DNA from: Ruminococcaceae bacterium BL-4
GTDB taxonomy: Bacteria > Bacillota > Clostridia > Oscillospirales > Acutalibacteraceae
DNA: 64,000 nt
NCBI GenBank assembly: GCA_902809935.1
Contig: LR778134.1
Coordinates: 1,922,001 to 1,986,000, forward strand
Direction: 5' to 3'
The translations under genes were made by a program, and so were the position numbers. Positions 1-64,000 of the stretch are shown here, piece after piece (position 1 is the first letter of the stretch; each line of letters begins with the position of its first letter). The notes beneath the pieces were generated by a model. That model made no database searches, was not told the DNA's origin, and worked only from the letters and a program-made list of their open reading frames with translations.

Positions 1-1
1 T

Positions 2-661
2 TATGAAGAGCAACAAAAATCTATTTTACAGGATGCTTATTCCCGCACCTGTGAACTAACGCTTACAAAAAAGCAGCAGGAAATCGAGAGTTTAAAACAG
101 CTTTTTTCAGATACCTGTACCCATAAATTTTCGATAGAGGGAGAAAGTCCTATCACCAAAGTGATTGATCTTTGGAACGAGACCTGTACCATATCCGGCA
201 CTGTCGAAAATGGAGAACTAAAATTCTCAGGGAAAATGAATATTTGTGTGTTGGCGGTCAACGCAGAAAACACACCATTTTACTTTGAGCGAACAACAGA
301 ATTTTCTCTCAGCAAATCATTTGAAGGAACAGGGACGATCCAGTGCATTGCACAAGTACTTCTGACGGATCTAAGTTATCATTTGACGGATGCTGGCATT
401 GACCTGCGAGCTGAACTTGCAATTACGGCCCAACTTTATGAGCAAAAGACGATTAATCTGATTACGGATGCAGCCTTGGATGAAAGTAAACCAAAGGTGT
501 TGGATCATACCGCAGCACTTAGTCTCTATTTTGCGTCGGAGGAAGAAAACCTTTGGTCTATTGCACGTGCTTATTGCAGTAGCCTCTCCGCTATCAGAAA
601 AGAAAACGATTTGCCGGAAGACGCTACATCGGCGTCCGGTATGCTATTAATTCCAATGTGA
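2..661 (+). CDS. SPOCS (DUF3794)/LysM spore-coat protein, 3' part
   Basis: The reading frame is open from the window edge, so only the last 219 residues are present and the true start lies upstream. The middle of the fragment resembles a SPOCS (DUF3794) domain. The last 40 residues form a LysM module (LWSIARAY, then IRKENDLP, ending LLIPM). In Clostridioides difficile, SipL has SPOCS plus C-terminal LysM architecture and its LysM domain binds SpoIVA during coat assembly. Here spoIVA follows after about 20 bp on the same strand, which suggests co-transcription in the mother cell and a SipL-like role. The family call is good; the SipL equivalence is inference because the N-terminal part is not visible. 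Confidence 0.8.
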   Translation, partial: YEEQQKSILQDAYSRTCELTLTKKQQEIESLKQLFSDTCTHKFSIEGESPITKVIDLWNETCTISGTVENGELKFSGKMNICVLAVNAENTPFYFERTTEFSLSKSFEGTGTIQCIAQVLLTDLSYHLTDAGIDLRAELAITAQLYEQKTINLITDAALDESKPKVLDHTAALSLYFASEEENLWSIARAYCSSLSAIRKENDLPEDATSASGMLLIPM

Positions 662-680
662 GAGAGGAGGGAATATTCAA

Positions 681-2159
681 ATGGAAGAGCGTAATCTTTA
701 CGATGATATTGCCCAGAGAACAAATGGCGATATTTATATCGGCGTGGTTGGACCGGTACGTACCGGAAAATCCACCTTCATCAAAAAATTTATGGATACA
801 ATCGTGATCCCAAATATTCAGGAGAAAGCGAAAAAAGATCGTGCTGTCGATGAACTTCCGCAGTCTGCAGGCGGCAGAACCATTATGACCACAGAGCCAA
901 AATTCATTCCGGAACAGGCAGTCCGAATTCAAATTGATCAGAGTGCTGCCTTTTCAGTTCGTATGATTGATTGTGTCGGGTATATTGTTCCGAGTGCTTT
1001 GGGGTATATCGAAAACGACGTGCCGCGTATGGTGATGACACCATGGTATGAAGATCCGATTCCATTTAATATGGCAGCTGAAATCGGTACAAAAAAGGTA
1101 ATCACGGAGCATTCTACGATTGGATTGGTTGTCACAACAGATGGATCTATCAGCGATCTTCCGAGAGAAGAATATGAAGAAGCGGAAGAGCGTGTCATCA
1201 AAGAATTAAAAGAGATTAAAAAGCCGTTTATCGTTTTGCTGAATTCTGTAGATCCAAGCTCAGAAGAAACAAAAGCAATGGCTTCTCAACTGGAGCAAAA
1301 ATATAAAGTCGCGGTTTTGCCTGTTAACTGTTTGGAACTCGACGAAAAACAAATCCGTGAAATCCTTTCTAAAGTTCTTTTTGAATTTCCTGTCAAAGAA
1401 ATTAAAGTGGATATGCCAAAATGGCTGTCGGCTTTGGAAAAAGAGCATTGGCTGCGCAGTGCGGTTTATGGTTCCATTCAGCAAAATGCAGTTAAAATTA
1501 GCCGGATCAGAGATATTACGCCGCTTACTCAACAAATCTGTGGTTGCGAGTATGTTGAGAGCGCAAAGACGGAATCGATTGATCTTGGAACAGGAAAAGC
1601 CCGCATTGAAATTCATCTGCAAAAAGAGCTTTTCTATCAGGTATTGGGTGAAAAGACTGGCCTCTCTATTGAAAATGAAGGGGACTTATTATCCTGTATG
1701 CTTCGTTTTGCAGATATGCAGAAAGAGTATAACAAGCTGAAAGATGCTTATCATGATGTAGAAGCCGGAGGTTATGGAATTGTAATGCCTGAGATCAATG
1801 AATTGTCACTGGACGATCCTCAGATTATTCGCCAGGGTGGAAAGTACGGAGTTCGTTTAAAGGCTTCTGCACCGGCAATCCATATGATTAAAACAAATAT
1901 TACAACAGAGATTACTCCGATTGTCGGCAGCGAAGCACAAAGTCAAGAAATGGTTACTTATCTGCTGAAGGAATTTGAAGAAAATCCCGGAAAGATCTGG
2001 GAATCAAATCTGTTCGGAAAGAATCTGCATGAAGTTGTAAATGAAGGTTTACATAATAAGCTCAGCAGAATGCCGGAGGATGCACGTGATAAGCTGCGCG
2101 AAACTATTGAACGAATCATCAATGATGGCTGCAACGGGTTAATTTGCATCATTTTATAA
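681..2159 (+). CDS. spoIVA: Stage IV sporulation protein A, coat morphogenetic ATPase
   Basis: SpoIVA is a cytoskeletal ATPase that polymerises on the mother-cell face of the forespore outer membrane and forms the base layer of the spore coat. The N-terminus carries a P-loop at residues 24-31 (GPVRTGKS), characteristic of the family. The protein is 492 aa, matching the Bacillus subtilis protein, and ends in the membrane-anchoring hydrophobic tail CNGLICIIL. A strong AGGAGG-type site precedes the ATG. It follows the SPOCS/LysM gene closely and is followed by a strong terminator at 2186-2226, so these two genes probably end one transcript. Confidence 0.97.
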   Translation: MEERNLYDDIAQRTNGDIYIGVVGPVRTGKSTFIKKFMDTIVIPNIQEKAKKDRAVDELPQSAGGRTIMTTEPKFIPEQAVRIQIDQSAAFSVRMIDCVGYIVPSALGYIENDVPRMVMTPWYEDPIPFNMAAEIGTKKVITEHSTIGLVVTTDGSISDLPREEYEEAEERVIKELKEIKKPFIVLLNSVDPSSEETKAMASQLEQKYKVAVLPVNCLELDEKQIREILSKVLFEFPVKEIKVDMPKWLSALEKEHWLRSAVYGSIQQNAVKISRIRDITPLTQQICGCEYVESAKTESIDLGTGKARIEIHLQKELFYQVLGEKTGLSIENEGDLLSCMLRFADMQKEYNKLKDAYHDVEAGGYGIVMPEINELSLDDPQIIRQGGKYGVRLKASAPAIHMIKTNITTEITPIVGSEAQSQEMVTYLLKEFEENPGKIWESNLFGKNLHEVVNEGLHNKLSRMPEDARDKLRETIERIINDGCNGLICIIL

Positions 2160-2185
2160 AAAAATCAATGCAAAACTAAAATTTT

Positions 2186-2226
2186 AGCGATTTAATACAT
2201 TTTGTGTATTAAATCGCTTTTTTTTA
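2186..2226 (+). terminator. Rho-independent terminator after spoIVA
   Basis: A perfect 14-bp stem (2186-2199 with 2205-2218) with a 5-nt loop is followed by eight T residues. Confidence 0.95.
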
Positions 2227-2254
2227 TTGAAAAAAAAGCAAATCAGGGTATACT
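2227..2254 (+). promoter_or_regulatory. SigA-type promoter for nfnAB
   Basis: TTGAAA at 2227-2232 and TATACT at 2249-2254 are separated by 16 bp, directly after the spoIVA terminator and about 70 bp before the nfnA start. Confidence 0.6.
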
Positions 2255-2324
2255 AATAGAGTATGTTAATTATTTTACAACTTCTTTTTTCGCAGTTAAA
2301 AATAAACAAAGGAGAGTGAAGCAT

Positions 2325-3167
2325 ATGTTTCCAATTATAGAAAAAAGGAAACTCAATGACTCCATGACATTGATGGTCGTGAAGGCTCCATTCATTGCAA
2401 AGAAAGCCAAAGCCGGACAGTTTATTATTCTCAGAGTAGATGAGTACGGCGAACGAATTCCCTTAACAGTCGCGGATTATGACCGTGAAAATGGGACTAT
2501 TACGATTATTTATCAGATCGTTGGACAAACAACGATGAAGTTGGATCAGCTGAATATAGGCGACCAGATCCTAGATTTTGTAGGACCTTTGGGAAAAGCC
2601 AGCGAATTAAGTGGACATAAACGCGCTGCGGTGATCGGCGGCGGAGCAGGGTGTGCAATCGCTTATCCGCAGGCAAAGGCACTCCATGCAATGGGAACAA
2701 AAGTGGATGTCATCGCAGGATTTCGGAACAAAGACTTAATTATCTTGGAAGATGAGATGAAAAAAGCTTCCAGTCGCCTGTTCTTAATGACAGATGATGG
2801 CAGCAACGGAAACAAAGGATTTGTTACAAATGCTCTCCAGAAAAATATTGAAGATGGTGCCGATTATGACCTGGTCGTCGCGATAGGGCCTCTTGTCATG
2901 ATGCGTGCAGTAGTAAACGTTACGAAACCGTATAAAATTCCAACAATTGTCAGCATGAATCCCATTATGATTGACGGCACTGGAATGTGTGGGTGCTGTC
3001 GGTTGACCGTAGACGGAGAAACAAAATTCGCTTGTGTAGATGGTCCTGACTTTGATGGCTTTAAGGTCGATTTTGACGAAACCATTAAGCGCTCTAAAAC
3101 CTATTATGATCAGGAACGCGCTGCAGCAAGAGAAGAAAATTGCAGATTGATGAGAGGTGTAAAATAA
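2325..3167 (+). CDS. nfnA: NfnA-type ferredoxin-NADP+ reductase subunit alpha (SudB-like)
   Basis: This is the small FAD/[2Fe-2S] subunit of NADH-dependent reduced ferredoxin:NADP+ oxidoreductase, which bifurcates electrons between NADPH, NAD+ and ferredoxin in the cytoplasm. It has an N-terminal FAD-binding beta-barrel, a Rossmann segment (VIGGGAGCAIAYP) and a C-terminal [2Fe-2S] site with Cys222, Cys224, Cys225 and Cys237. The ATG at 2325 is chosen because AGGAGAG lies 8 bp upstream; an in-frame extension back to 2202 would run into the upstream terminator. nfnB follows directly. Isolated homologues are often named sulfide or dihydroorotate dehydrogenase subunits, but the adjacent partner favours NfnA. 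Confidence 0.9.
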   Translation: MFPIIEKRKLNDSMTLMVVKAPFIAKKAKAGQFIILRVDEYGERIPLTVADYDRENGTITIIYQIVGQTTMKLDQLNIGDQILDFVGPLGKASELSGHKRAAVIGGGAGCAIAYPQAKALHAMGTKVDVIAGFRNKDLIILEDEMKKASSRLFLMTDDGSNGNKGFVTNALQKNIEDGADYDLVVAIGPLVMMRAVVNVTKPYKIPTIVSMNPIMIDGTGMCGCCRLTVDGETKFACVDGPDFDGFKVDFDETIKRSKTYYDQERAAAREENCRLMRGVK

Positions 3168-3168
3168 G

Positions 3169-4557
3169 ATGCCAAACATGCAAATGGAAAAAACTCCAAT
3201 GCCAGAACAAGATCCTAACGTACGGCGGCATAACTTTGAAGAGGTCTGTCTTGGATATACAGAAGAGATGGCAAAAGAAGAAGCAAAGCGCTGCCTCAAC
3301 TGCAAAAACAGTCCATGTGTCGGTGGGTGCCCTGTAGGGGTACACATTCCTACTTTCCTCTCTTATGCTGCAGATGGAAAATTCGAAGAAGCCTATAATG
3401 AAATTAAATTGACAAATTCTCTTCCGGCAGTTTGTGGCCGTGTATGTCCTCAAGAGACCCAGTGTGAGCAAAGATGTGTACGTGCAATTAAAGGAGAACC
3501 GGTTGGAATTGGCCGTTTGGAGCGCTTTGTGTCGGATTGGCATATGAAGCACGGAAAAGATATTGCGAAAACAGTTTCTAAAAATAGTCACAAGGTAGCT
3601 GTAATTGGTGCTGGCCCGGCTGGTCTTACCTGTGCAGGCGATCTTGCAGCAAAAGGATACAAAGTGACTGTTTTTGAAGCCCTGCATACAGCTGGAGGCG
3701 TACTGATGTACGGAATTCCGCAGTTCCGTTTGCCGAAAGAAATCGTTCAGAAAGAAATTGACGGTTTGCGTGAAGCTGGCGTCTCCATCGAAACCGATAT
3801 GGTTATGGGAAAAGTATTAGATGTAGATGAACTCTTTTCCATGGGATATGAAGCGGTCTTTATCGGGACTGGAGCAGGATTACCGAGCTTTATGAATATT
3901 CCCGGAGAAGATTTAGTTGGTACTTATTCTGCAAATGAATTTTTAACTCGTGTCAATCTGATGAAAGCTTATAATCCCGATTATGATACTCCTATGATTA
4001 AACCAAGACGAGTTGCTGTTGTGGGCGGGGGAAATGTCGCTATGGATGCTGCCAGAACTGCTTTACGGTTAGGAGCCGAAGAAGTTTCGATCGTTTATCG
4101 CCGTTCCGAAGAGGAAATGCCGGCCAGAAAAGAAGAGATTCACCATGCAAAACAAGAAGGCGTAAAGTTTGATCTTTTGCGCAATCCAGTCCAGATCCTT
4201 GGAGACGAGAATGGTCATGTAAAAGCAATTGAGTGCATTAAGATGGAACTCGGAGAGCCGGATGCTTCCGGTCGCCGCCGCCCAATTGAAATTCCGGGCA
4301 GCAACTATGAAATCCCAGTAGATTGTGTAGTCATGGCAATCGGAAACCGTCCTAATCCGCTGGTTCGCTCCACAACTGAAGGGCTCGAAGCAAACCGAAA
4401 AGGCTGTATTGTGGTAGATGACTCCATGAAGACAACCCGTGAAGGCGTCTATGCTGCAGGCGATGCAGTTTCCGGTGCAGCAACGGTTATTCTTGCAATG
4501 GGAGGCGGAAAATCAGCCGCAGCTTCTATTGATGAATATATCCAGTCAAAAAAATAA
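3169..4557 (+). CDS. nfnB: NfnB / GltA-type NADPH oxidoreductase, large subunit
   Basis: This is the large flavoprotein of the NfnAB complex, homologous to the glutamate synthase small subunit and historically annotated gltA. N-terminal iron-sulfur ligands are Cys42, Cys45, Cys50 and Cys54, with more cysteines near residues 89-105. They are followed by a dinucleotide-binding GAGPAGL motif near residue 145 and a second Rossmann fold (VVGGGNVAMDAARTALRLG). The 462-aa length is normal for this family and no glutamate synthase large subunit is nearby. It begins one base after the nfnA stop, so expression is translationally linked. The role in NADPH/ferredoxin balancing follows from family knowledge and the gene pairing. 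Confidence 0.92.
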   Translation: MPNMQMEKTPMPEQDPNVRRHNFEEVCLGYTEEMAKEEAKRCLNCKNSPCVGGCPVGVHIPTFLSYAADGKFEEAYNEIKLTNSLPAVCGRVCPQETQCEQRCVRAIKGEPVGIGRLERFVSDWHMKHGKDIAKTVSKNSHKVAVIGAGPAGLTCAGDLAAKGYKVTVFEALHTAGGVLMYGIPQFRLPKEIVQKEIDGLREAGVSIETDMVMGKVLDVDELFSMGYEAVFIGTGAGLPSFMNIPGEDLVGTYSANEFLTRVNLMKAYNPDYDTPMIKPRRVAVVGGGNVAMDAARTALRLGAEEVSIVYRRSEEEMPARKEEIHHAKQEGVKFDLLRNPVQILGDENGHVKAIECIKMELGEPDASGRRRPIEIPGSNYEIPVDCVVMAIGNRPNPLVRSTTEGLEANRKGCIVVDDSMKTTREGVYAAGDAVSGAATVILAMGGGKSAAASIDEYIQSKK

Positions 4558-4570
4558 ATTTCTTTTTTAA

Positions 4571-4608
4571 AAGAGCGGGAAAAGCGCAAATGCTTTTCCT
4601 GCTCTTTT
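4571..4608 (+). terminator. Terminator after nfnAB
   Basis: A 15-bp stem (4571-4585 with 4592-4606, one G-T wobble) with a 6-nt loop and a short T run. Confidence 0.75.
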
Positions 4609-4637
4609 GCATGTTCGTCCTCTTTTTTTCATAAGAT
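4609..4637 (+). promoter_or_regulatory. Candidate SigE promoter for the spoIVF-like pair
   Basis: GCATGTT (4609-4615) fits the SigE -35 pattern KMATATT with one mismatch. It is followed by exactly 14 bp and CATAAGAT (4630-4637), which matches 6 of 8 positions of CATACAMT. The ribosome site follows within about 10 bp. The assignment is inference from consensus and gene function. Confidence 0.5.
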
Positions 4638-4658
4638 AAAAGCGAGGAGGTGCTTTTT

Positions 4659-4889
4659 ATGAAAGAAGGAGAAAAGCTTTTACGGGTCGTTCAGCTAATT
4701 GTTTGCGTTGGCGCATTGTTGGCAGCAATTATTTTAAAAACTGTAAATCAACCTGTTTATGGGCAGGTACGCAGTTGGTATCAGCTGCAGGCGGAACAGA
4801 ATGTTTTACCGAATGATCAGGTGAAAGATTGGGAACGCCAGCTGATTCCAGTATTCCCTTCCTACGATAACAGCAACAGTCAAATATGA
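4659..4889 (+). CDS. Short membrane protein, possible SpoIVFA remnant
   Basis: A 76-aa protein with one hydrophobic segment (roughly residues 9-27) and a short polar extracytoplasmic tail. The ATG at 4659 is used because GAGGAGG lies 8 bp upstream; an in-frame GTG at 4650 falls inside that site. The stop overlaps the start of the SpoIVFB-like protease in an ATGA arrangement. In related Clostridia this position is usually held by a longer SpoIVFA-like protein with an M23/LytM domain. Here only the membrane anchor and a stub remain, with no peptidase motif. It may be a reduced regulator of the protease or an unrelated small partner; I do not recognise the sequence itself. Confidence 0.7.
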   Translation: MKEGEKLLRVVQLIVCVGALLAAIILKTVNQPVYGQVRSWYQLQAEQNVLPNDQVKDWERQLIPVFPSYDNSNSQI

Positions 4890-5461
4890 GATTTCGGATT
4901 GGTCTTTGTGAATTTACGATTAGAATATCTTTTCTGCTAATGATTTCTTTGCTATTGATGCTGGATACTACCGGATTTCTAAGTTATGGCCTGCTTGCGG
5001 CTGTAATTCATGAACTTTCCCATATCTTTATGATGATTCTTTGTGGGAGAATTCCTAAAAAAATCTGTCTGACAGCATTTGGCGCAGAAATCAGTGCATC
5101 ATCGGAAAAGACTTCTTATCAAAAAGATTGTCTAGTGAACCTTTCTGGTCCAGCAGTGAATCTTATTCTTGGAGGACTTCTTTTTTTGCTGGGAAACCAA
5201 ACCCTTTTTGCACAGATGAATCTGGCTTTGGGATTATTTAATTTGCTTCCTATCATTCCTCTGGATGGGGGGCAGGCCCTTTTTTCTCTGCTTTGTCTCT
5301 ATTTCCCGGAAAATACGGTCGAGAAGATTTTAAAAATAGTTTCCTTTTGCATCCTTGTTCCGCTGGGTATCCTTGGCTTTATCATTCTATTTCACTCCAA
5401 ATGGAATTTTTCTTTATTGCTTTGTAGTGTTTACTTAATGGTATTTCTGTTGTTGAAGTAA
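4886..5461 (+). CDS. spoIVFB: Site-2 protease, M50 family, SpoIVFB-like
   Basis: An intramembrane zinc metalloprotease. The zinc motif HELSH is at residues 42-46 within a transmembrane segment, and the second conserved motif NLLPIIPLDGG follows around residues 120-131, providing the aspartate ligand. At 191 aa with several hydrophobic segments and no PDZ or CBS domain, it fits the compact sporulation protease that processes pro-SigK in the mother cell. It overlaps the upstream 76-aa gene by 4 nt and precedes the TIGR03960 gene, a conserved clostridial order. The activity is well supported; pro-SigK as substrate is inferred because sigK is not in the window. Confidence 0.85.
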   Translation: MRFRIGLCEFTIRISFLLMISLLLMLDTTGFLSYGLLAAVIHELSHIFMMILCGRIPKKICLTAFGAEISASSEKTSYQKDCLVNLSGPAVNLILGGLLFLLGNQTLFAQMNLALGLFNLLPIIPLDGGQALFSLLCLYFPENTVEKILKIVSFCILVPLGILGFIILFHSKWNFSLLLCSVYLMVFLLLK

Positions 5462-5530
5462 AATATGAACTGCTTGAAAACTATTCGAAAGCACGATATA
5501 ATAAAGAGAATTCTTTTTGGGAGGATTTCT

Positions 5531-7375
5531 GTGATTAATAAACAAATGGAAGCTTTGCTTCCGAAAGTTCAAAAACCGGGACGTTATGTAGGCGGAGAGC
5601 TCAACAGTATTCAGAAGGATTTAAAAAATATCGATTTGCGGTTTGTTTTTTGCTTTCCGGATATTTATGAAGTCGGAATGTCTCACTTAGGGCTGCGAAT
5701 TCTTTATAGCGAATTGAATCTTCCAGATTATCTATGGTGTGAACGTGCATTTGCACCGTGGACGGATATGGAAGAGCTCATGAGAGAGACACATACACCT
5801 CTTTGTGCTCTGGAAAGCGGCGATGCACTCTCTGAATTTGATATGATTGGATTTACTTTGCAGTATGAGCTCTGTTATACCAATGTTCTTAATATGCTGG
5901 AACTCGGCGGGATTCCTCTGCTGTCCAAAGACAGAAAAGGGCTTAAGAATCTTGTGGTAGCAGGGGGGCCGTGCGTCTGCAATCTAGAGCCGATTGCAGA
6001 TTTTATTGATCTTGCTTTTGTTGGAGAAGGGGAAGAGGTAGATTTAGAGGTTTGCGACCTTTATCGAGAATATAAAAAACGCGGTGCCTCAAAAGAAGAA
6101 TTTTTGGAAGCTGCCGCTAAGATTAAAGGCGTTTATATTCCTTCCTTTTATGAGGTGCAATATCATGAGGATGGTACTGTAAAAGCAATCACGCCGACTC
6201 ACGGAGCACCCCAAAAGGTCGAAAAGCGATTGATGCTGGATATGGATCATTGTTATTTTCCGGATAAATGCATGGTCCCATTTCTTGAGATTATTCATGA
6301 CCGTGCAGTTTCGGAAGTGTTTCGCGGTTGTATTCGCGGCTGTCGGTTCTGCCAAGCAGGGTTTCTATATCGTCCGGTTCGGGAAAAAAGTCCGGATACG
6401 GTCAATCGTCAGTGCAGGGACCTTTGTGAAAGCACAGGATATGATGAAGTTTCATTGTCTTCACTGAGTACCAGTGATTATTCTCAGATTAATCCGCTGT
6501 TGGATAAGCTTCTTGAGTGGACGAAAGATGAGAAAATTGGAATTTCGCTGCCGAGCCTCCGAGTTGATGGATTTCAAAATGAGATGATGAATAAAATTAA
6601 ATCCGTGCGGCGAAGCGGACTTACCTTTGCACCCGAAGCTGGAACGCAGCGTATGCGGAATGTGATCAACAAAAACATTACAGAAGAACAGCTTTTAAAA
6701 ACGGTAAACACTGCATTTTCTGGTGGTTGGACAACCGTTAAGCTTTATTTTATGCTGGGCCTCCCTACCGAAACTTTAGAAGATGTAGAAGGAATAGCAC
6801 AGCTTGCTCAAAAAGTAGTTGATGCTTTTTACGAAAATTCTAATAAGCCAAAGGGGAAGGGTGTTAAGGTAACGGTTAGTGCTTCTGCTTTTATTCCAAA
6901 ACCTTTTACTCCATTTCAATGGGAACCGCAGGATACCATGGAACAGATGCTCGAAAAGCAGCATCTGTTGGTACAGTCCGTTCATTCTCATAAAATTACA
7001 CCAAATTGGCATGATGCGTCTACCAGCTTAATAGAAGCTGTTTTTGCTAGAGGAGATCGTCGGCTGGGAAAAGCACTTTTGGAAGCAAATAAACGCCATA
7101 TGCGCATGGATGGCTGGGATCATTATTTTTCTCTGGAAAACTGGTTGTCTGTATTTAATGACTGTGGGATTGATCCTGCTTTTTATGCGAATCGCAGAAG
7201 AAGTTTTGATGAGATTCTTCCTTGGGATCATATTGACTATGGAATTAAAAAAGAATTTTTGATTAGTGAATGCAAGAAAGCATACTGTGCAGAGACAACG
7301 CCAAACTGCAGAGAATCCTGTTCTGCATGCGGGGCAGCACGCTTTGGAGGAGGAATCTGCTATGAGAAGCGTTAG
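5531..7375 (+). CDS. TIGR03960 family B12-binding radical SAM protein
   Basis: A 614-aa protein with an N-terminal cobalamin-binding-like region and a central radical SAM core whose cluster ligands are Cys267, Cys271 and Cys274 (CIRGCRFC). The tail is cysteine-rich (CRESCSACGAARFGGGIC). The family is widespread beside TIGR03936/DUF2344 proteins in Clostridia; its substrate is not established to my knowledge. The GTG at 5531 is selected because GGGAGGA sits 5-6 bp upstream; the in-frame ATG at 5465 has no such site and adds 22 residues without family resemblance. The gene overlaps the next by 14 nt. Confidence 0.88.
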   Translation: MINKQMEALLPKVQKPGRYVGGELNSIQKDLKNIDLRFVFCFPDIYEVGMSHLGLRILYSELNLPDYLWCERAFAPWTDMEELMRETHTPLCALESGDALSEFDMIGFTLQYELCYTNVLNMLELGGIPLLSKDRKGLKNLVVAGGPCVCNLEPIADFIDLAFVGEGEEVDLEVCDLYREYKKRGASKEEFLEAAAKIKGVYIPSFYEVQYHEDGTVKAITPTHGAPQKVEKRLMLDMDHCYFPDKCMVPFLEIIHDRAVSEVFRGCIRGCRFCQAGFLYRPVREKSPDTVNRQCRDLCESTGYDEVSLSSLSTSDYSQINPLLDKLLEWTKDEKIGISLPSLRVDGFQNEMMNKIKSVRRSGLTFAPEAGTQRMRNVINKNITEEQLLKTVNTAFSGGWTTVKLYFMLGLPTETLEDVEGIAQLAQKVVDAFYENSNKPKGKGVKVTVSASAFIPKPFTPFQWEPQDTMEQMLEKQHLLVQSVHSHKITPNWHDASTSLIEAVFARGDRRLGKALLEANKRHMRMDGWDHYFSLENWLSVFNDCGIDPAFYANRRRSFDEILPWDHIDYGIKKEFLISECKKAYCAETTPNCRESCSACGAARFGGGICYEKR

Positions 7376-8012
7376 AGTCTGGTTTCAGAAAATAGGCGCG
7401 GCAAGGTATATTTCTCATTTGGATTTAAGTCGCTGTATTGCTCGGGCGGCGCAGCGCGCAAAAATACCATTGTGGTATACGAAGGGCTTTAATACTCATG
7501 CGTATTTAACCTTTGCACTTCCGCTGAGCCTTGGATTTTATGGACTTCGCGAAAGCTTTGATTTTCGAATAGAAGGAGAAATCAGTAACGAAGAGATTAA
7601 AGAACGACTAAAGAAAGCATTACCGCGAGATCTGCCGATTCTTGATGTGACGGAACCTGTTATGAAATCATCGGCAATTACTTTTGCCTCTTATGAAATA
7701 AAAATCGATTGTGATAACCCGGATGAATTATCTGAACAATTTCAGAACATGATGAAAAAAGAGCATCTGGTTGCACCGAAACACACGAAAAGTGGTTGGA
7801 TTGATCTGGATATTCGGCCGGAGATCCAAAAGTTTTTGATTAAGAAAACAGAAACAGGAATTTTAATCGATGTTTTACTGCCGGCAGGGAATCAATTTAA
7901 TCTGAATCCTTCGCTTATTTTAACTTGTGCCGAAAAAGAATTTTCTTTTTCAAAGCAGGCTGAAATTGTAAGGACTGAACTTTATGACAGTAGTTTTAAA
8001 AGATTTGTATGA
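7362..8012 (+). CDS. TIGR03936 family protein (DUF2344)
   Basis: A 216-aa protein beginning MRSVRVWFQKIGAARYISH, typical of the DUF2344 family usually encoded directly after, or fused to, the TIGR03960 radical SAM protein. The ATG at 7362 has GGAGGAGG upstream and lies inside the last codons of the preceding gene, so the two are probably translationally coupled. The family's function is unknown to me; a role in RNA or cofactor modification with the radical SAM partner is only a guess. In many relatives RNase G, rplU and rpmA follow, but here a promoter and rplS come next. Confidence 0.85.
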   Translation: MRSVRVWFQKIGAARYISHLDLSRCIARAAQRAKIPLWYTKGFNTHAYLTFALPLSLGFYGLRESFDFRIEGEISNEEIKERLKKALPRDLPILDVTEPVMKSSAITFASYEIKIDCDNPDELSEQFQNMMKKEHLVAPKHTKSGWIDLDIRPEIQKFLIKKTETGILIDVLLPAGNQFNLNPSLILTCAEKEFSFSKQAEIVRTELYDSSFKRFV

Positions 8013-8026
8013 ACTATAAAAATTTC

Positions 8027-8055
8027 TTGCCTTTTTAATCGCTTTGTGCTAAAAT
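8027..8055 (+). promoter_or_regulatory. SigA promoter for rplS
   Basis: TTGCCT (8027-8032) and TAAAAT (8050-8055) are 17 bp apart, with a TG two bases before the -10 region. About 120 nt of structured leader separates this from rplS. Confidence 0.75.
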
Positions 8056-8077
8056 ATAAAAGCATTTGGAAATCTCC

Positions 8078-8133
8078 GGACTCCCCGGAGGGGTTCAATG
8101 CCCGTCGTAAACGACATTGAAAACGGACAGTCC
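8078..8133 (+). promoter_or_regulatory. Structured rplS leader RNA (L19-leader candidate)
   Basis: An outer stem GGACT/AGTCC (8078-8082 with 8129-8133) encloses two hairpins. The first is CCCC-GGA-GGGG (8083-8093). The second has TTCAAT paired with ATTGAA and an inner GTCG-TAAA-CGAC (8094-8121). It lies between the rplS promoter and its ribosome site. Firmicutes carry autoregulatory L19 leaders at this position, so L19-mediated control is a reasonable inference; I could not compare with the Rfam model. Confidence 0.65.
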
Positions 8134-8177
8134 TCTGCAAAAAATTGCATGAATGTCTAATCTTTAGGAGGAAAATC

Positions 8178-8522
8178 ATGGACGCATTAAAATTAATTTC
8201 TCAGGATTCCATTAAAACAGAGCCCCCAAAATTTGAAGTGGGCGACACTGTAAAAGTAAACGTAAACATTCGCGAAGGAAATCGTGAACGTATTCAGATG
8301 TTTGAGGGGACTGTCATTGCACGTAAAGGTTCCGGAATCAGTGAAACCTTTACCGTTCGCCGCGTTGCTTATGGGGTTGGCGTTGAGCGTGTATTCCCGG
8401 TTCATTCCCCAAATGTAAAATCTGTGGAACTGGTTCGCAAGGGTCATACCCGCAGAGCAAAGCTTTATTATTTACGTGATCGCGTCGGCAAGGCTGCAAA
8501 GCTTCGTGAAATCGTAAAATAA
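8178..8522 (+). CDS. rplS: 50S ribosomal protein L19
   Basis: A 114-aa basic protein with the L19 signature [20 protein letters not shown], which sits at the 30S/50S interface of the ribosome. The ATG at 8178 follows AGGAGG by 7 bp, so an upstream in-frame extension to 8145 is rejected. It has its own promoter and structured leader and is followed by a compact terminator at 8540-8565, making it effectively monocistronic despite its location ahead of lepB and rbgA. Confidence 0.97.
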
Positions 8523-8539
8523 ACAATCGAAAAGGTGAG

Positions 8540-8565
8540 AAGGGACATGAGAGTGTCCCTTTTTT
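8540..8565 (+). terminator. Terminator after rplS
   Basis: Stem AAGGGACA (8540-8547) pairs with TGTCCCTT (8554-8561) across a 6-nt loop and runs into T residues. It argues against a lepB start at 8535. Confidence 0.9.
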
Positions 8566-8612
8566 GTATCTTTAAACTTTTAAAAAGTTTTGTTCCGAAA
8601 AGGAGTAAGAAA

Positions 8613-9176
8613 GTGAAGCGCAATCTAGAAAACACTTCAAAGAATCACAGAGTAATTAGTATTTACGAATGGGCCGAAGCAATCATTGCAGCTCTGATCA
8701 TAGTGACGTTGTTTTTTTCTGCGTTTTTCCGTGTGGCAGAAGTGTATGGGACTTCAATGATTCCAAATTTATATTCAGGGGATCGCATTCTTTTAACCGG
8801 AATTTACACAAAACCCACTAACGGAGATGTTGTAGTAATTGCGCCAAATGGTTCTGAAGAAATCCCTCTGGTAAAACGTGTCATTGCAACCGAAAATCAG
8901 ACCGTGGATATTGATCGTGCTTCGGGGAAAGTGTCCGTTGACGGAGTCGAACTGGATGAAACTAGATATATAGGAAACAATCGCACCGATCAGCAATCTG
9001 ATCTGCAGTTTCCACTGACCGTTCCTTCAGGGCATGTGTTTGTTTTGGGGGATAACCGCTCCGTATCAAAAGACAGTCGGAGCGCTGATATTGGATTTAT
9101 TGATCAGAAAAATATAATCGGCAAGGCCTTGTTTATTATATTTCCTTTTGATCGGATTGGAGGAATCGCTTCGTGA
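8613..9176 (+). CDS. lepB: Signal peptidase I
   Basis: A membrane-anchored serine protease that removes signal peptides from exported proteins. One N-terminal transmembrane segment (about residues 22-39) is followed by the catalytic Ser48 in YGTSMIP, the general base Lys88 in LVKRVIA, and the conserved GDNRSVSKDSR box. The 187-aa size is normal for Gram-positive type I enzymes. The GTG at 8613 is chosen because AAGGAG lies upstream; the longer frame starting at 8535 would begin within the rplS terminator. Its stop overlaps the GTG of rbgA. Confidence 0.93.
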   Translation: MKRNLENTSKNHRVISIYEWAEAIIAALIIVTLFFSAFFRVAEVYGTSMIPNLYSGDRILLTGIYTKPTNGDVVVIAPNGSEEIPLVKRVIATENQTVDIDRASGKVSVDGVELDETRYIGNNRTDQQSDLQFPLTVPSGHVFVLGDNRSVSKDSRSADIGFIDQKNIIGKALFIIFPFDRIGGIAS

Positions 9177-10048
9177 GTGAGGCACAGTCAATTCAATGGT
9201 TCCCGGGTCATATGACAAAGACGCGGCGGCAAATTGAAAAGAGTTTGAAGATGGTTGATGCAGTGGCTGAATTAATCGATGCCCGCATTCCGATCAGCAG
9301 CAGAAACCCAATTCTTGGAGAACTGATTCAAAAAAAGCCGCGTGTTATTCTGATGAATAAAAGCGATATGGCTGACCCTTCAGCTACCAAGAAATGGATT
9401 CACTTTTTTGAAGAACAAAACATTCCGGCCATTGCACTGGATTGCAAGAGCGGAAAGAGCTTAAATGAATTTATTCCTTTAGTAAAAAAAGTTTTGGCCC
9501 CGCAAATTTCCGCATGGCAGAAAAAGGGCATGGTTGGAAGGACCATTCGAATCATGGTAGTTGGAGTACCAAATGTCGGAAAGTCTTCTTTGATTAACCG
9601 CCTCTCAAAATCCAGCAAATCTAATGTAGAGGACAGACCTGGCGTTACACGTTCCAATCAATGGTTTACCATCGGAAAAGGATTTGATTTGTTGGATACT
9701 CCGGGGGTTCTCTGGCCGAAATTTGAGGACAAGATTGTTGGAGAACATCTTGCTTTTACAGGAGCTGTTAAAGATGATATCCTGGACACGGAACAGCTTG
9801 CATCAAGATTATTGGAGCTTTTGGTGCGTATCTATCCGCAGAAACTCTGCTCCCGCTATAAACTGAATGAGACAGATTTACAGAAGCTAGAAGGATGGAA
9901 AATCTTACAGTCGGTTGGGAAAAAACGTGGAATGTTGATCTCCGGCGGGGAAATTGATACAGAGCGAGCTTCTATTATGATTTTGGATGAATTTAGAAGT
10001 GCTAAAATCGGACGAATTACTTTGGAACTTCCGGAGGAAAACAAATAA
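9173..10048 (+). CDS. rbgA: Ribosome biogenesis GTPase YlqF/RbgA
   Basis: A circularly permuted GTPase needed for late 50S assembly. Motif order is G4 (LMNKSD, near residue 60) before G1 (GVPNVGKSSL, near residue 125) and G3 (DTPGV). The N-terminus has the family hallmark WFPGHMTK. The GTG start overlaps the lepB stop by 4 nt, and its own stop overlaps the rnhB ATG by one base, so lepB-rbgA-rnhB-yraN form a tightly packed operon. Length 291 aa is typical. Confidence 0.95.
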   Translation: MSEAQSIQWFPGHMTKTRRQIEKSLKMVDAVAELIDARIPISSRNPILGELIQKKPRVILMNKSDMADPSATKKWIHFFEEQNIPAIALDCKSGKSLNEFIPLVKKVLAPQISAWQKKGMVGRTIRIMVVGVPNVGKSSLINRLSKSSKSNVEDRPGVTRSNQWFTIGKGFDLLDTPGVLWPKFEDKIVGEHLAFTGAVKDDILDTEQLASRLLELLVRIYPQKLCSRYKLNETDLQKLEGWKILQSVGKKRGMLISGGEIDTERASIMILDEFRSAKIGRITLELPEENK

Positions 10049-10686
10049 TGCAGGAAAACAAAGGCCCAAAAGACTGGCTTTTTTATGAAAAAGAAGCTTT
10101 GAATGAAGGCTTTCAACAAATCTGCGGAATAGACGAAGTTGGACGTGGTCCTTTAGCCGGTCCTGTTTTTGCTTCCGCAGTAATTCTGCCGGTTGGTTGT
10201 GTGATTCCAGGAGTTAACGACTCTAAAAAATTATCGCCTAAAAAACGTGAAGAGTTATTTGCTGTTATTAAAACAAAAGCTGTGGGCTGGGCTGTAGGAT
10301 TTGCAACCGAACAAGAGATTGATGAAATCAATATTTTGCAGGCGACGTTTCTTGCGATGCGCCGTGCGGTAGAAGCATTGCCGACAAAACCGGATCTTGC
10401 ATTGGTTGATGGAAATCGTACGCCTTTTCTTGGTGATGGGATAAATGTTCGCACGATTATAAAGGGAGACGGCAGCAGTGAAAGTATTGCCGCTGCATCT
10501 ATTATGGCAAAAGTGAGCCGTGACCACTTGATGATCAAATTAGATGAGCTTTATCCGGAATATGGTTTCGCGAGAAATAAGGGATATGGCACCGCAGAGC
10601 ATGTTAAAGCACTGCTTCAATACGGCCCCTCTCCAATCCATCGCACTAGCTTTTTAAAAAAGATTCTCGGTGAATCAAATGGCTAA
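10048..10686 (+). CDS. rnhB: Ribonuclease HII
   Basis: Removes ribonucleotides misincorporated in DNA and RNA from hybrids. The N-terminal catalytic motif GIDEVGRGPLAGPVFASAV supplies the Asp-Glu pair, a further conserved acidic site lies in ALVDGN, and the C-terminal HRTSF element is present. It is 212 aa long, overlaps rbgA by one base (TAATG) and overlaps yraN by a few bases, indicating coupled translation. Confidence 0.96.
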   Translation: MQENKGPKDWLFYEKEALNEGFQQICGIDEVGRGPLAGPVFASAVILPVGCVIPGVNDSKKLSPKKREELFAVIKTKAVGWAVGFATEQEIDEINILQATFLAMRRAVEALPTKPDLALVDGNRTPFLGDGINVRTIIKGDGSSESIAAASIMAKVSRDHLMIKLDELYPEYGFARNKGYGTAEHVKALLQYGPSPIHRTSFLKKILGESNG

Positions 10687-11038
10687 TTCACTTGGCGATT
10701 GGGGAGAGAAGCTTGCCGCTGATTACTTGATAAAGCACGGCTGGAAAATTTTAGCGAGAAATTTTCATTCCCGTTATGGCGAAATTGATATCATTGCTTG
10801 CAATGAGAAAATCATCAGTTTTGTAGAAGTAAAAACGCGGAGAAAACATGCAATGGTATCCCCTATGGAAGCGATCACTTTCCAAAAGCAACATAAAATG
10901 ATTATGACTTCTGAGACTTGGCTTTTACGATATCCTTCTGATCTTCAGCCAAGGTTTGATGCTATTGGAATTGAAGTTGGACCGAATGATACAGTGGGGA
11001 AAATTCAGTATCTTGAAAACGCATTCCAAAGCGAATAA
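10679..11038 (+). CDS. yraN: YraN family protein (UPF0102), nuclease-like
   Basis: A small protein of about 119 aa with the restriction-endonuclease-like core seen in UPF0102: GEKLAADYLIKHGWKIL, then YGEIDIIA and FVEVKTRR, which match the E/D...D...ExK pattern. It overlaps the end of rnhB, a conserved pairing. The ATG at 10679 is preferred, though a GTG three codons earlier (10670) cannot be excluded; neither has a strong ribosome site, consistent with coupling to rnhB. The substrate is unproven. Confidence 0.9.
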   Translation: MANSLGDWGEKLAADYLIKHGWKILARNFHSRYGEIDIIACNEKIISFVEVKTRRKHAMVSPMEAITFQKQHKMIMTSETWLLRYPSDLQPRFDAIGIEVGPNDTVGKIQYLENAFQSE

Positions 11039-11086
11039 AATATTATTAGCATTTTATTATTTACGGAAAGGAAGTGGCAATCTGAT

Positions 11087-12592
11087 ATGAAATATCGGTC
11101 CACAAGAGATTTTTCACAAGAGGCAGTTTCCGCACAGGCAATCGCACAGGGAATCTGTGAAGACGGAGGACTCTTTGTTCCGGAAGCATTTCCAAAATTA
11201 ACACAGCAGGATTTTAATTTTCTGCAAAATGCAGATTACCAAACACGTGCTCAGAAAATTCTTTCTATGTATCTTACAGATTTCAGCACAGACGAAATTG
11301 AAGATTGCGTAAAAAGAGCGTATACAGAAGAAAAATTTCCAGGTGGCCCTGCGCCGTTATCTTTTGTAAATATTGACAGCGCTAATCTATATCTTTTAGA
11401 GTTGTGGCATGGCCCAACTTGTGCCTTTAAAGATATGGCACTTCAGCTTTTGCCTCATCTTTTGACAAAGAGCCTTCAAAAGATTCAAGCAAATAAAACG
11501 GCAATTATTTTGGTCGCTACTTCCGGGGATACTGGAAAAGCGGCTTTGGAAGGATTTCGTGATGTTCCGGGGACAAAGATTCTTGTTTTTTACCCGGAAG
11601 ATGGAGTTAGCCCAATGCAAAAGCGCCAAATGGTCACTCAAGAAGGAAAAAATGTTTTTGTCTGTGCGATTGCTGGAAACTTTGACGATGCGCAGTCCGG
11701 GGTAAAAAAGCTCTTTACCGATTCAGAAATCCGCCAAAAATTATCCGAGTGCGGAGAAATGTTTTCAAGTGCCAATTCCATTAATTTGGGGCGTCTTCTT
11801 CCTCAGATCGTTTATTATATTTCCGCTTATTGTGATTTAGTAAAAGAATCAAGGATCAAAAAGGGCGAACAAATCAATATTGTTGTTCCAACCGGAAATT
11901 TTGGAAATATTTTGGCGGCTTTTTATGCAAAGCAAATGGGGCTCCCAGTTCATAAGCTAATCTGTGCAAGCAATTCCAATAATGTCCTTACCGATTTCAT
12001 TCGTACTGGAATTTATGACCGGAACAGAACGTTCTATACAACGATTTCTCCTTCCATGGATATTTTGATCTCCAGCAATCTGGAACGTCTGTTGAGCCAT
12101 TTGACAAAATCAGATCGTCAGGTTCGTGAATGGATGGATTCTCTTTCAAAAACAGGGCGCTATGAAGTAACTGATTCTGTAAAAGTTTCTTTAAAAGATC
12201 TCTTTTGGGCAGGCTGCTGCAATGATCAAAACACAAAGCAAACGATTCATAATTTGTTCTGTGATGAACATTATCTGTGCGACCCACATACTGCTGTTGC
12301 GGTGAACGTATATCATCAATATCTTTCGGAAACAAGGGATCAAAAGATTCCCGCAATTATCGCTTCAACTGCTAGTCCTTATAAATTTTCAGATAATGTT
12401 TTAAGTGCTATTTTAGAGAAACCTTATAATTCTGAGAACGATTTTCAGAAGGCAGTAAAGCTTTCGGAATTAAGCGATACTGAAATTCCAGAGCCAATCA
12501 AGGCACTGTCTAATAAAAAAGTTCGTTTTACAGAAAGCTGTCATCCGGAAGAAATGAAACAGGAAGTTTTGAAATTTTCAGATGCAGAATAA
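11087..12592 (+). CDS. thrC: Threonine synthase
   Basis: A PLP-dependent enzyme converting O-phosphohomoserine to threonine. The PLP lysine is Lys115 in the motif PTCAFKDMALQ, and the N-terminal YRSTRDFS and SGDTGKAAL elements are typical of the family. At 501 aa it fits the longer bacterial type. A ribosome site GGAAGTGG precedes the ATG. No other threonine-pathway gene is adjacent. Confidence 0.95.
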   Translation: MKYRSTRDFSQEAVSAQAIAQGICEDGGLFVPEAFPKLTQQDFNFLQNADYQTRAQKILSMYLTDFSTDEIEDCVKRAYTEEKFPGGPAPLSFVNIDSANLYLLELWHGPTCAFKDMALQLLPHLLTKSLQKIQANKTAIILVATSGDTGKAALEGFRDVPGTKILVFYPEDGVSPMQKRQMVTQEGKNVFVCAIAGNFDDAQSGVKKLFTDSEIRQKLSECGEMFSSANSINLGRLLPQIVYYISAYCDLVKESRIKKGEQINIVVPTGNFGNILAAFYAKQMGLPVHKLICASNSNNVLTDFIRTGIYDRNRTFYTTISPSMDILISSNLERLLSHLTKSDRQVREWMDSLSKTGRYEVTDSVKVSLKDLFWAGCCNDQNTKQTIHNLFCDEHYLCDPHTAVAVNVYHQYLSETRDQKIPAIIASTASPYKFSDNVLSAILEKPYNSENDFQKAVKLSELSDTEIPEPIKALSNKKVRFTESCHPEEMKQEVLKFSDAE

Positions 12593-12612
12593 AAAAAGAC
12601 AGGAGCCCGGAT

Positions 12613-13302
12613 ATGTCACTGTTTGCAATTGCTGATTTACACCTTTCTTTGGGGACAGACAAACCTATGGATGTTTTTCACGGATGGGAAAATTATACGG
12701 AACGTCTTCAAAAGAATTGGGTCTCTTTTATAAAGCCGGAGGATACGGTCGTAATTGCGGGAGACATTAGCTGGGCAATGAATCTGCAGGATACGAAGGC
12801 TGATTTCACTTATTTAAATCAGCTTCCGGGAACCAAACTGATTCTCAAGGGGAATCATGATTATTGGTGGTCTACGCGCAGAAAGATGGAAAACTTTTTG
12901 GTGGAGAATGGATTTTCTACTTTGAAAATCATTCACAATTCCGCTGAATTAGTAGGAGATATTGCTGTCTTTGGCTCGCGCGGATGGCTCTATAATGCAG
13001 AGACGCCGGAAGATCAAAAAGTGATCAACAGAGAAGTCGGCAGACTAAAGACCTCCCTTGATGAAGCCAAAAAGCTCGGAGGAACTCCGATTGCTTTTCT
13101 TCATTATCCGCCGGTTTATGACGGGAACGAATGTACTGAAATTTTGGATGTCCTTTTGGAGAATCATATCAAGGAATGCTATTTTGGACATATCCACGGT
13201 AGTCAGGCAATGCGGCGTGCAATCACAGGAAATTATAAAGGCATTCAAATGCATCTGATTTCTTGCGATTATTTGAAGTTTTGCCCGATTTTAGTGCGGT
13301 AA
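12613..13302 (+). CDS. Metallophosphoesterase
   Basis: A calcineurin-like phosphoesterase of 229 aa with the metal-binding series IADLHLS (residues 6-12), VIAGDISWAMN, KGNHDYWW, FLHYPP and FGHIHG. These supply the usual Asp/His/Asn ligands of a dinuclear centre. It resembles the COG1768 predicted phosphohydrolases. The substrate is unknown. It lies 20 bp after thrC and is likely co-transcribed, while tig downstream has its own promoter. Confidence 0.85.
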   Translation: MSLFAIADLHLSLGTDKPMDVFHGWENYTERLQKNWVSFIKPEDTVVIAGDISWAMNLQDTKADFTYLNQLPGTKLILKGNHDYWWSTRRKMENFLVENGFSTLKIIHNSAELVGDIAVFGSRGWLYNAETPEDQKVINREVGRLKTSLDEAKKLGGTPIAFLHYPPVYDGNECTEILDVLLENHIKECYFGHIHGSQAMRRAITGNYKGIQMHLISCDYLKFCPILVR

Positions 13303-13353
13303 TTGTTAAACAAATTATAAATTCTCCATATTTGTATAGAAAAAACAGAATGA

Positions 13354-13365
13354 CTATGTTATAAT
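13354..13365 (+). promoter_or_regulatory. Extended -10 promoter for tig
   Basis: TGTTATAAT ends at 13365 (TATAAT at 13360-13365 preceded by TG). A TTGTAT at 13332-13337 is too far away (22 bp) to be an ideal -35, so the extended -10 is probably the main determinant. Confidence 0.6.
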
Positions 13366-13403
13366 TATCAAGATAATTTGCTATTTCGCAGGAGGAAATT
13401 AAA

Positions 13404-14798
13404 ATGAGTTTGAAATCATCCAACCAGGTTGCAACTAACCGCTATCAGTTAGAAATTGAAGTTGACGGAGATACTTTTGAAAAGGCAGTTGATCATGCCT
13501 ATAAAAAGCAGAAAAATCGTATTAATATTCCCGGATTCCGTAAAGGAAAAGCTCCGCGTTCTTTTATCGAAAAATATTATGGTGCAAATGTTTTCTATGA
13601 GGATGCCATCAATGAGGTTTATCCCAGCGCTCTGGAAGAAGCTGTAAAAGCTGCTAATCTGGAAATGATTGAGGACAAAATTGATTTTGACTTGGTCTCT
13701 GCTGAAAAAGAAGGTCTTGTTTTTAAAGCAACCATTACCACAAAACCAGAAGTTACCATTGAAAATTACAAGGGTATTGAAGCCAAAAAACCTCCTGTAA
13801 AAATCACTAAAGATGATATTGCTGCTGAACTCAAGAAAATACAGGAACGTAACGCTCGGATGGTCACTGTAGAAGATCGCGCTGCTCAGAACGGCGATAT
13901 TGCAGAGATCGATTTTGAAGGCTTTGTTGATGGAAAAGCTTTTGAGGGTGGAAAAGCTGAAAATTACAGCTTGAATCTTGGGGCTGGACAGTTTATCCCC
14001 GGATTTGAAGATCAGATCGTCGGCCATAAGGCAAATGATGAATTTGATATTACCGTAACCTTCCCTGAAGATTACCAGGAAGAGAGTTTAAAGGGCAAAG
14101 AAGCTGTATTTAAGATCAAAGTGCACGAGGTCAAGAAGGAAGAACTTCCAGAATTAGACGACGACTTTGCAAAAGACGTCAGCGACTTTGATACTTTGGA
14201 TGAATACAAGAAAGATGTTGAAAAGAAGCTGACTGAGAACCGTGAAAATGCTGCAAAAGATGATGTTGACAATCAGCTGATTGATAAGATGATTGAACTG
14301 CTCCAAGGAGAAATTCCTGCAGCAATGTTTGAAAACCGCATCAATGAAGATATCAACGAATTTGCCTATCGGCTGCAGTCTCAGGGACTCAATTTGGAAT
14401 CCTACATGAAATATACCGGCATGGATGAAAAGGCAATGCGCGAAAATATGCGCCCGCAGGCTGAGCGTCAGGTGAAACTGCGTCTGGCACTTGAAAAAAT
14501 TGCCGAACTGGAAAATGTAAAGCCTACGGAAGAAGACCTTGAAAAAGAATACCAGAAGCTGGCTGAAGGATATCACCTTGATGTCGATAAGGTGAAGAAA
14601 GCAATTCCCGCAGAAGATCTTTCCAAAGACTTAAAAGCTGGAAAAGCAATGGATTTCGTCCGGGATAATGCAGTTGTTACGGAAGGCAAAGACAGCAAAT
14701 CCGCTGAGAAGTCGAAAGGAAAAACAGCCAAGTCTTCAAAAGCGAAAGCAACAAAAGAAAAAACTGAAAAGAAAGAATCAGAGACTTCAGCTGAATAA
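13404..14798 (+). CDS. tig: Trigger factor chaperone
   Basis: A ribosome-associated chaperone and peptidyl-prolyl isomerase. The N-terminal ribosome-binding signature is NIPGFRKGKAPR (about residues 39-50). A central FKBP-type PPIase domain (NGDIAEIDFEGFVDGKAFEGG) and a long helical C-terminal domain follow. The last 35 residues are a Lys/Ser/Glu-rich low-complexity tail not found in all homologues. AGGAGG precedes the ATG. It heads the protein quality-control cluster tig-clpP-clpX-lon, a common arrangement. Confidence 0.97.
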   Translation: MSLKSSNQVATNRYQLEIEVDGDTFEKAVDHAYKKQKNRINIPGFRKGKAPRSFIEKYYGANVFYEDAINEVYPSALEEAVKAANLEMIEDKIDFDLVSAEKEGLVFKATITTKPEVTIENYKGIEAKKPPVKITKDDIAAELKKIQERNARMVTVEDRAAQNGDIAEIDFEGFVDGKAFEGGKAENYSLNLGAGQFIPGFEDQIVGHKANDEFDITVTFPEDYQEESLKGKEAVFKIKVHEVKKEELPELDDDFAKDVSDFDTLDEYKKDVEKKLTENRENAAKDDVDNQLIDKMIELLQGEIPAAMFENRINEDINEFAYRLQSQGLNLESYMKYTGMDEKAMRENMRPQAERQVKLRLALEKIAELENVKPTEEDLEKEYQKLAEGYHLDVDKVKKAIPAEDLSKDLKAGKAMDFVRDNAVVTEGKDSKSAEKSKGKTAKSSKAKATKEKTEKKESETSAE

Positions 14799-14848
14799 GC
14801 TGCCTTTCTTTTGCCTAATCTTTTAATGAAGTTTGGAGGCAATTTTAA

Positions 14849-15451
14849 ATGAGTTTAGTTCCATATGTAATTGAACAAACAAACCATGGTGAGCGCTCTT
14901 ATGATATTTTCTCCCGCCTATTAAATGACCGCATCATTATGCTGACAGAAGAAGTCACGGATACTTCCGCCAATTTAGTAGTAGCGCAGCTGTTGTATTT
15001 GGAAGGACAGGACCCTACAAAAGATATCAGTCTTTATATCAATAGCCCCGGCGGTTCTGTAACTGCTGGTATGGCAATTTATGATACGATGCAGTACATT
15101 AAATGTGATGTATCGACTATCTGTATGGGATTAGCTGCCAGTATGGGCGCATTCCTTCTCGCAGCCGGTGCAAAAGGAAAGCGTTTTTCACTGCCGCACA
15201 CTGATATTTTGATTCATCAGCCAAGCGGAGGCGTTCCTCAGTCGCAGGTATCCGATATCATGATTCATGCTGGTTACCTGGCAAAGAAAAAGGAATTATT
15301 GAATCAAATCCTTGCAGAGCGTACTGGTCAGTCGATCGAAAACATTATGCGGGATACTGATCGGGATCATTTTATGACTCCGGAAGAAGCTTTGGAATAT
15401 GGTTTGATTGATAAAATTATCAAAGATCATAAAACAGAGATAAGCAGGTGA
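14849..15451 (+). CDS. clpP: ATP-dependent Clp protease proteolytic subunit
   Basis: A serine peptidase forming the tetradecameric chamber of ClpXP. The catalytic triad is visible as Ser98 (LAASMGAF), His123 (ILIHQPSGG) and an Asp near 172 (DTDRDHFM). Length 200 aa is standard. A GGAGGC site precedes the ATG. clpX follows after 4 bp, so the pair is co-expressed. Confidence 0.98.
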
Positions 15452-15455
15452 TTAT

Positions 15456-16781
15456 TTGGGCTCAAATGAAGAATTTGGAGATCGCGAGCTTTGCTGTTCT
15501 TTTTGCGGAAAACCACAAAGTGAAGTTCGCCGCCTAATTGCAGGCCCTGGAGTTTATATTTGTGACTCTTGTATCGAATTATGTAAGTCTATTCTTGATG
15601 ACGAGATGAATCTCTCAACACGTCATGCAGACTTAGAATCCGGTGCAACAAAAGAGTTGCTGAAACCTCGGGAAATTAAAAAATGTCTTGATGAATATGT
15701 AATCGGTCAGGATCGTGCGAAAATGGCACTTTCAGTAGCCGTGTATAATCACTATAAACGCATTTACTATGGGCATAGTGATGATGTTGATCTGACAAAG
15801 AGCAATGTCCTTCTGCTTGGGCCAACCGGAGTTGGAAAAACGCTGCTGGCACAGACGCTGGCAAAAATTTTGGATGTCCCTTTCGCCATTGCCGATGCAA
15901 CTACATTGACAGAAGCTGGTTATGTAGGTGAAGACGTTGAAAATATTCTTTTGCGTTTGATTCAGGCAGCAGATTTTGATATTGAAAGAGCAGAGCATGG
16001 TATCATTTATATCGATGAAATTGATAAAATTGCTCGCAAATCAGAAAATCCTTCTATCACGCGTGATGTCAGCGGCGAGGGAGTTCAGCAAGCCCTTTTG
16101 AAAATTTTGGAAGGGACTGTCTCAAATGTTCCTCCGCAGGGAGGAAGAAAGCATCCTCAGCAAGAATTCCTTCAGATTGACACAACAAATATTTTGTTTA
16201 TTTGCGGTGGCGCATTTGATGGCCTTGACAAAATTGTTGAACGCCGAAGCGCTTCAACTTCTCTCGGCTTTGGTGGAGAAGTTCACAGCAAAGCCGAGTT
16301 AGATGCACATGATTGGATGTCTGAAGTCGTTCCTCATGATCTCGTAAAATTCGGAATCATTCCGGAACTCGTAGGTCGACTGCCGGTTATTACAGCTTTA
16401 AGCGGCCTTGATGAAAAAGCATTGATTCGTATCTTGACAGAGCCGAAAAACTGCCTTGTCAAACAGTATCAAAAGCTTTTTCAATTAGATCAAGTGGATT
16501 TGGAGTTTACAGAAGACGCTTTGCTTGCTATTGCGCAAATGACTGTTAAACGTCATACTGGTGCGCGTGGATTACGTTCTACGATGGAAAACATTCTGAC
16601 AAGATTGATGTATAATGTACCTTCCGACTATACAATCGAGAAGATAACTGTTACCAAAGATACAGTCGAGAATGGAGCAGACCCTGACATTGTTCGTAAC
16701 CCAGACCGGAAACCGGTAAAAATTAAGATTTCAATTCCGCGTTCCGCCAACAAAAAACGTGGGCGCAGAGATACGGCTTAA
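15456..16781 (+). CDS. clpX: ATP-dependent Clp protease ATPase subunit ClpX
   Basis: An AAA+ unfoldase that feeds substrates to ClpP. The N-terminal zinc-binding domain uses Cys14, Cys17, Cys36 and Cys39. Walker A (GPTGVGKT, about 122-129), the GYVGEDVE pore loop and the sensor region follow. The start is a TTG at 15456, four bases after the clpP stop, preceded by AGCAGGTG; no ATG is available before the zinc domain. A terminator follows at 16799-16849. Confidence 0.96.
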
Positions 16782-16798
16782 TTATTTTGTTTTATATA

Positions 16799-16849
16799 AG
16801 GCTGCTGTGAGTGGGGAATAAAATGATTTTCCCCTGCGGCAGCTTTTTT
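16799..16849 (+). terminator. Terminator after clpX
   Basis: GCTGCTG (16801-16807) pairs with CGGCAGC (16837-16843), with an inner GGGGAA/TTCCCC stem, followed by a T6 run. Confidence 0.85.
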
Positions 16850-16866
16850 CAATAAGGAGTTTTACA

Positions 16867-19239
16867 ATGAGCAATGAAACACAAAAAAAAGTCGAATTAG
16901 TTAGTGCTGAACATCCTCTGATTCCTGTTTTGGCATTACGGGGGCTTGTCGTGTTTCCTGGAATGTCTCTGCAGTTTGATGTAGGACGTCCAAAATCCAT
17001 CTTAGCGCTAAAGAACTCTATGGATCAAGAGCAAAAGATTTTTTTGGTCGCTCAAAAAGATTTAACAGTTAATGACCCCGGTAAAGACGATCTTTATTCA
17101 ATTGGCGTAATTGCTAAAGTCAGACAGGTAATTCGTCGCTCTGATGAGGGAATTCGAGTGATCGTTGAAGGAATTTCTCGTGGAAAAGTCATGTCCATGT
17201 CAGAGGATAATACGGAATATCTTTCTGCTGAAGTTGCGATTCTTCCCACAAAAGTAACAAAAAAGGTTACTCCGCGGCAAGAAGCACAAATGAGATATGT
17301 TCGCACGCAATTTGAAGAGTATATTCGAAACTATACACAAATTTCTCCAGATCTTGTGATTGGCGTTTTAGAAAAAAAGAATTGCGGCGACCTCGCAGAT
17401 TATATTGCAGCGAACATCAGTTTTGACTATGAACAAAAGCAGCAACTGTTGGAAGAACTTTCTCCTTTCAGCAGACTGCAGAAACTTTCGCGCATATTAA
17501 AAGATGAAATTCGAGTATTGACCCTGGAAAATAAAATTCAGGAAAAGGCAAAAGAGCAAATTGACGAAAATCAAAGAGACTACTACCTTCGAGAACAAAT
17601 GCGTGCAATCGCTGACGAATTGGGGGAGGATAATACCCCTGCAGAAGAAGCCGACGAAATGCGCAAACGCATTCAAGAGGCTGGGATGCCGAAAGAGCAG
17701 CAGGAAAAGTTACTAAAAGAATGCGATCGAATGGCTAAAATGCCTGAAGGCTCTCATGAGGCCAGCGTTATTTTGAGCTATTTGGATACTTGCCTTTCTT
17801 TACCATGGAATGTTTCTTCTAAAGAACATATTGATCTTTCAAAAGCCAAAAAGATTATGGATCGTGATCATTATGGACTAACGAAGGTAAAAGAGCGAAT
17901 TCTAGAATCCTTAGCGGTTAAAAAGCTGAACCCGAAAATGCAAGGGCAGATTATTTGTCTTGTTGGACCTCCTGGAGTCGGCAAAACTAGTATTGCGCAC
18001 TCGATTGCAGAAGCAATTGGGCGAAAATATATTAGAGTTTCACTGGGCGGTGTTCGGGATGAGTCCGATATCATGGGGCATCGCAAAACCTATATTGGTT
18101 CTATGCCTGGACGAATTATTAATGCAATCAGACAGGCGGGGGTCAATAATCCGCTCCTTCTTTTAGATGAGATTGATAAACTCGGAAATGATTTTCGAGG
18201 AGATCCTTCCAGTGCTTTGTTAGAGGTATTGGATCCAGATCAAAATTCAACGTTTTATGATCATTATATTGATTTACCATTCGACCTCAGTAATGTATTG
18301 TTCTTAACGACTGCAAATGATGCTTCTGCAATTCCTGCCCCGCTTTATGACCGTATGGATGTTATTACCTTGGGCAGTTATACCCATCAGGAAAAATTTC
18401 ATATTGCAGGAAAACATTTAATTCCAAAACAGCTGAAAAAGAACGGGATTAATTCCGATCAGCTAAAAATTTCTGCATCTGCTATTCATGCGATAATTGA
18501 TGGGTATACAAGGGAAGCGGGAGTCCGCGGACTGGAACGTATGATTTCAGAAATCTGCAGAAAAAGTGCAATAAAGATTGTTAAAAATTCTAAAATAGTG
18601 ATCCACGTGACCGCAAAAAATCTCGAAGAGTTTCTAGGACCTAAAAAATTCCGAGAAGAAAATCAGAATAAAAAGGATCAGGTAGGACTCGTAAATGGAT
18701 TGGCTTGGACAACAGTTGGGGGCGAAATGCTGCCAATTGAAGTTGCAGTTATGGATGGCAGCGGAAAAATTGAGCTAACCGGAAGCCTTGGCGATGTTAT
18801 GAAGGAATCGGCAAAAACCGCCATCAGCTGTATTCGTACAAGAGCCAAATCACTTGGAATTCGAACCGATTTCTATAGTAAATATGACATTCATATTCAT
18901 GCCCCAGAGGGAGCTATTCCGAAAGATGGTCCTAGTGCCGGCGCAGCGATGGCTACCGCAATTACTTCTGCTTTGACCAGTATTCCAATTCGCCACGATG
19001 TCGCTATGACCGGTGAAATTACCCTTCTTGGCAGGATTTTGCCGATTGGTGGATTAAAAGAAAAAACAATGGCAGCTTACCGCGCAGGAATTAAAACAGT
19101 TTTGATTCCATCTGAAAATGTTTCGGACTTGGAAGAAGTAGATACGGAAGTTAAAAAATCAGTTCAATTCCTTCCTGTCGAAGAAATCGATCAGGTTTTG
19201 AATGTTGCGCTAACCAAAAAGCCTTTCCCTCTACAATAA
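16867..19239 (+). CDS. lon: Endopeptidase La (Lon protease)
   Basis: An ATP-dependent serine protease degrading misfolded and regulatory proteins. It has an N-terminal substrate-binding LON domain, an AAA+ module with Walker A GPPGVGKT (about residues 367-374) and a C-terminal protease domain with the Ser690-Lys733 dyad (KDGPSAGAA and GGLKEKT). Length 790 aa is normal for LonA. AAGGAG precedes the ATG. engB and lysA follow with short gaps. Confidence 0.98.
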
Positions 19240-19254
19240 GAAAGGATATCTCAA

Positions 19255-19869
19255 ATGAAGATTGAAACTGCTGATTTTGAAGCTTCTTTTGGTCGTTCAA
19301 ATCAGCTCCCATTTTCAACGATGCCAGAAATTGTATTCTCAGGAAAATCAAATGTTGGTAAATCTTCGTTGATTAATAAGCTATTAAATCGAAAATCGTT
19401 GGCTAGAGTAAGCTCACAGCCAGGAAAAACAGGAACCATTAATTTTTATCGACTTGAAAACTGCCGATTGGTGGATCTCCCAGGATACGGTTATGCAAAA
19501 GTTTCGCTTTCTGAAAAAAAGCGCTGGGCCGAATTGGTAGAAGGATATCTTTCAATGAAACGTGATATCCGACTGATTATCCAAATTATTGATATGCGTC
19601 ACAAGCCATCGGCTGATGATTTGGATATGGTGTCTTTTCTTGAGAATACTGGATTTCCGTTCTTGATTGCTATAACAAAAAGTGATAAACTGAATAAAAC
19701 GCAAAGAGCTCTCAATTTAGAAATGTTTCAGGAATTATTCGGGAAACGGGATATAGGAGTGATTCCCTTTTCTTCTCAAACTGGAGAAGGTGTGGAAGTT
19801 TTGCGAAAATGCATTGATGAAAATATAAACTTAATGCCATCTTTGCAGGAAATCAATAAGGAGCAATGA
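19255..19869 (+). CDS. engB: Ribosome biogenesis GTP-binding protein YsxC/EngB
   Basis: A small TRAFAC GTPase for 50S assembly. G1 is GKSNVGKSSL (about residues 30-39), followed by PGKTGTINFY (G2), DLPGYGYAK (G3) and TKSDK (G4). Length 204 aa. It lies 15 bp after lon with AGAAAGGAT upstream, the order lon-ysxC being conserved in Firmicutes. Confidence 0.96.
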   Translation: MKIETADFEASFGRSNQLPFSTMPEIVFSGKSNVGKSSLINKLLNRKSLARVSSQPGKTGTINFYRLENCRLVDLPGYGYAKVSLSEKKRWAELVEGYLSMKRDIRLIIQIIDMRHKPSADDLDMVSFLENTGFPFLIAITKSDKLNKTQRALNLEMFQELFGKRDIGVIPFSSQTGEGVEVLRKCIDENINLMPSLQEINKEQ

Positions 19870-19875
19870 AATTTT

Positions 19876-21174
19876 ATGCTGAATTTTGATCATCTAGCTG
19901 TAAATCAGCAGGGACATCTGACAATTGGTGGGATTGATACTACAAAATTAGCACAGGAATACGGAACACCTCTTTATGTAATGGATGAAGATAAAATCCG
20001 CAGTATCTGCCAAATGTATCAGAATTCTTTTAAAAAATGCTATCATGGGAATGGAATGCCGCTTTACGCTAGCAAAGCTTTTTGCTGCAAGGAAATGTGC
20101 AGGATCGTCAATGAAGAGGGAATGGGACTGGATGTTGTCTCTGGAGGCGAATTGTACACAGCTCTACAAGCAGGATTTCCGGCAGAACGAATTCAAATGC
20201 ACGGAAATAATAAAACACCGGATGAGCTTTCTTTCGCAATTAATTCGGGTGTAGGGCACATTGTTATTGATAATATGGATGAACTCAAGATGTTGGACGA
20301 AATGGCAGGAAAGCTTCATCAGACAGTTGGAGTTTCTTTACGTATTAAGCCTGGCATTGATGCACATACTCATCAGTTTATACGGACCGGACAAATTGAT
20401 TCCAAATTTGGATTTGCGTTGGAGACTGGCGAAGCCATGCAGGCAGTAAAAATGGCAATTCGTGCGAAAAATCTGGAGCTTTTGGAACTGCACTGCCATA
20501 TTGGCTCTCAAATTTTTGAATTACAGCCCTTTGTACTGGCAGCTCAAGTTATGATGGATTTTATGCAGCAGATTCGTAAAGAAACTGGAGTTATGTTACC
20601 GGAGCTGAATTTGGGAGGCGGTTTTGGTATTCAATATGTTGCCTCCGACAATTCACTCCCTTATGAGTCTTACATGGAGAAAGTTTCAGAAGCAATCAGA
20701 CAAAAATGTAAAGAATACGACTTTACAGAGCCAAAAATTTATATCGAACCAGGTCGTTCTATTGTAGGAGAAGCTGGTATCACCCTTTACACAATTGGAG
20801 CTGTAAAGCAAATCCCCAACATCCGTACATACGTTTCTATTGACGGAGGTATGACCGACAATCCGCGCTATGCGCTTTATCAGAGCAATTATACTGTCAT
20901 TGTAGCGAACCATGCAGACCAACCTGCAAAGCAAGTTGTTACTGTTGCAGGAAAATGCTGTGAATCAGGGGATCTCATTCAGAAGGATGCTCCGCTGCAG
21001 ATGTGTAAAGCGGGCGATTTATTGGCAGTCCTTTCGACTGGAGCTTATAATTATTCCATGGCTTCTAATTATAATCGAATTCCACGTCCTGCTGTTGTGA
21101 TGGTTCATGATGGAAAGACCCGTATTGCTGTAAAGAGGGAAACCTATGAGGATCTTATTCACAATGATTTATAA
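19876..21174 (+). CDS. lysA: Diaminopimelate decarboxylase
   Basis: A PLP enzyme catalysing the last step of lysine synthesis, meso-diaminopimelate to lysine. The PLP lysine is Lys67 (YASKAFCC). The GGGFGI phosphate-binding loop, the EPGRS motif and the CESGD active-site cysteine motif are all present. It is 432 aa long, 6 bp after engB. The remaining lysine genes sit in the asd-dapA-dapB operon 14 kb away, where a lysine riboswitch is found; none is seen here. Confidence 0.96.
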   Translation: MLNFDHLAVNQQGHLTIGGIDTTKLAQEYGTPLYVMDEDKIRSICQMYQNSFKKCYHGNGMPLYASKAFCCKEMCRIVNEEGMGLDVVSGGELYTALQAGFPAERIQMHGNNKTPDELSFAINSGVGHIVIDNMDELKMLDEMAGKLHQTVGVSLRIKPGIDAHTHQFIRTGQIDSKFGFALETGEAMQAVKMAIRAKNLELLELHCHIGSQIFELQPFVLAAQVMMDFMQQIRKETGVMLPELNLGGGFGIQYVASDNSLPYESYMEKVSEAIRQKCKEYDFTEPKIYIEPGRSIVGEAGITLYTIGAVKQIPNIRTYVSIDGGMTDNPRYALYQSNYTVIVANHADQPAKQVVTVAGKCCESGDLIQKDAPLQMCKAGDLLAVLSTGAYNYSMASNYNRIPRPAVVMVHDGKTRIAVKRETYEDLIHNDL

Positions 21175-21185
21175 TGGCTGAACGA

Positions 21186-21214
21186 TTTACTTTTTCCCTT
21201 TTCTGTGCTAAAAT
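21186..21214 (+). promoter_or_regulatory. Promoter for yerC-like gene
   Basis: TTTACT (21186-21191) and TAAAAT (21209-21214) are spaced by 17 bp. The sequence TGTGCTAAAATATAAA around the -10 is identical to that in the rplS promoter. Confidence 0.65.
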
Positions 21215-21245
21215 ATAAATTCAGGAAGACGAGGAGTGAGTAAAA

Positions 21246-21575
21246 ATGAATTCGAAATTAAAGGACGATAATGTCGATTTTTTATTTGAAGCAATTTTAT
21301 CTTTAAAGTCTGCAGAAGAATGTTATAATTTTTTTGAGGATCTTTGTACTGTTCCAGAAATCAAAGCAATGTCTCAGCGAATTGTGGTCGCTCATATGCT
21401 TAGCACAAAACGCGTTTATAGTGATATTGTAGAAAAAACCGGTGCTTCTACTGCAACGATCAGTCGTGTTAATCGGTCTTTGCATTATGGATGTGACGGT
21501 TATAGTTTGGTATTTGGCCGAATAAAAGACGTCCCCAAAAGTGAATCAGAGACCGGAGATATAAAATCGAAATGA
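21246..21575 (+). CDS. YerC/YecD family TrpR-related regulator
   Basis: A 109-aa TrpR-superfamily DNA-binding protein. The helix-turn-helix is in KTGASTATISRVNRSL (about residues 64-79), and the N-terminal helices include the conserved FFEDLCTVPEIKAMSQRI. Its targets are unknown to me. It overlaps the following methyltransferase gene by 4 nt and has its own promoter. Confidence 0.9.
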   Translation: MNSKLKDDNVDFLFEAILSLKSAEECYNFFEDLCTVPEIKAMSQRIVVAHMLSTKRVYSDIVEKTGASTATISRVNRSLHYGCDGYSLVFGRIKDVPKSESETGDIKSK

Positions 21576-22345
21576 GTTATTCGGCTTTTGCAAATTATTA
21601 CGATTATTTAATGAAAGATGTTAATTACCCGGCGCTGGCACAATACCTGCGCCGGGTTTTGGCACAATTTGGGCATACTCCTAAACTTGCATTGGACCTT
21701 GCCTGTGGTACTGGCAGCCTGACTTTGGAGCTCAAGCAAATGGGAATTGACATCTATGGAATCGATGCCAGCCCTGATATGCTTTCGATTGCACAGCAAA
21801 AGACAGCTACAGCGGGGGAAGAAATTTTATTTCTCTGCCAAAAGATGCAGAATTTAGATCTTTATGGGACGATTGATACTGTTTTTTGTACTTTGGATAG
21901 CTTAAATCATCTATCCGGCAAAAGAGAGCTTTTAAAAGCTTTTCAAAAAGTTTCTTTGTTCCTTGAACCAGATGGATACTTTATTTTTGATTTAAATACA
22001 CCATACAAACATCAGCATGTTTTAGCGGATCATACTTTTGTTTATGATCTTGATCCTGTTTATTGTATCTGGCAGAATCTTTATGAAGAACGCGAAAATC
22101 GAGTCTCCATTTCTTTGGATTTCTTTAAAAGGGAAGAGCAAATTTATCATCGAAGTCATGAAAATTTTTATGAATATGCCTATTCTATCGATGACATTCG
22201 CTCTTTATTAGAACTATCAGGTTTACAGATGCGCGCAGTTTATGAGGATTTTACTTTTAACGCTCCAACAAATCACACGGAACGAATTTTGGTGGTTTCT
22301 GAAAAATCATCTGTAAAAAACATGGAAAAAGTTATTGACAAATAA
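21572..22345 (+). CDS. Class I SAM-dependent methyltransferase
   Basis: A 257-aa Rossmann-fold methyltransferase with motif I ALDLACGTGSLTLEL (about residues 38-52) and an acidic motif II (IYGIDAS). The substrate cannot be told from sequence. The start overlaps the YerC-like stop (ATGA). The promoter of the tRNA cluster lies in its last codons and stop. Confidence 0.85.
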   Translation: MSYSAFANYYDYLMKDVNYPALAQYLRRVLAQFGHTPKLALDLACGTGSLTLELKQMGIDIYGIDASPDMLSIAQQKTATAGEEILFLCQKMQNLDLYGTIDTVFCTLDSLNHLSGKRELLKAFQKVSLFLEPDGYFIFDLNTPYKHQHVLADHTFVYDLDPVYCIWQNLYEERENRVSISLDFFKREEQIYHRSHENFYEYAYSIDDIRSLLELSGLQMRAVYEDFTFNAPTNHTERILVVSEKSSVKNMEKVIDK

Positions 22346-22363
22346 AGCAAGATATAGTATCAT
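22335..22363 (+). promoter_or_regulatory. Promoter for the first tRNA cluster
   Basis: TTGACA (22335-22340) and TATCAT (22358-22363) are 17 bp apart; the -35 box lies within the final codons of the methyltransferase gene. Confidence 0.65.
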
Positions 22364-22398
22364 ATATAAGTCGCTGATACGAAAGTATTCGCTCTGTT

Positions 22399-22475
22399 GG
22401 GAGCATAGCTCAGCTGGTTAGAGCACCTGCCTTACAAGCAGGGGGTCATAGGTTCGAGTCCTATTGTTCCCACCA
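22399..22475 (+). tRNA. tRNA-Val(UAC)
   Basis: Complete cloverleaf with acceptor GGGAGCA/TGTTCCC, anticodon TAC in loop CTTACAA, T-loop TTCGAGT and an encoded CCA end. Confidence 0.97.
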
Positions 22476-22480
22476 TCAGT

Positions 22481-22557
22481 GGCTCGGTAGTTCAGCTGGT
22501 TAGAACGCTAGCCTGTCACGCTAGAGGTCGACGGTTCGATCCCGTTCCGAGTCGCCA
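22481..22557 (+). tRNA. tRNA-Asp(GUC)
   Basis: Acceptor GGCTCGG/CCGAGTC, anticodon GTC in loop CTGTCAC, encoded CCA. The same 77-base sequence occurs at 51735-51811. Confidence 0.97.
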
Positions 22558-22560
22558 CTT

Positions 22561-22636
22561 GCCTCTGTAGCTCAGTCGGTAGAGCAGGGGACTGAAAATC
22601 CCCGTGTCGGTGGTTCGATTCCGCCCGGAGGCACCA
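22561..22636 (+). tRNA. tRNA-Phe(GAA)
   Basis: Acceptor GCCTCTG/CGGAGGC, anticodon GAA between GGGGA and TCCCC, encoded CCA. Confidence 0.97.
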
Positions 22637-22638
22637 TT

Positions 22639-22714
22639 GCGAATGTAGCTCATCTGGTAGAGCGCCACCTTGCCAAGGTGGAGGTAGCGAGTTCGAGCCT
22701 CGTCGTTCGCTCCA
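22639..22714 (+). tRNA. tRNA-Gly(GCC)
   Basis: Acceptor GCGAATG/CGTTCGC, anticodon GCC in loop TTGCCAA, encoded CCA. Confidence 0.97.
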
Positions 22715-22719
22715 TTTTT

Positions 22720-22793
22720 GGCGTCATAGCCAAGCGGTAAGGCATGGGTCTGCAAAACCCTGATCCCCAGTTCAAATCTGGGTGACGCCTCCA
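22720..22793 (+). tRNA. tRNA-Cys(GCA)
   Basis: Acceptor GGCGTCA/TGACGCC, anticodon GCA in loop CTGCAAA, encoded CCA. It is the last of the cluster. Confidence 0.97.
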
Positions 22794-22796
22794 CTG

Positions 22797-22834
22797 AAAA
22801 GACCGAATCTCTTTTGAGATTTGGTCTTTTTTTT
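22797..22834 (+). terminator. Terminator of the first tRNA cluster
   Basis: GACCGAATCTC (22801-22811) pairs with GAGATTTGGTC (22816-22826), followed by eight T residues. Confidence 0.93.
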
Positions 22835-22879
22835 AGTAACTTGGTAGGTTGCTTTAACTTTGATAGGAGAATTTAGATC

Positions 22880-23383
22880 ATGGTCTCTAAAAAGATTATA
22901 CATCCTCTGGAACCGGTCTGGAACTCAGAATGTAGAGCTTTGATTTTGGGGACAATGCCTTCCCCTAAATCCCGTATGGTAGGGTTTTATTATGGGCATC
23001 CACAGAATCGTTTCTGGTGCGTTTTAGCCGAAATTTTTGGCGAGACTGTTCCAAATTCTAATGCAGAAAAAACTTCTTTTCTTTTGCAGCATCGAATTGC
23101 TTTATGGGATGTTTTAAAATCTTGTCGAATTTGCGGTGCTTCTGATCAATCAATTACGGAACCTGTTCCAAATGATTTTTCAGTTTTGCTAAAAGAAACA
23201 GAAATTCAGTCGATTTATACAACAGGGCGGAAAGCTTTTCAGCTATATGAGAGCCTCGTCTATCCAAAGACTAAAATTCATGCAATTGCTTTGCCTTCTA
23301 CAAGTCCAGCTAATTGCCGCATGAGCTTTCATGATTTGATTGACGCTTATCGTGTTTTGTTGAATACTGTCAGCACAAAATGA
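22880..23383 (+). CDS. DNA-deoxyinosine glycosylase (UDG family 6-like)
   Basis: A 167-aa member of the uracil-DNA-glycosylase superfamily. The motif LILGTMPSPKSRMVGFYYG, followed by HPQNRFW, matches the hypoxanthine-DNA glycosylase branch that removes deaminated adenine from DNA. The C-terminal LPSTSPANCR corresponds to the DNA-binding loop. It stands between the tRNA terminator and a MATE gene. The superfamily is clear; substrate preference is from family knowledge. Confidence 0.85.
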   Translation: MVSKKIIHPLEPVWNSECRALILGTMPSPKSRMVGFYYGHPQNRFWCVLAEIFGETVPNSNAEKTSFLLQHRIALWDVLKSCRICGASDQSITEPVPNDFSVLLKETEIQSIYTTGRKAFQLYESLVYPKTKIHAIALPSTSPANCRMSFHDLIDAYRVLLNTVSTK

Positions 23384-23413
23384 ATGAAGTAACATATTTT
23401 AGGGAGGAACTAT

Positions 23414-24805
23414 ATGGAAAAAAACGAAATAATTGATCAAAAAGACGAACAAACACAACCATTAACACCAAATAAAATGGGAACGAGGTCAATGTTTCCA
23501 TTGATTATTTCAATGGCACTGCCGGCAATGTTCTCTATGATGATTCAGGCTCTTTATAACGTAGTAGACAGTTATTTTGTTGCACAAATCAGTGAAAATG
23601 CTTTAACAGCTGTTTCTTTGGTGTTTCCAATTCAAAGCCTGCTAATCGCTCTTGGAATTGGTACTGCGATCGGAATTAATTCTTTGGTATCAAGACGCCT
23701 TGGCGAACAAAACTTTGCAGAAGCCAATTCTGCGGCTACACACGGAATTCTTTTAGGCCTTTTGAATTATATTGTTTTTTTTGTTGTTGGCTTTTTTTCA
23801 CGTCCGTTTATCGGATTGTTTACAAACACACCGGAAGTAATCGAAATGGGCACACAGTATATGCAGATTGTATGTTTCTTTTCTTTTGGCGTTTTTGTGG
23901 AAGTCAATATTGAAAAATCTTTACAAGCAACCGGAAATATGCTGTACCCGATGATGTTTCAGCTGATTGGGGCTGTTACAAACATTATCTTGGATCCTAT
24001 TTTTATTTTTGGATTATTTGGAGTTCCAAAAATGAGTGTTGCAGGTGCGGCAATCGCTACTGTTTTAGGACAAATCCTTGCAATGATCATAGCACTTATC
24101 GTCCTTACAAAAAAAGAACACGAAATTACTGTTTCTTTTCACCATTTTCATATAAATACAAGAATCGTTAAAAACATCTATGAAGTTGGACTGCCTTCGA
24201 TCGTAATGCAGTCCATCGGATCTGTAATGGTGATGGGAATTAATGCAATTCTGATGTCTTATACCGAAACGGCAGTTGCTTTTTTTGGTGTTTATTTTAA
24301 ATTGCAATCTTTTATTTTTATGCCTGTTTTTGGACTGAATCAGGGAATCATGCCGATTATAGGGTATAATTTTGGTGCACAAAATAAAAGCCGTATGAAA
24401 GACTGCCTTCGCTATGGAACCATTATTGCTGTCGTCATTATGATAATTGGTGTTGTCGTGTTTTGGACAATTCCAAATCTGTTGCTGGGGATTTTCAATG
24501 CTTCCGATGTGATGCTTTCAATAGGCGTTCCTGCGCTTAAAACAATCAGTCTCTGCTTTATCCCGGCTGCTATTGGAATCACATTCTCAGGCGAATTTCA
24601 GGCAGTAGGGAAAGGGACTTACAGCCTTTTAGTCTCTTTGTTAAGACAACTTTGTATTTTACTTCCGGCTGCCTATTTGCTGTCTGTATTAACACACTCT
24701 TTACCGTCAATTTGGTATGCTTTCCCAATTGCAGAGTTTTTCTCTTGCATCGCAAGTATTTTGTTGCATAATCGAATTAAGAAAAAAATGCTTTCTAAAT
24801 TTTAA
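23414..24805 (+). CDS. MATE family efflux transporter
   Basis: A 463-aa integral membrane protein with about 12 hydrophobic segments in two similar halves, typical of cation-coupled multidrug/toxin extrusion antiporters. Typical sequences are LALPAMFSMMIQALYNVVDSY-like in the first half and FGLNQGIMPIIGYNFGA in the second. The substrate is unknown. AGGGAGGA precedes the ATG and a strong terminator follows. Confidence 0.9.
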   Translation: MEKNEIIDQKDEQTQPLTPNKMGTRSMFPLIISMALPAMFSMMIQALYNVVDSYFVAQISENALTAVSLVFPIQSLLIALGIGTAIGINSLVSRRLGEQNFAEANSAATHGILLGLLNYIVFFVVGFFSRPFIGLFTNTPEVIEMGTQYMQIVCFFSFGVFVEVNIEKSLQATGNMLYPMMFQLIGAVTNIILDPIFIFGLFGVPKMSVAGAAIATVLGQILAMIIALIVLTKKEHEITVSFHHFHINTRIVKNIYEVGLPSIVMQSIGSVMVMGINAILMSYTETAVAFFGVYFKLQSFIFMPVFGLNQGIMPIIGYNFGAQNKSRMKDCLRYGTIIAVVIMIIGVVVFWTIPNLLLGIFNASDVMLSIGVPALKTISLCFIPAAIGITFSGEFQAVGKGTYSLLVSLLRQLCILLPAAYLLSVLTHSLPSIWYAFPIAEFFSCIASILLHNRIKKKMLSKF

Positions 24806-24825
24806 ACCTAGATGGATACTTTTTT

Positions 24826-24861
24826 AAGCAGCCTGTTTTGCAAAAGAACAGGCTGCTTTTT
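24826..24861 (+). terminator. Terminator after the MATE gene
   Basis: AAGCAGCCTGTT (24826-24837) pairs perfectly with AACAGGCTGCTT (24847-24858), followed by T residues. Confidence 0.93.
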
Positions 24862-24909
24862 GTATGATTGCTATTTTTAAAGCATATATTTTTTCGGGCG
24901 GTGAAAAAG

Positions 24910-25650
24910 ATGAAGCATTCCCGGAAAAACAAATTAACTATTTTAGCTTTGGCTCTCTGCTGTACAGGGCTTTTAACGTTGACCTTTTGTTCCTATCATC
25001 AAGCAGCCAAACTTGCAGCGGCAAAAGTCGCCCCTAATCCACCGATTATCCTTGACGCGGGGCATGGTGGGGAAGATGGAGGCGCTACCGGAAAATCCCA
25101 GCTACCTGAAAAAGATTTGAATCTGGCAATTACCCAAATGCTGCAAAAAAAACTATGCGACTCTGGTTATCAGGTAATCATGACTCGAGACAGCGATGTT
25201 TCTTTAGGCAATCCTAAGTTGTCTACTATACATGAACGCAAAGCCTCTGATATCCATCAGCGGTTTGCTATTTTACAAGGAACCCCTGGCGCTATTTTTA
25301 TCAGTATTCATCAAAATTATTTTAGCGAAAGCAGATACAGTGGCGCACAAGTTTTTTATTCCAAAAATGATACACAAAGTAAGACTCTTGCAGAATCCAT
25401 TCGAGCAAGCATTGTAAATTCTGTTCAACCGGACAATGATCGTCAATTAAAGCCGGCTACCAGCAGTATTTATCTTCTTTGGCATGCGAAAAGTCCGGCA
25501 GTTTTAGTAGAATGCGGCTTTCTCTCCAATGATTCGGAGGCAAAACTTTTAAATAATTCGGAATATCAGGAAAAAATTGCACAGGCAATTTTTGAGGGCA
25601 TTAACGCTTATTTAACGAGCCCTTCTGATCAGACTTCTTCTGGGGATTGA
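24910..25650 (+). CDS. N-acetylmuramoyl-L-alanine amidase, CwlD-like
   Basis: An Amidase_3 zinc hydrolase cleaving the bond between muramic acid and the stem peptide. A single N-terminal membrane segment or signal (about residues 9-27) is followed by ILDAGHGGEDGG (His52), a conserved Glu in LPEKDLNL, SIHQN and VECGFLSN with the catalytic Glu. The 246-aa single-domain, membrane-anchored form resembles CwlD, which makes muramic lactam in spore cortex. The ATG at 24910 follows GGCGGTG by 6 bp. A weak sporulation-type -10 (CATATATT at 24883-24890) lies upstream. CwlD identity is inference. Confidence 0.8.
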   Translation: MKHSRKNKLTILALALCCTGLLTLTFCSYHQAAKLAAAKVAPNPPIILDAGHGGEDGGATGKSQLPEKDLNLAITQMLQKKLCDSGYQVIMTRDSDVSLGNPKLSTIHERKASDIHQRFAILQGTPGAIFISIHQNYFSESRYSGAQVFYSKNDTQSKTLAESIRASIVNSVQPDNDRQLKPATSSIYLLWHAKSPAVLVECGFLSNDSEAKLLNNSEYQEKIAQAIFEGINAYLTSPSDQTSSGD

Positions 25651-25719
25651 AGAAAATAATCATTTGTAGTAAACTAAAAGTAATTAAAAATTTGAGCATT
25701 TTGCTTTGTGAGGAATATT

Positions 25720-27096
25720 ATGTCTGGAAAATCCAAAAGTATCTATGTTTGCAGCCAATGCGGATATGAATCCGCAAAATGGTATGGAAAATGTCCTGGC
25801 TGCGGCGAATGGAATACAATGAACGAAGAAATTAGAGAACCTGTTCGAAACGTATCCCAAAAATCTGCACTCTATTCTATGAAAGGCCGTCAGCATCCAC
25901 AGCTTCTTTCTGAGATCAGCACCGATATAGAAACTCGATATCAGACTGGGGTAGAGGAGCTGGACCGTGTATTAGGAGGGGGGATTGTAAAAGGTTCTTT
26001 AATCCTAATCAGTGGAGAGCCTGGAATCGGGAAGAGTACGATTTTACTCCAGATCTGTGAGCATTTAGGGAAAGCTCTCCGAATTTTGTATGTATCCGGA
26101 GAAGAGTCCAGCCGACAGATTAAATTGCGGGCATCCAGACTCCAAGTGCATTCAGAAAATCTTTTGATTTTGACTGAAACGGACGTTCAACTAATTACAG
26201 AGCAGATTCGCGAAACGAAACCGGACCTTGTGATGATTGATTCCATTCAAACAATGAATCTCTCCGAATTAAATTCTGCTCCAGGCAGTATCACGCAAGT
26301 TCGTGAATGCACAAATTTATATATGAGAACAGCAAAAGAGCTGGAAATCCCCACTATATTGGTAGGACACGTTAACAAAGACGGTGCAATTGCAGGACCA
26401 AAGGTTTTGGAACACATTGTAGATGCGGTATTATATTTTGAGGGCGACCGTCAAATGAGCTATCGGATTCTACGAGCGGTAAAAAATCGTTATGGTTCGA
26501 CTAATGAAATTGGCGTTTTTGATATGGGGGACCATGGACTAAAAGAGGTTCCTAATCCATCTATGGCGCTGCTTTCCGGTCGTCCAACCCATGTATCTGG
26601 AACTTGCGTAACGTGCGTTTTAGAGGGAAGCAGATCTATTTTAGCAGAGATACAAGGACTTGTTACAACAACTGGATTCGGAAATCCTAGACGAATGTCT
26701 ACTGGGTTTGACTATAACCGTATGAATTTACTTTTAGCGGTATTAGAAAAGCGCGGGGGTTATTATTTTTCTAATTTGGATGCTTATTTAAATGTGGTTG
26801 GTGGTCTGCGGTTAGAAGAACCAGCCTGTGATCTTGCGGTTGCAATTGCCCTGATTTCCAGTTTAAAAGATTTGCCGGTTCCGGAAGATACCGTCGTATT
26901 TGGAGAAATCGGTCTTGCAGGAGAAATTCGATCGGTCCTGCATGCAGATCAGCGAGTCAGCGAATGTGCAAGGATGGGATTTAAACGTTGTATTCTTCCG
27001 GCAAACTGTTTAAAGAACCTAGAAGGGCGCTACAGCGGAATTGAACTTATCGGCGTGAAAAATATTCGCCAGGCGATTGGGGCTCTTGGGGGTTAA
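25720..27096 (+). CDS. radA: DNA repair protein RadA (Sms)
   Basis: A RecA-like ATPase that helps branch migration during recombination. It has an N-terminal zinc ribbon (CSQCG...CPGCG), Walker A GEPGIGKST, the RadA signature KNRYGST and a C-terminal Lon-like domain. About 458 aa. The ATG at 25720 has TGAGGA upstream; a GTG at 25708 is less likely. The last 50 bases overlap a small convergent gene on the other strand. Confidence 0.96.
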   Translation: MSGKSKSIYVCSQCGYESAKWYGKCPGCGEWNTMNEEIREPVRNVSQKSALYSMKGRQHPQLLSEISTDIETRYQTGVEELDRVLGGGIVKGSLILISGEPGIGKSTILLQICEHLGKALRILYVSGEESSRQIKLRASRLQVHSENLLILTETDVQLITEQIRETKPDLVMIDSIQTMNLSELNSAPGSITQVRECTNLYMRTAKELEIPTILVGHVNKDGAIAGPKVLEHIVDAVLYFEGDRQMSYRILRAVKNRYGSTNEIGVFDMGDHGLKEVPNPSMALLSGRPTHVSGTCVTCVLEGSRSILAEIQGLVTTTGFGNPRRMSTGFDYNRMNLLLAVLEKRGGYYFSNLDAYLNVVGGLRLEEPACDLAVAIALISSLKDLPVPEDTVVFGEIGLAGEIRSVLHADQRVSECARMGFKRCILPANCLKNLEGRYSGIELIGVKNIRQAIGALGG

Positions 27097-27232
27097 TACA
27101 GTCTCCGTTTTCATAGTCAGAGCGTTTCATCACATAAACACAGTGAACACAACCGTTTGGCTGATACGGACATTCTATCTGGCAATATCCATCTTTTTGA
27201 TAAGTGCAGTCTACATCACAATGGACGAGCAT
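27047..27232 (-). CDS. Small Cys-rich protein, convergent with radA
   Basis: A 61-aa protein with eight cysteines (5, 9, 17, 21, 28, 31 and 45 among the first 45 residues are clear, paired as Cx3C, Cx3C and Cx2C). The pattern suggests metal binding. A strong GAGGTGA ribosome site lies 7 bp before the ATG, which supports a real gene. It resembles short clostridial Cys-rich proteins, often misannotated, whose function is unknown. Its last 17 codons lie antisense to the radA 3' end, so the C-terminal stretch is constrained by the radA code. Confidence 0.7.
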   Translation of the reverse strand: MLVHCDVDCTYQKDGYCQIECPYQPNGCVHCVYVMKRSDYENGDCINPQEPQSPGEYFSRR

Positions 27233-27371
27233 GGAAAATTCACCTCATTTTTTATATTTGAATTTTATAAAAGTATGAGGATTTTGGAGATAGGATATAC
27301 ATAGAAAAGATAAAAATTGTGTCCGACAGCGTCGGGAGTTGCTTTATATAGCTTTATATAATTTATAATCT

Positions 27372-27401
27372 AATTATACAAAATGAATATTTTGTATAAT
27401 T
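27372..27401. promoter_or_regulatory. Perfect 13-bp-arm palindrome before the xerC-like gene
   Basis: AATTATACAAAAT (27372-27384) is the exact reverse complement of 27389-27401, with GAAT between. Trimmed to 28 bp it has 11-bp arms and a 6-bp centre (TGAATA), the geometry of dif sites. It overlaps the likely transcription start of a promoter with TTGCTT (27339-27344) and TATAAT (27364-27369), and ends just before the AAGGAGG ribosome site. It may be a Xer recombination site or an operator. There is no T run, so a terminator role is unlikely. Confidence 0.75.
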
Positions 27402-27414
27402 AAGGAGGGGAAAA

Positions 27415-28407
27415 ATGGATCAGCCAGCTTTTGATTATTCTGATGCACCGGATATCTTAAAACGCTTTTTAATTTATTTGGAAGCGATCAAAGGAAAATC
27501 TCCTAAAACCGTACAGGAATATTATTTCGATCTTCGTACTTTTTTTAGGTATTTAAAATCCAGCCGTGGACTGGTTCCATCAGAAACTCCATTTGAAAAA
27601 ATTTCAATTTCTGATATTGATCTTGAACTTCTAAAAACTGTTGATTTAACAGAAATTTATGAGTATTTTCATTATCTACAGACCACGCGGCATAACCATG
27701 CCGCAGCACGTTCTCGTAAAGTTAGCAGTTTGCACACCTTTTTTGAATATCTGACTAATAAAACCAACCAACTCAAAATCAATCCTGTTCAAGAATTAGA
27801 AACACCCAAAACACCAAAAAGACTTCCTAAATATTTGTCATTCGAACAAAGTATCGAACTACTGTCAGCAGTAAAAGGCCCTTATAAGGAACGCGATTAT
27901 TGTATTTTAACTTTATTTTTAAATTGTGGAATGCGGCTTTCTGAATTGGTTGGGCTAAACCTTACGGATGTCCGGCATAACAGCGGGACTTTAAGGATTA
28001 TTGGTAAAGGTAATAAAGAGAGAATTGTCTACCTAAATGAGGCCTGCCAGGAGGCCATCAATCGTTATATTGCGGTTCGTCCCAAAGATCATCTGATTGA
28101 TCGAAACGCACTTTTTATCAGTAAACAGCACAAACGAATTAGTCCTAAAACGGTACAAGCTTTAGTCAAAAAATATTTGGCGGATATTGATCTGGGTGGG
28201 CCTGGATACAGTGTACATAAGCTTCGCCATACAGCAGCGACTCTTATGTACCAAAAAGGGCATGTGGATATTCGAGTTTTAAAAGATATTTTAGGCCATG
28301 AAAATCTCGGAACTACAGAAATTTATACACATTTGTCCGATCAACAAATGGAACAGGCTGCAGAGTCAAACCCTTTAGCACATATTAAACCCAAATCAGA
28401 TAAATAA
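27415..28407 (+). CDS. Tyrosine recombinase, XerC-like
   Basis: A 330-aa integrase-family enzyme with an N-terminal SAM-like core-binding domain and a C-terminal catalytic domain. The active-site set is complete: Arg174 (NCGMRLSEL), Lys in the GKGNKER hairpin, His268 and Arg271 (HKLRH), His295 (LGHEN) and Tyr304 (EIYTHL). It is about 30 residues longer than typical XerC, mainly in the N-terminal half. It faces xerD across one bidirectional terminator and has a dif-like palindrome at its 5' end. It could be a XerC partner or a self-sufficient recombinase. Confidence 0.88.
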   Translation: MDQPAFDYSDAPDILKRFLIYLEAIKGKSPKTVQEYYFDLRTFFRYLKSSRGLVPSETPFEKISISDIDLELLKTVDLTEIYEYFHYLQTTRHNHAAARSRKVSSLHTFFEYLTNKTNQLKINPVQELETPKTPKRLPKYLSFEQSIELLSAVKGPYKERDYCILTLFLNCGMRLSELVGLNLTDVRHNSGTLRIIGKGNKERIVYLNEACQEAINRYIAVRPKDHLIDRNALFISKQHKRISPKTVQALVKKYLADIDLGGPGYSVHKLRHTAATLMYQKGHVDIRVLKDILGHENLGTTEIYTHLSDQQMEQAAESNPLAHIKPKSDK

Positions 28408-28421
28408 TTAGAATATAATAC

Positions 28422-28460
28422 AAAAAAATCAGAGACGGATTTTCCGTCTCTGATTTTTTT
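28422..28460. terminator. Bidirectional terminator between the two recombinase genes
   Basis: An 18-bp arm (28422-28439) pairs with 28443-28460 across a 3-nt loop, flanked by A7 and T7. It can end transcription from both sides. Confidence 0.93.
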
Positions 28461-28489
28461 AGCCTCTCTTCCCCGTTTTCCTGCGATCT

Positions 28490-29380
28490 TTATCCAAGCT
28501 TTGCACGAGGATGACAATGATTATAAACTTCTTTAAAATGATCGTTTAAAAGACGAACATAAACCTGTGTGGAAGAAATATCAGCATGACCAAGCATCTG
28601 CTGAATATCTTTCAATTCCGCACCATTTTCGAGTAAATGAAGTGCAAAAGAATGACGGAGCGTATATGGTGTAATCTCCTTTGTAATTCCGGCAGTTTCC
28701 GCATACCCTTTTACGATTTTCCAAAATCCCTGGCGTGTTAAACGATGCCCATTTAGATTCGTAAAAAGTGCCTGTCCGCCATCTGGAGAAATAATCATTC
28801 TACGGACACGAAAAATATAATCCGAAATGGCTGTAACTGCTTGCGCATAAACGGGAATGACACGCTCACTTTTCCCACTATGGCAACAGAGAACACCTGT
28901 ATGCAAATTAATATCTTCCACATTTAAGTCTACCAATTCTGAAGCACGGATCCCTGTGGCATAAAGCAGCTCCAACATCGCTTTATCGCGGCAGCCCTTT
29001 AGTTCCTTTGCATTCGGCTGCGACAAAAGCAATTCAATTTCCTCACCGCTTAAAATCTGGGGAAGCTTTTTTTCCGGTTTGTCGAGTTTAATCCCTTTCG
29101 CCGGATTTTCACTTACACTTCCATTGATCATCAGGAATTGGTAAAAGCAACGTGCAGAAGCAATATGACGAGTAATAGTAGCATTCGATTTTTTCGCATC
29201 TTTTAAGTATTTTACATACTTGTCTACTGTAGCGGAATCAGCATCAGTGGGAAGTGTTTTCTGCTTTTTTAAAAACTCCAAATAATTTTGTAAATCTCGT
29301 AGATAAGAATCCAAAGTGTTATTGGAGACTTTTTTTACTTTTACCAAGTAATTTTTAAATTCCGCACAGTAATCCTTCAT
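28490..29380 (-). CDS. xerD: Site-specific tyrosine recombinase XerD
   Basis: A 296-aa XerD-type recombinase for chromosome dimer resolution. Arg145 (TGIRASEL), Arg242 (LRHSF), His265 (LGHAD) and nucleophile Tyr274 (TQVYVRL) are visible, and the tail FKEVYNHCHPRA is XerD-like. The position normally His in the HxxR motif is Tyr239 (YTLR), an unusual substitution. The ATG at 29380 follows AAAGGAG by 10 bp, which rules out the GTG at 29389. It lies downstream of spoIIM, the standard Firmicutes order. Confidence 0.92.
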   Translation of the reverse strand: MKDYCAEFKNYLVKVKKVSNNTLDSYLRDLQNYLEFLKKQKTLPTDADSATVDKYVKYLKDAKKSNATITRHIASARCFYQFLMINGSVSENPAKGIKLDKPEKKLPQILSGEEIELLLSQPNAKELKGCRDKAMLELLYATGIRASELVDLNVEDINLHTGVLCCHSGKSERVIPVYAQAVTAISDYIFRVRRMIISPDGGQALFTNLNGHRLTRQGFWKIVKGYAETAGITKEITPYTLRHSFALHLLENGAELKDIQQMLGHADISSTQVYVRLLNDHFKEVYNHCHPRAKLG

Positions 29381-29426
29381 CCTTTTCACTCTCCTTTCTC
29401 TCTAAAAATCACAAATTCAAATTTAG

Positions 29427-30068
29427 TCATGCAAAAATAAATTTTCCGGAAAATCCAATGGATAATACCGTATCAAGTGCAGCGCCGATAATCGATAGTA
29501 ACAACACAATTCCAAATTGCTGAAAGTATGTCAGAAGTTCCGGTGGTGCTTCTTTTCCAAATAGTCCAGCAGAAGAAATCCTTTTAGAAAAGCTCCAAGA
29601 AAAATTAGAGGCAAAAAGGACAGACAAACAACTGAAAAAAGCACCCGGCAACAAAATAAGGCCATAAAATAAAAATCCCTGCATTCCGCGCATCAAATAC
29701 AAATATCCGCCTGTAATTCCAATTCCAATTCCTCTAAAAAAGGGAACCATCGGAATAAAAAAAGCTCCCCAAACGGAAAGTCCGCATAAAAAGCAGGCAA
29801 ATACAAATACAAATGAAGCAGAAATAGATGATGCAAATTTTTGCCCAGCAGTTTCTGTTGTTAAAGAAGAATAATTGCTAGCAAAAAGCTGTTCCACCTT
29901 TTGTAGATGAGAAACATCTAATTTGACTGACAACAACGCTCCACAGATGACTCCCGCAAGTAAAATAACGGCCCAAAGAGCTAAACGATGATACTTATGA
30001 AGTGCCTCTGAAATCACGCTGAGATTAATCCGATTTTTATTATAAGAAATAACGGCTTTCATGCACAT
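29427..30068 (-). CDS. spoIIM: Stage II sporulation protein M
   Basis: A 213-aa membrane protein with about five hydrophobic segments (for example LALWAVILLAGVICGALL and the GIGITGGYLYLMRG loop). It belongs to the SpoIIDMP complex that drives peptidoglycan remodelling and engulfment of the forespore. AGAAAGGA precedes the start; the ATG at 30062 two codons later is an alternative. A SigE-type promoter lies upstream. xerD follows in the same direction. Confidence 0.94.
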   Translation of the reverse strand: MCMKAVISYNKNRINLSVISEALHKYHRLALWAVILLAGVICGALLSVKLDVSHLQKVEQLFASNYSSLTTETAGQKFASSISASFVFVFACFLCGLSVWGAFFIPMVPFFRGIGIGITGGYLYLMRGMQGFLFYGLILLPGAFFSCLSVLFASNFSWSFSKRISSAGLFGKEAPPELLTYFQQFGIVLLLSIIGAALDTVLSIGFSGKFIFA

Positions 30069-30097
30069 ACATCCTTTCTGCTTTGTTTGTCCAGAAA

Positions 30098-30127
30098 AGA
30101 TATATGAATCATTGCTCCGAAATATGT
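30098..30127 (-). promoter_or_regulatory. Candidate SigE promoter for spoIIM
   Basis: On the minus strand ACATATT (30127-30121) is followed by exactly 14 bp and CATATATC (30106-30099). It matches the SigE -35 KMATATT in 6 of 7 positions and starts the -10 with CATA. spoIIM is SigE-dependent in Bacillus subtilis, which supports the call. Confidence 0.6.
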
Positions 30128-30284
30128 TATCTAAAAACTAGTGGGGATTTTTTACCAAAACAGTACTTGATGAGAACTTCAATCCCTTGTATTTACTTAC
30201 TATATACCATTTTAAAGCGTTTTTCAACACCTTTTCATACATTTCCTTAATTTTTATGCATTTCCCATTGATTTATGTAATAAT

Positions 30285-30317
30285 AATTATGTAACCTATT
30301 TTTGAATTATGTAACCT
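30285..30317. repeat. 13-bp direct repeats between spoIIM and scfB
   Basis: AATTATGTAACCT occurs at 30285-30297 and 30305-30317, 20 bp apart, and a related TTATGTAA lies at 30273-30280. They sit in the 354-bp gap 30069-30422. That gap otherwise holds the spoIIM promoter and the scfB terminator; I see no gene in it. A two-turn spacing suggests a protein-binding site, but this is inference. Confidence 0.6.
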
Positions 30318-30351
30318 TGATTATGAAATCTTAAAATGTATAAAATTGCAT

Positions 30352-30394
30352 AAAAATACACGTGCTGCGTATCTGGCACAGCACGTGTATTTTT
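30352..30394. terminator. Terminator after scfB (bidirectional form)
   Basis: A 16-bp arm ending ACACGTGCTG (30352-30367) pairs with 30379-30394, with A5 on one side and T5 on the other. It ends the scfAB transcript on the minus strand. Confidence 0.9.
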
Positions 30395-30422
30395 AGTACT
30401 ATATCTTGTTAAAAAATGGATT

Positions 30423-31799
30423 TTATGATTCCGAATGAAAATCTGCCATTGCAGCCTGAATCATGATTGCACATTCCAAACGTTTTTTCTCGAGATCACA
30501 AGAAATTTTATGTGCTTTCAAAATATCATGCTCGTATTGATTGTTGTTTGCATTGCATCCACCGCTGCAATAAAATTTTGCCCAACATTTCATGCATTCT
30601 GGTTTTGCGTATACATTTGCTGCAGCAAATCGATCCTTCATTGCGTGATCATAGGTTCCATCCAAAACACTTCCCATTTTCCATTTGTCGTCTCCTACAA
30701 ATTGATGACAAGGGAAAATATCGCCTTCTGGGGTAACAGCTACATATTCGTTCCCGCAGCTACATCCACGCAGACGTTTAATTGCACAGGGACCCTGATT
30801 CAAATCAATCATAAAATGGAAGAAATTAAACCCTCTTCCCTCTTTTCTGCGTTTGATGATCTCCTGAGACAACCGATCATATTCTTCAAACACTCTTGGA
30901 AGATCTTCTTCTTTAATCGAGTAATCCAGTTTTGGGTCTGATACAACAGGCTCTACTGAAATCTGATCAAATCCTAAATCTACTAAATGTAAAATGTCTT
31001 TTGTAAAATCTAAATTATATTTTGTAAAAGTACCGCGGGCATAATAGTCTTTGTCTCCACGGGAGGCAACCAACTTTTGAAATTTCGGCACAATTGCATC
31101 ATACGATCCGCTTTTTCCATCAGCGCGAACACGCAGACGATCATTTACTTCTTTTCGTCCATCGATCGAAAGGACGCAGTTTGACATTTCACGATTAATA
31201 AAATCAATTTTATCATCATCAAGCAAAATCCCGTTTGTTGTAATTGTGAAACGGAAATTTTTGTGATGCTCTTTTTCTAAAGACCGAGCATAACGAACCG
31301 TCTCTTTTACAACATCAAAGTTCATAAGAGGCTCTCCGCCAAAGAAATCCAGCTCGAGGTTATAGCGATCTCCTGAATTTGCAATTAAAAAATCAATGGA
31401 TTTTTTCGCAACATTCAGCGGCATCAGCATACGCCCACGACCAAAATCACCTTTCGCCGCAAAGCAGTATTCACAGCGCAAATTGCAGTCATGTGCCACA
31501 TTTAGACACATTGACTTAATGGGCGCTCCCCGCATCATCCCCGCAAACTGCGCATAATCGTCGGAAGAAAAAAGTTGTCCCATTTTCTGCAGTTCTAAAA
31601 GTTCCTGATGGGCTTCCTCTAAAACGTCCTTCCCGAATTTCGGCTGCAAAACAGCAATGGCTTCCTGCGGAAGCTTGTCCGGTACCTGATCATCACAATA
31701 ATCAAGCAAGGCAAAAGGTGCTTCATCAAAAAGATGAACTGCACCTGAATTGGTGTCCAGAACAATTTTATAGCCATTTAAAGCATACTTATGGATCAT
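30423..31799 (-). CDS. scfB: SCIFF peptide radical SAM maturase
   Basis: A 458-aa radical SAM/SPASM enzyme that installs thioether cross-links in the SCIFF peptide. Cluster ligands are Cys105, Cys109 and Cys112 (CNLRCEYC), preceded by a peptide-recognition-like N-terminal region. The C-terminal SPASM domain has CSCGNEY, then PCHQF and the CMKCWAKFYCSGGC block for auxiliary clusters. The ATG at 31799 is chosen because family proteins start MIHK and a GGAG lies 9 bp upstream; an ATG five codons earlier has none. The substrate gene scfA lies just upstream, separated by a hairpin. Confidence 0.93.
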   Translation of the reverse strand: MIHKYALNGYKIVLDTNSGAVHLFDEAPFALLDYCDDQVPDKLPQEAIAVLQPKFGKDVLEEAHQELLELQKMGQLFSSDDYAQFAGMMRGAPIKSMCLNVAHDCNLRCEYCFAAKGDFGRGRMLMPLNVAKKSIDFLIANSGDRYNLELDFFGGEPLMNFDVVKETVRYARSLEKEHHKNFRFTITTNGILLDDDKIDFINREMSNCVLSIDGRKEVNDRLRVRADGKSGSYDAIVPKFQKLVASRGDKDYYARGTFTKYNLDFTKDILHLVDLGFDQISVEPVVSDPKLDYSIKEEDLPRVFEEYDRLSQEIIKRRKEGRGFNFFHFMIDLNQGPCAIKRLRGCSCGNEYVAVTPEGDIFPCHQFVGDDKWKMGSVLDGTYDHAMKDRFAAANVYAKPECMKCWAKFYCSGGCNANNNQYEHDILKAHKISCDLEKKRLECAIMIQAAMADFHSES

Positions 31800-31827
31800 A
31801 AAACGATACTCCATTATTACAAAAATT

Positions 31828-31849
31828 AAGGGACAGAAATCTGTCCCTT
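31828..31849 (-). terminator. Intercistronic hairpin between scfA and scfB
   Basis: AAGGGACAG (31828-31836) pairs perfectly with CTGTCCCTT (31841-31849) around a 4-nt loop. Read on the minus strand it is followed by TTAATTTTTG, so it is likely a leaky terminator giving more scfA than scfB mRNA. Confidence 0.65.
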
Positions 31850-31878
31850 TGAAATGCTTTGTTTAAAATAGCGGTTAA

Positions 31879-32025
31879 TTACCGGTTTTTGTTCTCACAT
31901 TTCTGGTTTGCTACCGTGCAGGAAACCTTGCAGGCAGACTGGCAGGAAGCCTGGCACTCGCCGCATCCGCCTTTAACAGCACTTTCTTTTAAATTAGCCT
32001 GATTTAAAGTTTTAATCTGTTTCAT
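31879..32025 (-). CDS. scfA: SCIFF (six-cysteine) ranthipeptide precursor
   Basis: A 48-aa ribosomally made peptide starting MKQIKTLNQANLKESAV, a leader typical of the family, followed by GG and a core with exactly six cysteines (positions 21, 24, 28, 32, 36 and 43) in CGEC, QASC, QSAC, KVSC and the tail. SCIFF means six cysteines in forty-five residues. ScfB forms thioethers from such cysteines, and ranthipeptides have been linked to population-level signalling in Clostridium. AAAGGTTGGG precedes the ATG. It is the first gene of its transcript from an extended -10 promoter. Confidence 0.95.
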   Translation of the reverse strand: MKQIKTLNQANLKESAVKGGCGECQASCQSACKVSCTVANQKCENKNR

Positions 32026-32059
32026 ATGTTATACCCAACCTTTCGACTTATTTTTTTTA

Positions 32060-32068
32060 ATTGTACCA
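32060..32068 (-). promoter_or_regulatory. Extended -10 promoter for scfA
   Basis: On the minus strand TGGTACAAT (TACAAT at 32065-32060) gives an extended -10, 35 bp before the scfA start. No strong -35 is visible. Confidence 0.5.
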
Positions 32069-32092
32069 TAATTTCAGGCTAAAAGAAAGTCC

Positions 32093-32515
32093 CTATTTGA
32101 TTTTTGTAGGTTTTCCAGCCATTACAAAGCCACCCAAAGCTCCCGCCAAGCTCATAATAATCAGGCGCATAAGAACAGCTGTTGCACTTTCAATCTGGCT
32201 ATGAAGCATTCCCGCTAACAAACAGATTAAAAACAGCACCACTCCGCAGATAGCACCTAAAATCAGTCCGCGCTTTTTCCCAACTTTCGCAGCAACTAGC
32301 CCTGCTAAAAAGGCACTGACTCCGGAAACCCCCAAGATGATCATTTGAAGATAGTCTTGCGGAATCTGCCCTATGCTGGTAATTGCCCAAGCACAAATCA
32401 GCAATAGCACAGCACAGAAAATTGTTCCGAATATCGTACCAAACAGAACTGCACGAAAAATGTTCAAAGCCGGTGAAGTCGATGAAAAAGCTACTACTCT
32501 CTTTTTATGTGACAT
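32093..32515 (-). CDS. TIGR04086 family membrane protein
   Basis: A 140-aa protein with about four hydrophobic helices (ILRAVLFGTIFGTIFC-like first segment, then LILGAICGVVLFLICLLAG). It lies between yajC and scfA, a very common clostridial order, which gives the family its name. Function is unknown; the link with SCIFF makes a role in peptide export or immunity thinkable, but synteny with secretion genes is equally good. GGGAGG precedes the ATG. Confidence 0.85.
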   Translation of the reverse strand: MSHKKRVVAFSSTSPALNIFRAVLFGTIFGTIFCAVLLLICAWAITSIGQIPQDYLQMIILGVSGVSAFLAGLVAAKVGKKRGLILGAICGVVLFLICLLAGMLHSQIESATAVLMRLIIMSLAGALGGFVMAGKPTKIK

Positions 32516-32578
32516 AAAAAAGCGCCTCCCGCTCGATCTGTTACAATCGTATGCGGAAAGCGTACGGGCTATTCATAA

Positions 32579-32914
32579 TTATTTATCAGATTTTTTACTG
32601 GCTTTTTTATCTGCTTTATCGTCTTTCTTTTCAGGCTCATTGCGAATTGTGTCTACACTGCCGATTGACCAACGCTTTACACGCATTTTTACACGGTCTG
32701 TGCCAGTTTCAATGATCAGAGAATCATCATCATCTTTTACTCCGACTACTCTGCCCACAATGCCGCCGATCGTTGTAACATCATCACCGATCTCCGCACT
32801 TTTGCGCATCTGATCTTCTTGCTTTTTCTTCTTGTTTTGTGGACGGATCAGGAAGAAATAGAAACCGAAAATAATTAGGCCATAAAATACCCATATCCAC
32901 CAAGTATTATCCAT
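32579..32914 (-). CDS. yajC: Preprotein translocase subunit YajC
   Basis: A 111-aa accessory subunit of the Sec translocase. One N-terminal transmembrane helix (IWVFYGLIIFGFYFFLIRP), then KKKKQEDQMRKSAEIGDDVTTIGGIVGRV, the classic YajC motif, and a charged tail rich in Lys, Asp and Ser. GGAGGTG precedes the ATG and a consensus promoter lies just upstream. It starts the yajC-TIGR04086 unit ahead of scfAB. Confidence 0.95.
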   Translation of the reverse strand: MDNTWWIWVFYGLIIFGFYFFLIRPQNKKKKQEDQMRKSAEIGDDVTTIGGIVGRVVGVKDDDDSLIIETGTDRVKMRVKRWSIGSVDTIRNEPEKKDDKADKKASKKSDK

Positions 32915-32955
32915 GCTGTTTTACACCTCCAAAAATATAGGAACACAATGAAATT

Positions 32956-32984
32956 ATTATAACAAGGATTGCTGCTTGTTGCAA
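32956..32984 (-). promoter_or_regulatory. Promoter for yajC
   Basis: On the minus strand TTGCAA (32984-32979) and TATAAT (32961-32956) are exactly 17 bp apart, with an extended TG. Confidence 0.8.
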
Positions 32985-32991
32985 GATATTT

Positions 32992-34122
32992 TTAAATTCG
33001 AATGCTGATAGAGGGCAAAACTTTTGAATAAAATTGTTCAAATTCATTTTTATCCAACGCATCACGAATTTTTTCCATCAGTGTATTATAGAAATAGAGA
33101 TTATGAAGAACCATAAGACGCATTCCCAACATTTCGCCGGCCTTCATCAGATGGTGCACATAAGCTCTCGTAAAGTGACGACAGGTAGGGCACTCACAGC
33201 CTTCTTCTATCGGCAGCGTGTCCAGATCATACTTTGCATTCATCAGGTTTCGAACGCCTTGCATTGTAAACGCATGTCCATGCCTTGCGTTTCTGGTAGG
33301 CATAACACAGTCAAAAATATCAACACCGCGCCGAACAGATTCTAGAATATTAGCCGGTGTACCCACACCCATCAGATAACGTGGACGATCTTTCGGCATA
33401 TAGGGTTCTACCGTTTCAATAATATCATACATAACATCGGCACTTTCTCCGACAGCCAATCCACCGATTGCATACCCCGGCAGATCGAGTTCCCGAATTG
33501 TCTTCATATGCTCAATTCTCAAGTCTTTGTAGGTCGCTCCCTGATTGATTCCCCAAAGCATCTGCTGTGGATTGATCGTATCCGGAAGAGAATTAAGCCG
33601 CTCCATTTCCGCTTTGCAGCGAATCAGCCAGCGAGTTGTACGTTCTGTCGATCTTTTGGCATAATCATATTCTGCCGGATTTTTCATACATTCATCAAAT
33701 GCCATCGCAATCGTACTTCCGAGATGGGATTGAATCTGCATGCTTTCTTCGGGTCCCATAAAAATTTTATGTCCATCAATGTGGGACGCAAATGTTACGC
33801 CTTCCTCTTGAATATTGCGGAGCTTTGCTAAAGAAAAGACCTGAAAACCACCGCTGTCTGTTAAAATTGGACCATCCCACTGAGTAAATTTATGGAGTCC
33901 GCCGAGTTTTTTAACTTTATCATCTCCTGGGCGCAAATGCAGATGATAAGTATTGCAAAGCTGTACTTGACAATGAAGTTCCTTTAAATCGAGTGCAGAA
34001 ACGCCTCCTTTAATCGCACCGTCTGTTGCAACATTCATAAAAGCAGGTGTCTGTACAGTTCCATGCGCAGTAGTAAGTTGTCCACGCCGTGCGGCACCTT
34101 CCTGGTTTAAAAGCTGATACAT
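32992..34122 (-). CDS. tgt: Queuine tRNA-ribosyltransferase
   Basis: tRNA-guanine transglycosylase exchanging G34 for preQ1 in GUN-anticodon tRNAs. It has the catalytic Asp in ILTDSGGFQVFSL, the MGVGTPANILE element, and a C-terminal zinc site (CECPTC followed by HH). Length 376 aa. It follows queA by 21 bp in a queA-tgt operon, a frequent arrangement for queuosine synthesis. Confidence 0.97.
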   Translation of the reverse strand: MYQLLNQEGAARRGQLTTAHGTVQTPAFMNVATDGAIKGGVSALDLKELHCQVQLCNTYHLHLRPGDDKVKKLGGLHKFTQWDGPILTDSGGFQVFSLAKLRNIQEEGVTFASHIDGHKIFMGPEESMQIQSHLGSTIAMAFDECMKNPAEYDYAKRSTERTTRWLIRCKAEMERLNSLPDTINPQQMLWGINQGATYKDLRIEHMKTIRELDLPGYAIGGLAVGESADVMYDIIETVEPYMPKDRPRYLMGVGTPANILESVRRGVDIFDCVMPTRNARHGHAFTMQGVRNLMNAKYDLDTLPIEEGCECPTCRHFTRAYVHHLMKAGEMLGMRLMVLHNLYFYNTLMEKIRDALDKNEFEQFYSKVLPSISIRI

Positions 34123-34143
34123 ATCGTTTTCCTTTTTTGTTTT

Positions 34144-35190
34144 TTAGTGAATAAACATCGCGTCTCCAAAAGAGAAGAAACGATATTTTTCCTCTACCGC
34201 TACTTTGTATGCATTCATGATGTGGTCATACCCCGCTAAAGCGGAAACGAGCATAATCAATGTGCTTTCCGGCAGATGGAAATTCGTAATCAGTCCATCC
34301 AGGGCTTTAAATTGATAGCCTGGATAAATGAAAATATCAGTCCAGCCTTCGCTTGGCTTAATACATCCCTCTTTTGTCGCAACTGATTCCAAAGTGCGAC
34401 AGCTGGTAGTTCCAACTGCAATTACACGCCCGCCATTTTTCTTTGTCTCATTGATTGCATCAGCAGTTTCTTTAGGAAGCTCATAATGTTCAGAGTGCAT
34501 CTGATGGTCTGTGATATGTTCTGCTGTAACCGGACGAAAAGTTCCTAATCCAACATGCAGCGTAACAAATTCCACCTTAACTCCCATATCACGGACCTTC
34601 TGCAAAAGTTCCTTTGTAAAATGGAGTCCAGCTGTAGGCGCCGCCGCAGAACCAACTTCTCTGGAATAAACAGTCTGATAGCGCTCCTTATTTTCCAATT
34701 TCTTTTTGATATAAGGTGGAAGAGGCATTTGTCCAATCTGATCTAGGATACTAAAGAAACTTCCATCGTAGCTGAATTTCACAAGACGATTGCCGTCTTC
34801 AATGATTTCGAGGACTTCTGCCTTTAAAAGGTTGTCCCCGAATGTAAATTTCGAGCCTGGCTTTGCTCGTTTGCCAGGACCGCAGAGGACCTCCCAAACA
34901 TCATTTCCACGATTGCGCAAAAGAAGAAACTCCACCCTTGCACCGGTACCTTCTTTAATTCCATAAATTCTTGCTGGAAGGACTCTGGAATCATTTAGTA
35001 CCAAACAGTCTCCGGGACGAAGGAAGTTAACAATATCATGAAAATGCGCATGTTCAATCTTTCCCGTCTCTTTATCAAGCACCATTAATCTGGACGCATC
35101 CCGAGGTTCAATCGGCGTTTGTGCAATCAATTCCTTGGGCAAATCATAAGCAAAATCCTTTGTTTTTAAGTCTTTTAAATCAAGTGGCAT
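34144..35190 (-). CDS. queA: S-adenosylmethionine:tRNA ribosyltransferase-isomerase
   Basis: Transfers and isomerises the ribosyl part of SAM to preQ1 in tRNA, giving epoxyqueuosine. Typical family sequences are [14 protein letters not shown] near the N-terminus, [18 protein letters not shown] and the C-terminal [15 protein letters not shown]. At 348 aa it is full length. Its promoter is interleaved with that of the divergent asd operon. Confidence 0.97.
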
Positions 35191-35263
35191 ATTTATTTAA
35201 TCTCCTTACCGACAACTCCCAAAATTTCTTTTTAAAATTTGTGAAATGTCATAATCTTTTATC

Positions 35264-35292
35264 ATTATAAATAAATTGACAATCAATATCAA
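35264..35292 (-). promoter_or_regulatory. Promoter for queA-tgt
   Basis: On the minus strand TTGATA (35292-35287) and TATAAT (35269-35264) are 17 bp apart. The elements interlock with the asd promoter on the other strand. Confidence 0.75.
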
Positions 35293-35305
35293 GCCATGGT
35301 AAAAT
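35276..35305 (+). promoter_or_regulatory. Promoter for the asd-dap operon
   Basis: TTGACA (35276-35281) and TAAAAT (35300-35305) are 18 bp apart, immediately upstream of the lysine riboswitch. Confidence 0.75.
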
Positions 35306-35311
35306 AAATAC

Positions 35312-35483
35312 TTGATAGAGGCGCAAACTGCATGAGTATGAAAGAGTAGGACTGCCGAATTTCCGAAGAGGCTTTCAAAAAGGGTCGTTTGCCGAAGAAA
35401 ATTGTTTGCGGCAAAACAAGCTTTCTGGTTGTGTCGTTTGCGAAAGCAACTCAACTGTCATCATTACGATGGAGTGCTATCGG
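35312..35483 (+). promoter_or_regulatory. Lysine riboswitch (L-box)
   Basis: The closing P1 stem pairs 35312-35318 with 35477-35483. Conserved L-box elements are present: GAGGCGCAAACTGCATGAGTA near the 5' side, GGACTGCCGAA and GCCGAAG segments, and the 3' sequence GATGGAGTGCTATCG. Position and downstream genes (asd, dapA, dapB) fit lysine feedback. The rest of the 439-bp gap to asd is the expression platform. Confidence 0.87.
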
Positions 35484-35534
35484 ATTCGGAAAGATATCTC
35501 GAATTCGTTCAGTATCAGAGACTAAAAATGATGA

Positions 35535-35557
35535 CCGGCTTTGTCCGGCTTTTTTTA
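35535..35557 (+). terminator. Riboswitch expression-platform terminator
   Basis: A short CCGG/CCGG stem (35535-35538 with 35545-35548) with a T7 run follows the riboswitch. It is a plausible lysine-dependent terminator, though the stem I see is only four base pairs. Confidence 0.5.
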
Positions 35558-35629
35558 TTTTGTTTTGCTAATAAAAAAGGAATAAAAAAGAATTCTCTAT
35601 CATTAAAATTTAGGAGGTTTCGGTCCATT

Positions 35630-36709
35630 ATGAAACAGTACAAAGTAGGTATCATAGGCGCTACCGGGATGGTTGGGCAGCGTTTTGCAACGCTTTTGGA
35701 AAACCACCCATGGTTCCACGTAACTGCTCTTGCAGCAAGTGCCCGCTCCGCAGGGAAGACCTACGAAGAAGCCGTTGCAGGCCGTTGGCTTCTCTCTTCC
35801 CCGATGCCGGAAAGCATGAAAAAAATGATTGTGTTTGACGCAGAAAAAGATGTTGATAAAGTAACGGCTCTTGTGGATTTTGTTTTCTGCGCTGTAAATA
35901 TGAAAAAAGAAGATACAAAAGTACTCGAGGAACTCTATGCAAAACACGAATGCCCTGTTATGAGCAACAACAGTGCAAATCGCCATACTCCTGATGTTCC
36001 AATGATTATTCCGGAAATCAATTCTGATCATGCACAGGTAATTGACGCCCAGCGCAAGCGTCTTGGAACAAAGCGTGGATTCATCAGTGTAAAATCGAAC
36101 TGCTCTCTGCAAAGCTATGTCCCTGCAATTCATCCGTTGATGGATTTAAATGTTACTAAGGTCCTGGCCTGCACTTATCAGGCAATTTCCGGCGCCGGAA
36201 AAACGTTTAAGACTTTCCCGGAAATTATTGATAATGTGATTCCATACATTGGTGGTGAGGAAGAAAAGAGCGAACAGGAGCCTCTGAAGATCTGGGGTCA
36301 TGTGGAAAACGGAAAAATTGTAGAAGCAACTTCTCCCAGCGTTACCAGTCAGTGTCTGCGTGTTCCGGTATCAGATGGTCATATGGCAGCTGTCTTTGCC
36401 AGCTTTGAGAAAAAGGCTTCTCTAGAAGAGATCATTGAGCGTTGGGAAAGCTATAAAGGAGCTCCACAGGAGCTAAATCTGCCAAGTGCTCCAAAGCAGT
36501 TCCTTCACTATTTCCGTGAACCAGATCGTCCTCAGCCTCGTCTGGAGCGTAATCTGGAAAATGGTATGGCTGTTTCTATCGGACGTCTTCGTCCGGATAC
36601 ACAATATACCATTAAATTCGTATGCTTCAGCCATAATACGCTTCGCGGAGCAGCCGGAGGCGCAGTTTTAATGGCAGAACTTTTGGCCGCAAAAGGTTAT
36701 CTCGACTAA
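35630..36709 (+). CDS. asd: Aspartate-semialdehyde dehydrogenase, archaeal-type
   Basis: Reduces aspartyl phosphate to aspartate semialdehyde at the branch point of lysine, threonine and methionine. The NADP-binding motif is [13 protein letters not shown] and the active-site cysteine is Cys158 (SNCSLQSY). The 359-aa sequence belongs to the archaeal/fungal-like subgroup rather than the E. coli type. The ATG at 35630 has GGAGGTTT upstream; frame extension to 35402 lies in the riboswitch. First gene of the lysine operon. Confidence 0.94.
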
Positions 36710-36759
36710 GCGTTCGGAGAAATTTCGAATGCCAATTTATTGGAGGAATTAATTAGATT

Positions 36760-37647
36760 ATGAAGCAGCCTTTGTTTACCGGGTCTGCTGTCGCCCTTGT
36801 TACCCCTTTTCATGAAGATGGTTCTGTAAATTATGGGCAGCTTGAGCAGCTTTTGGACTTTCACCTGCGAAATCATACAGATGCAATTGTTACTTGTGCG
36901 ACCAGCGGTGAATCTCCAACATTGACTCCTGAAGAATATTCAAAGATTATTGATCTGACCGTTCGCAAAGTTGGGGGTAAAATCCCAGTAATTGCCGGAG
37001 CGGGCAGCAATTCTACGGAAAAGACATTAGAGCTTTGCAAAACAGCGGAAGCTCTTGGCGTAGATGGACTTCTTCTAGTTACTCCGTTTTACAACAAGAC
37101 TTCACAAAAAGGTTTAATTGCACATTATACTTTTTTGGCCCAACGAGTCCAAATCCCAATTATTATTTATAATGTCCCATCTCGTACAGGGTTAAACGTT
37201 TTACCGTCCACCTATAAAGCACTCAGCTATTTGCCGATGATTAATGGTGTAAAAGAAGCAAACGGAAATATTTCTGCTGTTTCTGAAACCATTGCACTTT
37301 GTCAAGATGAATTAAATATATATTCCGGCAATGACGACCAAACTCTGCCGATGATGGCTCTTGGTGCCAAAGGTGTTATTTCAGTCTTTGCAAATTGCAT
37401 GCCGCAAGAGATGCATGATTTGTGTGCAGTAATGTTGTTGGGAGATCTAAAAAAAGCGAATGAACTTCAAGTAAAATATTTGGAACTTATGAATGCACTT
37501 TTTACAGATGTAAATCCAATTCCTGTAAAAGAAGCCCTAAAAATGATGGGCATAAATTGCGGTCCTTGTCGGCTACCACTGACAGAAATGGATGAATCCA
37601 AAAAAGAACTTTTAAAAAATGCTTTAAAAAATCTTTCTCTTCTCTGA
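36760..37647 (+). CDS. dapA: 4-hydroxy-tetrahydrodipicolinate synthase
   Basis: Condenses pyruvate with aspartate semialdehyde. The Schiff-base lysine is Lys165 (GVKEANGN), the GTTGE-like motif is seen as ATSGESPTL, and the YNVPSRTG tyrosine motif is intact. 295 aa. Expressed from the lysine riboswitch promoter together with asd and dapB. Confidence 0.96.
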   Translation: MKQPLFTGSAVALVTPFHEDGSVNYGQLEQLLDFHLRNHTDAIVTCATSGESPTLTPEEYSKIIDLTVRKVGGKIPVIAGAGSNSTEKTLELCKTAEALGVDGLLLVTPFYNKTSQKGLIAHYTFLAQRVQIPIIIYNVPSRTGLNVLPSTYKALSYLPMINGVKEANGNISAVSETIALCQDELNIYSGNDDQTLPMMALGAKGVISVFANCMPQEMHDLCAVMLLGDLKKANELQVKYLELMNALFTDVNPIPVKEALKMMGINCGPCRLPLTEMDESKKELLKNALKNLSLL

Positions 37648-37679
37648 AAAATTCATGAAACAGGATGTGTAAAAAAATC

Positions 37680-38444
37680 ATGGAAACGAAAATTCTGATC
37701 AGTGGATGTAATGGTCACATGGGAAAAGTAGTTGCTCAGGAGTTGGAAAATCGAAAAAATGCTCAAGTGGTCGCAGGGATTGATTTAACTTCTGCCCCCT
37801 GCAAATTCCCAGTTTATTCGAATCCAATTAACGTAGCGGAAAAAGTGGATGTTATCATTGACTTTTCTAATCCTGCAGCACTCTCTTCCCTACTAACCTA
37901 TGCAAAAGCCCAAAAGATTCCGGTCGTTTTCTGTACAACCGGATACAGTGAGGAACAGGAAAAAGAAATCAAAAAAGCTTCTGAGGAAATTCCTATTTTT
38001 CGGTCTGGAAACATGTCGATTGGAATTAATCTGCTGATTGAGCTCGCAAAAAAAGCTGCAAAAATTCTCGGGACTGATTTTGATGTTGAAATCATCGAAA
38101 AACATCACAACCAAAAATTAGATGCTCCCAGCGGAACAGCATTAATGATTGCTGATGGTATTTCTTCTGTTCGGGATGAGACTCATTATGTTTTTGATCG
38201 CCACTCTCAGAGAAAAAAACGTGAAAAAAGTGAGATCGGAATTTCATCCATTCGTGGCGGAACTATCATTGGAGAACATGAAGTAATGTTTGCCGGTCAT
38301 CACGAAGTGATTACATTAACCCACTCCGCTCAATCGAGAGAGATTTTTGCAATCGGTGCAATTAACGCTGCTTGCTTCCTTGCGGGAAAACCAGCTGGAT
38401 TTTATCAGATGTCTGATCTTTTAAAAGAAGGAGGGCAATTTTAA
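37680..38444 (+). CDS. dapB: 4-hydroxy-tetrahydrodipicolinate reductase
   Basis: NAD(P)H-dependent reduction of the DapA product. The nucleotide-binding motif ISGCNGHMGKVV opens the protein, and the substrate-binding block EKHHNQKLDAPSGTA is present. The ATG at 37680 gives the usual METKILISG start; the ATG at 37665 adds five residues and cannot be excluded. The stop overlaps the next start by one base. Confidence 0.95.
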   Translation: METKILISGCNGHMGKVVAQELENRKNAQVVAGIDLTSAPCKFPVYSNPINVAEKVDVIIDFSNPAALSSLLTYAKAQKIPVVFCTTGYSEEQEKEIKKASEEIPIFRSGNMSIGINLLIELAKKAAKILGTDFDVEIIEKHHNQKLDAPSGTALMIADGISSVRDETHYVFDRHSQRKKREKSEIGISSIRGGTIIGEHEVMFAGHHEVITLTHSAQSREIFAIGAINAACFLAGKPAGFYQMSDLLKEGGQF

Positions 38445-38908
38445 TGCGTGAAAACGAATCGATCTCTACTACTAGCGAGATTACTCTTGTGACTTTGCTT
38501 AACTGTCCAGTTGACCCTGATTTTATTGCGAAGGTTTTTGAAAAGATCGCAGATTTAGGCGTAAATGTAGATATGATTTCTTTTTCGCCGAATCAAGGGG
38601 GATCTACTGCAATTTCCTTTACCATCATGGATGAAGATCTCGGAAAAATTTTAAAATTCACTTCTGCTTTACGAGAGAAAGCACAAATTAAGCCTATTAT
38701 CAGCAGCAATAACTGCAAGATCAATATTTACGACGAAAATATGGTGAATACTCCGGGCATGGCCGCAAAAATCTTTGCAGCATTTTCTTCGATTAATACC
38801 GATTTTCGAATCGTTACAACTTCCGACGTAGATATTTCGGTTCTTGTAACAGAGGCAGATTATAATGATACACTGAAAGCAATTCAAAGTGCTGTTCAAA
38901 AAAATTAA
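38444..38908 (+). CDS. Stand-alone ACT-domain protein, aspartokinase-like
   Basis: A 154-aa protein made of two ACT repeats (about residues 14-80 and 88-150; NTPGMAAKIFAAFSSINT marks the second). This resembles the C-terminal regulatory half of aspartokinase, but no kinase domain is present. It overlaps dapB by one base and ends the lysine operon. A free regulatory subunit that binds lysine or threonine and modulates an aspartokinase encoded elsewhere is an attractive inference; other ACT-dependent partners are possible. Confidence 0.85.
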   Translation: MRENESISTTSEITLVTLLNCPVDPDFIAKVFEKIADLGVNVDMISFSPNQGGSTAISFTIMDEDLGKILKFTSALREKAQIKPIISSNNCKINIYDENMVNTPGMAAKIFAAFSSINTDFRIVTTSDVDISVLVTEADYNDTLKAIQSAVQKN

Positions 38909-38924
38909 AACTTATGTTATAAGC

Positions 38925-38962
38925 AAAAACAGCTTTTCATTTTTAATGAAAAGCTGTTTTTT
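38925..38962. terminator. Bidirectional terminator after the lysine operon
   Basis: A 17-bp stem (38925-38941 with 38945-38961) with A5 and T5 flanks lies between convergent genes. Confidence 0.92.
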
Positions 38963-38965
38963 ATT

Positions 38966-39367
38966 TTATTCTTCCTGTTCCTGCGAATGGTCAGCTAAAC
39001 GTGCTTTTAAATACTCGATTCGATGATCATGGGTACGAATTGCATTCAACATTCTCTCAAGGGTATCCGGTTCCTCTGTATTTTGAAAGCGCTCATAAGA
39101 TTCTTTAATTCGTTCTCTGCGCTTTTGGAATTCTTCCAATTCAATTTTCAGGGGAACTTTTTGTGCTAAAGCATCCCCATAGACTGCGATCATAGTTTGT
39201 TTTGCTTCTGCAAAAGAAACAGTATCATTTTCAGTCAGTGCCATACTCTCGATTGCTTTCAGAAGCAGGCGTTCCGCAGGTTCCCCTGCATGAAGGCCCT
39301 GCATCACTTCATCACGCAGCTGATGAGCTCTGGCCAAATCACTTTCTCTTTGTTTATCATCCATCAT
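38966..39367 (-). CDS. Hypothetical coiled-coil protein
   Basis: A 133-aa, highly charged soluble protein without membrane segments. Residues about 75-105 (IELEEFQKRRERIKESYERF) and the C-terminal part predict helices and possible coiled coil. I do not recognise the family. GAAAGGA lies before the ATG pair, so the start at 39367 or 39364 is plausible. It follows rqcH by 21 bp in the same direction and may share its transcript. Confidence 0.65.
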   Translation of the reverse strand: MMDDKQRESDLARAHQLRDEVMQGLHAGEPAERLLLKAIESMALTENDTVSFAEAKQTMIAVYGDALAQKVPLKIELEEFQKRRERIKESYERFQNTEEPDTLERMLNAIRTHDHRIEYLKARLADHSQEQEE

Positions 39368-39388
39368 AAAAATCCTTTCTCAAAGAAT

Positions 39389-41149
39389 TTAAGATTTCTT
39401 CAATTGTTTTACGATCTCTGGATCAGGAGTACAGTAAATCGTCTTCTGCTCTCTGTAAATGACCATACCAGGCCTTGCACCCTGCGGTTTACTGACATAG
39501 CGTACGAGCGTATAATCCACGGGAACTTGAGCAGAATCTTTCGCATGACTGTAAAAAGCTGCCAAAGAAGCACATTCCAAAATTGCTGTTTCGGAAGGGG
39601 CTTCCCCAGAAGTCTCTAAAATCACATGAGAGCCTGGAACTTTCTGTGTATGAAACCATAAATCATTTTTATGGGCTTTTTTTAAAGTAAGCAAATCATT
39701 TTGATGGTTATTTCGCCCCACCAAAACAGAATGTCCATCGCTGGTCATGAATTTCCACGGACTTGATTCTTTCGGTTGCTTTTGTTTTGTCCCTTTTGGA
39801 ATTCTGATGTATCCCTGTTCCATCAACTCCACGCGAATCTCATTAAGATCCCGTTCCAATTCTGCTCGTAATAGCTCATCAAAAACGGTATCAAGATAAC
39901 GAAGTTCTTTTTCTGCTTCATGAATCTGTACAGTCAATATCTGTTCTGCCGTATGTGCTTTTCGATATTCTTTATAATATTTTTGCGCATTTTGATTAGC
40001 GGTTAAAGCTGGATCCAGAGAGATCGTTTTAATCGGCATTGCTTCTTCATAAAAGTTTTCAAGCTCAACGGAAGAAGCTCCCTTTTCAATCCGATACAAA
40101 TTTGCGCTCAACAAATCTCCGCAAAGTCTCAGTTCATCGCGTTTGGCACATTGTTCCAGTTCTCCCTGCTGTGTATTGATCTTTCTGCTTAACCGATCTG
40201 AGGAAGTGGAGAGAATATGAAGCAAGCCGCGACTTTTTATCCGCATTCGCTCTACGCGATCTCTTTCCCCATAAAAATCATCCAACAATACAGAAAAATT
40301 TTCTTTTTGATCGAGTACCGCTTGTGTTCCATATTGATGAATTGGCAGAAAGGAAAAGTCAAATGGTTTTTCATTGTTGGATATCATATATGGAATTCCA
40401 GAGCAATGGAGTACAGTTTCTTTTAGTTGTCCCAAAAAGAAAATTGTACGTTCTTTCATCTCGCCAGAAAGAGTGTGATTAAAAAGTTCCTGTCCCCCGC
40501 CGATTTGGAATTGCAACTCTCTGCATACGATTGGAGAAAGCCCTTGTATACTTTTCAAAAGGGCTTTTGAAAGTTCCATATCGGCGGGTAGTGATTCAAC
40601 TTTTTGAATGATTTCTTCTGGCGAAAAATCCAAAAGACAAAGCTTTGCCTGCTGCGGTGGCAGCTGATAAGTAATTCCCGGCAATATTAAACGTTCAGAA
40701 CTCATCTCTGCGTTTACCCGCTTTAAAGCGTCGATTACTTTTCCATTCTTATCAATTAAAATCAAGTTGCTGTAACGGCCCATAATTTCCGCAGCAAGCG
40801 TTAAACGGACAGGGTCTCCCAATTCATCAATCGCATCAAAATCGAGCAGCAGAACGCGTTCTAGCCCCGGCTGACGGATTCCAACTAGTTTGGCTCCAAC
40901 AAGTCTCTTTCGCAGGAGCATACAAAGCATCGGCGGAACCTTTGGGTTTTCTGGAATGGAAGAGATGAAATGAATTCTTGCACTGTTTGCTCTGGTAGAA
41001 AGCAGCAATTTCCAGATTCCTTCTCTGGAGCGTAGTATCAAGACAATTTCATTCCGATTGGGCTGATAAAGTTTATCGACTCTTGCTCCCAATGCCGTTT
41101 CTTCAATTTCATGTTTTAAATGATGTAAAAATGCGCCATCTAAGGCCAT
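39389..41149 (-). CDS. rqcH: Rqc2/RqcH ribosome quality control protein (NFACT)
   Basis: Recognises stalled 50S-peptidyl-tRNA complexes and adds C-terminal alanine tails; often annotated fibronectin-binding protein FbpA. The N-terminal NFACT-N domain begins MALDGAFLHHLKHEI, followed by helix-hairpin-helix and coiled-coil regions, and the NFACT-R domain contains DLWFHTQKVPGSHVIL. 586 aa, full length. Confidence 0.94.
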   Translation of the reverse strand: MALDGAFLHHLKHEIEETALGARVDKLYQPNRNEIVLILRSREGIWKLLLSTRANSARIHFISSIPENPKVPPMLCMLLRKRLVGAKLVGIRQPGLERVLLLDFDAIDELGDPVRLTLAAEIMGRYSNLILIDKNGKVIDALKRVNAEMSSERLILPGITYQLPPQQAKLCLLDFSPEEIIQKVESLPADMELSKALLKSIQGLSPIVCRELQFQIGGGQELFNHTLSGEMKERTIFFLGQLKETVLHCSGIPYMISNNEKPFDFSFLPIHQYGTQAVLDQKENFSVLLDDFYGERDRVERMRIKSRGLLHILSTSSDRLSRKINTQQGELEQCAKRDELRLCGDLLSANLYRIEKGASSVELENFYEEAMPIKTISLDPALTANQNAQKYYKEYRKAHTAEQILTVQIHEAEKELRYLDTVFDELLRAELERDLNEIRVELMEQGYIRIPKGTKQKQPKESSPWKFMTSDGHSVLVGRNNHQNDLLTLKKAHKNDLWFHTQKVPGSHVILETSGEAPSETAILECASLAAFYSHAKDSAQVPVDYTLVRYVSKPQGARPGMVIYREQKTIYCTPDPEIVKQLKKS

Positions 41150-41164
41150 GCGTTAAACTCCCCC

Positions 41165-41935
41165 TTAAAGATAAAAAGCCGGGCTTTTCATAACGACCGA
41201 TTTTATCCAACAAACTTCTGGAAAACGGGTCTCTAATTTTCTGCGGAGTGGTTCGATGACAACGTCTTCTGTAAAGAAATGCCCGGCATCCACCAACGTA
41301 TAATGATAAGAATCAGCTTCTACCAGAAAATTGTGCTTACTTTCTCCCGTTACAAAAGCATCGCATCCCATTTGCATAGCAGTTTCGAGTAGATCGATTC
41401 CACCGCCGCTGCAAAGGCCGACTGTACGTATTGGTTTATCTCCTTTTGTATAGCGAAGGCCATCGGCATGTAATGATTCTTTTACAAATTTTGCGAACTC
41501 AAACGGATCCATTGGCGTCTTTAAATCCCCCATCAATGCTTCTCGCAATCCAGACGCATATTCTTTTAAAGTTCTGACGTTCGTCAATTCCAGACGATCA
41601 GCAAGACAATCATTGACTCCCCCATGCGCCATATCCAGGTTGGTATGCGCACAAATAGCAGCAATTCCGTTACGAACCAATTCGTAAGGAGCCGTCCCTG
41701 GAATTAATTTTTTAAGAGGCGTAAAAATAACAGGATGATGACTTATGATCAGTTGGGCACCTTTTTGCTTTGCTTCTTCTATTACATCCGGAGTAATATC
41801 CAAAGCCAAAATTGCAGTAGAGACTTCTTCGGAACCATTCCCGACAAGAAGCCCTGGATTATCAAAATCCATTGCCCGACTAAAAGGGGCAAAGCTATCA
41901 ATATATTGATAAACGTCAAGTGCTTTCGTCATCAT
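41165..41935 (-). CDS. Nif3-like dinuclear metal centre protein
   Basis: A 256-aa NIF3/DUF34 family protein forming hexameric rings with a two-metal site. ALDITPDVIEEAKQKGAQLIIS precedes the metal-binding HHPVIF, and further ligands appear in CAHTNLDMAHGG and the C-terminal VDAGHFFTE. The function is not settled. It is adjacent to trmK, a conserved Firmicutes pairing. AAAAGGAGAGG precedes the start. Confidence 0.9.
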   Translation of the reverse strand: MMTKALDVYQYIDSFAPFSRAMDFDNPGLLVGNGSEEVSTAILALDITPDVIEEAKQKGAQLIISHHPVIFTPLKKLIPGTAPYELVRNGIAAICAHTNLDMAHGGVNDCLADRLELTNVRTLKEYASGLREALMGDLKTPMDPFEFAKFVKESLHADGLRYTKGDKPIRTVGLCSGGGIDLLETAMQMGCDAFVTGESKHNFLVEADSYHYTLVDAGHFFTEDVVIEPLRRKLETRFPEVCWIKSVVMKSPAFYL

Positions 41936-41947
41936 AATCCTCTCCTT

Positions 41948-42637
41948 TTAAAGATTTTCCAACTTTTGAATCGCCAAAATTTCGGCAGCATATCTTTCTT
42001 CGTCTGCTTTCTTATGAGAGATCATTGCTCCCTTGCGGCGCTTCTCCAAATCTTCCAGTTCCTTTTGATAGTACGCTTTTCCGGCTTCGGAATCCGCGCG
42101 AATTTGCCCAATATATAAATCTCCTGGGTGACGGCTGATTTTGTCCGGCGCATAGGAAACCAGCATAACAGAATAAATTTTTTTATCATCAATAACAGCT
42201 TTTTCTTGCTGCGTAAAAAATCCATTTTCGAATAAGAACGCTCTAAGTTCGAAAGCTTTTGACATTGGCTGTAAGATCCAATGTTTTTGAGGGCTTTTAA
42301 CCCATGATTTCTGTGATAAGATTTTCATAATCAGCTCGCCGCCCATGCCGGCTATCACAAAATCATCTGCCTCATCTTCCCCAATTTTTAAAATTCCATC
42401 AGAGATTCTGGTTTCCACAAGATCAGAAACATGATATCGTAAAAGATTCTCCCGAGCATTTTGAAGGGGGCCTGAACGAATATCTGAAGCAATCGCATAA
42501 AGAATTTTTCCCTGTTTTGCTAAAAAAATTGGCAGATAACCATGATCTGTTCCAACATCACATAGTCTAACCCCAGAACGAACAAAAGAGGCGCAAAGCT
42601 GCAAACGTTCTCCAAGCTTAGGAAAAGGATATCCCAT
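41948..42637 (-). CDS. trmK: tRNA (adenine(22)-N(1))-methyltransferase
   Basis: A 229-aa methyltransferase modifying A22 in the D-loop of bacterial tRNAs. Motif I is VCDVGTDHGYLPIFLA-like (residues 24-37 region), followed by AIASDIRSGPLQNA, and the IAGMGGELI catalytic-loop segment. AAGGAGC precedes the ATG. A strong hairpin (42665-42694) lies just upstream. First gene of the trmK-nif3-rqcH group. Confidence 0.93.
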   Translation of the reverse strand: MGYPFPKLGERLQLCASFVRSGVRLCDVGTDHGYLPIFLAKQGKILYAIASDIRSGPLQNARENLLRYHVSDLVETRISDGILKIGEDEADDFVIAGMGGELIMKILSQKSWVKSPQKHWILQPMSKAFELRAFLFENGFFTQQEKAVIDDKKIYSVMLVSYAPDKISRHPGDLYIGQIRADSEAGKAYYQKELEDLEKRRKGAMISHKKADEERYAAEILAIQKLENL

Positions 42638-42664
42638 TTGTATTTTCGCTCCTTATAATCAGAT

Positions 42665-42694
42665 GCCGTCCGGCAAAACGATCTGTCGGACGGC
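42665..42694. repeat. GC-rich inverted repeat upstream of trmK
   Basis: GCCGTCCG (42665-42672) and CGGACGGC (42687-42694) form an 8-bp stem with a 14-nt loop between the DUF1858 gene and trmK. No T run follows on either side, so it may be an mRNA stability or pausing element rather than a terminator. Confidence 0.6.
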
Positions 42695-42717
42695 GTTAGG
42701 CAATTATCTGAAAGATT

Positions 42718-42915
42718 TCATTTAGAAAGATGTTGGTTCAATTTTTCAATCAGTTCATCCGGATTGATGCCATGTACCATACAGGCTTCTTCAAGAGTTT
42801 CTCCTCTAGAAGCAGGGCATCCAAGACAATGCATCCCCATTTCTAAAAAATAAGGAGTTGTTGATGGATCTATATCAATAATATCTCCAATAATGGTATC
42901 TTTGGTAATCTTCAT
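42718..42915 (-). CDS. DUF1858 domain-containing protein
   Basis: A 65-aa protein beginning MKITKDTIIGDIIDIDP with the core MGMHCLGCPASRGETLEEAC, characteristic of DUF1858 (hybrid-cluster-associated type, ScdA N-terminal-like). The CxxC suggests redox or metal function. The ATG at 42915 follows GGAGGAATC; a longer frame upstream has no ribosome site. Function unknown. Confidence 0.88.
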   Translation of the reverse strand: MKITKDTIIGDIIDIDPSTTPYFLEMGMHCLGCPASRGETLEEACMVHGINPDELIEKLNQHLSK

Positions 42916-42986
42916 AAAAGATTCCTCCACACTTTTTCGATTTCTTTTTCTTTTATTATAATACTCCAAAATTTTTTTTGCAATAC

Positions 42987-43023
42987 AAAATGGTGCCTCA
43001 GGTTTTGTCTGAGGCACCATTTA
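42987..43023 (-). terminator. Terminator after the zinc-ribbon gene
   Basis: AAATGGTGCCTCAG (42988-43001) pairs with CTGAGGCACCATTT (43009-43022), followed on the minus strand by TTGTATTG. Confidence 0.75.
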
Positions 43024-43049
43024 GATGATGGTTAGATTAAAGAATCAAC

Positions 43050-43331
43050 TTAACCCTGCTGCTCCTTCATCTTTGCAAAGCACTCACTGCAATATACAGG
43101 ACGGTCTTCACGCGGCTTAAAGGGCACTTTTGCTTCTTTACCGCAGTTTGCGCAAATTGCGGTATACATCTCACGTGCCGGTCTAGCGGCATTCTTGCGG
43201 GCATCACGGCAGGCCTTGCAACGCTGGGGCTCATTTACGAATCCCTTGGAAGCATAGAACTCCTGTTCACCGGCGGTGAAAACGAATTCAGCGCCACATT
43301 CCTTGCAGATGAGAGTCTTGTCTTCGTACAT
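43050..43331 (-). CDS. Zinc-ribbon domain protein
   Basis: A 93-aa protein with two zinc-ribbon-like modules: CKECG...CKAC (residues 9-12 and about 38-41) and CANCG...CSEC (about 60-63 and 80-83). The segment FVFTAGEQEFYASKGF is typical of a probable zinc-ribbon family (zf-trcl) common in Firmicutes. Function unknown. It has an unusual structured leader (43366-43431) and its own terminator. Confidence 0.88.
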   Translation of the reverse strand: MYEDKTLICKECGAEFVFTAGEQEFYASKGFVNEPQRCKACRDARKNAARPAREMYTAICANCGKEAKVPFKPREDRPVYCSECFAKMKEQQG

Positions 43332-43365
43332 TTGATTTTACCTCGCTTTGGATGATAAGATTTTG

Positions 43366-43431
43366 CCCCTAGACGGGTTCACACCGTCGCCTTTGATTAA
43401 CAACGCTCTAACTTAAGCTACTAGGGCATAT
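43366..43431 (-). promoter_or_regulatory. tRNA-like structured leader of the zinc-ribbon gene
   Basis: Read on the minus strand, TGCCCTAG pairs with CTAGGGGCA (one bulged G) to close a junction. Inside are a D-arm-like hairpin (GCTT/GAGC) and a T-arm-like hairpin with a perfect 5-bp stem, GACGG/CCGTC, and the 7-nt loop TGTGAAC. Only 16 nt separate the two hairpins, too few for an anticodon arm, and no CCA follows. It lies 35-40 bp before the zinc-ribbon start. It could be a cis-regulatory RNA or a decayed tRNA. Confidence 0.55.
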
Positions 43432-43449
43432 TAAAAAAGAAAGCTATCA

Positions 43450-44055
43450 CTAAAATGTTTGTCTAAGCTTAAGGCGGGCACGCTGCAGAGCATTATCAGC
43501 CGCTTTTGCAGTAATTTTTAACTGCACTGCAATTTCAGAATAGCTGTTCCCGTTAAGATATGACCTTAGCACTTTTTGTTCCATTTTAGATAAGTTTTTT
43601 TCAATTTTATGCTTGAGAAGTTCGAATCCTTCCATTGCCATAATTCGTGCTTCCGGATTTTCTTCTTCAGGAGAAAAAAGTTCTTCTTTCTCAAAAAGCG
43701 GCACCGAAACATTCAATAACCGATTTTTATCATTTGTTGCTTTGCGATAAGCAGACAAAATACGATTTTCGATACAAACCGCCGCATATGTTCGAAAAGA
43801 GGCTGTTCCTTCCGGTTGAAAACTACAAGCGGCAGAATAAAGTCCCATTAAACCTTCCTGACAAAGATCGTCCCCATCTAACATTGCACAACGATAAGGC
43901 AGAACCTTGATCCTCACCAAGGATAAATAGCGCTCTGCAAGTTCTGAAAACGCATCTGGATTTCCGGCTTTTATCAAAGCTGACAACTCAATATCAGGAA
44001 GCCCCTTTTCCGGCGTTTTCAAACTCGTTTTCACGCTTTTACACCTCATGAACAT
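43450..44055 (-). CDS. Sigma-70 family RNA polymerase sigma factor
   Basis: A 201-aa sigma factor with region 2 (RCAMLDGDDLCQEGLMGLYSA, then FRTYAAVCIENRILSAYR) and a region 4 helix-turn-helix at the C-terminus (SYSEIAVQLKITAKAADNAL). It looks closest to SigH-like factors, with no region 1.1 or complete region 3. Its regulon is unknown. It is the only gene on its strand between the zinc-ribbon leader and the divergent comM promoter. Confidence 0.85.
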   Translation of the reverse strand: MFMRCKSVKTSLKTPEKGLPDIELSALIKAGNPDAFSELAERYLSLVRIKVLPYRCAMLDGDDLCQEGLMGLYSAACSFQPEGTASFRTYAAVCIENRILSAYRKATNDKNRLLNVSVPLFEKEELFSPEEENPEARIMAMEGFELLKHKIEKNLSKMEQKVLRSYLNGNSYSEIAVQLKITAKAADNALQRARLKLRQTF

Positions 44056-44187
44056 CCAATTGAAAAACTGTCATTATCATACAGCATTTTTTAAGTGAAG
44101 TCAACAAATATTTTTCTAGTTGTCCAAAAATTCTTTCCATATTGCAAAGGATTCATAAAATTTCACAAAATATGAGCTTTTTTTACC

Positions 44188-44213
44188 CTTTTCCAAAGGA
44201 AAAGTTGTATAAT
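44188..44213 (+). promoter_or_regulatory. comM promoter region with palindrome
   Basis: TATAAT (44208-44213) lies 30 bp before the ATG. The palindrome CTTTTCC-AAA-GGAAAAG (44188-44204) occupies the -35/spacer region and no good -35 box is visible. An activator or repressor site is possible. Confidence 0.5.
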
Positions 44214-44242
44214 AAAGGTAGTTTATCCGGAGGAGGTAAAAA

Positions 44243-45775
44243 ATGGTCACTCAGATATGTAGTATGGGAATTTACGGGTTTACTGCATTTCCTGTTTATG
44301 TAGAAGCAGACGTAAGCCGAGCACTTCCATCCTTTGAAATTGTTGGGCTTCCGGATGCAGCTGTACGGGAATCCAGAGACCGCGTCCGTTCTGCAGTTAA
44401 AAATTGTGGACTCTCCTTCCCTACCGGAAAAATCATTGTAAATTTAGCTCCGGCAAATCAAAAAAAGGAAGGCTCTATTTATGATCTGCCGATTTTTATA
44501 TCCCTTCTCTGCGCTTCCGGACAATTAAAAGGGAATTTTCATGATACCGTATTTCTTGGAGAGCTCTCTCTTTCTGGGGAACTTCGTCCCATTAAAGGAG
44601 TTCTTCCTATGGCGATTGCTGCTTTCGAGGCAGGATTTAAAAAAATCATTGTACCAAAAACGAATGCAGCCGAAGCTGCCGTTGTGGAAGGCATGAAGGT
44701 TTATCCCGTTCAAGATGTGAAAGAACTTTTAAAATTTTTGCACAAAGAAATTAGAATTTTACCACAAAATCCAGAATCTCCAACTTTAAAATTGGAACAG
44801 GGATTACCTGATTTTGCGGATGTTCGTGGGCAGGAACAGGCAAAACGCGCTTTGGAAATTGCCGCTGCCGGTGGGCACAATATTCTTTTAATTGGCCCCC
44901 CCGGTTCCGGAAAAAGCATGCTGGCAAAATGTCTGCCTTCTATTTTACCTGATCTAAGCTTTGAAGAACAAATTGAAACGACAAAACTTTACTCTATTGC
45001 AGGCGAATTGCCAGAAGGTTCCTCTTTGATTCAAAGAAGACCTTTTAGGTCCCCTCACCATACCGTTTCTGCTGCAGGATTATCGGGAGGCGGACAGGTT
45101 CCCCATCCTGGAGAACTTTCACTTGCACACAATGGGGTCCTTTTTTTAGATGAACTCCCACAATTTAATCACACTGCTATTGAAGCGCTTCGCCAGCCTT
45201 TGGAAGATGGCACGGTTACGATTTCCCGCGTCAGCGGTAGTATTCGCTATCCCTGCTCTGTCATGTTGGTTGCTGCAATGAATCCGTGTCCGTGCGGATA
45301 TTATGGCCATCCGACCAGAGAATGCATCTGCACTCCTCAAGCTGTTAGCCGCTATTTAAACCGTGTTAGTGGGCCGCTGCTCGATCGTCTCGATCTTCAT
45401 ATTGAGGTTCCACCGGTTGCTTATGAAGCTTTAGCTAGTAAGCAAAAAGCGGAACCGAGCAGTGCGATAAAGGAAAGAGTGCAGGAAGCTAGAGAAATTC
45501 AGAATCAAAGATTTTCCGGCACTAATATCCGGTCAAATGCAAAAATCACACCTGAATTTTTACAGCAAGCCTGTAGACTCACCCCACCGGCAGAAGTACT
45601 TTTAAAAAAAGCATTTCAAAAGTTAGGGCTCTCTGCAAGAGCATATAACCGTGTATTAAAAGTCTCAAGAACGATTGCAGATCTTGACAGACAGAAAGAT
45701 ATTTTACCACGTCATGTGGCAGAAGCAGTACAATACCGGTCGTTGGACCGCAAATACTGGAACAGACAAATATAA
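44243..45775 (+). CDS. comM: YifB/ComM family Mg-chelatase-like AAA+ ATPase
   Basis: A 510-aa protein with an N-terminal Lon-protease-like fold (LPDAAVRESRDRVRSA), a central AAA+ domain with Walker A GPPGSGKSM and Mg-chelatase-type inserts, and a C-terminal domain. ComM acts as a branch-migration helicase during natural transformation in Gram-negatives; in Clostridia the role is less clear. GGAGGAGG precedes the ATG. It runs against the prevailing strand of this half of the window. Confidence 0.93.
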   Translation: MVTQICSMGIYGFTAFPVYVEADVSRALPSFEIVGLPDAAVRESRDRVRSAVKNCGLSFPTGKIIVNLAPANQKKEGSIYDLPIFISLLCASGQLKGNFHDTVFLGELSLSGELRPIKGVLPMAIAAFEAGFKKIIVPKTNAAEAAVVEGMKVYPVQDVKELLKFLHKEIRILPQNPESPTLKLEQGLPDFADVRGQEQAKRALEIAAAGGHNILLIGPPGSGKSMLAKCLPSILPDLSFEEQIETTKLYSIAGELPEGSSLIQRRPFRSPHHTVSAAGLSGGGQVPHPGELSLAHNGVLFLDELPQFNHTAIEALRQPLEDGTVTISRVSGSIRYPCSVMLVAAMNPCPCGYYGHPTRECICTPQAVSRYLNRVSGPLLDRLDLHIEVPPVAYEALASKQKAEPSSAIKERVQEAREIQNQRFSGTNIRSNAKITPEFLQQACRLTPPAEVLLKKAFQKLGLSARAYNRVLKVSRTIADLDRQKDILPRHVAEAVQYRSLDRKYWNRQI

Positions 45776-45776
45776 G

Positions 45777-45822
45777 TCAAAAGAGGACATCCTCCTATTT
45801 TTAGGAATATGTCCTCTTTTTT
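45777..45822. terminator. Bidirectional terminator between comM and the ABC genes
   Basis: AAAAGAGGACAT (45779-45790) pairs with ATGTCCTCTTTT (45809-45820), with additional TCCT/AGGA pairing inside. It includes the last codons and stop of the ATPase gene. Confidence 0.88.
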
Positions 45823-46427
45823 ATGACCTTTTTTTCCAACGTTAATGGGACACCAGAAAAAAAACAAATTTCATCAGCAAATTGGTCTGCCTCTTCCAAA
45901 TCATGCGTCACAAAAATAATAGTCTTTCCTTTTGAGCTGGAACGGATCAAATCCATACACTGCTTTTTAATGACTGCATCCATCGCATGAAAAGGTTCAT
46001 CTAAAAGCAGCAATTCTCGATCTGCTGCTAATGCACGAGCCAGTGAAACACGCTGACACATTCCTCCTGAAAGAGAAGCAGGTAATTTTTCTTCTTCTCC
46101 TTCTAAGCCGACTCTTTTTAGCCAACTTTTCGCTTCCGTCTTTGTGTTTTTCCTTTTTCCCGGCAAAACAGCCGCAATATTATCTTGCGCCGAAAGCCAT
46201 GGAAAAAGTCGGTCTTCTTGGAATGCGAAGCTTACTGAAAAGGGATTGTTAACCACACCGGTTTCAGTTGATTGCAGCCCACATAAAACACGCAGCAATG
46301 TTGTTTTTCCACAGCCTGAAGGGCCTGTCAAACATGTGATTTTACCTAAAGAAAAATCCATACTGAAATCTCGGATTACAACTTTTTCTCCGAAAGAAAC
46401 ATTTAAATGGTTAACTGATAATTTCAT
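45801..46427 (-). CDS. ABC transporter ATP-binding protein (NitT/TauT type)
   Basis: A 208-aa ABC ATPase with Walker A GPSGCGKTT (about 36-44), Q-loop AFQEDRLFPW, signature LSGGMCQR and Walker B LLLLDEPFHAMD. This belongs to the SsuB/TauB-like group driving import. It overlaps the permease gene by 4 nt. With the permease and lipoprotein it makes a complete importer; the substrate is not deducible. Confidence 0.93.
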   Translation of the reverse strand: MKLSVNHLNVSFGEKVVIRDFSMDFSLGKITCLTGPSGCGKTTLLRVLCGLQSTETGVVNNPFSVSFAFQEDRLFPWLSAQDNIAAVLPGKRKNTKTEAKSWLKRVGLEGEEEKLPASLSGGMCQRVSLARALAADRELLLLDEPFHAMDAVIKKQCMDLIRSSSKGKTIIFVTHDLEEADQFADEICFFSGVPLTLEKKVIKKRTYS

Positions 46428-47203
46428 AAAATTCCCTGCAAATTAAATCTTTGAAGCATTTTTTTCATGATCCAAAGAATCAATTTTTCAAATATTACAC
46501 TTAAAATTATAACAACAATAGTCCATGCAAATAAGTCAGTCGTTTCAAGATAAATTTTCGAAGCATAAATATTTCCGCCAATCGATCTTTTTGCATTTGC
46601 AAGGACTTCCGCGGCAACGCCTGCTTTCCAAGCAAGCCCCAATGCGGTTGTACAGGCCGCAGAAAAATATGGAAGTACTGAGGGAAGATAAAACAACAAA
46701 AGCTTTCTGCTTTTAGAAAAAGAAAAAACTTCTGTTTCCTCCTCTAAATCGCTATCTATTTTCTGAATTCCTTCTGAAAGATTGCTCCAAATAATTGGTA
46801 ACACCATTAAAAAAGACGCCAATATCGGGACTTGACTTGCAGATAGCCAAACCAAAGCTAGGATAATAAAAGATGCAATCGGAGTTGCTTTAATGACGCT
46901 GAGGAGTGGATAAAACAAAAAATCAAGCATCGAAAATCGTGTCGTCAGATATGCAAGAACTGCGCCGCAGATAACACCTAACAAGAATCCCAAGCAGACA
47001 CACCCTATTGAAGCTGTGATAGACTGCCAAAATATCGGCTGAATGATCAGCTCGATAATTCTTCTTCCCACCGAAATAGGCGATACTAAAAGGATTTCTT
47101 GTCCAATTAGTTGAGCCGCTACTTGCCACAGTAAAATCCAAAATAAAACTGCAAAAATTTTTTTAAAAAAGCGAAAATCAGTTTTCGATGTAATAGAAGT
47201 CAT
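46424..47203 (-). CDS. ABC transporter permease (NitT/TauT type)
   Basis: A 259-aa membrane protein with about six hydrophobic segments and the EAA-like loop ALGLAWKAGVAAEVLA that contacts the ATPase. It starts inside the 3' end of the binding-protein gene (26-bp overlap) and overlaps the ATPase gene, so the three are translated together. Confidence 0.92.
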   Translation of the reverse strand: MTSITSKTDFRFFKKIFAVLFWILLWQVAAQLIGQEILLVSPISVGRRIIELIIQPIFWQSITASIGCVCLGFLLGVICGAVLAYLTTRFSMLDFLFYPLLSVIKATPIASFIILALVWLSASQVPILASFLMVLPIIWSNLSEGIQKIDSDLEEETEVFSFSKSRKLLLFYLPSVLPYFSAACTTALGLAWKAGVAAEVLANAKRSIGGNIYASKIYLETTDLFAWTIVVIILSVIFEKLILWIMKKMLQRFNLQGIL

Positions 47204-48191
47204 CTTGCGGAAGTGCTCCTCCTACCGATTTCGGATTAAAATCATATAAAACGTGTAAAAACGGCTGAATGCTGTCTTTCATTTTCTGCCCGTCAATATA
47301 AACAATATTACAGTTTGGAATTGCTTTTTCTGCAACTTGTGCAGGAATTGCAAGATAAGTTTCTGCCAATTTTGCAGCTTCGGTTGGAGAAGAATTTGCA
47401 AATTGTGTACTCGCTTCATATGATTTTAAGAAGTCGTGTATTACTTGTGGATTTTTCTCTGCAAATTCTTTGCGTACAACCAAGCATCCCATAGAAAGAA
47501 TGCTTCCATCCGAAGTGGCTTTCCCCCACTCTGAAGTTAAATCCAATGAACGTTTTACACTGCTGTTTTTGGCAAGCACTTGTGTGACAAAAGGTTCCGG
47601 CAAAACTGCAATTGATACTTTTCCGGCAATGACTTTTGCTGCCAGTTCACTGTGTTCAGAAGAATAGGAAATTGTAACATCTTTTCCTGGTTCTAATCCA
47701 TTTTTCTGAAGAATGTAATTTAACGCATATTCAGGAATCGCACCTTCTCCAGAAGCCTCAATCGACTTTCCTTTAAGATCCTGAATAGAAGAAACCGTTT
47801 CTCCATTTGTAACGAGCCAAAGTACCCCCAACGTATTAACTGCTGCCATCTGAATATTTCCAGAAGTCTTTTGATAAAGTGTTGCAGCCAGGTTTGTCGG
47901 AACAGCTGCAATATCTGCATTTCCTGAAGCCAATGCAGATACAATTTCATCGGGAGCAGTATCAACAGAAAATTCGTAAGAAGAATTTTCAGAGGCAGCC
48001 TGATCCATCATCTGAAGCATTCCAAATCCAGTTGGCCCTTTTAATGTTGCAACGTGTACCTTTGTCCCGCTTATTTTTGAAGAAGCTGAAGAAGGTATTT
48101 GAGAGTCTGCTTTAGTAGTACCACATCCGGCAGTAGAAATCAACATTAGAAACGCAGACGCCAAAGCCAAAATTCTTTTTTTACAGGTCAT
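47178..48191 (-). CDS. ABC transporter substrate-binding lipoprotein
   Basis: A 337-aa extracellular binding protein with a lipoprotein signal (KRILALASAFLMLISTAGC; acylated Cys at about residue 22). The NMT1/SsuA-like body has KVHVATLKGPTGFGMLQM and the segment SGNADIAAVPTN typical of NitT/TauT binding proteins. The ATG at 48191 follows AAGGAG. Likely ligands for the family are sulfonates, nitrate, pyrimidines or cofactors; sequence alone does not decide. The regulator gene lies immediately upstream. Confidence 0.88.
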   Translation of the reverse strand: MTCKKRILALASAFLMLISTAGCGTTKADSQIPSSASSKISGTKVHVATLKGPTGFGMLQMMDQAASENSSYEFSVDTAPDEIVSALASGNADIAAVPTNLAATLYQKTSGNIQMAAVNTLGVLWLVTNGETVSSIQDLKGKSIEASGEGAIPEYALNYILQKNGLEPGKDVTISYSSEHSELAAKVIAGKVSIAVLPEPFVTQVLAKNSSVKRSLDLTSEWGKATSDGSILSMGCLVVRKEFAEKNPQVIHDFLKSYEASTQFANSSPTEAAKLAETYLAIPAQVAEKAIPNCNIVYIDGQKMKDSIQPFLHVLYDFNPKSVGGALPQDDFYYIEN

Positions 48192-48218
48192 GTTAAATTC
48201 TCCTTGCAAATATCCACA

Positions 48219-48917
48219 TTAATTCAGTTCTGAAGCTGGTGAAAATTCCAATAACTTTTCCGCTTCCAAAAAATAAATGGTCCTTCCAATTCGATGAATA
48301 ATTTTATTTTCTTCCAATACATCAAGATAGCGATAAAGAGTAGCACGACTGATATTTAGCATCTCCGACAGTTCTGTCAGACTGCAGGGTAGCTGAACTG
48401 GAGAAGTACGACCTGCGCGAATATAAAGAGATAAAAGCCATGCACTTAATCTGCCCTCTCCTGTACGGCTAGAACAATCCGCAAGTCGTCCGGTTAAATG
48501 GGTGACGCGGTCAGATAAATAAACAATATAATTTTCAGCCGATTTCGGCTCAGCACAAAATAAACGCTGTAAACAGTCTCGTCGTATTTGCAACAAATGT
48601 CCAGCTTTATCGGCATACAAATCCGAGGGAGCCTCTTCTGTTCGAAAAGCTGATCCTACTCCGAATAAATCGCCGCTTTGAAATCTTTTTAAAAATAATT
48701 TGGTATTTCTTCCAATTCTGCGAAAAGCTTTCCATTCACCTGAAAGTACCAAAACAACGCCTTTAGGGTCATGAATCAATTCTCCACACCCATAGTGGAA
48801 GCATCTGCAAGCATCATCGTAAAAACAATTTTTTACAATTTTATCATCAACACGGTCAAAAAGAAACACCTTCGAAAAAAGTGATAAGTCTTTTTCTTCT
48901 TTTGAAATCGGTTCCAT
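48219..48917 (-). CDS. Crp/Fnr family transcriptional regulator
   Basis: A 232-aa regulator with an N-terminal cyclic-nucleotide-binding-like barrel and a C-terminal winged HTH (CSLTELSEMLNISRATLYRYL). Four cysteines cluster at residues 31, 37, 39 and 44, which suggests an Fe-S cluster, a metal or a redox switch. The ATG at 48917 follows TTGGAGGA; upstream in-frame ATGs lack such a site. It precedes the ABC importer on the same strand, so it probably controls that operon. Confidence 0.88.
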   Translation of the reverse strand: MEPISKEEKDLSLFSKVFLFDRVDDKIVKNCFYDDACRCFHYGCGELIHDPKGVVLVLSGEWKAFRRIGRNTKLFLKRFQSGDLFGVGSAFRTEEAPSDLYADKAGHLLQIRRDCLQRLFCAEPKSAENYIVYLSDRVTHLTGRLADCSSRTGEGRLSAWLLSLYIRAGRTSPVQLPCSLTELSEMLNISRATLYRYLDVLEENKIIHRIGRTIYFLEAEKLLEFSPASELN

Positions 48918-48958
48918 AAATCCTCCAACTTGCCTCATATAATACAAATTACACTTAA

Positions 48959-48987
48959 AGTATATCTAATTTCCATTATTTAGTCAA
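48959..48987 (-). promoter_or_regulatory. Promoter of the Crp/Fnr-ABC operon
   Basis: On the minus strand TTGACT (48987-48982) and TATACT (48964-48959) are 17 bp apart. An imperfect TAAT-4-ATTA repeat lies just downstream and could be an autoregulatory site. Confidence 0.75.
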
Positions 48988-48994
48988 GTCTATC

Positions 48995-49024
48995 AAAAAA
49001 AGAGACGCTGCTAAAGCAACGCCT
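48995..49024 (-). terminator. Terminator after the CD1247-type gene
   Basis: On the minus strand AGGCGTTGC pairs with GCAGCGTCT around TTTA, followed by T7. Confidence 0.8.
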
Positions 49025-49044
49025 CCTTGAAGAAAAAGTCCTAC

Positions 49045-49482
49045 TTATTTATCTTCGGAATCGTCTGTATCTTCGGTATCGCAGCAGCCGCAGTCACAGC
49101 TGTCATCAAGTTCAAATTCCAATGGCGTACCACAATTTGGACAATCAAGATGCCCGTCTGAAAGGATGTCCTCTGTCAGACAAACCGTTTCATTACAATT
49201 AGGGCAAGTGACTTCATAATAGGTGTCATCGTCCTCGTCATCACTGTCGTCATCTTCGTCATCTTCGTAGAAATCCTCTTCCAAAGAGCCAAGATCTTCA
49301 TCAACAGCATCAAGTTGGTCTGCCATATCATTCATGTTATCTTCTGCTTCGGAAATAGACAACGCCATATCATCCAATAAATCAATGATCGCATTAATCA
49401 CTTTGACTTCTTTTTTATCGGCATCCAATTCCAAACCTTCTGTCAAGCCACGAATATAAGCAACTCTTTCCGTATTTGTCAT
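49045..49482 (-). CDS. CD1247 N-terminal domain-containing protein
   Basis: A 145-aa acidic protein. The N-terminal helix bundle (RVAYIRGLTEGLELDADKKE) is the domain named after C. difficile CD1247. A run of Asp/Glu around residues 70-88 is followed by a zinc ribbon (CPNCNETVCL...CPNCGTPL) and a CDCGCC tail. Function unknown; it is regularly found beside efp in Clostridia, as here, where both read toward the left. Confidence 0.88.
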   Translation of the reverse strand: MTNTERVAYIRGLTEGLELDADKKEVKVINAIIDLLDDMALSISEAEDNMNDMADQLDAVDEDLGSLEEDFYEDDEDDDSDDEDDDTYYEVTCPNCNETVCLTEDILSDGHLDCPNCGTPLEFELDDSCDCGCCDTEDTDDSEDK

Positions 49483-49534
49483 GATGTGCCTCCTTTTAAA
49501 TAAATCATTTATTTTCTACCAAAAATAGTTTGGA

Positions 49535-50092
49535 TTACGCGCGCTCCATATATTCACCCGTACGGGTATCAATGCGAATCATTTCGCCTTCATTAATAAA
49601 CAAAGGAACTTTGATTTCTGCACCAGTTTCCAAAGTAGCTGGTTTTGTCGCATTGGTTGCGGTATCTCCCTTAAAGCCAGGATCTGTCTTTGTAATTTTA
49701 AGTTCTACAAAGTTCGGCGGTTCAATACCAAATACATTTCCTTTATAAGAAAGCACTTTGCATTCCATGTTTTCTTTTACGAACTTAAATCCATCACCAA
49801 GAACATCCTCATTAATCGGGATCTGCTCATAAGTTTCGGTGTCCATAAAATAATAAAGATTTCCATCTTTATAAAGATACTGCATCGGTTTACGCTCAAT
49901 GTAAGCAGTCGGATACTTATCATTCGGGTTGAACGTTCTCTCTGTTACAGCACCAGTAATCACATTACGGATTTTAGTACGGACAAAAGCAGCGCCTTTT
50001 CCAGGCTTTACATGCTGAAATTCAATAATCGAAACGACCTGGCCGTCCATTTCGAACGTAACGCCGTTGCGAAAATCACCTGCAGAAATCAT
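49535..50092 (-). CDS. efp: Elongation factor P
   Basis: Rescues ribosomes stalled on polyproline. Three beta-barrel domains in 185 aa; the loop [11 protein letters not shown] with the potentially modified lysine near residue 33 is present, and the C-terminal domain has [23 protein letters not shown], a classical EF-P ending. No modification enzyme genes are adjacent. Confidence 0.97.
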
Positions 50093-50176
50093 AGATATTC
50101 CTCCACTATTTTATTTACTCTTATCAGTTTATATTATTTTCGTGAAAAATTCAAGCTCTTTTTCCTCAAAAGCAGG

Positions 50177-50617
50177 TTAAATCAAATCTTTTAAAGCCTG
50201 CAGAGCCAAAAAATAGCTGGTCTTTCCAAATCCAGAGATTTGTCCTGCACAAACCGATGCAATCACACTCAAATGGCGAAATTCTTCACGTGCGTAGATG
50301 TTGCTCATGTGGGTTTCAATAAACGGAATTCTTACGCTGCTGATCGCATCGCGTAAAGCATAGCTATAATGAGTTAAAGCCCCAGCATTGATAATTACGC
50401 CATTATAAATGCCGCGTGCTGCATGGATCTGATCAATCAGATCTCCTTCATGGTTAGACTGATAGATATCCAAATCATAACCCATCTGCCCCGCAAGATC
50501 TTTTACCTGCTGATAAATACTTTCAGCAGTCTCTTCTCCATAAACGCCTTTTTCGCGGATGCCGATCATATTTAAGTTAGGCCCTAATAAAAATAAAATT
50601 TTCTTTTTATTAGCCAT
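50177..50617 (-). CDS. aroQ: Type II 3-dehydroquinate dehydratase
   Basis: Third step of the shikimate pathway. LLGPNLNMIGIREKGVYG contains the catalytic tyrosine, followed by QSNHEGDLID, NAGALTHYS and the His in ETHMSNIYAREEFRH. 146 aa. The ATG at 50617 follows AAGGAG by 8 bp; a GTG at 50626 is too close to that site. It is 5 bp after yqeG and likely co-transcribed. Confidence 0.95.
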   Translation of the reverse strand: MANKKKILFLLGPNLNMIGIREKGVYGEETAESIYQQVKDLAGQMGYDLDIYQSNHEGDLIDQIHAARGIYNGVIINAGALTHYSYALRDAISSVRIPFIETHMSNIYAREEFRHLSVIASVCAGQISGFGKTSYFLALQALKDLI

Positions 50618-50622
50618 TTTCC

Positions 50623-51147
50623 TCACTCCTTACTGGAAATATACAAGCCATTTTTTCGAAGATACTCTCGAACCCGATTTTCCTTGCTGCGCCGATAAAC
50701 AAACGAGCGTTTGCTTTCCGGAGTCTGCGGGGTCAAAAGGATTGACCGCAAGCCAGCAAGATTTGCACCAACGATATCGGTAAAGACCTGATCTCCAATT
50801 ACAACGGTATTATGTCTGGAAGAATGTAAACGTCTCATAGCGGCAAAATAACTGAAAGGAAGAGGCTTACAGCCTAATGACAAAGAGTCCAGATAATATT
50901 TAGCTGCAAAGGGCGAAACTCGTCTTTTAAAATTATTGGATAGAATGATAATTTGAAAATTATTTTTGAGCATCTTTTGAACCCATTCAATTGTTCCCGG
51001 GTATGGTGTTTGCTTACCGGGCGCTGATAAAGTATTATCCACATCCAGGATAATTGATGAAACTCCCATTTTATGAAGGATCTCCGGAGTAATATCCGTC
51101 ACTTTATCTGCTCCCAAAGTAGGCATTGAATATCTCGTATCTATCAA
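50623..51147 (-). CDS. yqeG: YqeG family HAD IIIA-type phosphatase
   Basis: A 174-aa haloacid dehalogenase phosphatase with motif I ILDVDNTLSAPG (Asp-x-Asp), motif II ILSNN and the motif IV-like VIGDQVFTDIVGAN. YqeG homologues dephosphorylate phospholipid or sugar phosphates, and the substrate is unclear. The likely start is a TTG at 51147 with AAGGAAT upstream; an ATG at 51126 has no ribosome site. Confidence 0.88.
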   Translation of the reverse strand: MIDTRYSMPTLGADKVTDITPEILHKMGVSSIILDVDNTLSAPGKQTPYPGTIEWVQKMLKNNFQIIILSNNFKRRVSPFAAKYYLDSLSLGCKPLPFSYFAAMRRLHSSRHNTVVIGDQVFTDIVGANLAGLRSILLTPQTPESKRSFVYRRSKENRVREYLRKNGLYISSKE

Positions 51148-51183
51148 AGTGGATTCCTTTCTGTCCAGTAAATTTTCGATAAA

Positions 51184-51208
51184 AAAGCGGGCCTTTTAGG
51201 CCCGCTTT
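51184..51208 (-). terminator. Terminator after rpsU
   Basis: AAAGCGGGCC (51184-51193) pairs with GGCCCGCTTT (51199-51208), giving a GC-rich stem and T run on the minus strand. Confidence 0.92.
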
Positions 51209-51250
51209 CTATTGGATACCTCTGAAACCTACAACGCATTCGGAATAAAA

Positions 51251-51427
51251 TTACCGATACTTGCGTTTACGGGCTGCTTCGGACTTTTTCTTGCGCCGAA
51301 CAGAAGGCTTCTCATAAGCCTCACGTTTCCGGACTTCTGCGATCACGCCAGATCTTGCGCATTGCTTTTTGAACCGTCTGAGGGCACTATCCAGAGACTC
51401 ATTTTCTTTAATTCGGATCTCAGCCAT
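51251..51427 (-). CDS. rpsU: 30S ribosomal protein S21
   Basis: A 58-aa basic protein beginning [19 protein letters not shown], a classical S21 sequence with an Arg/Lys-rich C-terminus ([15 protein letters not shown]). S21 helps mRNA binding to the 30S subunit. A GGAGGG site precedes the ATG and a near-perfect promoter lies upstream. It is monocistronic between that promoter and a terminator. Confidence 0.97.
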
Positions 51428-51488
51428 TTATTTTCCCTCCCATCCGCTGACTAGGCAGGGGTATTTGTAATCATATTACATGAAAAAT

Positions 51489-51517
51489 ATTATACTGATT
51501 TTCAGTGGAAATGTCAA
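51489..51517 (-). promoter_or_regulatory. Consensus promoter for rpsU
   Basis: On the minus strand TTGACA (51517-51512) and TATAAT (51494-51489) are 17 bp apart, a perfect SigA consensus. It is divergent from the tRNA promoter. Confidence 0.88.
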
Positions 51518-51575
51518 GCCTGTATCAGAAGTTTCTGCTGTTCTGTCGAAAAGCGAGCTTTTTGTAAAAACCTGC

Positions 51576-51604
51576 TTGACAACCTTATAATTAAGTGCTA
51601 TTAT
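51576..51604 (+). promoter_or_regulatory. Promoter for the second tRNA cluster
   Basis: TTGACA (51576-51581) and TATTAT (51599-51604) are 17 bp apart. Confidence 0.88.
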
Positions 51605-51655
51605 AAAACTCGCGTCGCGGGGGAAAATCTTCACTTGATGACACTTCGCAGAAAT

Positions 51656-51731
51656 AGGGGCATAGCTCAGCTGGTAGAGCAGTGGTCTCCAAAACCACGT
51701 GCCGAGGGTTCGAATCCTTCTGCCCCTGCCA
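51656..51731 (+). tRNA. tRNA-Trp(CCA)
   Basis: Acceptor AGGGGCA/TGCCCCT, anticodon CCA in loop CTCCAAA, encoded 3' CCA. Confidence 0.97.
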
Positions 51732-51734
51732 TTT

Positions 51735-51811
51735 GGCTCGGTAGTTCAGCTGGTTAGAACGCTAGCCTGTCACGCTAGAGGTCGACGGTTCGATCCCGTT
51801 CCGAGTCGCCA
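51735..51811 (+). tRNA. tRNA-Asp(GUC), second copy
   Basis: Identical over all 77 bases to the copy at 22481-22557. Confidence 0.97.
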
Positions 51812-51815
51812 TTTT

Positions 51816-51891
51816 GCTGCTATGGCTCAGTTGGCAGAGCACATCCTTGGTAAGGATGAGGTCATGCGTTCGAATCGCATTAGCAGCTCCA
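51816..51891 (+). tRNA. tRNA-Thr(GGU)
   Basis: Acceptor GCTGCTA/TAGCAGC, anticodon GGT in loop TTGGTAA, encoded CCA. Confidence 0.97.
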
Positions 51892-51929
51892 AAAAGATCC
51901 CAGAATTCATATGGATTCTGGGATCTTTT
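51892..51929 (+). terminator. Terminator of the second tRNA cluster
   Basis: AGATCCCAGAAT (51895-51906) pairs with ATTCTGGGATCT (51915-51926), flanked by A4 and T4. Confidence 0.9.
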
Positions 51930-51972
51930 GATACTCTTTAAAATTTTAAAAGATTCAAAAATACTGAATTAT

Positions 51973-52021
51973 AAAAGACAAGAGTGGCTTACCAAAATTT
52001 GATAAGTCACTCTTGTCTTTT
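51973..52021. terminator. Second, bidirectional terminator before pfkA end
   Basis: An arm at 51973-51991 (AAAAGACAAGAGTGGCTTA) pairs with 52003-52021 with one G-T wobble. It can end the tRNA transcript and the pfkA transcript. Confidence 0.88.
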
Positions 52022-52064
52022 TGCAAAAAATAGAATTGAATTGAAAGAAGGAATATTTCATAAC

Positions 52065-52086
52065 GATCTCAATTTAAATTGAGATC
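52065..52086. repeat. Perfect 22-bp palindrome across the pfkA stop
   Basis: The 11-bp half GATCTCAATTT is followed immediately by its reverse complement; the pfkA stop codon (52074-52076) sits at the centre. It may form a cruciform or an mRNA 3' hairpin. Confidence 0.7.
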
Positions 52087-53042
52087 ACATGAGCAATCTT
52101 ATAGAGTTCCATATTAAACTCGCGCTTTTTATTCAAAGCTTCTGTAATATCTAAATCAATGATTTTTCCATTTTGCATAACCACAACACGGTTACTGTTA
52201 CCTTCATACAGTAGCTTTGCTGCACGATACCCCATTTCGCTTGCTACCAGACGATCCCGTAGAGTCGGAGAACCACCACGCTGCACATGCCCAAGAATCG
52301 TTACTCTCGTTTCAATTCCTGTTTCATTTTTAATTCGTTTTCCTAGCTCTTCTACCCCACCGACGCCTTCTGCAACAACAATAATAAAGTGGCGCTTTCC
52401 AGCTTTCTGCGTAAACTTCATGCGATCCACAATATCTCGCTGAAAATCAAAAGGAACTTCTGGAACCAAAATAGAAGTTGCGCCTACTGCAATGCCTGAC
52501 TGCAAAGCAAGTTCTCCGCAGCGACGTCCCATAACCTCTACAACACTGCAGCGGTCATGAGACTCTGCTGTATCACGCAGTCTATCAACCATTTCAACAA
52601 CCGTATTCATTGCCGTATCAAAACCAACCGTATATTCACTGGACGCAATATCATTATCAATTGTTCCCGGAATTCCAATGCAGGGAATTCCAGCTCCTGT
52701 TAAATCTCTTGCGCCACGAAAAGAACCATCACCGCCAATAACGACTACACCGCTAATGTCAAGCTTATGACACATATCAGCCGCCTTTTTTACACCTTCC
52801 GGCGTATTAAATTCTGGACTGCGTGCTGTATAAATTACCGTTCCACCACGGTGGATAATATCCGAAACACTCCGCAGATTCATTTCCACTGTATCACCGG
52901 ATAAAAGTCCATTATATCCCCGTTTTATACCGATTACACGCATTCCCAAATAAAGTCCGGTACGCACGACTGCACGAACAGCTGCATTCATTCCAGGGGC
53001 GTCTCCGCCGCTTGTTAAAACTGCAATTGATTTCGCTCCCAT
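52074..53042 (-). CDS. pfkA: 6-phosphofructokinase
   Basis: ATP-dependent phosphorylation of fructose-6-phosphate, the committed step of glycolysis. SGGDAPGMNAAVRA, GGDGSFRGA, the catalytic GTIDND and GRRCGELAL motifs are all present; 322 aa, typical of the allosteric bacterial enzyme. AGGAGGA precedes the ATG. A promoter overlapping a Rex-like palindrome lies upstream, so expression may follow the NADH/NAD+ ratio. Confidence 0.97.
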   Translation of the reverse strand: MGAKSIAVLTSGGDAPGMNAAVRAVVRTGLYLGMRVIGIKRGYNGLLSGDTVEMNLRSVSDIIHRGGTVIYTARSPEFNTPEGVKKAADMCHKLDISGVVVIGGDGSFRGARDLTGAGIPCIGIPGTIDNDIASSEYTVGFDTAMNTVVEMVDRLRDTAESHDRCSVVEVMGRRCGELALQSGIAVGATSILVPEVPFDFQRDIVDRMKFTQKAGKRHFIIVVAEGVGGVEELGKRIKNETGIETRVTILGHVQRGGSPTLRDRLVASEMGYRAAKLLYEGNSNRVVVMQNGKIIDLDITEALNKKREFNMELYKIAHVISI

Positions 53043-53087
53043 TTGGTAGTCCTCCTATTTGCTTAATCGGTTTCTAACTTTACTTTA

Positions 53088-53116
53088 ATTATAATATAAA
53101 GTTGTTAAAAATACAA
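53088..53116 (-). promoter_or_regulatory. Promoter for pfkA
   Basis: On the minus strand TTGTAT (53116-53111) and TATAAT (53093-53088) are 17 bp apart. Confidence 0.75.
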
Positions 53117-53122
53117 CAACTT
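53099..53122. promoter_or_regulatory. Rex-like palindrome over the pfkA promoter
   Basis: AAGTTGTT (53099-53106) and AACAACTT (53115-53122) are perfect inverted arms. The central 18 bp, TTGTTAAAAATACAACAA, match the clostridial Rex pattern TTGTTAA-N4-TTAACAA in 12 of 14 defined positions and cover the -35 box. Confidence 0.5.
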
Positions 53123-53161
53123 GAGATATGGATTTTTGTCTCTTCTATATAGAAAAATGAA

Positions 53162-56100
53162 TCACTGTTCCACAAAGGCAACATTTTCCTCTCCAAGCAA
53201 TCTGCGCAATTCCCGAAGCAAAGGTTCATTGACGTCAACGGCCATAGATCGAGGTGCTCGGAAAAACTTTTTCTCGTTTTGGAACACTACATAAAGAGGG
53301 ACAATACCATTAAAAATCGCCAGATCTTTTTTCGCCTGAATCCATTTTGGATCTTCTTCCCCCGCTACTTTAAGATAAAGTCCGGGTTTCGGATGATGCT
53401 TTGAAGAAGGATCATCCGAAATTTTGGTCGATTCTGCTAACTTTTCGACTTGGCTTGGATCCGATACTTTTTCCAAAGACTCAAGAATCAACTTTGGAGC
53501 TTCGTCTTCCCTTGCACTAATTTTTCCATAAATCTTCAAAATGATTCCTTCTTGCAGAAGAGAAAAATTCTCTTCCAAAATTTTTGAAAACACCAAAACT
53601 TCAATTGACCCATATAAATCTTCAAACGTTAAAAAGGCAATGGTAGAGTTTTTCTTTGTCGTTTTTAATTTTTTACGAGTAATAATTCCGAGCAGCCACA
53701 CCATGTCTCCATCGTGATACTGACCGTTTCCTTCCTGAAGATCATCTATGATCTCCCCTATTCTGGTGATTCCAGGCTGACGATAGCAATCCGAAAATGG
53801 AGACATTGGATGTCCGGAAAGATACATTCCAGTCACTTCTTTTTCCTGAGATAATTTTTCAGAAGCAGAATAATCAGAAACTTTGGGCAAATGAAATTCT
53901 TCCTGTTTCTTTTCTTCTCCAAGATCGAAGAATCCGATCTGTCCATCAAGATTTTTTCGGTGATCCGAATCCAAATAGGCCAAAACTGATTCTACCGCCG
54001 ATGCCATCTGACGTCTATTACCATCCAAATCATCCATCGCACCACACTCTATCAGGCTTTCCAATGCACGACGATTTATGAGTCCATAGGTTCTTTTGCA
54101 AAAATCATAAAAAGAAACAAAAGTCCCATTTTCTTGGCGCATTTTGATGATTGTCTCTATTAAACCACGACCAAGATTTCGGACAGCAAGAAGTCCAAAG
54201 CGAATATCTTTTCCCGAAACAGTAAATCCAACCATACTTTGATTAATTCTAGGCGGCAAAACGCGAATTTTTAACCGATCACACTCTGCAATATATTTGG
54301 AAAGCTTATTCGTATTATCCAAAACGCTGGTCATCAGTGCTGCCATATATTCTTTTGGATAAAAGCATTTTAAATAGGCAGTCTGATATGCAAGATACGC
54401 ATATGCTGCCGCGTGGGATTTGTTAAATGCATAAGAAGCAAAACTTTCCATCTCGCTGTAAATTGCTTGAGCTGTCTCTTCCGGAACCCCATTGCGCAGA
54501 CAACCAGACACTTCTATTGTGCCTTCTTTCGAAACAAGTCCATGGATAAAAATCTCACGTTCTTTTTGCATGACGTCGTGCTTTTTCTTGCTCATTGCAC
54601 GGCGCACAATATCTGCTCGTCCAAGACTATATCCAGCAAGGGAACGAAAGATCTGCATAACCTGTTCCTGATAAACGATACAACCATAGGTCACCTGCAG
54701 AATCGGTTTTAAAAGCGGATGGCGATAAGTCACCTTTTCGGGATGGTGCCGATTTTCAATATAACGTGGAATTGATTCCATAGGTCCGGGGCGATAAAGA
54801 GAAATCGCAGCAATCAAATCTTCCAGAGAGTCCGGATGAAGCTGCATGATCATGCTGCGCATTCCGGATGATTCAAATTGAAAAACACCGTCTGTCACAC
54901 CAGCGCTGATCATTTGAAATACTTTGGGCTCATCAGTCGGGATTTTATCAACTAAAAAATTCGGGTCATGAATATGAATCATTTCGACTGCATCATGAAT
55001 AACCGAAAGATTCCGCAGCCCCAGAAAATCCATTTTTAAAAGGCCTAGTTCTTCTAGTGTTGTCATCGTATACTGACAAACAACAGAATCTCCATTTTTT
55101 GCAAGCGGAACATATTCTGCGATTGGTCGATCCGTAATCACAACACCTGCCGCATGCGTAGAAGCATTTCTTGGCATTCCTTCAACTTTGCGAGCCATAT
55201 CAATCAGTTCATGAATCTGCTCATCTGCTTCATATCGTTCTCTCAGCTTCTGAGAACTTTCCAGTGCCTTCTGCAAAGTAATATTTTTCATCTTTTGATC
55301 ATTTGGAACCAACTTCGCCACTTCATCTACAGTAGCATATGGGATTCCCATTGCCCTTCCGACATCACGAATGGATCCTCTGGCAGCCATAGTGCCAAAA
55401 GTAACAATTTGTGCCACATGATCTGCACCGTATTTCTGAACTACATAGTCGATCATCTCAGATCTACGGTCATCAGCAAAATCAATATCGAAATCCGGCA
55501 TGCTGACACGCTCCGGATTTAAAAAGCGTTCAAACAGCAGATCGTATTTCAGCGGATCGATTCCGGTAATTCCAATACAATATGCCGCTAAACTTCCCGC
55601 ACCGGACCCACGCCCAGGGCCCACTGGGATTCCGACTTCTTTTGCATGACGAACAAAATCATGGACAATCAAATAATAGTTTACATAGCCCATCTTCTGG
55701 ATAGTATCCAATTCATATTCGAGACGCTGTACAATCTCGGGAGCCGGATTTTCTCCATAATGAAGATGAAGTCCTGCGTAACATTTTTCCCGGAAATACG
55801 TAAAATTTTCTTGCCCGTTCGGTGTATCAAAATGAGGCAGTTTCGTTTTTCCAAATTCAAAGGTCACATTGCATCGCTTTGCAATTTTATTTGTATTGTC
55901 CGCCGCCTCAGGATGATCCGGAAAAAGCGATCGCATTTCTTCTTCCGTTTTATAATAAAATTCCTCGCTGCCAAACTCCATCCCATTTTTATCATCAATC
56001 GTATGGTTCGTTTGAATACAAAGAAGGACATGGTGCATCTTGCTGTCCTCTTTTGTAAGGTAATGACAATCATTTGTCACCACTAATGGAATCCCGGTTT

Positions 56101-56680
56101 CATTCGAAAGGCGAATTAAAATTGGGTTAATTCGTTTCTGATCCGGCAGACCATGATCCTGTAGTTCCAGATAAAAATGATCTTCTCCAAAAATATCAGA
56201 ATACCGCAATGCTGCTTTTTGGGCTTCCCCATAGTCTCCAGCTGATAAGGCACGCGGAATTTCTCCAGCTAAACAGGCAGAAAGTGCAATAATCCCCTCA
56301 TGATACTGTTTTAAAAGTTCAAGATCCACCCGCGGCTTATTGTAAAAGCCCTCAATCCACGCGTGACTGACAAGCGCAATCAGATTCTGATAGCCCGTAT
56401 TATTTTCGCACAGCAGTACCAAATGATAACTCTGACCATCAAGTTCATTGGTTTTATCAAAACGAGTTCTCTGTGCTACATATACTTCACAGCCAATAAT
56501 CGGTTTAATTCCACGTTTTTTTGCAGCTTTATAAAAATTAACAGCCCCATACATGACCCCATGGTCTGTAATGGCAACCGCTTTATCTCCTCTTTGGGCC
56601 GCAAGATCCAGCAGCTGCTCAATTCGACAGGCACCATCCAAGAGACTATATTCTGTATGAAGATGTAAATGAGTAAACAA
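53162..56680 (-). CDS. dnaE: DNA polymerase III subunit alpha (DnaE)
   Basis: A replicative C-family polymerase of 1172 aa. An N-terminal PHP domain (HLHTEYSLLDGACRIEQL), then the polymerase palm with PDFDIDFADDRR, the PGRGSGAGSLAAYC segment, a helix-hairpin-helix region, and an OB-fold (IAFLTFEDLYGSIEVLVF) near residues 1005-1025. The start is a TTG at 56680 with GGAGGT 8 bp upstream. In Firmicutes this DnaE works beside PolC. It lies downstream of whiA. Confidence 0.96.
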   Translation of the reverse strand: MFTHLHLHTEYSLLDGACRIEQLLDLAAQRGDKAVAITDHGVMYGAVNFYKAAKKRGIKPIIGCEVYVAQRTRFDKTNELDGQSYHLVLLCENNTGYQNLIALVSHAWIEGFYNKPRVDLELLKQYHEGIIALSACLAGEIPRALSAGDYGEAQKAALRYSDIFGEDHFYLELQDHGLPDQKRINPILIRLSNETGIPLVVTNDCHYLTKEDSKMHHVLLCIQTNHTIDDKNGMEFGSEEFYYKTEEEMRSLFPDHPEAADNTNKIAKRCNVTFEFGKTKLPHFDTPNGQENFTYFREKCYAGLHLHYGENPAPEIVQRLEYELDTIQKMGYVNYYLIVHDFVRHAKEVGIPVGPGRGSGAGSLAAYCIGITGIDPLKYDLLFERFLNPERVSMPDFDIDFADDRRSEMIDYVVQKYGADHVAQIVTFGTMAARGSIRDVGRAMGIPYATVDEVAKLVPNDQKMKNITLQKALESSQKLRERYEADEQIHELIDMARKVEGMPRNASTHAAGVVITDRPIAEYVPLAKNGDSVVCQYTMTTLEELGLLKMDFLGLRNLSVIHDAVEMIHIHDPNFLVDKIPTDEPKVFQMISAGVTDGVFQFESSGMRSMIMQLHPDSLEDLIAAISLYRPGPMESIPRYIENRHHPEKVTYRHPLLKPILQVTYGCIVYQEQVMQIFRSLAGYSLGRADIVRRAMSKKKHDVMQKEREIFIHGLVSKEGTIEVSGCLRNGVPEETAQAIYSEMESFASYAFNKSHAAAYAYLAYQTAYLKCFYPKEYMAALMTSVLDNTNKLSKYIAECDRLKIRVLPPRINQSMVGFTVSGKDIRFGLLAVRNLGRGLIETIIKMRQENGTFVSFYDFCKRTYGLINRRALESLIECGAMDDLDGNRRQMASAVESVLAYLDSDHRKNLDGQIGFFDLGEEKKQEEFHLPKVSDYSASEKLSQEKEVTGMYLSGHPMSPFSDCYRQPGITRIGEIIDDLQEGNGQYHDGDMVWLLGIITRKKLKTTKKNSTIAFLTFEDLYGSIEVLVFSKILEENFSLLQEGIILKIYGKISAREDEAPKLILESLEKVSDPSQVEKLAESTKISDDPSSKHHPKPGLYLKVAGEEDPKWIQAKKDLAIFNGIVPLYVVFQNEKKFFRAPRSMAVDVNEPLLRELRRLLGEENVAFVEQ

Positions 56681-56706
56681 AAAATGGTACCTCCGATTCT
56701 ATAAGA

Positions 56707-57627
56707 TCAATGTTTTTGTAATTTTTCCGACAGCTCAATTAGTTTTTGCAAACGATGATTGACGCCGGAACGAGAAAGTGGTGTTTCTAGACTTTGTCCA
56801 AGCTCCCGTAAAGAAAGTTCCGGATTTTCATAGCGCTTTTTCGCAAGTTCCCGCAATTCTTCCGGAATAGCAGCCCAACCGCCTAAATTCAAAAAGCGCT
56901 CAATTGCTTCAATTTGTAAAGCCGCAGCAGACGCTGTTTTCCCAATATTGGCCGTCTCAAAATTTGTTTTTCGATTGACATTATTTCGAACCTCTTTGAG
57001 CATTTTTGCCTGCATCACTTCCATAGAGGATTGAACAGCTCCAAGATAAGTTAGGAAATCAGAAATCCGATCTCCGCCGGTCAAATAAACGACATAAGCT
57101 CCCTGCCGCCTGGAAATGATCGGCTGCAAAGCAAGCTCAGGAACTTCTGTCAAAATAGCACTCAAGCTTTTTGCAAGGTGAAAATGCGGTACTACAAACT
57201 CCAAACGATATTCCTTCTGAGGGTCAACTCCAGTTCCGCAGGAAAGAAAAGCCCCCCGCAGAAAAGCACTCAGGCAGCATTCATTTTCCAAAACCGCATG
57301 ATTAAGAAGTAAATGGATCTCATTCCCGTCATGGCCAAACATGTTAAGAATTTTTCGGCGATCTTCAATATCTTCCACTGATATAACGAACGCCGTGTGT
57401 TCAGCACGGCGAAGAATTCTTTTCGTCTCGACGATAGCTCCGGATACTTGTGCAACCATTTGTGACGCACAATGTGCAGCATCAAAACTTTCTGTTGTAA
57501 ACGAAATTCCATTTAATGAAAAAGAACGGCCAAAGAGCAGAATACCATAGCATTCCGCTGTACGACAACAGATACGCGAGGCCTTCTGTTTGCTCAGTTC
57601 TGATTTAATTGCAGAAGCAAAAGACAC
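56707..57627 (-). CDS. whiA: DNA-binding protein WhiA
   Basis: A 306-aa protein with a LAGLIDADG-like N-terminal domain (CLSAFLRGAFLSCGT) and a C-terminal HTH (SLRELGQSLETPLSRSGVNH). WhiA influences cell division and sporulation gene expression. It sits after rapZ in the conserved rapZ-whiA order. Confidence 0.94.
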   Translation of the reverse strand: MSFASAIKSELSKQKASRICCRTAECYGILLFGRSFSLNGISFTTESFDAAHCASQMVAQVSGAIVETKRILRRAEHTAFVISVEDIEDRRKILNMFGHDGNEIHLLLNHAVLENECCLSAFLRGAFLSCGTGVDPQKEYRLEFVVPHFHLAKSLSAILTEVPELALQPIISRRQGAYVVYLTGGDRISDFLTYLGAVQSSMEVMQAKMLKEVRNNVNRKTNFETANIGKTASAAALQIEAIERFLNLGGWAAIPEELRELAKKRYENPELSLRELGQSLETPLSRSGVNHRLQKLIELSEKLQKH

Positions 57628-57641
57628 GTCCTGCTTTCCTC

Positions 57642-58499
57642 CTAGTTCTTTTGAATATCACGATGATTTACGCTGGCATGCATTCCCTGCGCAATCAAAT
57701 GATCATAAAGCAGCTGTGCAATCGCTACCGAACGGTGATGCCCACCGGTACAGCCTACTGCAATAACCAGTTGGCTTTTCCCCTCATTGCAATAAAGCGG
57801 CATCATATAATCAATCAAATCGAGCAGACGCTTAATAAATCCCTGTGTTTGTTCCCACTTCATCACATAAGCACGAACAGGCTCATCGAGCCCATTCAAG
57901 TTACGCAGTTCCTCTACATAATAAGGGTTCGGCAAGCATCGCACATCAAACACCAGATCCGCTTCCGTCGGCATTCCATATTTAAATCCGAAAGAAACGC
58001 AATGGATACTCAACGCATTGGAAGCATTATCAAGAAAAAGACTATCGATCCGCTGCTTGAGCTGTGCTGGAGATAAAAGCGAAGTATCAATCAGATAATC
58101 CGCACGTTCCCGTACCGGACGCAGAATTTCCCGTTCCAATTTTACTGCCTGTTCAATTCCATGAGTATCTTCACTCAGAGGGTGCTTACGGCGCGTTTCT
58201 TTAAAACGATTCTGAAGGACAATGTCATTTGCATCCAAAAACAGAATTTTATATGGCTTATTTTCCCTTTTTAAATTATCAAGGGCTTCAAAAAGGCTGG
58301 AAAACATATCTCCGCCGCGGATATCTGTTACCACTGCAACCTGAGAAAGTTGAGGCTGTGCCTGTGTACACAAATCATAAAAAGGGGAAATGAGTTTTGG
58401 CGGAAGATTATCGATACAGTAAAATCCGATATCTTCCATTGCATGCATCGCACGCGATTTTCCAGCTCCTGAAAGGCCTGTAACAATAATAAAATCCAT
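57642..58499 (-). CDS. rapZ: RNase adapter protein RapZ (YvcJ)
   Basis: A 285-aa P-loop nucleotide-binding protein with Walker A GLSGAGKSRAM (about 8-15) and the C-terminal GCTGGHHRSVAIA. In Gram-negatives it guides RNase E to GlmZ; in Firmicutes (YvcJ) it hydrolyses GTP and affects competence. GAGGAGG precedes the ATG. Confidence 0.94.
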   Translation of the reverse strand: MDFIIVTGLSGAGKSRAMHAMEDIGFYCIDNLPPKLISPFYDLCTQAQPQLSQVAVVTDIRGGDMFSSLFEALDNLKRENKPYKILFLDANDIVLQNRFKETRRKHPLSEDTHGIEQAVKLEREILRPVRERADYLIDTSLLSPAQLKQRIDSLFLDNASNALSIHCVSFGFKYGMPTEADLVFDVRCLPNPYYVEELRNLNGLDEPVRAYVMKWEQTQGFIKRLLDLIDYMMPLYCNEGKSQLVIAVGCTGGHHRSVAIAQLLYDHLIAQGMHASVNHRDIQKN

Positions 58500-58526
58500 T
58501 TTTTCCTCCTCTTTGTGTTCTTTTTT

Positions 58527-59435
58527 CTAAGAGAGATAGCGAACCTCACATTCCAGAGAAATGCCAGTCTGCTGCAAAACCGTTTTCTGAATTTCTTCAA
58601 TTAAAGACAGCACATCTGTGCAGGTAGCGCCTCCCATATTGACAATAAAGCCAGCATGCTTCTCACTGACCATGGCGCCTCCAACTCTAGCACCCTTTAA
58701 TCCGCATTGTTCAATCAAAGTCCCGGCAAAATGTCCCTCAGGGCGCTTAAACGTGCTCCCGGCACTCGGTAATTCCACCGGTTGTTTTGCTTTTCTCCGT
58801 TTCAAAAGTTCTTCCATCTGCATGGAAATCTGCTCCTGATTTCCTTTTTTTAAGCGTACAACAAGAGAGGTAATCAAGCACCCATTCGTTTGATAGGCAC
58901 TGGAACGATATCCGAGTTCCATTCCTTCTCCCATCAAGAAGCCTGTTCTCCCGGAACGAGTCACATGTGTAGTTGAAAAAAGCACATCGCTCAGCTGACC
59001 GTCATAAGCCCCTGCGTCCATAAAGACCGCACCGCCGGCAGATCCTGGGATTCCCCATGCAAATTCAAGTCCAGACAGTGAATTTTTACGTGCAAAATTA
59101 CAAAGGCTTGCTAAAGTAGCTCCTGCTCCGCAATTAATGGTAACAGGATCTGCTAAAGAAATTTTTCGAAAATCTCCATTTAAATTTAAAACTGCACCGC
59201 GAATTCCATCATCACTTACCAAAAGATTGCTTCCATTTCCAAGCGGCAGCAACGGAATTCCCAATGCTCCTGCAGCCTTGATTACATCTTTTAATGCAAT
59301 AATATTGGAAACCGTAATAAACAAATCCGCGGGACCGCCAATTTGGAAAGTAGTATGACGACTCATTTGTTCATTTTCTATTACCTCACACCCCACATTT
59401 TGGGCCGTGCGTTTTAATATTTCTAACTTTTCCAT
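58527..59435 (-). CDS. murB: UDP-N-acetylmuramate dehydrogenase
   Basis: A flavoenzyme of peptidoglycan precursor synthesis. NEQMSRHTTFQIGGPADLF is the FAD-binding start; GIPGSAGGAVFMDAGAY and the catalytic SAGSTFKRP follow; the short C-terminal form lacking a tyrosine loop is the type II (Gram-positive) variant. The ATG at 59435 follows GGAGGATTTTG; it shares one base with the upstream PHP gene stop. Confidence 0.96.
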   Translation of the reverse strand: MEKLEILKRTAQNVGCEVIENEQMSRHTTFQIGGPADLFITVSNIIALKDVIKAAGALGIPLLPLGNGSNLLVSDDGIRGAVLNLNGDFRKISLADPVTINCGAGATLASLCNFARKNSLSGLEFAWGIPGSAGGAVFMDAGAYDGQLSDVLFSTTHVTRSGRTGFLMGEGMELGYRSSAYQTNGCLITSLVVRLKKGNQEQISMQMEELLKRRKAKQPVELPSAGSTFKRPEGHFAGTLIEQCGLKGARVGGAMVSEKHAGFIVNMGGATCTDVLSLIEEIQKTVLQQTGISLECEVRYLS

Positions 59436-60190
59436 CAAAATCCTCCTTCAGATAGGGCATGGTCCTCAAAGACATGAGTATAACACTGCAAATATTTTTT
59501 CAATCGTTCTATATTTGAATTAATAACCAGCTCTTCCGGAAAATTCAATTCCTGCAGTAATGCCAAAGCCTGCGGAAATTTTCCTACATTCGCCGAAAAA
59601 TGAGAATCACTGTTCACAACAATCGGCGCTGAATACTTTTTGCATAACTGCATAATCTTTTTACAGTTTGAAGTTGACTGTGACCGAACAGAAAAAGTGG
59701 CTTCATTTAGTTCAACTAATTTTCCTGCATCCCGAAAAACGGGAATCATTTTTTCATAGTCAAAAGGGAAACGGGGATCTCCGCAATGGCCAATTACGTT
59801 TACTATAGGGTTTTCTGCAATTCCCTGCCATGCGCTTGTTACATCATTCTGTTTTCCTCCATTTTGGAAGCATGGCGGGTGAATGGATGCAACAACCCAA
59901 TCCATCCATGGCTCTGCCTCTTTTTCGAGATCAACCTTCCCTTCCATATTGAGCACATTGGTTTCCTGTCCGCGAAGGACTAATATACCATGGTAAAAAT
60001 GCGGAATCGATCGGAGATTGGAAAAATACCAAGTACCCGCCTTAGGTGCACCAGGCATCTCCACTCCATGATCTGTAACAGCAATTGCAGAAAGCCCCAT
60101 TTGGGAGGCTGCGGTCACCATCTCCTGCAAAGTACTATATGCGTGCGTAGAAGCGACTGTATGTGTATGCAAATCAGCGATAATCTTCAT
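59435..60190 (-). CDS. PHP-domain phosphatase (YcdX-like)
   Basis: A 251-aa PHP hydrolase. Metal ligands are visible in ADLHTHTVAS (His7, His9), VTDHGVEMPG, VASIHPP, GHCGDPRF and NSDSHFSANVG. The best matches by pattern are YcdX-type phosphatases; substrate unproven. It lies between hprK and murB with tight spacing. Confidence 0.88.
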   Translation of the reverse strand: MKIIADLHTHTVASTHAYSTLQEMVTAASQMGLSAIAVTDHGVEMPGAPKAGTWYFSNLRSIPHFYHGILVLRGQETNVLNMEGKVDLEKEAEPWMDWVVASIHPPCFQNGGKQNDVTSAWQGIAENPIVNVIGHCGDPRFPFDYEKMIPVFRDAGKLVELNEATFSVRSQSTSNCKKIMQLCKKYSAPIVVNSDSHFSANVGKFPQALALLQELNFPEELVINSNIERLKKYLQCYTHVFEDHALSEGGF

Positions 60191-60210
60191 TCATTCGTCC
60201 TTTCCAACAT

Positions 60211-61176
60211 TTAAAACGACAAATCTAATTTTGTTTCCTTTTGTTTCATCATATCGGGGTCCATTCCAAGATGTTTTAATAATTCCTGTGCCCCATTATA
60301 TCCCATCTTTTTCTGACGATTATTCATTGCGGCAACTTCAATAATAACAGCCAGATTTCGGCCCGGCTTTACCGGGATTGTCAACACAGGAACTTTTACA
60401 CCTAAAAGCTCTGTATATTCATTATCAAGGCCCATTCTGTCATAGATTTTTTCATTGTCCCAAAGTTCCAGATTAATAATCATATCCAATTTTTCGCTCA
60501 TTTTAACAGCACCCATACCAAAAATACGGCGGGCATTGATGATTCCAATTCCTCGAAGTTCAATAAAATGACGAATATTTTCTGGTGCCTGACCAATTAA
60601 AGTTTCTACAGAAACGCGACGAATTTCTACGGCATCATCTGCAACCAGCCGATGGCCTCGTTTGATGAGTTCTACTGCGGTTTCACTTTTTCCGACGCCA
60701 CTGTCTCCCACCAAAAGGATTCCTTCTCCATAAACTTCCACCAAAACTCCGTGACGCGTAACACGAGGTGCCAGCTCTTCATTTAAATAAGTAACTAAAG
60801 CTGCGACAAGACTACTTGTCGTATCTGATGTCTCTAAAACGGGAATCTGATACCGCTTTGTTGCAGCAAGGAGTTCCGGTGCCGGAGTTAAATTTCTCGC
60901 AATAATAACAGCCGGTGGTTTCGCTGAAAAAATTTTGTCCAACACTTCTGCTCGGCGCTCCGGTGTACAATCATTTAAAAAAGCCGTCTCGGCATTTCCA
61001 ATAATAATGATGCGAGTAGTATCATAATACTTAAAAAAGCCATTGAGTTCCAATCCCGGACGATTCACATCTTTTGAAGAAATCAAAACTTCGTCTGAAT
61101 TACAGGGCATACTAACAATATTCAAAGAAATTTCCTGAATGATTTTTGAAAGACTAACCGTAAAATTTTCTGCCAA
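60211..61176 (-). CDS. hprK: HPr kinase/phosphorylase
   Basis: Phosphorylates HPr on Ser46, controlling carbon catabolite repression. The P-loop GDSGVGKSETAVEL, the HPrK signature ELRGIGIINARRIFG and the C-terminal MGYNG segment are intact. A TTG at 61176 is preferred as start because AGAGG lies 9 bp upstream; a GTG at 61185 is adjacent to that site. First gene of the hprK-PHP-murB-rapZ-whiA-dnaE series. Confidence 0.94.
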   Translation of the reverse strand: MAENFTVSLSKIIQEISLNIVSMPCNSDEVLISSKDVNRPGLELNGFFKYYDTTRIIIIGNAETAFLNDCTPERRAEVLDKIFSAKPPAVIIARNLTPAPELLAATKRYQIPVLETSDTTSSLVAALVTYLNEELAPRVTRHGVLVEVYGEGILLVGDSGVGKSETAVELIKRGHRLVADDAVEIRRVSVETLIGQAPENIRHFIELRGIGIINARRIFGMGAVKMSEKLDMIINLELWDNEKIYDRMGLDNEYTELLGVKVPVLTIPVKPGRNLAVIIEVAAMNNRQKKMGYNGAQELLKHLGMDPDMMKQKETKLDLSF

Positions 61177-61314
61177 TCTCAACACCCTCTTTTCCTATTG
61201 TAACGTCCTAAAAAAATTATTTTCTAATAAACTTACAATAGATTTATTATATCGCATAGAAGGATAAGTTTAAAGTCAAAACCAAAAGATTTTCTTTTAA
61301 GAATACAGAAATCG

Positions 61315-61323
61315 TGTTATAAT
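61315..61323 (+). promoter_or_regulatory. Extended -10 promoter for the glycosyltransferase
   Basis: TGTTATAAT (TATAAT at 61318-61323) lies about 60 bp before the gene; the -35 region (TTTTAA) is weak. Confidence 0.5.
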
Positions 61324-61385
61324 GAAAGCACTTAAAAATAATTTTAAAAATTTTTTGTACATTTAGCATAAATGGAGGATTTTCA

Positions 61386-62612
61386 ATGAGAATTGCATTA
61401 TTTTCCGGAGCAAGTAATGCGCACAGTGATGCATCCGCATATGTATCAATTTTGAAAAAAAGCCTTTCCCGTGCAGGACACACTGTTTTGCTGGTTACCT
61501 GCGATCCGGAAGCAGATGATTGTTATACTCAAGACGATACTATTTTTTGTCCTGCAAAGGTGTCTTCAAATTATTATGGGTATTCTGTAAAATCGAGTAT
61601 GCTTTCTCCGGTTTACGATATTATGGAAGCATTTCGCCCCAACATTATTCATGCAGTAACAGCAGATGATATGGGACTCTCTGCGCTTCATGTAGCCGAA
61701 ATAAATCAGCTTCCATTTGTGCTAACTCTTTTAAATCTTTATGATACAACCGAAGACGCCGGTGTGAACCGCGTTTATGACAGCCTTCTCAAAATGAAAG
61801 CTCGCAGCACTTTACGAAAGCTGTGCACAGCTGCCGATACCATTTGTGTTCCTTCCGGAAAAACAAAAGATATTCTTCGCAAACTTGATATTCACTGTAA
61901 AATGCATCGATCTCCTTTTTGCGTTGATCTTGAGACTTTTTCTCCGATCCACGGAATTGATTTGGAAATGCGTGAACAACTGCAAATTCAAGCGGACGAA
62001 ACTGCATTTGTTTTTGCCGGCAGATTAATGGGAGACTGCGGCGTCAATGAACTACTTCAATATTGGAATTCCAGTGTTTCAGTGCAGGATCGGCTGCGCC
62101 TGATCATTGCCGGAAGCGGACCTGATTCTGCAATTCTGACAGAGCGCGCCAAAATGCTCGGGATTTCTTCAAAAGTAACTTTTGCGGGAGATCTTTCAAA
62201 AGACGATTTGAATCGATGCTTTTCATGTTGCAGAGCATTTGTCAGTGCCAGCAAGTCCGCCGCTATCAAAGCTTCCCCTCTAGAGGCAATGGCGGCCGGT
62301 CTTCCAGTCCTTTTGGAACAAAGCAGTGCGAATGCTGAACTAGTAAGAGAAGGTGTCAACGGATTTTTGTTTGAACACGCTTCTCAGCTAGGCGACAAAC
62401 TGCGTATGCTGAGCGAGCTTGACTTAGAAGGCGAAGGTCTTCTCCGAAAATTGGTGAGAAGAAGCACGGCAGGATTAACCTGTGAAGCACTTGCCGCTAT
62501 TATGGTGCAGGATTATCGAAATGCAATGGAACACCCTCGCAGCGTCGAAAAAGCAAATAGTGGTTCTATGCATATTCATCATGCTTCCAAAAAGTCACAA
62601 CATAATCATTAA
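61386..62612 (+). CDS. Glycosyltransferase family 4-like
   Basis: A 408-aa GT-B enzyme. The N-terminal domain starts MRIALFSGASNAHSDASAYV; the C-terminal donor-binding half has FVFAGRLMGDCG, LIIAGSGPDS and SPLEAMAAGLPVLLE with the conserved Glu. Similar clostridial enzymes make glycolipids. The last 15 residues are His-rich (MHIHH...HNH). GGAGGA precedes the ATG; a terminator follows. Confidence 0.88.
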   Translation: MRIALFSGASNAHSDASAYVSILKKSLSRAGHTVLLVTCDPEADDCYTQDDTIFCPAKVSSNYYGYSVKSSMLSPVYDIMEAFRPNIIHAVTADDMGLSALHVAEINQLPFVLTLLNLYDTTEDAGVNRVYDSLLKMKARSTLRKLCTAADTICVPSGKTKDILRKLDIHCKMHRSPFCVDLETFSPIHGIDLEMREQLQIQADETAFVFAGRLMGDCGVNELLQYWNSSVSVQDRLRLIIAGSGPDSAILTERAKMLGISSKVTFAGDLSKDDLNRCFSCCRAFVSASKSAAIKASPLEAMAAGLPVLLEQSSANAELVREGVNGFLFEHASQLGDKLRMLSELDLEGEGLLRKLVRRSTAGLTCEALAAIMVQDYRNAMEHPRSVEKANSGSMHIHHASKKSQHNH

Positions 62613-62616
62613 ACTC

Positions 62617-62655
62617 AAAGCCGCCGGATTTTCTAATGATTTTTCGGCGGCTTTT
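62617..62655 (+). terminator. Terminator after the glycosyltransferase
   Basis: AAAGCCGCCG (62617-62626) pairs with CGGCGGCTTT (62645-62654), followed by T residues. Confidence 0.85.
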
Positions 62656-62681
62656 CTATCTTTGTAACAGGAGAAATCAAA

Positions 62682-63236
62682 ATGCTAAAAGAAATTGAAT
62701 CCAGAAGAAGTATTCGAAAATATCTTACCCGTGATGTTACAGACAAACAAATCCTTGATTTAATCGAAAGTGCAAGGCTTGCTCCCTCCGGAAATAATAC
62801 ACAGCCATGGAATTTTATTGTTGTTCGGTCTGCAGCCATTAAAAATGCTTTAATTTCCGCAGATCACTATCAAAGATGGATGAAAGAAGCACCTATTTTG
62901 TTGGTCTGTACTGCAGATATTACCTGCAGAAGAAAAGATGGTCCTTTTCACCTCGATGAAAATAGTCCCGAGCCGGAATTAAAGCAAATTATTCGCGACA
63001 CTGCCATTGCTATTGAGAATCTTTTGCTGGAAGCGGAACATGATGGTCTTGCAGCCTGCTGGACCGGGTGGTTCGATCAAAAAGATATCCGCCCAATTTT
63101 AGGAATTCCTGAAAATCAATATATATGTGGAATTATTCCGATTGGATATTCTGCAGAAGCACACCCAGCACCTCGTCCTAGAAGGCCTTTGGAAACTATG
63201 GTTTACTATGACTCATGGGGAAAATTGAAAAAATAA
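62682..63236 (+). CDS. Nitroreductase family protein
   Basis: A 184-aa FMN-dependent oxidoreductase. RRSIRKYLTRDVTDKQ and ARLAPSGNNTQPW are the classical FMN-binding N-terminal motifs, with GLAACWTGWFD and IIPIGYS later. The substrate is unknown. Close to the upstream terminator, so it has either its own promoter or read-through expression. AACAGGAGA precedes the ATG. Confidence 0.92.
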   Translation: MLKEIESRRSIRKYLTRDVTDKQILDLIESARLAPSGNNTQPWNFIVVRSAAIKNALISADHYQRWMKEAPILLVCTADITCRRKDGPFHLDENSPEPELKQIIRDTAIAIENLLLEAEHDGLAACWTGWFDQKDIRPILGIPENQYICGIIPIGYSAEAHPAPRPRRPLETMVYYDSWGKLKK

Positions 63237-63238
63237 AG

Positions 63239-63278
63239 AACAAGGTCCAACCGATCAAAAAAGCGGTTGGACCTTGTT
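63239..63278. terminator. Bidirectional terminator between nitroreductase and secF
   Basis: A 15-bp stem (63239-63253 with 63264-63278) in the gap between convergent genes. Confidence 0.92.
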
Positions 63279-63296
63279 CTGTCTTAACCTTAGAGT

Positions 63297-64000
63297 TTAC
63301 TTTTTAGTCTGTGAATTTGCACTAGCAGCTTTTGCGGCAATTCTCTTTTTTTTCTTATGCTCTTCCCAAGCTACATAAAGCGGGCCAGCAATACAAACAG
63401 AAGAATAACAGCCGGAAAGCACACCTACCATCATAGGCAGTGCAAATGTAGTAACACTAGGTAGATTGAAGATTGACCCTAACACAAACACACAAGCGAT
63501 TGCAAAGAACGTGCACAAAGCGGTATAAATTGAACGAGTCAAAGTCTGATTCGTACTCAAATTCACTAACTCTGCATAGGAAGCACGTCCTCCCAAAAGT
63601 CGACGATTCTCACGAATACGGTCATAAATAATAATCGTATCATTTAGTGAGTAACCAAGGATTGTCAAAGCAACGGCAATAAAGTTATCATTAATCGGAA
63701 TCCTAAAAATAATAAATGTGAAATAAATCATCAGGACATCGTGCAGTAAAGCAACAATTGCCATCGTTCCAGCAGGAAGTCCGCCAATCTTTTTAAAGCG
63801 CATAGACACATACAAAACAAGCAGTACTACCGTGATAATACATGCAACAATACACTTCTTAAAGAAATCGCTTCCCATCGTTGGGTTAATGGAACTGGAT
63901 TCAACAACTGTAAATTGAGAATCAGGGTACTTTGCACTCAAAGCCTGTGCAATCTGAGTTTGCTGATCAACTGTAATATTATCGGTTCCAGCAAAGCTAA
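63297..64000 (-). CDS. secF: Protein translocase subunit SecF, 3' part
   Basis: The open frame continues past the window end, so only the C-terminal 234 residues are present. Five hydrophobic segments, the conserved segment GYSLNDTIIIYDRIRENRR and the ending SVCIAGPLYVAWEE identify SecF, which with SecD uses the proton gradient to drive export. A positively charged C-terminal tail follows. Whether secD is separate or fused upstream cannot be seen. Confidence 0.95.
   Translation of the reverse strand, partial: SFAGTDNITVDQQTQIAQALSAKYPDSQFTVVESSSINPTMGSDFFKKCIVACIITVVLLVLYVSMRFKKIGGLPAGTMAIVALLHDVLMIYFTFIIFRIPINDNFIAVALTILGYSLNDTIIIYDRIRENRRLLGGRASYAELVNLSTNQTLTRSIYTALCTFFAIACVFVLGSIFNLPSVTTFALPMMVGVLSGCYSSVCIAGPLYVAWEEHKKKKRIAAKAASANSQTKK

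Follow-up and report, generated by a model that had tools for sequence, protein, structure and literature searches.

Among the Xer systems that resolve chromosome dimers, those known to use one recombinase are XerS/difSL, XerH/difH, archaeal XerA/dif and XerL/dif (PMC5357621, PMC2731167, PMC9765430). The XerS/difSL system of streptococci and lactococci resembles the locus described here in that one recombinase and its site form a module at the terminus (PMC5357621). In contrast, difSL is 31 bp long, and its arms (TTTTCTTGAAA / TTTCCGAAAA), which are unequal, enclose a centre of 11 bp (PMC5357621), whereas the arms found here are identical and surround a 6-bp centre; XerS also has 356 aa, against 330 aa for the recombinase here. 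XerH/difH of Campylobacter and Helicobacter shares the single recombinase, the inverted repeats, a variable central hexamer and the frequent linkage of site and gene (PMC2731167), but belongs to another phylum, and the solved XerH matches our recombinase weakly (64 bits). In the Legionellales, XerL is the single recombinase of one order and has a terminus-located, palindromic dif of its own, a system that had escaped homology searches (PMC9765430); the taxon is unrelated, and the likeness is taken from the published description. Archaeal XerA/dif likewise has a single recombinase, and a XerA-type structure (4a8e) is the closest solved relative of the protein studied here, although XerA is reportedly independent of FtsK (PMC5357621) and the genome here encodes an FtsK gamma domain. 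The XerCD/dif system (CodV/RipX in Bacillus) has the same 28-bp type of geometry, a location at the terminus, a 6-bp centre and the FtsK gamma domain, but its two half-sites differ from each other, in contrast to the symmetric arms described below.

We found no earlier description of this symmetric dif in Clostridia, Ruminococcaceae or Lachnospiraceae in the open-access papers searched. A 2011 genome-wide prediction used B. subtilis dif as the query and names two Clostridium failures (PMC3025954); its supplement may hold an earlier listing.

Here, we analyzed a window of 64,000 nucleotides (bases 1,922,001-1,986,000 of the single 2,335,857-bp contig of Ruminococcaceae bacterium BL-4). A palindrome in this window is very probably the chromosome dimer resolution site (dif), with the adjoining gene encoding its recombinase. 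This reading is based on the position of the palindrome, its uniqueness and conservation, the covariation of its arms, its linkage to the gene, the FtsK gamma domain and the catalytic residues of the recombinase, all of which were observed.

The palindrome and the adjoining recombinase gene

The features of the locus are collected in Table 1. The initial annotation had described a symmetric core of 28 bp, and the sequence bears this out with arms that are longer than claimed: two perfect 14-bp arms (27371-27384 and 27389-27402) flank the asymmetric centre GAAT. Recast around the hexamer TGAATA, the palindrome has 12-bp arms and thus a 12-6-12 geometry. A dif site has two inverted recombinase-binding arms around a centre of 6-8 bp, kept in relatives, and the palindrome conforms to this with its 6-bp centre. 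A recount of the match between the right arm and the E. coli XerD arm agrees with the earlier figure of 8 out of 11 bases, which is not the telling evidence. No match to the palindrome occurred in 100 shuffles of the sequence, and 10 shuffled windows contained no perfect inverted repeat whose arms reached 12 bp. The palindrome is single-copy in the complete chromosome (2,335,857-bp contig) when up to 3 mismatches are allowed in the search.

Table 1. Coordinates of the features at the dif-like locus, numbered within the window.
Feature	Position	Strand	Details
dif-like site	27371..27402	+	TAATTATACAAAAT-GAAT-ATTTTGTATAATTA, perfect inverted repeat with 14-bp arms around GAAT
Conserved core of dif-like site	27372-27401	+	AATTATACAAAA-TGAATA-TTTTGTATAATT
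One-sided purine/G-rich flank	27403..27411	+	AGGAGGGGA, the variant of the conserved N-AGGGGAG element at this locus
Xer-type tyrosine recombinase, 330 aa	27415..28407	+	catalytic R174 K198 H268 R271 H295 Y304
Terminator-like hairpin	28422..28460	.	arms of 18 bp and T/A tails; separates the convergent recombinase genes
Second Xer recombinase, XerD-like	28490..29389	-	TIGR02225 326 bits against a cut-off of 329.6; convergent with the first
spoIIM	29427..30068	-	neighbour of the xerD-like gene

The palindrome stops 12 bp short of the adjoining gene's ATG, and the open reading frame that had been noted to abut it encodes a full-length tyrosine recombinase. A second palindrome within the interval initially annotated, at 28422-28460, is an ordinary terminator-like hairpin between convergent genes.

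The 330-aa protein carries the catalytic R-K-H-R-H-Y residues together with Phage_integrase and SAM-like domains, as is characteristic of Xer tyrosine recombinases. Hardly any variation at the six catalytic residues is seen among 56 orthologues, and these group in a single clade, separate from the XerD-like proteins. The protein scores below the cut-offs of the models for XerC (TIGR02224, 216.7 bits against 335.15), XerS (NF003462, 160 against 267) and archaeal XerA (NF040815, 203.9 against 220), and below that of the XerD model too. Among solved structures, the XerA-type entry 4a8e (116 bits) and E. coli XerD are closest to it. Together with the XerD-like protein encoded next to it, it is the only strong Xer match in the genome, the remainder being weak and integrase-like. 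The genome further encodes an FtsK with a gamma domain (104.8 bits).

On present evidence, the locus is best read as a putative single-recombinase Xer/dif module, the lineage of which would be separate from XerS, XerH and XerL, with XerL compared by description and XerH by the 64-bit match. We infer that the recombinase binds, cleaves and recombines the palindrome under the control of FtsK. Two identical XerC-like subunits would bind the two identical arms, and two sites, contributed by the two halves of a chromosome dimer, would meet at the septum, probably via FtsK. Strand exchange across the 6-bp centre TGAATA would then yield two monomers. The unsymmetric centre, probably together with the one-sided G-rich element, would set the direction of an otherwise symmetric site.

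Terminus position and distribution in the Clostridia

The genome-wide GC skew was sampled at 20 places in addition to the window. The dnaA gene lies at 753.8-755.1 kb, which places its antipode at approximately 1,922 kb; the palindrome, at 1,949 kb, is 27 kb away from it. The cumulative skew of the window has its maximum at 27,494, about 100 bp from the palindrome. The samples have negative skew between 2.0 Mb and, passing the contig ends, 0.72 Mb, and positive skew between 0.84 and 1.94 Mb, except for one 20-kb sample at 1.56 Mb; bar this sample, the sign changes only near dnaA and at the palindrome. The skew turn proposed by the initial annotation is real, but was placed at 28.4 kb, whereas we compute 27.5 kb. 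Likewise, the proposed flip in gene orientation was found in the part inspected (20-37 kb), with genes on the + strand to the left of 28.4 kb and on the - strand to the right, but the orientation reverts to + past approximately 35.2 kb.

Relatives place the site similarly. In six complete relatives the recombinase gene is 44-56% of the chromosome away from dnaA. Of 37 stretches of approximately 20 kb around sites in other genomes, 27 have the skew maximum at most 1.1 kb from the site, where about 4 are expected, and one has the skew minimum there. Counting against the dif reading, several complete relatives (G004, G007, G017, G032) have their local skew maximum 8-15 kb off the site. A dif site is expected in one copy per chromosome at the terminus or skew switch, and the palindrome conforms to this.

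One family (f21; L246-L250, L109) has the centre TGCAAA in most of its sites, and for some of them (G212, G410) local skew is weak, flat or reversed, unlike in other families, which also counts against the dif reading.

The initial annotation had asked whether the palindrome stands near the orthologous gene in relatives. An orthologue of the recombinase is present in nearly all of the 40 relatives tried, and the core recurs close to it at protein identities of approximately 47-74%, at distances that vary but are mostly between ~40 and ~900 bp. With up to 3 mismatches, the core AATTATACAAAA-N6-TTTTGTATAATT was found in 135 of the 394 genomes of the order, nearly always as one copy, while the reversed control pattern had no match among the matches listed for these genomes. 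In the class Clostridia it occurs in 42 out of 150 good genomes, and many of the Clostridia that have it live in gut or soil. Genera with named matches include Acutalibacter, Anaeromassilibacillus, Caproicibacter, Butyricicoccus (with a site-bearing contig in Butyricicoccus pullicaecorum ET57), Agathobaculum, Ruminococcus, Scatolibacter and Mahella. Good matches to the recombinase are rare outside the class (4 of 78 genomes of the phylum); one of these four, G645, has a symmetric site approximately 90 bp from the recombinase gene.

A further difference from XerCD/dif lies in the canonical site. The search for a Bacillus-type dif elsewhere in the genome, suggested by the initial annotation as a test, was run: the canonical Firmicutes dif (ACTTCCTANAATATATATTATGTAAACT) is absent from this genome at up to 3 mismatches. 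A looser canonical pattern occurs in 9 out of 156 Clostridia genomes, about as often as its reversed control, and is thus at background level across the class. None of the three refuting conditions named by the initial annotation was therefore observed.

Arm symmetry, centre polarity and alternative roles

Lineages with changed arms alter both of them, as in AATTGCACAAAA...TTTTGTGCAATT and AACTCAACAAAA...TTTTGTTGAGTT; AATTGCGCATAA...TTATGCGCAATT, AATTATACGAAA...TTTCGTATAATT and others are further two-sided variants. Across 19 variants, 9 of the 12 pairs have changes on both sides (25 cells), none has changes on one side only, and 2 cells are unpaired, which is covariation far beyond the shuffled and slid controls. 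Some of the arm sequences were found through a pattern or through their symmetry, a bias towards symmetric sites that inflates this score. As a scan that requires symmetry is blind to asymmetric sites, the weight lies on the many distinct arms, each of them symmetric and each near the gene. Such symmetric change between lineages is what is expected when one protein binds both arms.

Alternatively, the XerC-like recombinase and the neighbouring XerD-like protein could act jointly, as an ordinary XerCD/dif system in which arm symmetry is incidental. The XerD-like gene is convergent beside the site here and in several relatives, and in four stretches (L149, L150, L168, L181) the site is near a XerD-like gene while no XerC-like orthologue was found in the stretch. 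Against joint action, the half-sites are identical where an XerCD/dif pair has two different ones, and the arms change in step, which is unexpected with two different binders. Moreover, four near-complete genomes (G016, G033, G036, G038) lack XerD and have the same kind of site. In two of these, G016 and G033 (96-98% complete), the symmetric site is present and the XerC-like recombinase is the sole Xer-family match. We therefore regard the joint reading as unlikely. The earlier proposal that one recombinase serves the site thus holds by comparison with relatives, but the window genome, unlike G016 and G033 with their single Xer protein, also encodes the XerD-like one next door. XerD would be dispensable for resolution at such sites, and in the window genome, where a mixed XerC/XerD complex may form, it may be a helper or a leftover.

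The initial annotation had also mentioned, as a secondary possibility, that the palindrome is an operator, through which the recombinase or another dimeric repressor would control the recombinase gene. The end of the palindrome 12 bp 5' of the start codon, the resemblance of one half to TATAAT, and the presence of the palindrome upstream of many orthologues are consistent with this. However, the distance between site and gene varies widely, and in two stretches (L080, L082) the orientation of the site is flipped relative to the recombinase gene. In addition, an operator could do without a polar centre and without a location at the terminus. In the family f13, which we take to be Butyricicoccaceae, the 10 kb on either side of the site hold no xer gene. 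Across 20-kb stretches from nine genomes of this family (G354, G283, G036, G245, G185, G407, G196, G336, G342), the skew maximum is approximately 25-130 bp from the site in seven, and approximately 440 and 790 bp from it in the other two. A site that stays at the skew maximum with no xer gene nearby must be more than the operator of that gene. An operator as the sole role of the palindrome is thus largely refuted, and we consider the operator reading very improbable.

The preferred reading, a dif site served by one recombinase, also has to account for the direction of a site with identical arms. Two polar features co-occur in most of 96 sites. If the flank is taken as the guide to orientation, most sites have a centre of the form T-N-A-A-N-A, with TGAATA in 29 out of 93, and N-AGGGGAG stands 3' of the right arm, such that a G-rich flank is present on exactly one side in 87 of the 96. 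In this genome AGGAGGGGA probably doubles as the Shine-Dalgarno sequence of the adjacent recombinase gene. That the flank is a mere Shine-Dalgarno sequence was considered and rejected: 43 of the 53 sites with no xer gene within 2 kb have the one-sided flank, and an open reading frame starts behind it in only 10 of those 43. As the flank is retained away from xer genes and mostly with no such start, it belongs to the site and not to a ribosome-binding site. We infer that it is an accessory element, which would dock FtsK or another protein, or order the strand exchange.

The E. coli KOPS consensus (GGGNAGGG) is rare and fully polar here, with 14 occurrences on the leading and none on the lagging strand in 444 kb (the window and samples L002-L021). 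KOPS was also considered for the flank itself; the G-rich strand of the flank points away from the core, and an ordinary KOPS role was therefore not adopted. Finally, the polar element at the skew switch might suggest a replication fork trap of the Tus/Ter or RTP type at the terminus, but as traps of this type require several oriented copies on either side, whereas the site is single-copy, linked to a recombinase gene and of the 12-6-12 geometry of Xer sites, this can be dismissed as extremely improbable.

Possible mobile copies and significance for the Clostridia

Copies of the arms were also observed in other settings. Ten phage contigs (L110-L113, L115-L120) have exact arm copies with no AGGGGAG flank and no xer gene nearby; the copies in L110 (8492-8521) and L116 (8207-8236) have structural or packaging genes on either side. 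These may be attachment or multimer-resolution sites that exploit the host Xer protein. A 16.6-kb contig of G303 (contig 62) has two flank-less copies 2.5 kb apart (L240:320-349 and L240:2858-2887), with a RelB/YafQ toxin-antitoxin pair directly behind the second; a third copy in G303, with the flank, is on a separate contig. By analogy, the pair in L240 resembles the dif modules of Acinetobacter plasmids. In the circular Microviridae genome MG945286, a match with 3 mismatches (L283:1178-1205), with the centre TGAATA and a partial flank, stands between VP4 and a peptidase gene; it could be a dif mimic, though a single match of this kind may be due to chance.

Two entries named 'Bacteriophage sp.', MT836776.1 (L282) and MT839262.1 (L281), were considered as phage carriers and rejected. 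MT839262 has extended similarity to chromosomal regions that surround the site and an open reading frame at the position of the xer gene, and MT836776 has the full site and flank near its end, both in common with MT839262. Since MT839262 is chromosome-like and MT836776 shares its site and flank, neither is evidence for phages. Judged by these matches, MT839262 appears to be a piece of the chromosome of a Clostridia host, and MT836776 may be another, or the end of a prophage.

Tentatively, much of the Clostridia may use one recombinase, distinct from XerS, XerH and XerL, on a symmetric dif, with AGGGGAG as a third part that would dock FtsK or another protein and set the direction and the order of strand exchange. 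The main reading would extend single-recombinase dif systems to a sizeable part of the Clostridia, with many gut genera among them (Acutalibacter, Butyricicoccus, Agathobaculum, Ruminococcus, Caproicibacter). In many genomes the site can serve to mark the terminus precisely, and its sequence can be used to find phages and mobile elements that make use of dif in these bacteria. As a symmetric site, it also offers a simple system for testing how Xer directionality is set.
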